Below are positions 1 through 33,514 of a stretch of DNA of 33,514 nt, in pieces. Made by a program: the position numbers and the translations under genes. The notes below the pieces were generated by a model. That model did not search any database. It worked only from the letters and a program-made list of their open reading frames with translations, and was not told the DNA's origin. This DNA comes from an uncultured Rhodobiaceae bacterium. Its GTDB lineage: Bacteria; Pseudomonadota; Alphaproteobacteria; Parvibaculales; Parvibaculaceae. Location of the stretch: assembly GCA_913057645.1 (NCBI GenBank), contig CAJXOU010000034.1, positions 1 through 33,514 of the forward strand, in the 5' to 3' direction. Position 1 is the stretch's first letter, and every line of letters starts with the position of its first letter.

Positions 1-59
1 CATGGCTTGGGCTCTCCGAGCTTCATTCAACCGCGTTCGTCGCAAAACACAGTTGAATC

Positions 60-178
60 CAAGCCATGCAACCCGTCCACCCATTCCTTAACCGGACAGC
101 AGTGGGCTTGACCCGGCAATCCAGAGCAACAAAGCTCGGAGCCAATGGCTCCTGGATGCCCGGGTCAAGCCCGGGCAT
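60..178. repeat. Palindromic intergenic repeat (REP/MITE-like)
   Basis: Two arms of about 21 bases, 104-124 and 152-172, are reverse complements apart from a small shift (GGGCTTGACCCGG against CCGGGTCAAGCCC, continuing into CAATCCAG / CTGGATG). The right arm also forms its own hairpin at 156-178 (ATGCCCGGG, loop TCAAG, CCCGGGCAT). Such GC-rich stems with a TCAAG or ACAAG loop are common between genes in alphaproteobacteria. There is no coding potential of note. The rest of 1-216 holds only the upstream region of the oxidoreductase gene. Confidence 0.7.
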
Positions 179-216
179 GACATTTTTGGGTATGAGGGTC
201 GGGGAGAGGAACAAGA

Positions 217-1230
217 ATGCCGACAAAAGCGAAACGCTGGGTGCTGGCATCGCGGCCGGAGGGGAAGCCGCGGGCGGAGAATTTCCGGCTGGAGGAGATC
301 GAGCTGCCGGATATCGACGAGCATGAGATCCTGATCCGCACGGAACACCATTCGGTCGATCCCGGCATGCGCGGGCGGCTTTCGGGCGACAGCTATACGG
401 CGGCGCTGCCGGTCGGCGAGACCATAGACAGCGCGATGGTCGGAATTGTCGAAGCGTCGAACAACGAGAAGTTTCAGGCGGGCGACCGCGTGACCGGCGG
501 TTTCGGCTGGGTGACGCATGCGGTATCGAACGGGCGCGGCGTGCAGAAACTCGCACCGGAGTTGTTTCACGGGAAGCTCAGGCCGACGGCGGCCATCGGC
601 GTCCTCGGCATTCCGGGGCTCACCTCCTATTTCGGATTGCTGGAACTTGGGCAGCCCAAAGAAGGCGACACGGTGCTGATCTCTTCCGCTGCCGGGCCGG
701 TGGGCGCGACGGCGGGGCAAATCGCGAAGATGAGGGGATGTCGCGTTGTCGGTATCGCCGGATCGAAGGAGAAATGCGACTACGTGACGGGGCTCGGCTT
801 CGATGCCTGCTTTTCCTATCGAGGCGCGGATTTGCGTGCGGCGATCAAGGAGCACTGCCCGGACGGCGTCGACATCTATTTCGACAATGTGGGCGGCGAA
901 ATGCTCGACGCGGCGATCCTCAACATGAAGGAGCACGGGCGGATCGTGATTTCCGGACAGGTCAGCGAATATAACCGCGCCGATGACGAGCTTGTCGGTA
1001 TCCGGAACGTCACGCGCTTCATCACGCACCGGCTTCGGATGGAGGGGCTCGTCGTGTTCGACTACTTCAAGCGCTTCCGCGAGGCGCAGGCGGAGATGGC
1101 CGGCTGGATCCACGAGGGAAAGCTCGTCTACACCGAAGATGTGTCGGAGGGCATCGAGGGATCTGCGGCGGCGTTTATCGGGCTGTTCGAGGGGGAGAAT
1201 CTGGGACGGCGGCTGATCAAGGTGAGTTGA
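217..1230 (+). CDS. NADP-dependent oxidoreductase, CurA/YncB-like MDR family
   Basis: A protein of 337 residues, the usual length for the zinc-free medium-chain reductase group that includes curcumin reductase CurA, plant 2-alkenal reductases and prostaglandin reductases. These enzymes reduce the carbon-carbon double bond of enones with NADPH in the cytoplasm. Visible marks are SVDPGMRGR at residues 46-54, the nucleotide-binding loop AAGPVGATAG at 158-167, GSKEKC at about 182-187 and the family signature YFDNVGGE in the second half. No zinc-binding cysteine set is present. The ATG has a purine-rich ribosome site (GAGAGGA) at a usual distance. The gene stands alone between two palindromic repeats. 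The natural substrate cannot be told from sequence. Confidence 0.9.
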   Translation: MPTKAKRWVLASRPEGKPRAENFRLEEIELPDIDEHEILIRTEHHSVDPGMRGRLSGDSYTAALPVGETIDSAMVGIVEASNNEKFQAGDRVTGGFGWVTHAVSNGRGVQKLAPELFHGKLRPTAAIGVLGIPGLTSYFGLLELGQPKEGDTVLISSAAGPVGATAGQIAKMRGCRVVGIAGSKEKCDYVTGLGFDACFSYRGADLRAAIKEHCPDGVDIYFDNVGGEMLDAAILNMKEHGRIVISGQVSEYNRADDELVGIRNVTRFITHRLRMEGLVVFDYFKRFREAQAEMAGWIHEGKLVYTEDVSEGIEGSAAAFIGLFEGENLGRRLIKVS

Positions 1231-1245
1231 TCCCACATTTTCGTC

Positions 1246-1328
1246 ATGACCCGCTTTATGCGGGTCATCCACGTCTTGGCCGCAGATGCTAGAAGAAAGA
1301 CGTGGATGGCCCGGACAAGCCGGGCCAT
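1246..1328. repeat. Triple-stem palindromic repeat
   Basis: Three nested or adjacent stems are visible: ATGACCCGC/GCGGGTCAT (1246-1254 with 1260-1268), CCACGTCTT/AAGACGTGG (1269-1277 with 1297-1305) and ATGGCCCGG/CCGGGCCAT (1306-1314 with 1320-1328). The order is hairpin, long stem, hairpin, which is the shape of a small non-autonomous palindromic element. The outer hairpin with an ACAAG loop resembles the element at 156-178. It lies between the stop of the oxidoreductase gene and the DAHP synthase terminator. Confidence 0.75.
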
Positions 1329-1351
1329 GACGGGTCGTTGTGTGAAGAATG

Positions 1352-1377
1352 AAAAAAGCCCGGTGTTGTCACCGGGC
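1352..1377 (-). terminator. Intrinsic terminator of the DAHP synthase gene
   Basis: Perfect 8-bp stem GCCCGGTG (1358-1365) / CACCGGGC (1370-1377) with a TTGT loop. Read on the minus strand it is followed by six T residues (1357-1352), 26 bases after the stop codon. On the plus strand it is followed by CTTTTCGTTTT, so it may also end transcripts of the oxidoreductase gene. Confidence 0.88.
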
Positions 1378-1403
1378 CTTTTCGTTTTGTCCGTGTGCGG
1401 CTG

Positions 1404-2798
1404 TTACCAGGCGCCGAGGGCGGCGACGGGTTCGGTGCGGCGAGCCTCTGCCCGCTCCTTCTTCAGCCCTTCGGCGATGAGGAAGGCGAGTTCGAGCGAC
1501 TGGCTCGCGTTGAGGCGCGGGTCGCAATGCGTGTGGTAGCGGTCGCCGAGTTCCGTTTCGGTGATCGCCTGCGCACCGCCGATGCATTCGGTGACGTTCT
1601 GGCCGGTCATCTCGAAATGGACGCCACCGGCATGCGTGCCCTCGGCGCGGTGGACGGCCATGAAGGCCTGCACCTCGGCGAGGATGCGGTCGACGGGGCG
1701 CGTCTTGTAGCCGGACGACGCCTTGATCGTGTTGCCGTGCATCGGATCGCAGGACCAGACGACCTTCCTGCCCTCGCGCTCGACGGCGCGAATGAGCTGC
1801 GGCAGGTGCTTCTCGACATTCTCCGCGCCGAAACGGCAGATGAGCGTCAGGCGGCCGGGCTCGTTCTTCGGGTTCAGGATATCAGTGAGGCGGACAAGCT
1901 CTTCCGGATCGAGCGAGGGACCGCACTTCATGCCGATGGGGTTCCTGATGCCGCGCATGTATTCGACATGGCCGTGATCGGGCTGGCGGGTGCGGTCGCC
2001 GATCCAGAGCATGTGGGCGGAGGTGTCGTACCAGTCGCCCGTGGTCGAGTCGATGCGCGTCATCGCCTGCTCGTAGCCGAGCAGCAGGGCCTCGTGGCTG
2101 GTGTAGAAATCCGTCGTGTGAAGCTGCGGCTGCGTCTCGCCGTCGACGCCGCAGGCGCGCATGAAGTCGAGCGCCTCGGTGATGCGGTTCGCAAGCTCTT
2201 CGTAGCGGGCACCTTCCGGGCTGTCGGAGACGAAGCCGAGGTTCCAGCGGTGCACGAAATCGAGATCGGCGTAGCCGCCATTCGCGAAGGCGCGCAGCAG
2301 ATTCAGCGTCGAGGCCGACTGCGAATAGGCGCGGAGCAGGCGCTCCGGGTCCGGCACGCGGGACTTCTCGTCGAAGTCGATGCCGTTGATGTTGTCGCCG
2401 AGATAGGACGGCAGCGTCACGTCGCCGATGGTCTCGGTGGGCGAGGAACGGGGCTTGGCGAACTGGCCGGCAATGCGGCCCACCTTCACGACCGGCGAGG
2501 CGGCGGCGAAGGTCAGCACCACCGACATCTGCAGCAGCACGCGGAAGGTGTCGCGGATATTGTCGGCGGAGAATTCGGCGAAGCTCTCGGCGCAGTCGCC
2601 GCCCTGAAGCAGGAAAGCACGGCCCTCGCAGACCTCTGCGAGATCTGCCTTCAGCTTGCGGGCCTCGCCTGCAAACACGAGCGGCGGATAGGAGCGCAGA
2701 CGCTCTTCCACGGCGGCAAGAGCCGCCTCGTCCGGGTAGGCCGGGAGATGCTTCGCGGGCTTGGCGCGCCAGCTCTCCGGTTTCCAGTTCTCCGCCAT
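1404..2798 (-). CDS. 3-deoxy-7-phosphoheptulonate (DAHP) synthase, class II
   Basis: A protein of 464 residues, as expected for the plant-type (class II) enzyme that condenses phosphoenolpyruvate and erythrose 4-phosphate in the first step of the shikimate pathway. Family blocks seen in order include [11 protein letters not shown] near residue 75, [61 protein letters not shown] and [18 protein letters not shown], which cover the metal and substrate ligands. I chose the ATG at 2798 because GGAGAGA lies just upstream and the family N-terminus (W-x-P-x-S-W-R) follows at once. Frames open further upstream carry no family sequence. It is transcribed in the same direction as gor but 151 bp away, with its own possible promoter and its own terminator. 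Confidence 0.96.
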
Positions 2799-2881
2799 CG
2801 TCTTCTCTCCGAAATACTTGCGGCACCGCTTCCCGGGCCTCCTGCCCGGCTCGCCGCATACTCCCAATTTGGAGGCCGGAG

Positions 2882-2907
2882 TTATAGTCCACAAGCCCTC
2901 TAAAGGG
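2882..2907 (-). promoter_or_regulatory. Possible promoter/palindrome upstream of DAHP synthase
   Basis: On the minus strand a good -10 box, CTATAA (2887-2882), lies about 85 bases before the start codon. Upstream of it is the imperfect palindrome CCCTTTAGAGGG (2907-2896). No good -35 hexamer is visible at 16-18 bases, so either an activator or operator is involved or the call is wrong. Confidence 0.3.
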
Positions 2908-2949
2908 AAGTCTAAGCCCTTGATCGTGCTGGGGGACCCGGAAAAGCGG

Positions 2950-4332
2950 TTAATCCGCGGCCTTGATGACCGGGGCCTGCCACTTCTCCTTGAGCGTGAC
3001 GAGTTCTTCCGCCGCCGTGGGGTGGACGGCGATGGTCATGTCGAACTGTGCCTTGGTGGCGCCGAGCGTGACGGCGATGCCGACCGCCTGGATGACCTCG
3101 CCGGAGGCCGGGCCCATGATGTGGACGCCGACGACCTTGTCGGATTTCGCGTCCACGACGAGCTTCATGAAGGTGCGCTCCTGCGAGCCGGAGAGCGTGT
3201 TCTTGAGGGCGCGGAAGGCGGTCTTGTAGATGTCGACCTCGTCGTAGCGGTCGCGGGCCTGCGCTTCCGTCAGACCCACCGTGCCCATTTCCGGCTGCGA
3301 GAAGATCGCTGTCGGGATGATCGAGTGGTCGACCTTCACATCCTTGCCGCCATAGACCGTGTCGGCGAAGGCATGGCCCTCACGGATCGCGACCGGCGTC
3401 AGGTTCGCGCGGTCGGTGACGTCGCCGACGGCATAGATATTGTCGACCGACGATTTCGAATAGTCGTCGACCACGACCTCGCCCGCCATGCCGAGCTTGA
3501 CGCCCGCTTCCTCGAGGCCGAGGCCCTTCGTATTCGGATTGCGGCCGGTCGCATACATGACGGCATCGGTCCTGATGACGTCGCCGTTGCAGAGCGTTAG
3601 ATGAAGCTCGCCGTCCTTCTTCTCGATGGAGGCGATGTCGCTGTTCATGCGGAGATCGACACCCTTCTTCTCCATCTCCTCGGCGAGCAGTTCGCGCAGA
3701 TCGTCGTCGAAGCCGCGCATGAAGAGCGGTCCGCGATAGAGCTGCATGGTCTCGACGCCGAGACCGTTGAAGATGCCCGCGAATTCGACCGCGATGTAGC
3801 CGCCGCCGACGACGACGATGCGTTTCGGCAGGGTTTCGAGATGGAAGGCCTCGTTGGAGGTGATCGCGTGTTCGATGCCGGGAATGTCCGGCAGGAAGGG
3901 CGTCGCGCCGACGGCGACCAGAATGCGCTCCGCCGTCACGTCTTTGCCGAGCCCGGCGAGATGAACGGTGTGGGCACCCTTCAGCGTGGCGCGGCTGTCG
4001 AGGATTTCAACGCCGGCCTTGTCGAGATTGCGGATGTAGATGCCGTTCAGGCGGTCGATTTCCTTGTCCTTGTTGGAAACCAGCGTCTTCCAGTCGAATT
4101 TGCTCTCGCCGACCGTCCAGCCGAAACCGGCGGCATCCTCGAAATCGTCGGAGAAGTGGCTCGCATAGACGAAGAGTTTTTTCGGCACGCAACCGCGAAT
4201 GACGCAGGTGCCGCCGACGCGGTATTCCTCGGCGACGGCGACCTTCGCGCCGTGGTTCGCCGCAATGCGCGCGGCGCGCACGCCGCCGGAGCCCGCGCCG
4301 ATGACGAAGAGGTCGTAGTCGTAGTTGGGCAT
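2950..4332 (-). CDS. gor: Glutathione-disulfide reductase
   Basis: A protein of 460 residues. It is a cytoplasmic flavoprotein that reduces glutathione disulfide with NADPH. FAD-binding GAGSGG is at residues 12-17, the redox-active disulfide motif [11 protein letters not shown] has Cys43 and Cys48, and a second nucleotide-binding [11 protein letters not shown] follows in the middle. The C-terminal HPTAAEE supplies the His437/Glu442 pair. VIRGCVPKK is typical of glutathione reductases rather than lipoamide dehydrogenases, which have LNxGCxPSK. Lack of a lipoyl-type C-terminus agrees with this. The ATG at 4332 has GGAG upstream; the longer open frame to 4446 runs into rpiA. It follows rpiA by 22 bp, so gabD-rpiA-gor probably form one transcript. 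Confidence 0.95.
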
Positions 4333-4354
4333 ACTGCCGGCTCCGCTTTTCTTG

Positions 4355-5050
4355 TTACGCTCCGAGGATATCGGTGCCCTTGTCCGTTCCGACAATGGCC
4401 AATGCGGCGATGCCGATAAACAAACCGTTATCGACGACGCCCGCAATGCGGTTCAGCGCGGCGGCGAGACCGTCCGGATCGGGAATTTCGCCGAATTCGC
4501 AGTCGTAGATGAAGTTCTCGCTGTCGGTGAAGAAAGGTTCGCCGTACTCGTCGGCGCGGCGGGACATCCTGCCGGTGCAACCGAAAGCACTTGCGACTTC
4601 GGCGATCTTGCGCGCGGTCACCGAAGCGCCGAAGGGGATCACCTCGACAGGAAGCGGAAAGGCACCGAGCGTCTTCACGAGCTTCGAGGCATCGGCGATC
4701 ACGATCATTTTTTCGGACGCTGTCGCGACGATCTTCTCGCGGAGAAGCGCGCCACCGCCGCCCTTGATGAGGCGGAGTTCACGGTCGAGTTCGTCGGCGC
4801 CGTCGACCGTGATGTCGAGATGAGGCGTGTCATCGAGATTGGTGAGCGAGATGCCGAGGCTTTCGGCAAGCTGGCCCGTACGCTCGGATGTCGGTACGCA
4901 GACGACATCAAGGCCCTGCTTCACCTTTTCACCCAGTGCGCGAACGAAATGTTCCGCCGTGGAGCCGGTGCCGAGGCCGAGCTTCATGCCCGGCTTCACA
5001 TAGTCGAGCGCGCGGACAGCCGCCGCCTTCTTCTGGTCGTCGGCATTCAT
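4355..5050 (-). CDS. rpiA: Ribose-5-phosphate isomerase A
   Basis: A protein of 231 residues, the normal length. It interconverts ribose 5-phosphate and ribulose 5-phosphate in the non-oxidative pentose phosphate pathway. The phosphate-binding loop GTGSTAEHF begins at residue 27, DGADELD at 83-89 and [11 protein letters not shown] at 96-106. Glu105 sits where the catalytic base of the E. coli enzyme lies, and the lysine and two aspartates of the active site are present. It begins 3 bp after the gabD stop and ends 22 bp before gor. The grouping with gor and an NADP-type semialdehyde dehydrogenase suggests co-expression around pentose phosphate and NADPH metabolism, though this is inference. 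Confidence 0.96.
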
Positions 5051-5053
5051 GTG

Positions 5054-6514
5054 TCAGAGCCCCGCCATCGCCACATATTTCACTTCGAGAAATTCCTCGA
5101 TCCCCCAGGGCCCGCCTTCGCGGCCGAGCCCGGATTCCTTGTAGCCGCCGAAGGGCGCAAGCTCGGTCGAGATGAGACCGGCATTGACACCGACAAGACC
5201 GGCTTCCAGCGCCTCGGCGACGCGCCAGACACGGCCGATGTCGCGGCTGTAGAAATAAGAGGCGAGACCGAAGGGCGTGTCGTTCGCCATGGCAATCGCC
5301 TCGTCTTCCGTCTCGAAGCGGAAGACGGGTGCCAGGGGGCCGAAGGTCTCTTCCTTGGCCGCCTTCATGCCGCGCTTCATATCCGCAACGACGGTCGGCT
5401 GGAAGAAGGTACCGCCCTTCTCATGACGCTTGCCGCCGGTGAGAATCCTCGCGCCGCCCGCGACGGCGTCCGCGACGTGTTCCTCGACCTTCTCGACCGC
5501 CGCCATGTCGATCAGCGGACCCTGCGCGACGCCCTCCTCGAAGCCGGAACCAACCTTGAGCGCGGCAACCTTCTTCGTGAGCTTTTCGACGAACTCGTCA
5601 TAGACGCCCGCCTGCACGATGAAGCGGTTGGTGCAGATGCAGGTCTGGCCGGTGTTGCGATACTTGGAAGCGACGGCGCCTTCGACAGCCGCGTCGACAT
5701 CCGCGTCGTCGAAGACGAGGAAAGGTGCGTTGCCGCCGAGCTCCAGCGAAATCTTCTTCACGGTGGAAGCCGACTGCTGCATCAGTTCCTTGCCGATCTC
5801 GGTGGAGCCGGTGAAGGTGACCTTGCGGACAATGGGGCTCGACGTCATTTCGCCGCCGATGGCACCTGCCTTGCCGGTGACGATGCTGAGGACGCCATCG
5901 GGAATGCCGGCGCGCTGCGCAAGTTCGGCGAGCGCGAAGGCGGAAAGCGGCGTCATGGTGGCGGGCTTCACGACCATCGCGCAACCGGCGGCGAGCGCGG
6001 GGGCTGCCTTGCGCGTGATCATGGCTGCCGGGAAATTCCACGGCGTGATCGCGGCGCAGACGCCAATGGGCTGCTTCAGCACGACGATGCGGCGATCATT
6101 CGTGGGGGCCGGGACGATGGAGCCGTAAACGCGCTTTGCTTCTTCCGCATAGAATTCGATGAAGGCGGCGGCGTAGGCGATTTCGCCTTTCGCTTCGGCA
6201 AGCGGCTTGCCCTGCTCCGCCGTGAGGATCGCGCCGAGATCGTCCTGGTTCTCCATCATCAGGTCGAACCAGCGGCGCATGATCGTGCCGCGCTCCTTCG
6301 CGGGGCGGGCCGCCCATTCCTTCTGCGCGCGCTCCGCGGCGACGAGCGCCTCACGCGTTTCCTCAGCGCCGAAAGAGGGGACCGTGGCGATTGTCTCCCC
6401 GGTCGCGGGGTCGACGACGTCAATCTGCTTTGCGTCTCCGCCGACCCATTTGCCATCCACGAAGCAAAGGGTTTTCAGAAGTGTCTTGTCCTTGAGACGC
6501 GAGGCGAGTGTCAT
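5054..6514 (-). CDS. gabD: NAD(P)-dependent succinate-semialdehyde dehydrogenase
   Basis: A protein of 486 residues of the aldehyde dehydrogenase superfamily, closest in pattern to GabD, which oxidises succinate semialdehyde to succinate at the end of the GABA shunt. Visible are the cofactor loop FTGSTEIGKEL from residue 234, the general base Glu259 in LELGGNAP, and the nucleophile Cys292 within NTGQTCICTNRF. The second Cys two residues later (C-I-C) is the pair that forms a redox switch in GabD proteins. The C-terminal PFGGYKESGLGREGG is complete. First gene of the gabD-rpiA-gor cluster. No GABA transaminase is nearby, so another semialdehyde (for example glutarate semialdehyde) is possible. 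Confidence 0.9.
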   Translation of the reverse strand: MTLASRLKDKTLLKTLCFVDGKWVGGDAKQIDVVDPATGETIATVPSFGAEETREALVAAERAQKEWAARPAKERGTIMRRWFDLMMENQDDLGAILTAEQGKPLAEAKGEIAYAAAFIEFYAEEAKRVYGSIVPAPTNDRRIVVLKQPIGVCAAITPWNFPAAMITRKAAPALAAGCAMVVKPATMTPLSAFALAELAQRAGIPDGVLSIVTGKAGAIGGEMTSSPIVRKVTFTGSTEIGKELMQQSASTVKKISLELGGNAPFLVFDDADVDAAVEGAVASKYRNTGQTCICTNRFIVQAGVYDEFVEKLTKKVAALKVGSGFEEGVAQGPLIDMAAVEKVEEHVADAVAGGARILTGGKRHEKGGTFFQPTVVADMKRGMKAAKEETFGPLAPVFRFETEDEAIAMANDTPFGLASYFYSRDIGRVWRVAEALEAGLVGVNAGLISTELAPFGGYKESGLGREGGPWGIEEFLEVKYVAMAGL

Positions 6515-6662
6515 GAAAATACCCTGAAATAGAGAAAGAGCGCGGTTTTCTGGCGTTTCTCCGCTTCGCCGCGTGATATAGGCTTGAAACCGGGTCCGGC
6601 TATGTCCTTGTTAGCACTACCCGGCGGGTGCCGGAAAGGCCCCGGAAAACAGACGGAAACAC

Positions 6663-7808
6663 ATGAAGGCCAGTTCGTATTTTTCCGAAACCTATGCCGA
6701 GGCCCGGCGCCGCTTCCTGGCGGCGGCGGGAGCTGCCGGTGCGCGTCTCGAGGCCTATGAGAATCCGCATGCACGGGGACCGGGCGACACGCGGCTTTTC
6801 ACGGATACGGCGTGGTTTGGGCCGGCAAGCGCGGAAACGGTGCTGCTCAACATATGCGGCACGCATGGCGCGGAAGGATATGGCGGCTCGGCCGCGATGA
6901 CGGCCTGGATCGAGCTGGCGGGCGCGGCAGCGCTGCCGGACGGCGTTGCGATGCTGATGGTGCATGCGGTGAACCCCTTCGGCTTCGCCTGGGGCCTGCG
7001 CGGCACGGAAAACAACGTCGATCTCAACCGCAATTTCCTCGATCATTCGAAACCGCATCCCGAGAACCCGCTCTACGACGAATTGCACAAGATTCTCTGC
7101 CCGAATTCGCTTGCCGAGGATGCGGTGCAGAAGATGCTGACCGACGGCGCGCGGTTCGTCGAACGCCACGGCCAGTGGGCGCTCGAGGACGCGATCAGCC
7201 GCGGGCAGTACACGCATCCGGACGGCTATCATTTCGGCGGTACCGCACCCGAATGGTCGAACCTCACGCTGCGCGAGATCGTGGCGCGGGAGCTGTCCCA
7301 CGTGCATCGCGTAGGCCTGATCGACTGGCATTCCGGACCCGTGGGCGACGGCGAGCTGATCTATCTGTGCTATTCGCAGCCGGGCACACCGGGCTTCATG
7401 CGGGCCGCCCAATGGTGGGGCAAGGAGGCGCTCGATCCCAAAACGGTGGACGCGATGTGGGGCTCGAAGCGGCCGACGCGGCGCGGCACGATGTTCTGGG
7501 GCATCGAGGAAATGCTCGGGAGCGGCAAGCAGTTCAGTGGCGCGGTGATCGAGTTCCGCTCGGCGCAGACGAAGAACAATGCAGCGAAGGCGATGCGCGT
7601 GCCGATGCTCGAACGGTGGCTGCGCTTCATCGGCGGCTTCGACGCGCCGGAAGCGGCGCGCTATTTCGAGGAGATCCGCGACGACTACGCACCGCGGCGT
7701 GAAAGCTGGCGCGAGAACGTGATCGCGAACGGGCTTGCCTGTTACGAGCAGACGCTGCAGGGCCTCGGCCGCTGGACCCGCGAAGGCGGGTTGAAGGCGG
7801 CGGACTGA
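6663..7808 (+). CDS. DUF2817 protein, M14-carboxypeptidase-like
   Basis: A protein of 381 residues of the DUF2817 family, which belongs to the zinc carboxypeptidase (M14) fold. The metal site can be read: His68 and Glu71 in GTHGAEG, a third ligand His223 in LIDWHSGPVG, NRNF at 122-125 as the substrate-carboxylate arginine motif, and Glu297 in VIEFRS as the likely general base. No signal peptide is seen, so it should act in the cytoplasm. The family is predicted to cleave or deacylate amide-linked small molecules, but I know of no firm substrate. Divergent from gabD, with a 148 bp shared upstream region. Ribosome site GACGGAAA is modest. Confidence 0.88.
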   Translation: MKASSYFSETYAEARRRFLAAAGAAGARLEAYENPHARGPGDTRLFTDTAWFGPASAETVLLNICGTHGAEGYGGSAAMTAWIELAGAAALPDGVAMLMVHAVNPFGFAWGLRGTENNVDLNRNFLDHSKPHPENPLYDELHKILCPNSLAEDAVQKMLTDGARFVERHGQWALEDAISRGQYTHPDGYHFGGTAPEWSNLTLREIVARELSHVHRVGLIDWHSGPVGDGELIYLCYSQPGTPGFMRAAQWWGKEALDPKTVDAMWGSKRPTRRGTMFWGIEEMLGSGKQFSGAVIEFRSAQTKNNAAKAMRVPMLERWLRFIGGFDAPEAARYFEEIRDDYAPRRESWRENVIANGLACYEQTLQGLGRWTREGGLKAAD

Positions 7809-7815
7809 CGCGCCC

Positions 7816-8307
7816 TCAATCGATCACGAAGTCGTATCTCACCTCCATGATGTGCGGATGGCGGCGGAAGCCGACTGGACGGCGGGCGACGAGGCGGCCG
7901 CCCATGCGCTCATAAAAGGCGCGGGCTTTCGCGTTTTCCTCAAGCGCCCAGAGGAAGGCCTCGCGGCGGCCGAGACAGGCGATCTCCTCGAACACGCGGG
8001 CGAGCAGCTCAGCGCCGACGCCCGCGCCCTGATCGGCCTTCCGAACATAAAGCGTCGTGATTTCCGCGCCCTGCATGTGGCCGATGCCGACGGGCTCGCC
8101 CGACTGCTCGGCGATCCAGGCGATGCCGGTTTCGAGGCTGCGTTTCCATTTGGCCGCTTCGCGCACGCGGTCCATGCCGTCGAGCAGCGAGGCCGGGAGG
8201 ATGCCCGGATAGGCCTCGCGCCAGCAGGCGACGATCAGGCGGCCGAGTTTTTCCTCGTCCTCGCCAGGCATCGCCATGCGCATCTGGTAGCGAGCAAGAA
8301 CCGTCAT
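7816..8307 (-). CDS. GNAT-family N-acetyltransferase
   Basis: A protein of 163 residues with the acetyl-CoA-binding motif A pattern ITTLYVRKADQGAGVGAELL (V-x3-Q/R-x-x-G-x-G/A) at about residues 90-109 and the motif B region AFLWALEENAKARAFYERMG near the C-terminus. These are typical of the general GNAT fold that moves an acetyl group from acetyl-CoA to an amine. The N-terminal CWREAYPGILPASLLD resembles the common single-domain subfamily of unknown substrate. Start choice is uncertain: ATG at 8307 is used, but an ATG at 8283 (MRMAMPG) fits equally well and neither has a good ribosome site. It converges on the DUF2817 gene and is divergent from the next acetyltransferase gene. Confidence 0.85.
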   Translation of the reverse strand: MTVLARYQMRMAMPGEDEEKLGRLIVACWREAYPGILPASLLDGMDRVREAAKWKRSLETGIAWIAEQSGEPVGIGHMQGAEITTLYVRKADQGAGVGAELLARVFEEIACLGRREAFLWALEENAKARAFYERMGGRLVARRPVGFRRHPHIMEVRYDFVID

Positions 8308-8411
8308 GCGAAAAGTATGGCGAAAAGCGGCTCCGGGCCGAAGAAGAAAATGGACCTTCCCGGCTGCGGCAAAGGGCCCTACCGAGAGCTGCCGAAGAAG
8401 GAGCCAATCCG

Positions 8412-9005
8412 ATGACCCCGCCCCGCATCGCCGCCGTGCCGCTCGACCATGCCGGCGTGCGCCTCGAACCGCTCGGCGAAACGCATCGCGCAGGGCTCGC
8501 CGCGGCGGGGGCCGCCGCCGAAATCTGGCGCTTCCTTCCCTATGACGGGACGGGGCCGGGCTTCGACACATGGTTCGACTGGTCGCTCGGGCTCAACCGG
8601 GAAGACAAGGAGACCGTGTGGGCCGTGCGCAACATGGCGGATGGCGCCATCGTGGGCACGACGCGCTATCTCAACATCGCGGCGCGCGACCTCCGCGTCG
8701 AAATCGGCAGTACGTGGTATGCGCCCGCTGTCTGGGGCAGCCATGTGAACCCGGCCTGCAAGCGGATGCTGCTCGCGCATGGCTTCGAGACGCTGGGGCT
8801 CAACCGGATCGAACTCAAGACGGATCTCCGCAACCTGCGCTCGCAGGCGGCGATCGCGAAACTCGGGGCGATGCGGGAGGGCGTTTTCCGGCGGCATATG
8901 GTGCTGCCGGACGGGCATGTGCGCGACACGGTCTACTTCTCGATCATCCGCGAGGAATGGCCGGAGGTGAGGGCACGGCTCGACGAGAGGCTTGCCAGCG
9001 CGTGA
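8412..9005 (+). CDS. GNAT-family acetyltransferase, RimJ/RimL-like
   Basis: A protein of 197 residues of the Acetyltransf_3 type. The N-terminal half has LEPLGETHRAGLAAAG, usual for RimJ/RimL relatives. The core has VGTTRYLNI, then IGSTWYAPAVWGSHVN, and the C-terminal GLNRIELKTDLRNLRSQAAI block followed by KLGAMREGVFRRH, which is near-diagnostic for this group. Family members acetylate protein N-termini, amino sugars or antibiotics. The substrate here is unknown. ATG at 8412 has AAGGAG at good spacing. The HAD phosphatase gene starts 43 bp after its stop, so the two are probably co-transcribed. Confidence 0.9.
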   Translation: MTPPRIAAVPLDHAGVRLEPLGETHRAGLAAAGAAAEIWRFLPYDGTGPGFDTWFDWSLGLNREDKETVWAVRNMADGAIVGTTRYLNIAARDLRVEIGSTWYAPAVWGSHVNPACKRMLLAHGFETLGLNRIELKTDLRNLRSQAAIAKLGAMREGVFRRHMVLPDGHVRDTVYFSIIREEWPEVRARLDERLASA

Positions 9006-9048
9006 CACCCATGCGAGACAGGCGCGGTTCCAACCCGTCCGGTCTCCC

Positions 9049-9729
9049 ATGCCCCGCCCTGTCCTCCTTTTCGATCTCGACGGCACGCTCGCCGATACGG
9101 CGGCGGACCTCTGCGAGACCACGAACGTGATCCTCGAAATGCACGGGCGGACCCGCGTGCCGGAAGCGCGGGTGCGGCATCTGGTGGGCGGCGGCGCGCG
9201 GCTGCTGCTGGAGCGCGGCTACATGGAAACGGGCGAGGCGGCGGACGAGGACCTGCTGGACCAGAGCTTCCACGAGTTCCTGGACTATTACGGGCGCCAC
9301 ATCGCCGACCACACGAAGCTCTGGCCGGGGGTGCGCGACCAGCTCGACATGCTCGCCGAGCGCGGCGCGCTGATGGCCGTCTGCACGAACAAGGTCGAGG
9401 GGCTGTCGCGGAAGCTGCTGGAGATGCTTGGCATCGACCATTATTTCCCGGTGGTGATCGGCGGCGACACCCTGCCGGTGAAGAAGCCAGATCCGGAACA
9501 CCTTTTCGAGGCAATCCGCCAGCTCGGTGGCGAGAACGCGCATTCGGTGATGGTCGGCGACAGCGAGACGGATGTCGACGCCGCGAAGAATGCGAAACTT
9601 CCGTCGATCTGCGTGACGTTCGGTTATACGCGCATTCCCGTGCCGGAACTCGGCGCGACGGCGACCATCGACCATTTCGACGAATTCCCCGCGGCGCTCG
9701 CAAAGCTGCTGCCGCAGCATTTCGGCTAG
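9049..9729 (+). CDS. gph: HAD-family phosphatase, phosphoglycolate-phosphatase-like
   Basis: A protein of 226 residues. Motif I FDLDGTLAD gives the nucleophile Asp9 and acid/base Asp11, motif II is the CTNK block, motif III is the lysine of VKKPDPE, and motif IV is MVGDSETDVDAAKNA. The alpha-helical cap between motif I and II (type C1) and the overall order match Gph, which removes 2-phosphoglycolate arising from DNA repair or Rubisco. Related enzymes act on other small phosphates, so the exact name is a likelihood. The ATG at 9049 is the only start that puts the DxDGT strand at the N-terminus. Its stop codon shares a CTAG tetranucleotide with the stop of the opposing DUF3047 gene. Confidence 0.85.
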   Translation: MPRPVLLFDLDGTLADTAADLCETTNVILEMHGRTRVPEARVRHLVGGGARLLLERGYMETGEAADEDLLDQSFHEFLDYYGRHIADHTKLWPGVRDQLDMLAERGALMAVCTNKVEGLSRKLLEMLGIDHYFPVVIGGDTLPVKKPDPEHLFEAIRQLGGENAHSVMVGDSETDVDAAKNAKLPSICVTFGYTRIPVPELGATATIDHFDEFPAALAKLLPQHFG

Positions 9730-10898
9730 GTAATCTTCAGCACCCGGTCGCCGTCGACCAGTTCGATATCCGCATATTCGCAGATGCCTTCATGGCGCTG
9801 GAAGACGCTTACCGCGATCAGCCAGACCTTGACGATGCGTGCGGGCGGCGCGCCGATCGCCTTCGCGTAATCGGCCTTGAGCGGCTGCTCTTCCGAAAGC
9901 CACTTGCCGAGACCCTTCGGATCGGACCGGAGTACCCAGTGCGTTTCCACCTTGTCCCAGAAGGGAAGAGGGCAGCGAAAGATCGTGCCCTCGGACATGG
10001 AGGACGACCACATGTAGGTGAGGTCCTGGCCGTTGTCGAACTCGACGGCGATGGAGAGATAGTCATGCGTCGGCTGGATGTCTTCCGGCAGATCGCAGGG
10101 AAGACGATCAACCTTCCAGCGCCAGCGCAGCCGCGTATTCTCCGTGAGCGGAAAATCGGCTGGAAACTGAAGTATGCCGACATCGCCGGATGTGTGGCAG
10201 CAGATGGTGCGGCCGTCGCTCCCATGCGCGTCCCGGAATATGCGGCCCTCGCCCAGACGCCAGAGATAGCGCCAGCCTTCAGGGGCGGGCACGGGATGGC
10301 GCACCTCGTCGAGCGCGCGGGCGACGAGACCTTCATAGTCGCCCGCCCGGGCCATTGCCTCGAGGCCCGCTTGCGCGCCTTCCTTCCAGACAATGACGCA
10401 GGCACCGATCTCGCCCGCGACGCCGCCGCGCGGATAGGCCGTATCGAAACCGCCCTCCTCGTCCGCCCATTCGCCGGGCGGCTTGGCGACGATTTCGAGC
10501 GCGCCGCCGCTTTCCATTGCGAGCGAGGACGCGTTTGTCGGCGTCTTGCGGATGGGACCCGTCCCGCCGGCGCGAAGCCAGAGACCGATGCGCGCGCCGA
10601 AGCCCAGATCGAGCGGCTTCGAGGCCCAGAAGCCGCCGGCCGCGATCACGGTCACCTGGTCGCCGGGCGTGACATCGAAACCGACGGTCTGCCAGCCGCC
10701 CTCGGCGCCGAGGGCGACGAGACGCGCCGCGCGGACATGGGCGGAGACACCGGGATCCGCGAGGAGCGCGGACAGGGCGTGCTCGAAGGGGACCCCGGGC
10801 TCGGGCCCGAGCGGGCGGGGACTGAAGAAGCGCCCTGCCCCGCGCAGCGCGAGCCGCGCCAGCGTCGTCAAATTCCTCAGGCCCGGATTCCCCGCCAT
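9726..10898 (-). CDS. DUF3047 domain protein with N-terminal beta-rich extension
   Basis: A protein of 390 residues. The C-terminal half (about 190-390) carries the DUF3047 pattern: RLRWRWKVDRLPC, then DYLSIAVEFDNGQDLTYMWS, WVLRSDPKGLGKW and IADIELVDGD-like ending (here YADIELVDGDRV). The N-terminal part (about 50-175) is separate, with GFDVTPGDQVTVIAAGGFWA and a second glycine-rich strand series. It looks like a small beta-sandwich of the kind seen in galactose-binding lectin-like domains, but this is only a resemblance. No signal peptide is evident. Start at 10898 is supported by GGGAGAAGG upstream. The family's function is unknown. It is convergent with the HAD phosphatase gene, sharing CTAG at the two stops. 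Confidence 0.75.
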   Translation of the reverse strand: MAGNPGLRNLTTLARLALRGAGRFFSPRPLGPEPGVPFEHALSALLADPGVSAHVRAARLVALGAEGGWQTVGFDVTPGDQVTVIAAGGFWASKPLDLGFGARIGLWLRAGGTGPIRKTPTNASSLAMESGGALEIVAKPPGEWADEEGGFDTAYPRGGVAGEIGACVIVWKEGAQAGLEAMARAGDYEGLVARALDEVRHPVPAPEGWRYLWRLGEGRIFRDAHGSDGRTICCHTSGDVGILQFPADFPLTENTRLRWRWKVDRLPCDLPEDIQPTHDYLSIAVEFDNGQDLTYMWSSSMSEGTIFRCPLPFWDKVETHWVLRSDPKGLGKWLSEEQPLKADYAKAIGAPPARIVKVWLIAVSVFQRHEGICEYADIELVDGDRVLKIT

Positions 10899-10973
10899 TG
10901 CCGCCTTCTCCCTCGATTTCACGGTCTTTTTGCCGCCCGGGAGCATAGCGCATGGGACAGGTCTTGCGACGGC

Positions 10974-11002
10974 TTGACTTCGCGAGGGCGCAAAGCCTAT
11001 AG
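10974..11002 (+). promoter_or_regulatory. Promoter of tRNA-Val
   Basis: TTGACT (10974-10979) and CTATAG (10997-11002) are separated by exactly 17 bases. They are followed by a GC-rich discriminator (ACGGGC), as expected of a strong, growth-controlled stable-RNA promoter. About 70 bases of leader precede the tRNA. Confidence 0.75.
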
Positions 11003-11073
11003 ACGGGCTCCCTTGAGACAGAGGCCGAGCCGGCGCGATTTTGTGCCCGTTCGCAGCGCTCCGGCGCCCCGGA

Positions 11074-11149
11074 GGACGGTTAGCTCAGTTGGTAGAGCAC
11101 TGTGTTCACATCGCAGGGGTCACTGGTTCGAGTCCAGTACCGTCCACCA
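11074..11149 (+). tRNA. tRNA-Val (anticodon CAC)
   Basis: A 76-base cloverleaf. Acceptor stem GGACGGT pairs with ACCGTCC, the D arm is GCTC...GAGC, the anticodon stem is CTGTG/CGCAG with loop TTCACAT (anticodon CAC at 11107-11109), and the T arm is CTGGTTCGAGTCCAG. Discriminator A73 and an encoded CCA complete it. A35, C36 and A73 agree with valine identity. It decodes GUG, a frequent codon in this GC-rich genome. Confidence 0.96.
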
Positions 11150-11215
11150 TTCCTGATTCGTCTCACGAGCGACTGTTCAGCCCGCCATTCCTCATCTCGA
11201 GATCGCCTGGACCGC

Positions 11216-12025
11216 TCAGAGGAACGCCGTGAGAGCGTCCATTCCCGTCCAGACGATGTAGAGGCCGGTCGATATGACGATGACCGCAAAGACCACCGAG
11301 AGCATCTGACGGGAGGCGGAAAGGCGGCGCGCGAGGCGAAGTCCCGCGAAGGAACCACCCAATCCACCGAGCACCATGAGCCCGGCCACAGACCAGTCGA
11401 CCAGGCCCGAAAAGGCATAGCTCGTGGCCGTGGTGAGACCGAAGACGGTAACGGAGACGAGCGAGGAGCCGATGGCATTCAGCAGCGGCATCGCCGTCGC
11501 GGTAACGAGGCCCGGCACGATCAGGAAGCCGCCGCCGATGCCGAAGAAGCCGGAAAGGCCGCCCACCATGAAGCCCGTGCTCGCAAGGGGCGGCAGAAGA
11601 CGCGCGGCCGAGCTGCGATCGAGATGGACGTCCGGGTCTCCCCCCTCCCCGCGCCGGAGGAACATGGCCGCGCCGACGAGGATCATCACGAGCCCGAACA
11701 GCGCCAGCAGGATATCGCCGTTCACGGCCTTTCCGAACTGCGCCCCGAGCGCCGCGCCGGCGGCGCCCGACCCCGCGAAAACCAGCGCACAAGGCCACTT
11801 CACGGTGCGTGCGCGGGCATGCATTGCGAGGCTCATCGCGGCGTTGGCCGCGACGGCAAGCGCACCGGTTCCGATCGCGACATGAGGGGAACCCACCCCC
11901 ACCGCGTAAAGAAGGAGGGGTACGGCGAGAATCGACCCTCCCCCACCGATGAGCCCGAGCGACAGGCCGATCAGGGCGCCGGACGCGAGCGCCAGAAGGG
12001 CATGGACCAGGATGGGGTCGAGCAT
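11216..12025 (-). CDS. TSUP-family (TauE/SafE) transporter
   Basis: A membrane protein of 269 residues with about eight hydrophobic helices in two similar halves. Each half has the family's glycine-rich loop: SLGLIGGGGSILAVPLL near residue 25 and GLSGFFGIGGGFLIVPGL near 155. TauE/SafE proteins are thought to export sulfite, sulfoacetate or other small organosulfur anions across the inner membrane. The substrate cannot be assigned here, because no sulfonate catabolic gene adjoins it. It begins with an ATG and only a weak ribosome site (GGAAC). It is divergent from the patatin-like gene over a shared 192-bp AT-rich region with ATTAAT tracts. Confidence 0.9.
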   Translation of the reverse strand: MLDPILVHALLALASGALIGLSLGLIGGGGSILAVPLLLYAVGVGSPHVAIGTGALAVAANAAMSLAMHARARTVKWPCALVFAGSGAAGAALGAQFGKAVNGDILLALFGLVMILVGAAMFLRRGEGGDPDVHLDRSSAARLLPPLASTGFMVGGLSGFFGIGGGFLIVPGLVTATAMPLLNAIGSSLVSVTVFGLTTATSYAFSGLVDWSVAGLMVLGGLGGSFAGLRLARRLSASRQMLSVVFAVIVISTGLYIVWTGMDALTAFL

Positions 12026-12217
12026 GATTTTTTGTTCCGTGGCGGCGCAGGACCGTCCCGCGCACCGATCCCTTTATTTACACATCACATCCGTAATTAA
12101 TAATGAGCCAAGCTGTCGCACTATCGTTAATTGGTCATGAGGGGATCGTCTCCTAGACTGGCCGCCGAGTTGGGGACCCGGGGCGGGCCTCCAGGGCACT
12201 CAGTCCCGAGGCGGGGC

Positions 12218-14692
12218 ATGAAGGAAAAAGAACTCAGGATCGCGCTTGTCTGCTACGGCGGGGTGTCGCTTGCCGTCTACATGCATGGCGTGACCAAGGA
12301 AATCCTGAAGCTCGTGCGCGCCTCGCGGATCTACCACTACGACGTGGCCCGCTCGCAGCGCCGCTCGGCCAAATATCACGACATCGATCACGACGACCGG
12401 GAGACGGATACCGAAGCGCTCTATTTCGAGCTTATCCAGGCGATCGGCCAGTCGCTCGAACTGCGCGTCTTCGTGGATACGATCGCGGGGGCTTCCGCCG
12501 GCGGCATCAACGGCGTGCTGCTTGCCCGCGCACTGGCGCACGACCTGCCCATGGATTCGCACCGCAAGATGTGGCTCGAGCAAGCCGACATCGTGGCGCT
12601 GATGGACGAGAAGCATCTCGCCGGGCGCTGGGACAAGCTCTTCATGAAGCCGATCTTCTGGGGGCTCACCGACAAATGGCTCACGCGCTATGCGCCCGAC
12701 ATCGAGATGCGGCAGAAGCTGCAGATATTCACGCGCTCGCGCTGGTTCCAGCCGCCCTTCTCCGGTTCGATCATGAGCGGAATGCTGCTCGACGCCTGCA
12801 CGGCGATGGGCGAACCGGAGCCCGCCAAGGCGTCGCTGCTGCCGACAGGCCACCGGCTCGACCTCATCGTGTCGCTGACCGACTTCCACGGCTACAGCCA
12901 GAATATCCCATTGCACGATCCCGTTTCGATCCGCGAACGCGAACACCGGCACAGCCTGAAATTCACCTATTTCCAGCATCCCAGCGGCACCGTCGAAAGC
13001 GATTTCGATCTCGACCACGTACCGGGGCTGGTGTTCGCGGCGCGCGCGACCTCCTCCTTTCCCGGCGCCTTCCCGCCTGCCCGGATCGGAGAACTCGAAA
13101 CGGTGCTGAAGGACCGCGACGTCGCATGGCCGACGCGCGACGCCTTTCTGCGCAACAACTTCAAACCTCTGATCGCAGCCGGCGCAGACCCCGTGAAGGC
13201 GTCCTTCATCGACGGCAGCGTGCTCAACAACAAGCCCTTCGCCGAGGCGATCACGGCGATCCGCGGACGGCCCGCGTACCGCGAAGTCGACCGGCGCGTC
13301 GTCTATATCGATCCCGATCCGAAGGGCGGCCGCGTGGAAGCGGGCGGTGCGGCGCCCGGCTTTTTCCAGACCATCAGGGGCGCACTTTCCGACATCCCGC
13401 GCAACCAGCCCGTGCGCGACGAACTCGAATCCCTGCATGACTTTTCCGAGCGCGTCCGGCGCTATCGCCAGATCGTGGCGGCGACGCGACCGCATGTTCG
13501 CGCGCGCATCGTGCAACTTTTCAACGGCAATGACGGCGCGCTGCCGAGTGCCGAAGAACTCGCAAAACTGCGCAACAGGGCCAATGCCCAGGCAGCCGTC
13601 GAAGCGGGCTATGCCTATGACGCCTACATCCAGCTCAAGGTGTCGTCGGTTCTCGACCAGATCACCAATATCGTCGCCACGCTCAGCGAAGCCGTGCATC
13701 ACCCGAGCGACCGGCTGGCGCTTTCGCGCGCGGTCGAGACATGGGCCAAGGAGAATGGAATCTTCCCCGTCCAGTGGGCGGTGCATGCGGCGGAGGGAAC
13801 GGAACCCAGCAAGGAAGATGCCTGGGTGCGCTTCCTGCGCGAATTCGATGTGAACTTCCGCGTGCGGCGGCTTCGTTTCGTGATCCGGCGGCTGAACGAG
13901 CTCTATCAGAACATCGACGCGGCCGAGAATCCGGACTACGACCCCGATGTTCTCGACGACTTCAAGGCGAGTCTCTACCGGAATCTCGAACGCTTGCAGT
14001 CGGAGACGGCGCGGCGGCTCAGGAACGAGCAGACACGCGAACTCTGCAAGGCGATCTACGACGACGGCATCGCCGAGCCGCACGAGATCGACGGGTTCAC
14101 GGCTCATGTCGCGCCGGAACTCAACCTTGTCGGACTCGACAAGGAGATCGATGCGAGCTTCGTCGAGATGACGGCTCTGCCGCTGCCGCTCGAAATCCGG
14201 TCCGAACTCGTGCAGGCCTATATCGGCTTCCCGTTCTTCGACGTGCTGACGCTGCCGCTCAACAAGTGGCAGGACCTCGACGATGTGGCCACGGTGCAGG
14301 TCGACCGGATCAGCCCGGAGGATGCGCGCGCGATCCGCGAAGGCGGCGCGCCGGCGACGCTGATGGGCCGCGATCTCGGCTACTTTGCCGCCTTCTTCAG
14401 CCGCCGGGCCCGCGAAAACGACTATCTATGGGGACGGCTTCATGCCGCCGACCGGCTGGTCGATATCGTGGCGTCGAGCGCGCCGGTCGCGATCCAGAAA
14501 TCCGGACTCGACCTTTCAAAACTGAAAGCGCGGCTCTTCCGGTCGATCCTGAAGGCGGAAAAGGCGCATCTCGACCACGTGCCGGAACTCTTCGCCGACC
14601 TCGAACGCGAAATCCGTATCCGCTTCGGCGAGGAAGAAGCGCCTCCCGCCGAGGATGCCGACGGCGAGACGCTATCTCCGCAGAACGCCTGA
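12218..14692 (+). CDS. Large patatin-related protein (patatin + DUF3376)
   Basis: A protein of 824 residues. The N-terminal patatin phospholipase-like domain (about 5-350) has an oxyanion-type loop CYGGVSLAVYMHG, the nucleophile elbow GASAGG with Ser93, and the dyad Asp332 in IDGSVLNNKPF. The third position of the dyad motif is S rather than the usual G (DGS for DGG/A). The C-terminal half, rich in Arg and Leu helices, matches the extension known as DUF3376 in the 'patatin-related protein' group. No signal peptide or membrane helix is apparent. These proteins are presumed lipid acyl hydrolases. Start at 12218 puts the patatin strand at residue 6 with GAGGCGGGGC upstream. An earlier in-frame ATG at 12131 would add 29 residues without family resemblance. 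Confidence 0.88.
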   Translation: MKEKELRIALVCYGGVSLAVYMHGVTKEILKLVRASRIYHYDVARSQRRSAKYHDIDHDDRETDTEALYFELIQAIGQSLELRVFVDTIAGASAGGINGVLLARALAHDLPMDSHRKMWLEQADIVALMDEKHLAGRWDKLFMKPIFWGLTDKWLTRYAPDIEMRQKLQIFTRSRWFQPPFSGSIMSGMLLDACTAMGEPEPAKASLLPTGHRLDLIVSLTDFHGYSQNIPLHDPVSIREREHRHSLKFTYFQHPSGTVESDFDLDHVPGLVFAARATSSFPGAFPPARIGELETVLKDRDVAWPTRDAFLRNNFKPLIAAGADPVKASFIDGSVLNNKPFAEAITAIRGRPAYREVDRRVVYIDPDPKGGRVEAGGAAPGFFQTIRGALSDIPRNQPVRDELESLHDFSERVRRYRQIVAATRPHVRARIVQLFNGNDGALPSAEELAKLRNRANAQAAVEAGYAYDAYIQLKVSSVLDQITNIVATLSEAVHHPSDRLALSRAVETWAKENGIFPVQWAVHAAEGTEPSKEDAWVRFLREFDVNFRVRRLRFVIRRLNELYQNIDAAENPDYDPDVLDDFKASLYRNLERLQSETARRLRNEQTRELCKAIYDDGIAEPHEIDGFTAHVAPELNLVGLDKEIDASFVEMTALPLPLEIRSELVQAYIGFPFFDVLTLPLNKWQDLDDVATVQVDRISPEDARAIREGGAPATLMGRDLGYFAAFFSRRARENDYLWGRLHAADRLVDIVASSAPVAIQKSGLDLSKLKARLFRSILKAEKAHLDHVPELFADLEREIRIRFGEEEAPPAEDADGETLSPQNA

Positions 14693-14696
14693 GGCA

Positions 14697-15197
14697 TCAA
14701 TCCTTGCCGATCGAGATTTGCCGGCTGGCCGGTTTCGATCCCGGCTTCTTCGGCATCGTCACCGTCAGCACGCCCTTGTCGAACTTCGCGCCGATCTTTG
14801 CGTCGTCGACATCGGACGGCAGCGTGAAGACGCGCTGGAAGCTGCCATAGTGACGCTCCACGACACGGGCCGCGTCCTTCTCGTCCTTCTTCTCATAGCG
14901 CTTTTCGCCCTTCAACGTCAGCACGCCGTCGTGAACGCTGAGGTCCATATCCTTCTCGTCGAGGCCGGGAAGCTCCGCCTCGAGCAAATAGGCTTCGCCG
15001 GTTTCATGGAGATCGATGCGCGGCGTGAGGGCGCCGGTTCCAAACCGGCCGAACGCGGGGACATCGAGAAAGCCCGTCTTCCGCCCGAAGGCGCGATCGA
15101 TGAGGCTGTTCATCTCCTCACGGAAGGCGGAAAAGGGATCGTGTGAGAAAAGGCTCGTTTCCTTGCGCTCTTCGTTCTTCGAGACTTGATTGGCCAT
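14697..15197 (-). CDS. Hsp20-family small heat shock protein
   Basis: A protein of 166 residues. A phenylalanine-containing N-terminal arm (FSHDPFSAFREEMNSLIDRAF) is followed by an alpha-crystallin domain of about 100 residues (PRIDLHETGEAYLLEAELPG ... KFDKGVLTVTMPKK). A C-terminal I-x-I motif (ISI in RQISIGKD) docks subunits into oligomers. It is an ATP-independent holdase in the cytoplasm. Start at 15197 follows AAAGGAG at six bases. That ribosome site is buried in a predicted fourU-type hairpin (15204-15223), so translation is likely heat-induced. It converges with the patatin-like gene four bases after the latter's stop. The upstream alpha/beta hydrolase gene on the same strand ends 60 bp before it. 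Confidence 0.95.
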   Translation of the reverse strand: MANQVSKNEERKETSLFSHDPFSAFREEMNSLIDRAFGRKTGFLDVPAFGRFGTGALTPRIDLHETGEAYLLEAELPGLDEKDMDLSVHDGVLTLKGEKRYEKKDEKDAARVVERHYGSFQRVFTLPSDVDDAKIGAKFDKGVLTVTMPKKPGSKPASRQISIGKD

Positions 15198-15203
15198 CGT
15201 CTT

Positions 15204-15223
15204 CTCCTTTCGGACCAAAAAAG
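15204..15223 (-). promoter_or_regulatory. Candidate fourU RNA thermometer over the hsp20 ribosome site
   Basis: On the minus-strand mRNA, CUUUUUU (15223 side is the 5' end, 15222-15217 being the six U) can pair with AAAGGAG (15210-15204) across a six-base loop GGUCCG. All seven positions pair: C-G, U-A, U-G, U-G and three U-A. UUUU against AGGA with two wobble pairs is the defining feature of fourU thermometers. The start codon lies six bases downstream. Confidence 0.6.
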
Positions 15224-15257
15224 CACTTCCAGATCAGCACGCGGGCACAATGCCCTT

Positions 15258-16277
15258 TCAAGATTTATTGTCCCATTCGCCTTTCGCAAGAGAGCCGCAA
15301 CGCCGCATGTCGCCGCCGTCGCCGGAGGGGAGCTCTTTCTCACGGTTTTCGATCCAGGCCGCGACGTCGCGCCACACCACTTCGCGTTCGAGGTCGCGCA
15401 GGAGCATGTGGTAGCCGCCGGGGTAGCAGATCGCCGTGACATTCACATGTGCGTCACGCATCGCGCCGAACGCTCCAGTGACCGCATCGGGAGGCACGAT
15501 CTCGTCCTTGCCGCCGTAGAGAAGAAGCACCGGCACCCGGATTTCCGGCGCCGCGCCATAAGCCCTATCCATCAACCCTACCAGCCCGTAGAGCGTATCG
15601 ATCCGGGTCTCCTTGATGACAAGCGGATCCCGGCCGAGAGCGCGCAGCATCTCGATATTGTCAGAGGGCCAGATTTCGAGACCGCGGCCGGTGAGCGTCG
15701 CCGAGGGTGCGAGGTGGGCGGCGGTCCAGAGCGTCGCGGCATAGAGGCGGTTCAGATTTTCCCATCCCCAGACGGCAGGCGCGGCAAGAATGAGCCCGTC
15801 CACCTCGGGCGGCTCGGGGAGCGTCATCGTACGCATGGCCACCGCACCACCCATGCTGATGCCGAGAAGATAGACGGGAAGGCCCGGATGCTGTTCGCGT
15901 ACCAGCTTCACCAGTGTGGCTGCGTCTTCCGCCATGCGTGCATCGCCCGCCCACAGGCCCCGGCCAGGCGCACGGCCGAAGCCACGCTGATCGACCGCGT
16001 AGAGCGTGACACCCTGCTCCGCGAGCCAGGGTCCGGGCCCCGGCGCGGCAAAGGCATTCGAGTAGTCGTTGAAACCATGCAGCGCGAGGATGACGGCGCG
16101 CGGCCTTTCCGCCGCGAAGACAAGCATGGGCAAGCGGGCGCCGTCGGCCATGACCGCGCGGGCGGCGGAAGCGCGTTCGATGCGCGGCTGGAAGACCGGA
16201 TCGCCGACCGTCATCATCTGCGGCGCGCAGGCCGAGAGAGACATGACAAGAAGAAAGAGCGGGAGGATGCGCGACAT
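15258..16277 (-). CDS. Alpha/beta hydrolase, monoacylglycerol-lipase-like lipoprotein
   Basis: A protein of 339 residues. The N-terminus is a lipoprotein signal with lipobox LSAC (lipidated Cys17), so it should be membrane-anchored on the periplasmic side. The serine hydrolase fold shows the oxyanion strand LALHGFNDYSNAF (about 64-76), DQRGFGRAPGRG, nucleophile Ser141 in GISMGGA, Asp258 in YGGKDEIVPP and His290 in YPGGYHMLLRD. The order and spacing match lysophospholipase / monoacylglycerol lipase relatives. The precise ester substrate is unknown. It lies upstream of hsp20 on the same strand, and its last codons overlap a CTTGAAA sequence that might be part of the hsp20 promoter. Confidence 0.9.
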   Translation of the reverse strand: MSRILPLFLLVMSLSACAPQMMTVGDPVFQPRIERASAARAVMADGARLPMLVFAAERPRAVILALHGFNDYSNAFAAPGPGPWLAEQGVTLYAVDQRGFGRAPGRGLWAGDARMAEDAATLVKLVREQHPGLPVYLLGISMGGAVAMRTMTLPEPPEVDGLILAAPAVWGWENLNRLYAATLWTAAHLAPSATLTGRGLEIWPSDNIEMLRALGRDPLVIKETRIDTLYGLVGLMDRAYGAAPEIRVPVLLLYGGKDEIVPPDAVTGAFGAMRDAHVNVTAICYPGGYHMLLRDLEREVVWRDVAAWIENREKELPSGDGGDMRRCGSLAKGEWDNKS

Positions 16278-16318
16278 CCGACGAGGCTAGCGCATCGGCG
16301 TATGCCAGGCGAGAGCGA

Positions 16319-16344
16319 GGGAGGCGGCAACGGAGCCGCCTCCC
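16319..16344 (-). terminator. Hairpin downstream of the copper receptor gene
   Basis: Perfect 10-bp stem GGGAGGCGGC (16319-16328) / GCCGCCTCCC (16335-16344) with a six-base loop, lying 8 bases past the receptor stop. There is no T tract on either side, so it may act as an RNA-stabilising 3' end or a Rho-assisted stop rather than a classical terminator. Confidence 0.5.
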
Positions 16345-16351
16345 CTGCCGA

Positions 16352-18475
16352 TCAGAACTCCAGGTTCACCTGAAGGTAGGCCGAACGTCCCGGCTCGTTT
16401 ACCTGGACCACAGCCGGATCGAAACCATTCCCGCGGCTCAGGTGAGACGCGTAGGTGGTGTCGAGAAGGTTGGCGATACCGCCCCGCAGCTCGACGGCCT
16501 TGGCAAGTTGCCATGTGCCGAAGAGATCGACGACCGCGTAGCCCGGCGTCTCGCGCACGTCCAGACCCGAACCAGTCGCGGTGCTCGTGTCGGCCCGCGT
16601 CTGTTTTGCGGCCCAGCGCATGCGCGCGCCCGCGCTCCACTCCGTCACGTCGTAGACCAGCTCCACGCTGCCGCTGAACGGCGATATCTGGTAGAGAGGC
16701 CGGTTGTCGGTTGTGTTCTCGCCATAGGTATAGGCAAGGTCGCCACCGACATGCCATGAGGGCGCAAACGCCCATTGTCCCGCAACGTCGAAGCCCGCAA
16801 GTTCCGCATCGACATTGCGGAAGATGCTCGACACGCCATCATTCACGAGAACGCCGGACTGGCCGCGCGCGATGTCGCGAGAGATGAAGTCCTGCACATT
16901 GTCGTACCAGATACCTGCAGTAGCCTTCCAGACGGAGCGTACCGTCTCGATACCCGTATCGATCTGATGGTGCTTTTCGGGGTCGATACCGGGATTGCCG
17001 ACCCAGCCGCCGCCGCCCATCGCGGGCGCACGGGCAATGCCTCGCTCGGTTGCATCGGCAGTGCGCACGGCGCGGCTTGCGCCCAACCAGCCGGAGAAGC
17101 CGCCGAAGTCATGCGTGACGCGAACGAGGCCGCTTACATTGGTCTCATCCTGATCCGTCTGTGTGACGCCATAGAAGGTGCCGTAGAGCGTGCGTGCGGA
17201 GACCGCACCCATGCCGCCCGGCAGGAGGTCGGCTTTCGTTGCCTTGACGGAGACGAAATCGGTGCGGATGCCGGCGGTGATATCCGTCTCCGCGGCCAGC
17301 GGCGCGCTTGCCTCGACGAACAAGCCAGCATCCTCGATTTCCATGCCCGGCCATGTGTAGCTGGAGATCGTGGTCGGCGGAATGGCGGCCATCATGGACG
17401 AATAGCTCGTCGCATCGCGATCGTTGCGGCGGTAGTCGCCGCCGATCGTCACATCCACATTACCGAACTCGAAAACACCCGCGAGCCGGTTGCCGCGTGT
17501 GTCGGAGGTCGCATCGGTACGCATGGTCATCGCGCCGGGCGTCCGCAGCGAATAATTGTCCATCACATGATCGACAAAGGAACCGTAGACGCTGGCCTCG
17601 AACCCCTTGAACGCGCCTGCTTCGTCGAAGTTATGCTCAACCGCGAGACGGTAGGTATTCGTCGCGGTCCATGGCGCATCCATGCCGGCGCCCGCAAAGA
17701 ATGCGTCTTCAACGACATTTCGTTCCATGGAAAGGGAAAGAAGCGAATCGGCGCCATAGCGCAGGCCGACTTCTCCGCCACCGCCATATTGCTTGAAGGC
17801 GGAGCGGACTTCGCGGCCGGAGCCGTCTTCGTAGTTGCCGGCGCGGCGGCCCGTCATAAAGCCGCGAATATAACTGCCATGCTCGACGGCACGCGCCTGC
17901 ACGTTCGTATAGCGCTGGGTACCGTTCGATTCGACGCCAGCCTCGAGGTAGCCGGACACGCCTTCCACGAAATCGGCCGCGTCGGCCCGTTCGAACGAGA
18001 CCGTGCCTGCGGGCGCAGGCGGACCGTCAAGTACCGACTGATACCCGCGCCGCACAGTAATGCTGTCGCCGGACATGGGCATCATGGAGGAGGTGGCCGG
18101 GTCCATGCGGTTCGGACAGGCGCCGAAGACATAGGCGCCATCGCTGATGACGGCGATCCTGTCTTCCGACATGCCGCGGATGCTGATGTCCGAGCCATGG
18201 CCACCCATGCGGCCCGCCGTCACGCCCCGCAAGCGCGAGAGAAGCTCGCCCCCATCGCGTGCGGATGGCCCCATGACGTCATCCACCGTCACCGTTTCGG
18301 AGGGGCCGTCTTCCCAGGCTGGGGCGGAGACAACCAGTTCAGGTATTTCGATGGCGGAGGCAGTTTCTTCCGCGGCATTTGCCGGGAGCATCCAGAATGC
18401 GGCCATAAGGGCGGTGGAAGCAGTGCCGGCGCGCAGAACCGTGCGCCGCGCTGCCAGAGAGCGCTGAAACAACAT
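16352..18475 (-). CDS. TonB-dependent copper receptor (OprC/NosA type)
   Basis: An outer-membrane receptor of 707 residues. The signal peptide ends at about residue 34 (ANA-A). A plug domain follows (about 55-165: DVMGPSARDGGELLSRLRGV, DISIRGMSEDRIAVISDG), and then a 22-strand-type barrel ending in an aromatic residue (YLQVNLEF). Within the plug, GACPNRMDPATS places Cys120 and Met124 as the CxxxM copper ligand motif known from OprC of Pseudomonas. Methionine-rich stretches (SSMMPMSGD, GAMTMRTD, SSMMAA) fit copper binding. Related receptors take up copper and serve assembly of nitrous oxide reductase or oxidases. It is preceded by 39 bp and a DUF2946-like gene on the same strand, a pairing seen with copper uptake genes. 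It ends before a GC hairpin. Confidence 0.92.
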   Translation of the reverse strand: MLFQRSLAARRTVLRAGTASTALMAAFWMLPANAAEETASAIEIPELVVSAPAWEDGPSETVTVDDVMGPSARDGGELLSRLRGVTAGRMGGHGSDISIRGMSEDRIAVISDGAYVFGACPNRMDPATSSMMPMSGDSITVRRGYQSVLDGPPAPAGTVSFERADAADFVEGVSGYLEAGVESNGTQRYTNVQARAVEHGSYIRGFMTGRRAGNYEDGSGREVRSAFKQYGGGGEVGLRYGADSLLSLSMERNVVEDAFFAGAGMDAPWTATNTYRLAVEHNFDEAGAFKGFEASVYGSFVDHVMDNYSLRTPGAMTMRTDATSDTRGNRLAGVFEFGNVDVTIGGDYRRNDRDATSYSSMMAAIPPTTISSYTWPGMEIEDAGLFVEASAPLAAETDITAGIRTDFVSVKATKADLLPGGMGAVSARTLYGTFYGVTQTDQDETNVSGLVRVTHDFGGFSGWLGASRAVRTADATERGIARAPAMGGGGWVGNPGIDPEKHHQIDTGIETVRSVWKATAGIWYDNVQDFISRDIARGQSGVLVNDGVSSIFRNVDAELAGFDVAGQWAFAPSWHVGGDLAYTYGENTTDNRPLYQISPFSGSVELVYDVTEWSAGARMRWAAKQTRADTSTATGSGLDVRETPGYAVVDLFGTWQLAKAVELRGGIANLLDTTYASHLSRGNGFDPAVVQVNEPGRSAYLQVNLEF

Positions 18476-18514
18476 TGGATCTTTTCCTGTCTTGTCTGAA
18501 AGTCGGCGAAGAAC

Positions 18515-18940
18515 TCAGACGATGACAGGCGGACCCGTGGTGAAGGCCGGAGGATGCTCGGTGCCGTGCGGCACGAGGATGGCAGCGGCGGGTCGCGGCA
18601 AATCACGCACGCGCGGTTGCCGCAATCGGGTGAAGAGATCGTCCCGGAATTCGGCGAGCGCGGCCGTCGCCACCGGCGCACAGAGGCCCGTCGCAATGTC
18701 CAGGTGTTCCTCGCCGCCCGAAACTGGTTCGCCGTTTGCGTCGAGGAAGATGACTTTCAGGCCGCTTCCCGTACAGATGACGATGCGGTCTTCGAAGACG
18801 CCCGTCGGCTGAAACGATCGCGCGGCAAGGCTGCCCGCGAGGGCGGGAAAGAGGATCGACAGCGCAACGAGGCAGAGAAGAAGGCGCGATGCAAACGAGG
18901 GCGCCGCGCGCCTGCGGCGCGACGTATTTCCGTGTCGCAT
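18515..18940 (-). CDS. DUF2946-like small exported/membrane protein
   Basis: A protein of 141 residues from the ATG at 18940. An arginine-rich N-terminus precedes one hydrophobic segment (RLLLCLVALSILFPALAGS, about 20-38), which is a signal anchor or signal peptide. The following part has VICTGSGLKVIFLDANGEP and a second cysteine in GLCAP. This spacing (IC-x-G ... C) recalls DUF2946 proteins, which are often encoded beside copper transport genes and have two Cys or His-rich stretches. It is directly upstream of the TonB copper receptor. A TTG at 18961 is another possible start and would place the AAGGGGG ribosome-like site at the normal distance. Assignment to the family is by pattern only. 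Confidence 0.65.
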   Translation of the reverse strand: MRHGNTSRRRRAAPSFASRLLLCLVALSILFPALAGSLAARSFQPTGVFEDRIVICTGSGLKVIFLDANGEPVSGGEEHLDIATGLCAPVATAALAEFRDDLFTRLRQPRVRDLPRPAAAILVPHGTEHPPAFTTGPPVIV

Positions 18941-18964
18941 ATCCCGGTGCCGATCGGCCAAAGG

Positions 18965-19005
18965 CCTGCCCCCTTTTTTTGCGCAGTATCCGGAGCGGGG
19001 GCAGG
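18965..19005 (-). repeat. Inverted repeat ahead of the copper unit
   Basis: CCTGCCCCC (18965-18973) is an exact reverse complement of GGGGGCAGG (18997-19005), with 23 bases between them that include seven T residues. In the minus-strand mRNA the second arm supplies the AAGGGGG ribosome-like site of the DUF2946-like gene, if that gene begins at the TTG at 18961. It could be an operator, an attenuator or a translational switch. Confidence 0.45.
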
Positions 19006-19053
19006 GGTGTCAAAAGAGAGGGACCGGATTTGCTGTGGCGCGATGCCGCAGCC

Positions 19054-19653
19054 TCAGCCCATCAGGCGGCGGACATCGCGCTTCAGCACCGGCAGCAATT
19101 CCTTTTCGAACCACGGGTTCTTTCTTATCCAAGCGTTGTTGCGCCATGAAGGATGCGGCAGCGGCAGGAAGCGGGGATAATACTCCCGCCATGCGGCGAC
19201 GGTCGCTGTGAGGCTTTCCTTGCGGCTCTTACCGAGATGCCATGCTTGCGCATACTGGCCGACAAGAAGAATGGTTTCGAGCTTCGGCATGAGATCGAAG
19301 AGACCGGGACGCCATGCTACGGCACATTCGCGACGCGGCGGCAGGTCGCCGCCCTTCGCGTCGAGACCGGGAAAGCAGAAGCCCATCGGCACGATGGCGA
19401 TGCGCGAGACGTCGTAGAACTCGTCCGGCGTTACGCCCATCCAGTCGCGAAGCCGGTCTCCGCTCGGATCGGTAAAGGGCGTGCCGGACGCATGAACGCG
19501 GGTGCCGGGAGCCTGCCCGGCAATGCAAAGACGCGCTGTGCGCGAAACGCGCAGGACCGGGCGCGGCTCGTGCGGCAAGGATTTCCCGCGAGGGTTTTCG
19601 ACGCAGATTCGGCAGGCGCGGATATCGGTGGCGAGACGATCGAGCTTGGTCAT
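19054..19653 (-). CDS. Uracil-DNA glycosylase family protein
   Basis: A protein of 199 residues of the UDG superfamily, which removes uracil or other damaged bases from DNA. Motif 1 is GQAPGTRVHASG (46-57), where GxAPG is typical of family 4/5-like enzymes. The second active-site motif is LPHPSWRN (165-172), whose His is the usual family ligand of the uracil O2 or leaving group. Four cysteines at 14, 17, 93 and 110 have the CxxC ... C-x16-C spacing of the iron-sulfur family 4 enzymes, suggesting a 4Fe-4S cluster. It stands alone upstream of the copper unit with a 113-bp gap. Substrate range is not predictable from sequence. Confidence 0.85.
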   Translation of the reverse strand: MTKLDRLATDIRACRICVENPRGKSLPHEPRPVLRVSRTARLCIAGQAPGTRVHASGTPFTDPSGDRLRDWMGVTPDEFYDVSRIAIVPMGFCFPGLDAKGGDLPPRRECAVAWRPGLFDLMPKLETILLVGQYAQAWHLGKSRKESLTATVAAWREYYPRFLPLPHPSWRNNAWIRKNPWFEKELLPVLKRDVRRLMG

Positions 19654-19696
19654 GCCCCATTCTGCCGCGGGAGCGGCCGCGGGGACAAATCACGGA

Positions 19697-20848
19697 TCAG
19701 CTCACCGCCTTCAACAGATTGCGAGCGATGATGACCTGCTGCACCTGGCTGGTGCCTTCGTAGATGCGGAAGATGCGGACGTCGCGGTAGAAGCGCTCGA
19801 TGCCATAGTCGGCGACATAGCCCGCGCCGCCGTGAACCTGCACCGCGCGGTCGGCAATGCGGCCGACGGCTTCGGAGCAGAAAAGCTTGCAGCAGGAGCT
19901 TTCGGTGGCGACGTTCTCGCCCGCATCGCGGCGGCGGGCAGCATCGAGCACCATGCAGCGGCCGGCATAGGCCTCCATCTTGGAATCCGCGAGCATCGCC
20001 TGCACAAGCTGAAGGTCGCCGATTGGGGCACCGAACTGCTTGCGCTCGGCGGCGTATTTCACCGAATCCTCGACGAGGCGGTCGGCGACGCCGATGCAGA
20101 CGGCGGAGATGTGAAGCCGGCCGCGCTCCAGCACCTGCATGGCGGTGACGAAGCCCCTGCCCTCCTCATCGCCCAACAGGCACTCGGCGGGGATGCGCGC
20201 GTCCTCGAAGACGACGTCGCAGATATGCGCGCCCTGCTGGCCCATCTTCTTCTCCGGCTTGCCGATATGGATGCCCGGAATGTCGCGCGGCACGACGAAG
20301 GCGGAGACACCCTTCGCGCCCGGCGTCTTCGGGTCGGTGCGCGCCATCAGCGTGAAGGCATGCGCCTTGTTGGCGTTGGTGATGTAGCGCTTGGTGCCAT
20401 TGACGATATAGTGGTCGCCGTCCCTGATCGCCGTCGCCTTGAGGGAGGCGGCGTCGGAGCCGGCTTCCGGCTCGGTCAGCGCGAAGCTCACGATGACCTC
20501 GCCGCTCGCGATTTTCGGCAGCCAGTATTCCTTCTGGTCCTGACGGCCATGCATGACGATGCCCTGGCTGCCGATGCCGACATTGGTGCCGATGACGGAG
20601 CGGAAGGCGGGCGAGGTGCGGCCCAGTTCGAACATGAGGAGGCACTCCTCCTCCATCGTGAGGCCGAGGCCGCCATATTCGACGGGCACGGATATACCGA
20701 AAAGGCCGAGTTCCTTCATCTCCCCGACGATTTCTTCCGGCACCTGATCGGTTTCGGAGACCTTGTCCTCGATCGGGCGCAGGCGCTCGTCGACAAAGCG
20801 GCGGACGGAGGAAATGAGCTGGTCGCGTGTTTCGGCGTCGAGGGCCAT
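19697..20848 (-). CDS. Acyl-CoA dehydrogenase
   Basis: A flavoprotein of 383 residues, the standard length, which introduces a trans double bond alpha-beta to the thioester of acyl-CoA and passes electrons to ETF. The N-terminal helical domain ends at SFALTEPEAGSDAASLKATA (the FAD/substrate signature), and the middle beta domain has YIVNGTKRYITNANKA. The C-terminal helices end in RDVRIFRIYEGTSQVQQ, where Glu364 in YEGT is the catalytic base position of short-chain and glutaryl/isovaleryl-type enzymes. The pattern is closest to short/branched-chain or butyryl-CoA dehydrogenases. The chain length cannot be fixed here. ATG has GGGAAG upstream. It is 85 bp from the first PAS gene on the same strand. 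Confidence 0.94.
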   Translation of the reverse strand: MALDAETRDQLISSVRRFVDERLRPIEDKVSETDQVPEEIVGEMKELGLFGISVPVEYGGLGLTMEEECLLMFELGRTSPAFRSVIGTNVGIGSQGIVMHGRQDQKEYWLPKIASGEVIVSFALTEPEAGSDAASLKATAIRDGDHYIVNGTKRYITNANKAHAFTLMARTDPKTPGAKGVSAFVVPRDIPGIHIGKPEKKMGQQGAHICDVVFEDARIPAECLLGDEEGRGFVTAMQVLERGRLHISAVCIGVADRLVEDSVKYAAERKQFGAPIGDLQLVQAMLADSKMEAYAGRCMVLDAARRRDAGENVATESSCCKLFCSEAVGRIADRAVQVHGGAGYVADYGIERFYRDVRIFRIYEGTSQVQQVIIARNLLKAVS

Positions 20849-20933
20849 GGATCTTCCCGGCTGTTTTTTTCAGAAGCTGCGGGAATTTAGGCCAAGGCTT
20901 GCCGCCGGTCAAAAGGACCGGAAAGCGGCAATT

Positions 20934-21479
20934 TCAGCGGCGAGGAAGCTCTTTCGAGACGGTCGCGCCGAGAATGCGGTCCGTGCGCTTCCCGTCGAGA
21001 GAAAGCGGCAGATAGACCGCCTCGACGCTGACGAACCCGCGGGCAACATACTCCATGGTGCCGGCGACGGCATAGGGCCGCTCTTCCTCTGCGACGAACT
21101 TGTAGAAGCTGTGGAGGACTTCGCTGAAGCGGCCGGTATGGGACTGGCTTTCGAGTACGCGGCGGCCCCGGAAATTCGCGCCATGCGCATTGACGACATC
21201 GCCGCCCAGAAGACGGTATGTGAGGTCGAACGGTTCCCAGTTGACCTGAACCATCAGCAGGTTGGGCATATGGCGCGCGAAGCGGACGGGGTCGATCTCG
21301 TCCGGGCGGGGCATGGCGCGATCGCCGCGCACTTCGTTCCAGTAGGAGAGCATTTCGCGGCAGAGCGGCTCTTGCAGTTCCTTCAAACGCCGGAAAGCAA
21401 TTCCATGCGTTTCGGCTTCGGCCAGGACATCGTCATAGCCGGCCGGCCTGTTGTCTTCCGCCAAGAGGGTCATGCCCAT
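20934..21479 (-). CDS. Stand-alone PAS_5-family protein 1
   Basis: A protein of 181 residues with no signal peptide and no output domain. The core from about 40 to 175 has the shared pattern of the four paralogues here: LSYWNEVRGDRAMPRPDEID, FARHMPNLLMVQV, FDLTYRLLGGDVVNAHG, GRRVLE and, near the end, AVYLPLSLDGKRTDRI. This is the PAS_5 type of ligand- or partner-sensing fold, abundant in some alphaproteobacteria and without known function. ATG at 21479 is chosen. ATG at 21473 or a GTG upstream are alternatives, as no strong ribosome site is visible. It lies 100 bp downstream of PAS protein 2, with which it shares the longest identical blocks (WEPFDLTYRLLGG). Confidence 0.85.
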   Translation of the reverse strand: MGMTLLAEDNRPAGYDDVLAEAETHGIAFRRLKELQEPLCREMLSYWNEVRGDRAMPRPDEIDPVRFARHMPNLLMVQVNWEPFDLTYRLLGGDVVNAHGANFRGRRVLESQSHTGRFSEVLHSFYKFVAEEERPYAVAGTMEYVARGFVSVEAVYLPLSLDGKRTDRILGATVSKELPRR

Positions 21480-21579
21480 ACCCGTTTCGTCCACGGTCCA
21501 TGACCGCGTTCCACCTGCGTCACACTGACGGGATTTCACTAAGGGAGATTGAATCCGAAAGCTAAAATTGGAAGCAGTT

Positions 21580-22128
21580 TCAGATCGTGGTGGCGGAGAC
21601 GCCGGACAGCCCAAGTTCCGCTCGCACCTCGTAGGAAGAGCAACAGACGATCCGGTCAGCCCTTTCGCCGCCGAAGGAAAGCGGCATATAGACGCCCTGG
21701 AAGCGGGTGTGGCCGCGGCCGAGGGAAGCGAGCGTGCCGCCCGCCGCATAAGGCCGCCGGTCGAGAGCCACCATGCGGAAGAGCTCGTACATCATGGAAC
21801 CGAAGCCCTCGCTCACCTCGTCTAGGTCCCGGACCTTGCGGCCGGCATAGTTGCCACCATGCACGTCCGAAATTTCCCCGCCGAGCAGACGATAGGTCAG
21901 ATCGAAGGGCTCCCAGTCCACCTGGATCATCTGGAGGTGGGGCATGAAACGCGCGAAATCGACCGGATTCATGTCGTCTGGTGAAGGCATAAGCCGTTCG
22001 CCGCGTTTCTTCTTCCAGTAGTCGAGCATGAAGAGGACGACCGGATCGCTCAGATCCTTGAGCCGAATCAATGCGGCCGCCCCCTGGCCGGCGGCTTCGT
22101 TCATTCTGGGATCGCATTCATCCGTCAT
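21580..22128 (-). CDS. Stand-alone PAS_5-family protein 2
   Basis: A protein of 182 residues from the ATG at 22128 (an upstream TTG at 22143 is possible). It has the same architecture as its neighbours: an N-terminal tail of about 15 residues, then LDYWKKKRGERLMPSPDDMN, PVDFARFMPHLQMIQVDW, FDLTYRLLGGEISDVHG and YMPLSFGGERADRIV. It is clearly the nearest relative of PAS protein 1, consistent with a local duplication. The C-terminus is longer, with a Cys-Cys pair (VCCSSYEVRA). AAGGCG lies about 10 bases upstream of the ATG. It follows PAS protein 3 by 64 bp on the same strand. No enzymatic or DNA-binding part is present. Confidence 0.86.
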   Translation of the reverse strand: MTDECDPRMNEAAGQGAAALIRLKDLSDPVVLFMLDYWKKKRGERLMPSPDDMNPVDFARFMPHLQMIQVDWEPFDLTYRLLGGEISDVHGGNYAGRKVRDLDEVSEGFGSMMYELFRMVALDRRPYAAGGTLASLGRGHTRFQGVYMPLSFGGERADRIVCCSSYEVRAELGLSGVSATTI

Positions 22129-22192
22129 GCGAGACGCCTTCAAGTTTTCTCGAAGTCTACAGCATGCCGATCATCCGTGACGACGGGAAAAC

Positions 22193-22705
22193 TCAAGCGA
22201 CCGCTTCTACCGACCCGTACAGCGCCACCCCCATTATATGTCCGATGTCACCGTCCTGCGCCGCAAGCGGCAGATAGAGCGCCTCGAAGGCGCGAAACTC
22301 ACGATCCACGAAGCTCATGGTTCCGGATGCTGCGAGCGGCACCCCGCCGTGAACGACAAGCGAATAGAATTCGTGCAACGAAGAACCATAGCCGGGCCAC
22401 CAGCCGTCGAGTTCGCGGACATCCATGCCGGTAAAATTCCGTCCATGCGCCTCGACGTTCTCGCCGCCAGCAAGACTGTAGACGAAGGAAAGCGGGGCGC
22501 GGTCCACGCGGACCATGAAGACGCGGGGAAGCAGACGTGGAAAATGAATGGGGTCGATATCGGCGCGCGCCGGGATATTGCGCCCACGACGCCGAGCTTC
22601 CCAGTAGTTCAGGAGCTCATCGAACGCCGGGTCGGAAAGTTCGTCCGGCTCAACGAGACGGGCGCTGTGTTCGACCCGCCTGCTTTTCCCGGCTGCCATG
22701 CTCAT
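22193..22705 (-). CDS. Stand-alone PAS_5-family protein 3
   Basis: A protein of 170 residues, the most divergent member of the group. Shared features are LNYWEARRRGRNIPARADID, HFPRLLPRVFMVRVDRAP, YSLAGGENVEAHGRNFTG and ALYLPLAAQDGDIGHIM. It differs by a tryptophan-rich turn (DGWWPGYGSS) and by SLAGGE in place of RLLGG. ATG at 22705 has CAGGAAG at normal distance; a second ATG lies two codons on. It is divergent from the thioesterase gene over 164 bp and is the promoter-proximal gene of PAS 3-2-1. Its role is unknown; PAS folds usually bind small ligands or cofactors, but no heme or flavin signature is visible. Confidence 0.84.
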   Translation of the reverse strand: MSMAAGKSRRVEHSARLVEPDELSDPAFDELLNYWEARRRGRNIPARADIDPIHFPRLLPRVFMVRVDRAPLSFVYSLAGGENVEAHGRNFTGMDVRELDGWWPGYGSSLHEFYSLVVHGGVPLAASGTMSFVDREFRAFEALYLPLAAQDGDIGHIMGVALYGSVEAVA

Positions 22706-22869
22706 TTCGCTTCGACTTCCTGTGAAAAGAGACGTTCAGTCTGCTCCCTCAAGGTAACGAAGGGCTTAAGGAGCGACGAGCGAAAGAGGCAGCAAGATCC
22801 CTAAGCTTTTGAACCGGCCGCCTTCCTGCTAAAAGCGCGGCAACCGGAACCTGAAGACAGGCGTTACCC

Positions 22870-23313
22870 ATGAATACAAGTTTAAGCGGCCGGCTGGCCG
22901 GATACGAGAGCTGGCAGGGCCACGATCCGTTCGAGGATCATGCCGGTCCGTTCTTTTTCAAGAAGCACGAAGACGGACGCGTCACCTGCGCCTTCGAAGC
23001 AACGCCGACGCATTGCAATGGCGGCGGCTTCCTGCATGGCGGTATGCTGATGACCTTCGCAGACTACGCGCTTTTCGCCATCGGCAGCGATGTGCTGGAG
23101 GGCCCGGCCGTGACCGTATCCTTTTCATCCGAGTTCACCGCCGCGGCGGGCGCCGGCGCATTCGTCGAGGCGCGGGGTGAGATCGTGCAGAACACCGGCA
23201 GCATGGTGTTTCTTCGCGGTCAGGTCTTCACCGGCAGCGACGAGGACGAGCGCATCCTGCTCAATTTTTCGGGCATCGTGAAGCGGGTGAAGAAACGGCC
23301 GCTCGCAGACTGA
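22870..23313 (+). CDS. PaaI-type hotdog thioesterase
   Basis: A protein of 147 residues. The hotdog-fold signature is clear: NGGGFLHGGMLMTFADYALF (residues 50-69) with HGG at 56-58 and Asp65 as the catalytic acidic residue, followed by VTVSFSSEFTAAAGAGAFVEARGEI. Members hydrolyse acyl- or aroyl-CoA thioesters in the cytoplasm. It interrupts the run of PAS genes, being divergent from PAS 3 and convergent with PAS 4 (six bases between stops). Given the nearby acyl-CoA dehydrogenase it may clear CoA esters, but its substrate is unknown. The ribosome site is weak (GACAGGCG). Confidence 0.9.
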   Translation: MNTSLSGRLAGYESWQGHDPFEDHAGPFFFKKHEDGRVTCAFEATPTHCNGGGFLHGGMLMTFADYALFAIGSDVLEGPAVTVSFSSEFTAAAGAGAFVEARGEIVQNTGSMVFLRGQVFTGSDEDERILLNFSGIVKRVKKRPLAD

Positions 23314-23319
23314 TGTGCT

Positions 23320-23883
23320 TCAGTTTTCCACGGAGGGGCCGATCGGACGCAACGCCGCCGACTGGCGGCGAATGTTCATGGTCTTCAGATAGGTGACCGT
23401 GACGTCCATGAAGCGATCGACCCGCTCGCCGTCGCTCGACAAGGGAAGATATACGGCTTCGTAACTCTTGTAGCTCTTGTCCAGCATGTCCTGCGTGCCC
23501 TTGACCGCGGCCGGACACCGCTCAGAGAGCAACCACGCGTAGAAACCCTGCAGCAGAGTACCGAGCCCGGGCAGTTGCTCGTTGAAAGAGAGAATGTCTC
23601 TTCCCTTGGGGTTGAATCCGAGACTTGCGATCACTTCTTCTCCGGCGAGACGCACGGTGAAGCGCTGGGAATCGGGCTCCACCCCGATCAGCGTGATCCG
23701 GGACGAATGGCGCGCGAAATCGGCGAAATTCATTTCATCGGGCGACGGCATCTGCCGGTCGCCCTTCCTGTCCATCCAGTAACGCAACATGTACCGGGTC
23801 ACCGGGTCGGACAACTCCGACAGATCGACAAGCTGTGCCTTCGTCGCCTTCGCTTCCGCAATCAGTTCATCGGTGGGTTGCAT
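23320..23883 (-). CDS. Stand-alone PAS_5-family protein 4
   Basis: A protein of 187 residues. The conserved pattern is seen again: LRYWMDRKGDRQMPSPDEMN, FADFARHSSRITLIGV, FTVRLAGEEVIASLG, GRDILS and AVYLPLSSDGERVDRFMDV. Instead of the HG pair after the glycine turn it has SLG, so the possible His ligand of proteins 1-3 is missing. ATG at 23883 is supported by GAGGAAAG. It is separated from the other three by the thioesterase gene and is divergent from the flavin oxidoreductase gene over 157 bp. Function unknown. Confidence 0.85.
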   Translation of the reverse strand: MQPTDELIAEAKATKAQLVDLSELSDPVTRYMLRYWMDRKGDRQMPSPDEMNFADFARHSSRITLIGVEPDSQRFTVRLAGEEVIASLGFNPKGRDILSFNEQLPGLGTLLQGFYAWLLSERCPAAVKGTQDMLDKSYKSYEAVYLPLSSDGERVDRFMDVTVTYLKTMNIRRQSAALRPIGPSVEN

Positions 23884-24040
23884 GACTACTTTCCTCGCGC
23901 GGCAGATACTGCGAGTCTCGCCGTTAATGAGTTTTTAAAGCCTGCGATTCGGAAACAATCGCTTCACCGAAATCGGCAGAAATCCGCCAATCACTCTGTC
24001 ACAAGCAGTCACACCATCGCCAAGGACGGAACGATTTTCC

Positions 24041-25078
24041 ATGGTCACTCTGAGCGTTCTCGACCAGTCGCCAATCCGCAAGGGCGGCACGGCTGCGGAA
24101 GCAATCGCGAATACGATCGGGCTGGCGCAAGCCGCCGAGCGAGCCGGCTACAGCCGGTACTGGCTGGCGGAACATCACAACACGTCGTCTTTCGCGGGCT
24201 CCGCGCCGGAAGTCCTAATCGGAGCTGTCGCGGGAGCGACGACCCGTATTCGCGTCGGCTCCGGCGGGGTGATGCTGCCGCATTACAGCCCGCTCAAGGT
24301 GGCCGAATGTTTCCGCGTGCTCGAGACGCTGCATCCCGGACGCATCGATCTCGGGTTGGGCCGGGCGCCCGGCGGAGACTTGCGGACGACGCGGGCGCTT
24401 CAGCCGGGCCCGCAGGCCTATGATGTCGGCGTCTTTCCGCAACAGGTTGAGCTGTTGAGACAATTCCTTGAGGACTCGACCGGGCTTGCCGGAGAAGAAG
24501 GCGGGTTTCCCTCCGACCATCCCTATACCGGGCTTCACGCTTCCCCGCGCGGGCCCGGCCTGCCGGACCTCTGGATGCTCGGCTCGGGCGGCGACGGCGC
24601 CCTCATCGCAGCGCAGTTCGGCATGGCCTATTGCTTCGCGCATTTCATCAATCAGGACGCGGGCACGGAACCTCTGGAGCTCTACCGGCGGAACTTCCGC
24701 GCCTCGCGGGAACTGACTTCGCCGAAAGGGGCCATCGCAGTTTCCGTCACCGTCGCGGACACGGAGGAAGAGGCGAAGCGGATCGCCGCGTCGCGCAATC
24801 TCTGGGTGATGCATCTCCTGCAGAACCGGGCAGGCCCCTTCCCTTCCATCGAGGAAGCGCTCGACTACCCCTATACGGAGGAGGACCGCGTCATGTTGCG
24901 CGCGGTCGAGCAGCGCGGGTTCACCGGTACGCCGGAACAGGTGCGCGGGCGCCTGCTCGCGCTCGGCGAAGCGTATGGCGTCGATGATTTCGTTATCCTG
25001 ACGATCACCTACGACCAGAAGGACCGCGTCCGCTCCTACGAACTTCTGGCCGACGCGATGGGCGTCACCGCGTCCTGA
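24041..25078 (+). CDS. LLM-class (luciferase-like) flavin oxidoreductase
   Basis: A protein of 345 residues of the bacterial-luciferase-like TIM-barrel group, in the MsnO8 subfamily pattern. It starts with LSVLDQSPIRKGGTAAEAI, then RYWLAEHHNTSSFAGSAPEV (residues about 43-62), IRVGSGGVMLPHYSPLKVAE, and LGLGRAPGGD. These are the usual FMNH2- and substrate-loop blocks. Such enzymes are FMN- or F420-dependent monooxygenases of unknown substrate. GGACGG lies 11 bases before the ATG. Its 3' end overlaps by 43 bp with a small membrane-protein frame on the other strand. Confidence 0.92.
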   Translation: MVTLSVLDQSPIRKGGTAAEAIANTIGLAQAAERAGYSRYWLAEHHNTSSFAGSAPEVLIGAVAGATTRIRVGSGGVMLPHYSPLKVAECFRVLETLHPGRIDLGLGRAPGGDLRTTRALQPGPQAYDVGVFPQQVELLRQFLEDSTGLAGEEGGFPSDHPYTGLHASPRGPGLPDLWMLGSGGDGALIAAQFGMAYCFAHFINQDAGTEPLELYRRNFRASRELTSPKGAIAVSVTVADTEEEAKRIAASRNLWVMHLLQNRAGPFPSIEEALDYPYTEEDRVMLRAVEQRGFTGTPEQVRGRLLALGEAYGVDDFVILTITYDQKDRVRSYELLADAMGVTAS

Positions 25079-25332
25079 GCGGCCGTTACCGGCAAGGTTC
25101 GATCGCCGCTTCCGGTACAAAGGGGCGCCGCCGCAATCTCGGCGAGAATGGAACGCTCATTCGCCTCGGCACGCGAGGCGTAATGCGTGAGATGCTCCGC
25201 CACGAACGCAGCAAGAACAAGCGGAACCACCATGACGGCGGCAAAGCCCGTCCGGCCGAAGGAAGCCAGAAGCCGCCTCCACCAGACCGGGACGGCCAGC
25301 GCCGCCGTTATGCCCGCCACGCAACAGAGCAT
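25036..25332 (-). CDS. Small two-helix membrane protein (uncertain)
   Basis: From the ATG at 25332 a protein of 98 residues with two hydrophobic segments (MLCCVAGITAALAVPVWW and TGFAAVMVVPLVLAAFVAEHL) and a polar tail with one cysteine (APLCTGSGD). It begins 16 bp after the stop of the DUF899 gene on the same strand, so it could be the last gene of that operon. The frame is open to an earlier ATG at 25395, inside the DUF899 gene, which would add 21 polar residues. Its end overlaps the flavin oxidoreductase gene by 43 bp. No good ribosome site is visible. I do not recognise a family. Confidence 0.45.
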   Translation of the reverse strand: MLCCVAGITAALAVPVWWRRLLASFGRTGFAAVMVVPLVLAAFVAEHLTHYASRAEANERSILAEIAAAPLCTGSGDRTLPVTAAQDAVTPIASARSS

Positions 25333-25348
25333 CTTCCGTGCCGTCGCT

Positions 25349-26074
25349 TCAGGCCGCGTGGCAGCAGGAGGAACCGCCGCCTTCGTATTCGTCATGGAGG
25401 CGCACCCAGCTCATGATGCCGTCCTCGTTGCGGCCCTTCGGCACCATATCGAGGAAGGCGAAGGCCGACATGGCGGCTTCCGAGCCGCGGGCGTAGGTCG
25501 AATAGGTGTGGAAGATTTCGCCCGCATCATTCTTCGCGAAGACGCTCATGCCGTGCAGATCTTCCATCCTGAAATCCAGCGGCGCGTAATTGTATTCGGC
25601 GGTGCCGTTGTCGAGTTGCTCCGGCGTGAAGGACACGCCGAAATCGTAGTTGAAGCTGTTGTTGCCCGACGAGACCCAGTTGAATTTCCAGCCCATGCGG
25701 CGCGCGACGGCGGCGATGTGCTCGGGCTCGGCACGCGAGACGGCGGCATAGGAGAGGTCCGCATTCTCGAAGTGTTGCCGCGCGGCGTCGACATGATCAG
25801 CACCGAAAGCGCAACCCGTGCAGATGTCCTGCGAACCCGGCGCCAGCATGACGTGCTGGACGAGGAGCTGGCTGCGACCATCGAAGAGATCGGCGAGGCT
25901 CACTTTCCCGTTGGGTCCGTCGAAGACATAATCCTTGTCGAGCTTCACCCAGGGAAGCGCGCGGCGCGCCTCGGCCAGGCGGTCACGGGCGCGCGTCAGT
26001 TCCTTTTCCTGAACGAGAAGCGCCTTGCGCGCTTCGGTCCATTCTTCGCGGGAAACGATCTTCTGAGCATTCAT
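25349..26074 (-). CDS. DUF899 (thioredoxin-like) family protein
   Basis: A protein of 241 residues of the DUF899 family, a thioredoxin-fold group. The conserved block GSQDICTGCAFGADHVDAAR (about 80-99) holds Cys85 and Cys88 as a CxxC. The N-terminal half has EWTEARKALLVQEKELTRAR and YVFDGPNGKVSLADLFDGRS, and later SVFAKNDAGEIFHTYSTYAR and LDMVPKGRNED. The C-terminus GGGSSCCHAA has a Cys-Cys. Function is not established; a redox or dithiol role is suggested by the CxxC. ATG at 26074 has AGAGGAGAG just upstream. It follows DUF1428 by 13 bp, and with the ArsR gene forms an operon. Confidence 0.92.
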   Translation of the reverse strand: MNAQKIVSREEWTEARKALLVQEKELTRARDRLAEARRALPWVKLDKDYVFDGPNGKVSLADLFDGRSQLLVQHVMLAPGSQDICTGCAFGADHVDAARQHFENADLSYAAVSRAEPEHIAAVARRMGWKFNWVSSGNNSFNYDFGVSFTPEQLDNGTAEYNYAPLDFRMEDLHGMSVFAKNDAGEIFHTYSTYARGSEAAMSAFAFLDMVPKGRNEDGIMSWVRLHDEYEGGGSSCCHAA

Positions 26075-26087
26075 TTCGATCTCTCCT

Positions 26088-26456
26088 CTATTCGGGTTCG
26101 GCGACAAGGTCGACGATCGCCTTGAAGCCGCCATACATCATCCGCCTGGGATCGAAGGGCATGTCTTCCGGAGGTGAGTCCATGCGCGGATCGGCCATGA
26201 CCTTCCTGTTCACGCGGTCGCGATGGGCGCGGGATTTGTAGGTGATGAAAGCAAAGACGACGGTCTCGCCGGGCTTCACTTTCGTGCCCTTCATGAAGGA
26301 AAGCACGCCTTCAATGTCGAGATCGTCGCCGACGCATTCCTTGTAGTCGAGCGCGCCGTGCTCGATCCAGATCTTGCCTGCCTTGCGCGACATCCGGCGA
26401 TATGCGTCGATATTCTTCTTTGGCACCGGGACGACAAATCCATCCACATAAGTCAT
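26088..26456 (-). CDS. DUF1428 family protein
   Basis: A protein of 122 residues with the family's features: MTYVDGFVVPVPKKNIDAYR at the start, KIWIEHGALDYKECVGDD, FITYKSRAHRDRVNRKVMAD and MPFDPRRMMYGGFK. This is a small dimeric alpha/beta (ferredoxin-like) protein of unknown function, often encoded beside ArsR-type regulators, DUF899 and SRPBCC/glyoxalase-like proteins in proteobacteria. GGGAGAG precedes its ATG. It lies 42 bp after the ArsR gene. Confidence 0.95.
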   Translation of the reverse strand: MTYVDGFVVPVPKKNIDAYRRMSRKAGKIWIEHGALDYKECVGDDLDIEGVLSFMKGTKVKPGETVVFAFITYKSRAHRDRVNRKVMADPRMDSPPEDMPFDPRRMMYGGFKAIVDLVAEPE

Positions 26457-26498
26457 TCCACTCTCCCTGACTGCCTGATGACATCACTACCTCGGGGG

Positions 26499-26885
26499 CT
26501 ACTTCCGAGGCTTCTTCCTCGGCGTGCCCCCGCGCGGTTTAGCCTTTGCTGTTGCGTCTTCCGCTTCGAGCATTGCCGCGAGGCGGTCGAGATTGCCCGC
26601 CCAGAAGCGCTTGTAGCGGTCGAGCCATTCCATCGCTTCCTTCATCGGCTCCGCGTTGAGCGAACAGGAGACCGTGCGGCCTTCCTTTCGCTTCTCGATG
26701 AGGCCCGCGTCGTTCAGCACATCGAGATGCTTCATCACGGCGGGCAGCGACATCGAAAAAGGCCGCGCGAGTTCACTGACGGACACGCTGTCCTCGCCTT
26801 CGAGACGGGCGAGAAGCGCGCGCCTCGTCGGATCGGCAAGCGCGGCGAATGTGCGGTCCAGAACCTGTTCTTGAAACTTAACCAT
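26499..26885 (-). CDS. ArsR-family winged-helix repressor
   Basis: A protein of 128 residues. The winged helix-turn-helix is standard for the SdpR-like ArsR subgroup: LDRTFAALADPTRRALLARL at 8-27, SVSELARPFSMSLPAVMKHL as the recognition helix region, and DAGLIEKRKEGRTVSCSLN as the wing. There are no metal-binding cysteines in the usual ArsR positions, so it probably does not sense metals. The C-terminus is Lys/Arg-rich. The ATG at 26885 lacks a ribosome site and lies inside an inverted repeat (26876-26895), which suggests a leaderless, self-repressed transcript. It is the first gene of ArsR-DUF1428-DUF899. Confidence 0.92.
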   Translation of the reverse strand: MVKFQEQVLDRTFAALADPTRRALLARLEGEDSVSVSELARPFSMSLPAVMKHLDVLNDAGLIEKRKEGRTVSCSLNAEPMKEAMEWLDRYKRFWAGNLDRLAAMLEAEDATAKAKPRGGTPRKKPRK

Positions 26886-26895
26886 GTGGTAAAGT
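26876..26895. promoter_or_regulatory. Candidate ArsR operator overlapping the start codon
   Basis: ACTTAACCATGTGGTAAAGT is an imperfect 20-base palindrome: 8 of 10 base pairs are symmetric around a central two-base step, with ACTT..ACC matching GGT..AAGT. The start codon of the ArsR gene (26885-26883) is inside it. Binding there would block both initiation of transcription of a leaderless message and early translation. Confidence 0.55.
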
Positions 26896-26940
26896 ATGGG
26901 GACAGCGCACTGCCCTGTCAAGCTGTCCCGCGAAAGATTG

Positions 26941-28359
26941 CTAGTCTGCCATCAGGCGGCGAAGTTCCGACCGCCGTTCGATCCGGCGCTCGAGAGCCGA
27001 GCGCAGGCGAGCCTGCCGCTCCTTCGTGATCGGATAGCGCAGGATGATCGCTATCGAGATCAGCCAGAGGACAAGCGGCACGAGGCAATACATCGCGAGT
27101 AGCGCCAACAGCGCTTCAGGCGAGTTTTCGCGCGACTGGGCGTTGAAGCCCGCCCAGGCGAGGATCGGCAACGCGATGCCGACGCCCATCGCTTCGAATG
27201 TCTTTCGCACCATGCCCAGGAAAGCGAACATAAAGGCGGCGCGCTGCTCGCCGCTCTTGATCGTGTCGAGATCGACAACGTCCGCCATGATCGACGGTCC
27301 GAGGATCGGCGCAGCACCGAGCGCGAGGCCTTGAACGATATTGATGAAGACAAGGCAGGGAAGCACAAGTTCAGGCGCGGACGGTTTCACCATATAGATC
27401 ACGAGCGGCACGAGAGCGAAGACGAACATGGAGGCGAAACCAGCAACGGCAATTGCTCTGTGCTTGCCGATGCGGCCGCCGAGCCAGACCCAGAAGGGCG
27501 AACCGAGAACGCCAGCAACGAAAAGCACGAAGATAAGGATTGTGCCCGCCTGACCGATCTCCGCGACGTGCTCGAAGAAGAAGATGACGACGCCGATGTT
27601 TATGGAGCCCGCAAGCGCACCAAAGATCGAGCTCAACAGCACGATGCGGAAAGGACCGTTCTTCATCGCGACGCGCAGACCGCGGCGGAACGGGATCGAT
27701 TGCGTTTCATGGAACTTCGGCTCCGGCACCGAGGAAAAGGCGATCAGGGCGCAGACAGGCAGCATGATCGCCGTGAGCCAGCCGAGTACGCCGACGGCCG
27801 CGCGGCCGGCCGCACCTTCATCGGCAGGCGCACCGCTCCAGTAGGCGCCGGCGATGGGTGCGGAAATTGCGATCAACAGGCCGACGAGAAGGAACATCTC
27901 ACGGCTGCCCGTGATGCGGTTGCGTTCCCTGTAGTCGCCCGAGAGTTCGGCGCCCCAGGCGCCGTAGGGAATGGTGATGAGCGTGTAGCCGAGATAGATC
28001 GCAGCGATCCAGGTCAGCAGATAGAGATTCGAGACCTCGCCCGGCGGCACGAAGAGCATGAGAGCGGAGGCCATCATGACCGGCACGCCCGCGAGCACCC
28101 AGGGGCGGCGGCGGCCGAAGCGCGTTCGCGTTCGATCCGACAGGCGGCCGATCAACGGATCGGTAATGACATCGGAGATACGCGCCAGCATGAGGATGAG
28201 GCCGACGGCGGCAAGGTCGAGGCCAAGCGTGCTCGAGTAGAAAGGCGGGATATAGACCGCGACCGGCAGACCGATGACGGCGAGCGGCACGACGAGCTGG
28301 CCGTAGGCCACAAGCTGCCATCCCGTCAGGCGCGGTTCACCCTTCTCCTCTCCCGCCAT
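26941..28359 (-). CDS. GPH-family (MelB-type) MFS symporter
   Basis: An inner-membrane protein of 472 residues with 12 predicted helices. The family's cytoplasmic motif is present: ISDVITDPLIGRLSDRTRTR then FGRRRPWVLAG at about residues 60-90, the D-P-x-x-G-x-x-x-D-R pattern of cation-coupled glycoside-pentoside-hexuronide symporters. In related organisms such proteins also move other organic solutes, so sugar transport is only likely. ATG has GGGAGGAACG at the right distance. An inverted repeat TAGTAA/TTACTA sits 33-51 bp upstream and may be an operator. It is 19 bp from the ArsR promoter region of the next operon and lies on the same strand. Confidence 0.9.
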   Translation of the reverse strand: MAGEEKGEPRLTGWQLVAYGQLVVPLAVIGLPVAVYIPPFYSSTLGLDLAAVGLILMLARISDVITDPLIGRLSDRTRTRFGRRRPWVLAGVPVMMASALMLFVPPGEVSNLYLLTWIAAIYLGYTLITIPYGAWGAELSGDYRERNRITGSREMFLLVGLLIAISAPIAGAYWSGAPADEGAAGRAAVGVLGWLTAIMLPVCALIAFSSVPEPKFHETQSIPFRRGLRVAMKNGPFRIVLLSSIFGALAGSINIGVVIFFFEHVAEIGQAGTILIFVLFVAGVLGSPFWVWLGGRIGKHRAIAVAGFASMFVFALVPLVIYMVKPSAPELVLPCLVFINIVQGLALGAAPILGPSIMADVVDLDTIKSGEQRAAFMFAFLGMVRKTFEAMGVGIALPILAWAGFNAQSRENSPEALLALLAMYCLVPLVLWLISIAIILRYPITKERQARLRSALERRIERRSELRRLMAD

Positions 28360-28391
28360 TCGTTCCTCCCCAGGGCCGCAGGCACAGTTAA

Positions 28392-28410
28392 TAGTAAATG
28401 CAGCTTACTA
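28392..28410. promoter_or_regulatory. Inverted repeat upstream of the MFS gene
   Basis: TAGTAA (28392-28397) and TTACTA (28405-28410) are exact reverse complements with a seven-base spacer, about 33 bases before the start codon. It lies in a 271-bp non-coding stretch (28360-28630) that otherwise holds only the hairpin at 28571-28604. Confidence 0.35.
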
Positions 28411-28570
28411 ACATCGGCGGCAGGCGCAATCGCTTCACGGCAAATTCACCGCCCAATTTCCGGTTCAGGCTGCGTTCAGGTTGCCGGCGCCATTATCAGC
28501 CTTGCCGATGGGTCGAGAGTTCATCGGAAATGTGTCCGTCCGGGTCCTTCAGGCACGGGCGGGGCGTATT

Positions 28571-28604
28571 GGCGGCGTCCGTTCCGTACCCCGCGGACGC
28601 CGCC
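28571..28604 (-). terminator. GC hairpin downstream of the GST gene
   Basis: Stem GGCGGCGTCC (28571-28580) / GGACGCCGCC (28595-28604), 10 bp perfect with a 14-base loop, 27 bases after the GST stop on the minus strand. No T tract follows, so it is a weak or Rho-assisted terminator candidate. Confidence 0.45.
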
Positions 28605-28630
28605 TCTTACGTCATGTGGCGGCATGCTTC

Positions 28631-29242
28631 TCAAGCAGCGGCACTGGGCCGCGCCGAAACGCGCTCGTGCCAGGCGTGGAGATGCGGCGTTCCTTCCGGC
28701 ATCTCGAGCCCGGCGAAGGCCGCGAAATCGACCGTGCAGAGCGCGGTGATGTCCGCCGCCGAGAAATAATCCCCCATCACGAACGTCCGGCCTTCGAGTT
28801 CGCGGTCGAGCCAGCGGAAAGCTGCCTCCGCCCCTTCCCTGTTCGACTCGCCGAAATCGTTGAACTGCTTCACGACCTTCGCCGTGTAGGGATGGGCATG
28901 CCGCCAGAAATTGCCGACGGGGCCCATCAGCACGAATTCGACGCGGCGGAGCCACATGTCCACCTGCGCGCGCTCCAGCGCATTGCGGCCGAAGAGCGGC
29001 CTGTCCGGATGAAGCTCTTCAAGGTACCGGCAGATCGATACGCTTTCGGAAATGGTTGTGCCGTCGTCGAGTTCAAGCACCGGCGTCTGGCCGAGCGAAT
29101 TCTTTTTACGGAATTCCTCCGACTTGTGTTCCCGCTTCACGAGCGCGACTTCCTCGAGCGGGAGGTCGATCCCCTTTTCCGCCGCAAAGACGCGGACACG
29201 GCGTGGATTCGGTGCCGGCATGGCCGAGTTGTAGAGCTTCAA
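28631..29242 (-). CDS. Glutathione S-transferase
   Basis: A protein of 203 residues. The N-terminal thioredoxin-like domain has MKLYNSAMPAPNPRRVRVFA and the cis-proline block GQTPVLELDDGTTISES, where Pro and the Glu-Ser pair bind glutathione. The C-terminal helical domain is complete (VMGDYFSAADITALCTVDFA is the N-capping box motif region). The start is TTG at 29242: GGGGAGGA ends five bases before it and the family N-terminus begins right there, while the next ATG would remove the first beta strand. It is 28 bp downstream of the nucleoside transporter gene on the same strand. Substrate unknown. Confidence 0.9.
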   Translation of the reverse strand: MKLYNSAMPAPNPRRVRVFAAEKGIDLPLEEVALVKREHKSEEFRKKNSLGQTPVLELDDGTTISESVSICRYLEELHPDRPLFGRNALERAQVDMWLRRVEFVLMGPVGNFWRHAHPYTAKVVKQFNDFGESNREGAEAAFRWLDRELEGRTFVMGDYFSAADITALCTVDFAAFAGLEMPEGTPHLHAWHERVSARPSAAA

Positions 29243-29270
29243 TATGTCCTCCCCGGTTGTTGTCGTGTTT

Positions 29271-30530
29271 TCAGGTAATGAGGCCGACCACCGCGCCCGT
29301 CATAGAGGTCGCAAGTGTGCCGGAAACGATGGCGCGGGTGCCGAGCGTGACGATGTCCGCGCGGCGGGACGGCACCAGCGCTGTCAGCCCGCCAATCAGG
29401 ATGCCGACCGACCCGAAATTCGCGAAGCCGCAAAGCGCGTAGACCATGATGAGGGTCGAGCGCTCCGACAGTGCGCCCTCGGGCAAACCGGCCAGATCGA
29501 GATAGGCAATGAGTTCGTTGAGGATCGTCTTGGTGCCCATGAGTTGTCCGGCGACATGCATCTCGCCGGGCGGCACGCCCATCGCCCAGACGAGCGGCGA
29601 AAAGAGCCAGCCGAGCATGCGCTGAAGCGTGAGCGGCGCACCCCAGAGATCGGGCAAGAGCGCGAGAAGGATGTTCACCAGGGCGACGAGCGCCACCATC
29701 ACGACCAGCATGGCGATGATGTTGAGAAGAAGCTGCAACCCCTCGAAGGTGCCGCGCGTCACAGCGTCCATGCTGCTCTGGTATTCTAGGAAGGGAACGT
29801 CGTCGCCGATGCCCGTCGGCGTGGCGAAGGGTTCTTCGGGCACCATGAGGCGCGCGACGAGGATGGCCGCAGGCAACGAGACGAGCGAAGCGACGAGGAT
29901 CTGACCGAGGGCGCCGGGCACGACCGGCTCAATGACGCTCGCGTAGAGCACAAGGACGGTACCGGAGACGGTGGCGAGGCCGACCGTCATGGTCATGAAG
30001 AGCTCGGAGCGCGTCAGCTTCTCCAGATAGGGCCGGATCAGGAGCGGCGCCTCGACCATGCCGACAAAGGCATTCGCGGCAGAGGCGAGCCCGACCGCGC
30101 CGCCAATGCCCATCGTCTTCTGCAGGACGTAGCCGAAGCCGCGCGTGACCCAGCCGAGCACCTTCCAGTGCCAGAGCAGTGCCGAGAGCGCGGACATGAC
30201 GAGGACGAGCGGCAGGGCCTGAAAGGCGAGAATGAAGCTGTTCTGTGGCGCCTCCGTGACGAAGGGCGCCTCGCCGCCGCCGAGATAGCCGAAGACGAAA
30301 CCCGTTCCCGCCCTTGTGGCGGCCGTGAGCGCATCGACGACGCCGTTGAGGGCAAGGAGCGCTCCCTGGGAGGCCGGAAGCTTCAGCAGGAGAAGCGCGA
30401 GACCGATCTGGGCCGCGAGGCCGACAGCCACGGTGCGAACCGAAAAGGCCCGGCGGTTCTCGCTCAAGGCCCAGGCGAGCGCAACAAAGAGGGCAAGCCC
30501 GAAGGCGCTCTGAAGAGACGGCAGGATCAT
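29271..30530 (-). CDS. Concentrative nucleoside transporter (CNT/NupC family)
   Basis: A membrane protein of 419 residues. The first three helices belong to the Nucleos_tra2_N part (LQSAFGLALFVALAWALSEN). Then the gate region GGEAPFVTEAP and FILAFQALPLVLVMSALSAL follow, with ASAANAFVGMVEAPLLIRPY as the family signature of the nucleoside-binding HP/TM region. The last part has YALCGFANFGSVGI, the Na+/nucleoside site region of the second half. It imports nucleosides with a proton or sodium gradient. ATG at 30530 has GGGGAG 11 bases upstream. Earlier ATGs at 30584/30587 lack a ribosome site. It is followed by the GST gene. Confidence 0.92.
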   Translation of the reverse strand: MILPSLQSAFGLALFVALAWALSENRRAFSVRTVAVGLAAQIGLALLLLKLPASQGALLALNGVVDALTAATRAGTGFVFGYLGGGEAPFVTEAPQNSFILAFQALPLVLVMSALSALLWHWKVLGWVTRGFGYVLQKTMGIGGAVGLASAANAFVGMVEAPLLIRPYLEKLTRSELFMTMTVGLATVSGTVLVLYASVIEPVVPGALGQILVASLVSLPAAILVARLMVPEEPFATPTGIGDDVPFLEYQSSMDAVTRGTFEGLQLLLNIIAMLVVMVALVALVNILLALLPDLWGAPLTLQRMLGWLFSPLVWAMGVPPGEMHVAGQLMGTKTILNELIAYLDLAGLPEGALSERSTLIMVYALCGFANFGSVGILIGGLTALVPSRRADIVTLGTRAIVSGTLATSMTGAVVGLIT

Positions 30531-30633
30531 GGTCTGGAAGGCTCCCCGGGGCAGAATTCCCACGGTTTCGGCGGGTTGTCCCATCATAGGGCGGGCACAC
30601 ACCGGCGCAACGGAAAGGGGGGCGGGCTCTCCC

Positions 30634-30662
30634 TTGACCCCCGCCTGCCTCTCATGCACAAA
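30634..30662 (+). promoter_or_regulatory. Possible promoter of the SDR gene
   Basis: TTGACC (30634-30639) is followed after 17 bases by CACAAA (30657-30662), a poor -10. It gives a leader of about 100 bases. The -35 is good but the -10 is not, so this is a guess. Confidence 0.3.
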
Positions 30663-30769
30663 GTCCCGCGAGTTTCGCCATGCCCGGCCCTCCCGGCCCC
30701 CGAACAGAGGCATTCCGGCGGCCCATTTCCGGTCTTACCGGCCCGACAGTCCAACTGGAGAAAATACCC

Positions 30770-31675
30770 ATGAGCATTCGTTTTGACGGCAAGGTCGCCA
30801 TCGTGACCGGCGCGGGCGGCGGTCTTGGCCGGTCCCACGCGCTGGAACTCGCGCGGCGCGGCGCGAAAGTGGTGGTGAACGACCTGGGCGGCGACCGCAC
30901 GGGCGCCGGCGGCTCGTCGGAAGCGGCCAACAAGGTGGTCGAGGAAATCAAGGCGCTGGGCGGCGAGGCGATCGCCAACGGCTCCAGCGTGACGGACGAC
31001 GAAGGCGTCGCCAACATGGTCAAGCAGACCATGGACCAGTGGGGCCGCATCGACATCCTGATCAACAATGCCGGCATCCTGCGCGACAAGTCGTTCTCCA
31101 AGATGGAGATCAACGACTTCCAGCTCGTGGTCGACGTTCACCTGATGGGCACGGTGAAGCCGACCAAGGCGGTCTGGGAAATCATGAAGGAGCAGAACTA
31201 CGGCCGCATCGTCGTGACCGCCTCCTCGACGGGCCTTTACGGCAATTTCGGCCAGACGAACTACGGCGCGGCGAAGCTCGCCGTTGTCGGCTTCATCAAC
31301 ACGCTGAAGCTCGAAGGCCAGAAGAACAACATCCATTGCAACGCGCTGGCGCCGGTCGCCTATACGCGCATGACCTCGGACCTGATGCCGCCGGAAGCGG
31401 AAGAAATGCTGACGCCGGATGCGGTTTCGCCGGGCGTGATGTTCCTCGTCTCGGAACAGGCCCCGACCGGCATGATCCTCTGCGCGGGCGCCGGTGTCTT
31501 CGCCGCCGCACGCATGGAAGAGGCCGAAGGCGTGTTCCTCGGCCGCGAGGACCTCAGCGCCGAGAAGGTCGCCGAGAACTGGGAGAAGATCTCCGACTTC
31601 TCGAACGCCACCCCGTTCTTCATGGGCGGCGAGCAGACCGGCAAGTTCTTCAAGCTGGCGACGGGCGGCAAGTAA
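30770..31675 (+). CDS. SDR dehydrogenase, MFE-2/HSD17B4-like
   Basis: A protein of 301 residues. Cofactor loop TGAGGGLGR at 13-21, NNAG at 99-102, Ser152/153, and the catalytic Tyr165/Lys169 in YGAAK. VVVNDLGGDRTGAGGSSEAA at 34-53 is the hallmark of the 3-hydroxyacyl-CoA dehydrogenase part of peroxisomal multifunctional enzyme type 2 and its bacterial relatives, which prefer NAD+. The chain runs past the usual SDR length (about 250) with the C-terminal ENWEKISDFSNATPFFMGGE tail of this group. It probably acts in beta-oxidation of fatty acyl or steroid side-chain CoA esters. CTGGAG precedes the ATG. It ends with an intrinsic terminator. Confidence 0.92.
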   Translation: MSIRFDGKVAIVTGAGGGLGRSHALELARRGAKVVVNDLGGDRTGAGGSSEAANKVVEEIKALGGEAIANGSSVTDDEGVANMVKQTMDQWGRIDILINNAGILRDKSFSKMEINDFQLVVDVHLMGTVKPTKAVWEIMKEQNYGRIVVTASSTGLYGNFGQTNYGAAKLAVVGFINTLKLEGQKNNIHCNALAPVAYTRMTSDLMPPEAEEMLTPDAVSPGVMFLVSEQAPTGMILCAGAGVFAAARMEEAEGVFLGREDLSAEKVAENWEKISDFSNATPFFMGGEQTGKFFKLATGGK

Positions 31676-31699
31676 ACCGCTCCCGCAGCGCGAAAGATC

Positions 31700-31725
31700 G
31701 GGGAGCCTTCGGGCTCCCCTTTTTT
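31700..31725 (+). terminator. Intrinsic terminator of the SDR gene
   Basis: Stem GGGGAGCC (31700-31707) / GGCTCCCC (31712-31719) with a TTCG tetraloop, then six T residues (31720-31725), 24 bases after the stop codon. A textbook Rho-independent terminator. Confidence 0.93.
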
Positions 31726-31733
31726 GTGCGCAA

Positions 31734-31761
31734 TGGTCAAGGCAAGACGCGGTCCTTATAG
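31734..31761 (+). promoter_or_regulatory. Possible promoter of the betaine ABC gene
   Basis: A -10-like TTATAG (31756-31761) ends seven bases before the ATG at 31769, and no ribosome site is visible there. This would fit a leaderless transcript. The -35 (TGGTCA, 31734-31739) is poor. Confidence 0.25.
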
Positions 31762-31768
31762 TGCGGCC

Positions 31769-33514
31769 ATGCCAAACCGGTTCCTTTTCGCGCTCGCGGC
31801 GCTGCTTTTCTCGGTCTGCGTCCCGCGCGCGGGGCTGGCTGCGCCTGTTTGCGAGATCGACCGGCCGGTCATGTTCGGCGGGCTCGACTGGGACTCGAAC
31901 GCTTTCCATGCGGAAGTTGCGCGCCTGATCATCGAGCGCGGCTATGGCTGCGAGACGGATGTGCTGCCGGGCTCGACGCTGCCGCTCGTAACGGGGCTCG
32001 GTCAGGGCGACATCGACGTGCTGATGGAAATCTGGCGCGACAACGTCACCGAGCCCTGGAATGCGGCGGTGGAGGCCGGCACCGCCGTCTCTCTCGGGAC
32101 GAACTTTCCCGACGCCGTGCAGGGCTGGTATGTGCCGCGCTATGTGATCGAGGGCGACGACGCGCGCGGCATCGAGCCGATAGCACCGGAGCTCAATTTC
32201 GTTTCCGATCTCAAGGAGCACTGGGAGCTCTTCCGCGATCCCGAACAGCCCGGCAAGGGCCGCTTCTACAACTGCATTCTCGGCTGGAGCTGCGAGGAGC
32301 AGAGCACGCGGAAGCTCGAGGGGTACGGGCTCGACCGCTTCTACACGAATTTCCGGCCCGGCACGGGCGCGGCGCTCGCCGCCGCCATTGCATCGGCCTA
32401 TGAGCGAGGGCGGCCGGTGCTCGCCTATTACTGGGGCCCGACATGGGTGCTCGGCGCCTTCGATCTCGTGAAGCTGGAGGAACCGCCCTACTCGGAAGAA
32501 GCCTGGGACGCCTTCAACGCCGATCCGGAAAACAATCCGCCGGTTGCCTTTCCGACCGTCGAGGTCATCATCGGCGCGAATGCGAATTTCGTGGAGGAAG
32601 CGCCGGAGATCGCATCGTTCCTGCGCGCCTATGAGACGACGGGGCAGATGGTAAGCGAGGCACTCGCTTACATGCAGAAGAACGAAGGCGCGACGGCGCG
32701 GGATGCGGCGCTCAACTTCATCGAGACGCGGGGCGATGTGTGGCGGCAATGGGTGAGCTCCGAAGTGGCGGCGCGCGTGACGGGCGAACGGGAAGCGGTG
32801 GCAAAGAGCTTTCCTGTGACGCTCGAAATTCCGCTGGAAGCGTGGGTCAACGATGCGATGAAGCGTTTCGTCGCCGATCATGGCGACAAATTCCAGACCG
32901 TGAGTAATGTTCTGCTCAAGCTCATCGTGGCGCTGGAGGCGCTGCTCGCCGCCCTGCCCTGGTGGCTTCTGATCCTCCTCGTCGCGGGCATCGCCTACCA
33001 CGCCTCGCGCTCGCCGGTCCTTTCCGCAGCACTCGCGGCAACGCTTTTCCTGATCGGACTGCTCGGTCTGTGGAGCCTTGCGATCCAGACGCTGGCGCTG
33101 ATGATCGTGTCGGTGCTCTTCGCCGTCCTGATCGGCCTGCCTTCCGGCATCGGCATGGCGGCGAACGATACGGCACGCCGGATCATGCTGCCGGTGCTCG
33201 ATGCAATGCAGACGCTGCCGAGTTTCGTCTATCTCATTCCAGCGCTGATGCTGTTCGGGCTCGGCAAGGTGCCCGCGCTTTTCGCGACCGTCATCTATGC
33301 GACGCCGCCCCTGATCCGGCTTGTCGATCTTGGCCTCAGAACAGTGGACCGCGCCTTCGTGGAAGTCGCGGCCGACCTCGGCGCCGATCCGAAACGGCAG
33401 CTTCTCGACATCAAGCTGCCGCTCGCGCTGCCCAGCATCATGGTGGGCGTCTACGCTACGACGCTGATGTGCACGCTGATCTGCCTGTCAGCCTCGTCGC
33501 TTGCCGCGCCCTGG
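31769..33514 (+). CDS. Fused glycine-betaine-type ABC transporter: binding protein + permease (partial)
   Basis: The frame runs 582 codons from an ATG at 31769 to the last base without a stop, so the gene is cut by the window end. Signal peptide: MPNRFLFALAALLF then GLA-A at about 23. An OpuAC/ProX-type substrate-binding domain spans about 25-345 (GGLDWDSNAFHAEVARLIIE, GDIDVLMEIWRDN, GWYVPRYVI, CILGWSCEEQSTRKL). From about residue 380 come hydrophobic helices and a ProW-type permease (MQTLPSFVYLIPALMLFGLG, then VEVAADLGADPKRQLLDIKL as the EAA loop contacting the ATPase). Fusion order is binding protein first, then permease. It should import betaine, choline or similar osmolytes. The ATPase gene is probably just outside the window. 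Confidence 0.88.
   Translation, partial: MPNRFLFALAALLFSVCVPRAGLAAPVCEIDRPVMFGGLDWDSNAFHAEVARLIIERGYGCETDVLPGSTLPLVTGLGQGDIDVLMEIWRDNVTEPWNAAVEAGTAVSLGTNFPDAVQGWYVPRYVIEGDDARGIEPIAPELNFVSDLKEHWELFRDPEQPGKGRFYNCILGWSCEEQSTRKLEGYGLDRFYTNFRPGTGAALAAAIASAYERGRPVLAYYWGPTWVLGAFDLVKLEEPPYSEEAWDAFNADPENNPPVAFPTVEVIIGANANFVEEAPEIASFLRAYETTGQMVSEALAYMQKNEGATARDAALNFIETRGDVWRQWVSSEVAARVTGEREAVAKSFPVTLEIPLEAWVNDAMKRFVADHGDKFQTVSNVLLKLIVALEALLAALPWWLLILLVAGIAYHASRSPVLSAALAATLFLIGLLGLWSLAIQTLALMIVSVLFAVLIGLPSGIGMAANDTARRIMLPVLDAMQTLPSFVYLIPALMLFGLGKVPALFATVIYATPPLIRLVDLGLRTVDRAFVEVAADLGADPKRQLLDIKLPLALPSIMVGVYATTLMCTLICLSASSLAAPW

Follow-up and report, generated by a model that had tools for sequence, protein, structure and literature searches.

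RNA thermometers most commonly act on small heat shock genes according to the available text of one account (PMC4166951), and the described systems with which the present locus is compared here are the FourU elements of the agsA type, the ROSE-like leaders of Pseudomonas ibpA and the hsp17 thermometer of Synechocystis. For the Pseudomonas ibpA leaders, a protective role of hairpin I for the mRNA is suggested in the accessible part of PMC3669281, and ROSE-G, marked by the sequence CUGCU, is described for ABC transporter genes in the excerpted text of PMC12857270. On the transcriptional side, the RpoH1 promoters of S. meliloti are given as CTTGAA-N15-16-CCTATAT in the portion of PMC4843759 that was available. 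In the literature covered, which mostly excludes subscription papers, we found no paper joining Parvibaculum with an RNA thermometer. We analysed a stretch of 33,514 nucleotides from an uncultured Rhodobiaceae bacterium (the window), in which a first-pass annotation had read the ribosome binding site (SD) of an hsp20 gene as one arm of a fourU-type thermometer. The account that we tentatively prefer as a whole, at a little below even confidence, is that hsp20 has a sigma32-type promoter and a two-stem leader, that its heat control is mainly transcriptional, and that any thermosensing by the leader is at most modest and not of the fourU class.

The gene behind the ribosome site proved to be what the annotation had taken it for. 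Its product matches PF00011 in Pfam (E 3.7e-23) and has the alpha-crystallin domain of a genuine Hsp20; the ORF as listed by the program carries an upstream TTG start. The window belongs to a 3.75 Mb draft genome that is Parvibaculum-like, the closest named relatives being Parvibaculum MAGs. Some Hsp20 match was present in 17 of the 27 genus genomes searched, and the ortholog used here in 12 of them, the window's genome included. The 12 leaders compared below are thus those of the window and 11 genus orthologs, with 5′ starts placed by hand; L038–L043 are the same contigs as L003–L008 and were counted once. In one of the orthologs, L017 (G017:C8), the match is split in two separate pieces, as if the gene were broken. 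The end motif of the hydrolase gene, HML[LM]RD, was found no more than 420 nt upstream of hsp20 in 14/14 loci (12/12 in the genus and 2/2 in other genera of the family). A gene for a patatin-like protein with DUF3376 (12131–14692, plus strand) converges with hsp20, leaving 4 bases between the gene ends, and a tRNA gene lies at 11074–11146 (plus strand). The window's genome also holds a second, distant Hsp20 gene, L002 (G000:C25), with CTTGAA upstream followed by CCCAAATAT. From these elements, L002 is possibly heat-shock controlled too; an Rfam search of this locus at E up to 1 gave no thermometer. The features of the locus are collected in Table 1.

Table 1. Features of the hsp20 locus and its leader, in coordinates of the window
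Feature	Position	Strand	Basis
-35 element CTTG	15287..15290	-	genus promoter pattern
-10 element AATAAAT, sigma32-type	15263..15269	-	inside 3′ end of upstream gene
Alpha/beta hydrolase gene (Hydrolase_4, PF12146)	15258..16277	-	ORF, Pfam; same strand, 5′ of hsp20
Hairpin I, GGGCA-UUG-UGCCC	15243..15255	-	folding; at putative mRNA 5′ end
U tract CUUUUUU, arm of proposed fourU	15217..15223	-	sequence, alignment
UUGGUC, 5′ arm of start-region helix	15213..15218	-	RNAalifold consensus, nine leaders
UCC, inside proposed fourU loop	15212..15214	-	predicted partner of SD GGA 15207-15205, GAAA loop
GGUCCG, loop of proposed fourU hairpin	15211..15216	-	sequence
Ribosome binding site (SD) AAAGGAG	15204..15210	-	sequence; aligned SD in relatives
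GGCCAA (G of ATG and part of codons 2-3), 3′ arm	15190..15195	-	RNAalifold consensus, nine leaders
hsp20, start codon ATG at 15197; 166-aa small heat shock protein	14697..15197	-	ORF, Pfam, genus orthologs

The promoter pattern CTTG-N17-[CA][AC]TA[GA]A[TC] occurs in 9 of the 12 genus leaders, and in each of them the spacer is 17 nt, the search having allowed 14–20. Background strand from three genus genomes gave one match in 2.4 Mb, to be read in the light of the pattern having first been derived from the same leaders. In the window the promoter sits within the 3′ end of the hydrolase gene. The pattern was absent from both loci of other genera, L013 and L014 (0/2), and from the 200 nt searched upstream in L017, where hairpin I is nevertheless strong and the SD helix has 8 bp; in L010 and L011, CTTG is present and the second element is a near-miss by eye. 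CTTG at -35, a CCTATAT-like -10 and fixed spacing, the marks of an alphaproteobacterial sigma32-type promoter, were all found, and groES of the window's genome has CTTG-N18-CCTATTT. This supports a resemblance to rhizobial RpoH sites at the level of sequence; set against the S. meliloti RpoH1 promoters, as far as the excerpt of PMC4843759 describes them, the genus promoter has a spacer 1–2 nt longer and a partly different -10. With a start 6–8 bases past the -10 element, the mRNA would begin at about 15255–15257, and its leader, about 58 nt long, would take in the U tract. A leader beginning downstream of the U tract, which would have undone the annotated hairpin, is thus not what the promoter predicts.

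Near this putative 5′ end, a stem-loop folds within 32 nt in 12/12 leaders, and its sequence differs among them: the arms are GGGCA/UGCCC in the window, GGGUU/AACCC in L006 and GCGGGC/GCCCGC in L009. GC-rich DNA frequently forms stem-loops, and a z-score is therefore a fair measure of this stem (stem I). The mean z of the 12 leaders was -1.69, compared with -0.40 (sd 1.21) for a sample of 120 background genes taken at a comparable distance, and z was -1.5 or lower in 7/12 leaders versus 20% of the background. Averaged over the genus, stem I is thus more stable than in background genes, while in the window it is no stabler than its own shuffles, with z only -0.23. Two other readings of this region were set aside: an intrinsic terminator, rejected by eye because about 20 nt lie between hairpin I and the U tract, and a SAM-VI match at 15244–15307, taken as chance (17.4 bits against a cut-off of 57.5).

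The alternative that survives best is that there is no RNA thermometer, which we regard as a serious candidate if still a doubtful one. The sigma32-type promoter alone would then control the heat response and stem I would stabilise the mRNA; the pyrimidine tract would be a single-stranded translation enhancer or functionless, and its complementarity to the SD an expected by-product. An ordinary cost of opening the SD speaks for it. In the window this cost was 2.0 kcal/mol at 37 °C and ranked at the 18th percentile of a background of 286 Parvibaculum genes with a scored SD; L003 stood at the 93rd percentile and the other ten leaders at the 7th to 73rd. Compared with shuffled upstream sequence, L003 alone fell below 5% (0.01–0.02 of shuffles reach its cost), and the cost in the window did not exceed that of shuffled leaders. 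The background gene starts, 99 in a first set and 286 in the larger one, were chosen by a simple rule on ORFs and SDs and not taken from annotation. As a yardstick, E. coli ibpA ranked at the 12th to 29th percentile and ibpB at the 43rd to 74th of the 99-gene background, and 12 ibpA-like leaders of Pseudomonas and rhizobia, counted as ROSE-type by motif alone and taken from 19 places after 7 weaker ones were omitted, ranked at the 16th to 73rd percentile of the 286 genes. The opening energy fails to separate ROSE-type from ordinary leaders and is an insensitive measure, so that the negative result for the window is a weak one; it was dropped as a test for thermometers after missing both the E. 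coli ibpA and ibpB leaders and the ROSE-type leaders.

Gap-free SD helices of at least 7 bp were found in 5/12 hsp20 leaders and 29/286 background genes (Fisher p 0.006), and helices of at least 5 bp in 9/12 and 107/286, respectively, with p-values that are too small because the leaders share ancestry. In the first comparison, with 99 genes, the helix given for the window is in another register and of equal length. The modest excess of long SD helices over background counts against the absence of a thermometer, as do the standing of small heat shock genes among thermometer targets (PMC4166951, in its available text) and the near-identity from U tract to SD between the two closest genomes, given below. 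In its favour, a pyrimidine tract in front of a purine-rich SD easily gives a helix that looks like a thermometer: at least 7 bp, as long as that of the window, occur in about a tenth of background genes.

We consider it unlikely that the leader is a true fourU, with UUUU and AGGA pairing when cool and melting on heat shock in the window species, its nearest relative L003 and perhaps L009. The helix that the first-pass annotation described does exist. CUUUUUU and AAAGGAG pair over seven bases at exactly the coordinates given there (C-G, U-A, U.G, U.G, U-A, U-A, U-A), the two wobble pairs make up the at least two G.U pairs expected of a FourU, and 6 nt separate the SD from the ATG at 15197. The isolated 20-mer adopts the fourU fold at 25–30 °C (-4.7 and -3.7 kcal/mol), which at 37 °C gives way to a 3-bp UCC/GGA hairpin (-2.7 vs -2.4 kcal/mol), and this too favours a fourU. 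In the leader from the putative start to codon 10, however, predicted fourU occupancy was 0.00 at seven temperatures for the window as well as for L003; among other fragments of the window, the highest value was 0.33, given by a single truncated fragment at 20 °C. Folding the leader at 25–45 °C, which the annotation had suggested, predicted no switch.

Nor was the pairing kept in most relatives, so that the outcome which the annotation had named as refuting, loss of the pairing in close relatives, largely holds. UUUU opposite AGGA with negative energy was found in 3/12 leaders, namely the window (7 bp), L003 (9 bp, UGCUUUUUU/AAAGGAGCA) and L009 (7 bp, with the register shifted by 3). L007, L011, L012 and L017 have just unfavourable versions of 4–5 bp, and L004, L005, L006, L008 and L010 have no UUUU-AGGA helix at all. 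The six-U tract is retained in L003 alone among the 11 relatives, which likewise argues for the absence of a thermometer. A nine-leader alignment, which leaves out L010, L011 and L012 with their unalignable tracts and served for RNAalifold and some of the shuffle tests, contained no double change in the fourU helix, and 500/500 shuffles do equally; in the 12-row alignment, two pairs with double changes were matched by 316/500 shuffles and the pairing level by 120/500. In both alignments the helix slid by 1–2 columns pairs about as well or better, a result that, together with covariation not above shuffles, also fits the lack of any thermometer. In one alignment, A3, a visible misalignment affects the SDs of L006 and L011. 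The pattern T6-N4..9-AAAGGAG occurs once in the window's genome and is unenriched in the genus, with 5 hits in 5 of 27 genomes against 11 for the reversed control. The window and L003 agree at all 23 aligned bases from GUGCUUUUUU through the SD, one inserted A aside, while they differ at 14/76 fourfold sites of hsp20. This identity hints at constraint from the U tract to the SD, and it would also fit ordinary conservation around a translation start. Low predicted occupancy and weak conservation led us to reject the fourU as the populated fold. Of the annotation's interpretation, the heat-shock gene, the heat-shock-type promoter and an SD able to enter a hairpin are supported, while the fourU register itself is not.

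At E up to 10, neither the window leader nor any of 14 loci matched Rfam FourU or ROSE. Across the genus, 4/27 genomes had weak FourU matches elsewhere, none over the cut-off and none in the window's genome; the FourU model is a weak test, having matched 1/14 control genomes, below the cut-off. Rfam ROSE matched 0/27 genus genomes, a weak result too, the control genomes being likewise unmatched, and was found in 1/20 loci of another set (L047, Bradyrhizobium). The ROSE motif U(U/C)GCU was present in 0/12 leaders and in 12/12 control leaders of Pseudomonas and rhizobia, and on this absence and the missing Rfam match we rejected membership in ROSE. ROSE-G was also rejected, since CUGCU upstream of the SD was seen by eye in L007 only, the window has GUGCU, and no motif is group-wide. 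A shared motif, CTTGRTC-N2..5-AAGGAG, was discarded as unenriched (18 hits in 27 genomes, 4 of them at hsp20, vs 23 for the reversed control).

The SD and the start region of the window have several other partners. In the minimum free energy folds of 15262–15190 and of the leader extended by 12 nt, UCC pairs with GGA of the SD and UUUUU (15222–15218) with GAAGA (15204–15200), and the latter 5-bp part disappears once 30 nt of coding sequence are added. At 37 °C the probability of UCC/GGA was 0.84–0.85 for leaders of 58–62 nt and 0.12 for those of 54–56 nt, and the predicted fold thus varies with the exact 5′ end. No covariation was seen for the UCC/GGA stem in the nine leaders. The RNAalifold consensus of these nine leaders pairs UUGGUC with GGCCAA, not the fourU arms. 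Such a helix would leave the SD in a 17-nt loop and block the start codon, like short thermometers that act mainly on the start codon, a mode of control that we think improbable here. Besides the consensus, it draws on a helix of at least 6 bp in 7/12 leaders versus 11/99 background genes, on one double change between the near relatives L004 (UUGGUC/GGCCAA) and L008 (UUGAUC/GGUCAA), which turns codon 2 from Ala to Val, and on predicted probabilities of 0.65–1.00 in L004, L005, L008 and L017. However, with leaders of at least 45 nt the helix is minor in the window (0.04–0.14), is 0.00 in L003 and reaches 0.01–0.36 in L006; only a leader cut to 32 nt brings it to 0.85 at 37 °C in the window. Its double changes were equalled in number by 168/500 shuffles, its 3′ arm falls in coding sequence, which is conserved for the protein, and no melting by 45 °C is predicted. 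We likewise give little credence to the idea that the hsp20 leaders of Parvibaculum represent a novel class of short thermometers with two stems, in which the SD and start codon would exchange weak pairings (U tract/SD, UCC/SD and UUGGUC/GGCCAA, of which the first could perhaps combine with the last in a pseudoknot) with no single fixed fourU or ROSE helix.

Elsewhere in the sample, L011 carries at about 1460–1500, upstream of hsp20, an SD helix of 8 bp, UUUUCUUG/CAGGAGAA, on which a CAUUCG...CGAAUG hairpin sits as a cap, with a predicted probability of 0.98–0.99 at 25–45 °C in the two longer fragments. As predicted, this isolated hairpin sequesters the SD better than that of the window, and L011 and L003 are the leaders with the most firmly paired SDs in the predictions. 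L079 and the sister-genus leaders L078 and L080 were inspected by eye and stand outside the counts. About 50 nt upstream of hsp20, L078 and L080 share a block, TCCTCCTATCAAGGGCTCGGGGCA, with CCTCCT complementary to the SD AGGAGG; the block may coincide with the mRNA start or precede it.

Taken together, the results are best explained by a model in which the promoter in the hydrolase gene would drive an mRNA whose short leader holds two structured regions. Stem I, kept in position and not in sequence, probably protects the mRNA or aids folding. Between the U tract and codon 3, the second region could engage the SD and start codon in one of three weak pairings that exclude each other: the GGA of the SD with UCC together with the U tract and downstream purines, the UUGGUC/GGCCAA helix, or the fourU pairing. 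Heat control would most likely lie mainly in transcription, with at most a modest, thermometer-like damping of translation at low temperature. For this model we counted the promoter, the mean z of stem I, the SD pairing in other registers, the long SD helices, the identity between the window and L003, and the likeness to Pseudomonas. Against it we counted the SD that is not unusually closed, the lack of a predicted switch at 25–45 °C, the low z of stem I in the window, the pairings of the second region, none of which covaries above shuffles, the dependence of the fold on the 5′ end, and the derivation of the promoter pattern from the leaders it was scored on. Computation shows the promoter motif, the stability of stem I on the genus average, the identity of the gene and the weak conservation of the fourU; promoter use, the mRNA start, what the stems do and any thermosensing are inferred. 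Most economically, the locus is an ordinary small heat-shock gene under sigma32-type control, and its short leader with two stems is possibly a weak RNA thermometer of unassigned class. If the leader does sense temperature, Parvibaculum would have a thermometer of a small heat shock gene that belongs to neither ROSE nor fourU.

Compared with FourU elements of the agsA type, as outlined in the available text of PMC4166951 and PMC11182007, the leader is alike in having at least four U that could pair with AGGA, two G.U pairs and a small heat shock gene downstream, and differs in that the pairing here is predicted to be unpopulated and is favourable in a minority of the leaders. One predicted fold of the window, with the SD and start codon in a single hairpin, recalls the Synechocystis hsp17 thermometer as described in part of PMC4477652; the pairing is imperfect here, and the likeness is one of description, not of sequence. 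The ROSE-like ibpA leaders of Pseudomonas, in the accessible part of PMC3669281, have a start codon predicted to be unpaired, whereas that of the window is partly paired. In other respects they resemble the present locus: both have a small heat shock gene, a sigma32-type promoter and an SD in the second stem, and the Pseudomonas leaders, 61–62 nt long with two hairpins of which the 5′ hairpin I is stable, are matched here by a likewise built leader of about 60 nt.
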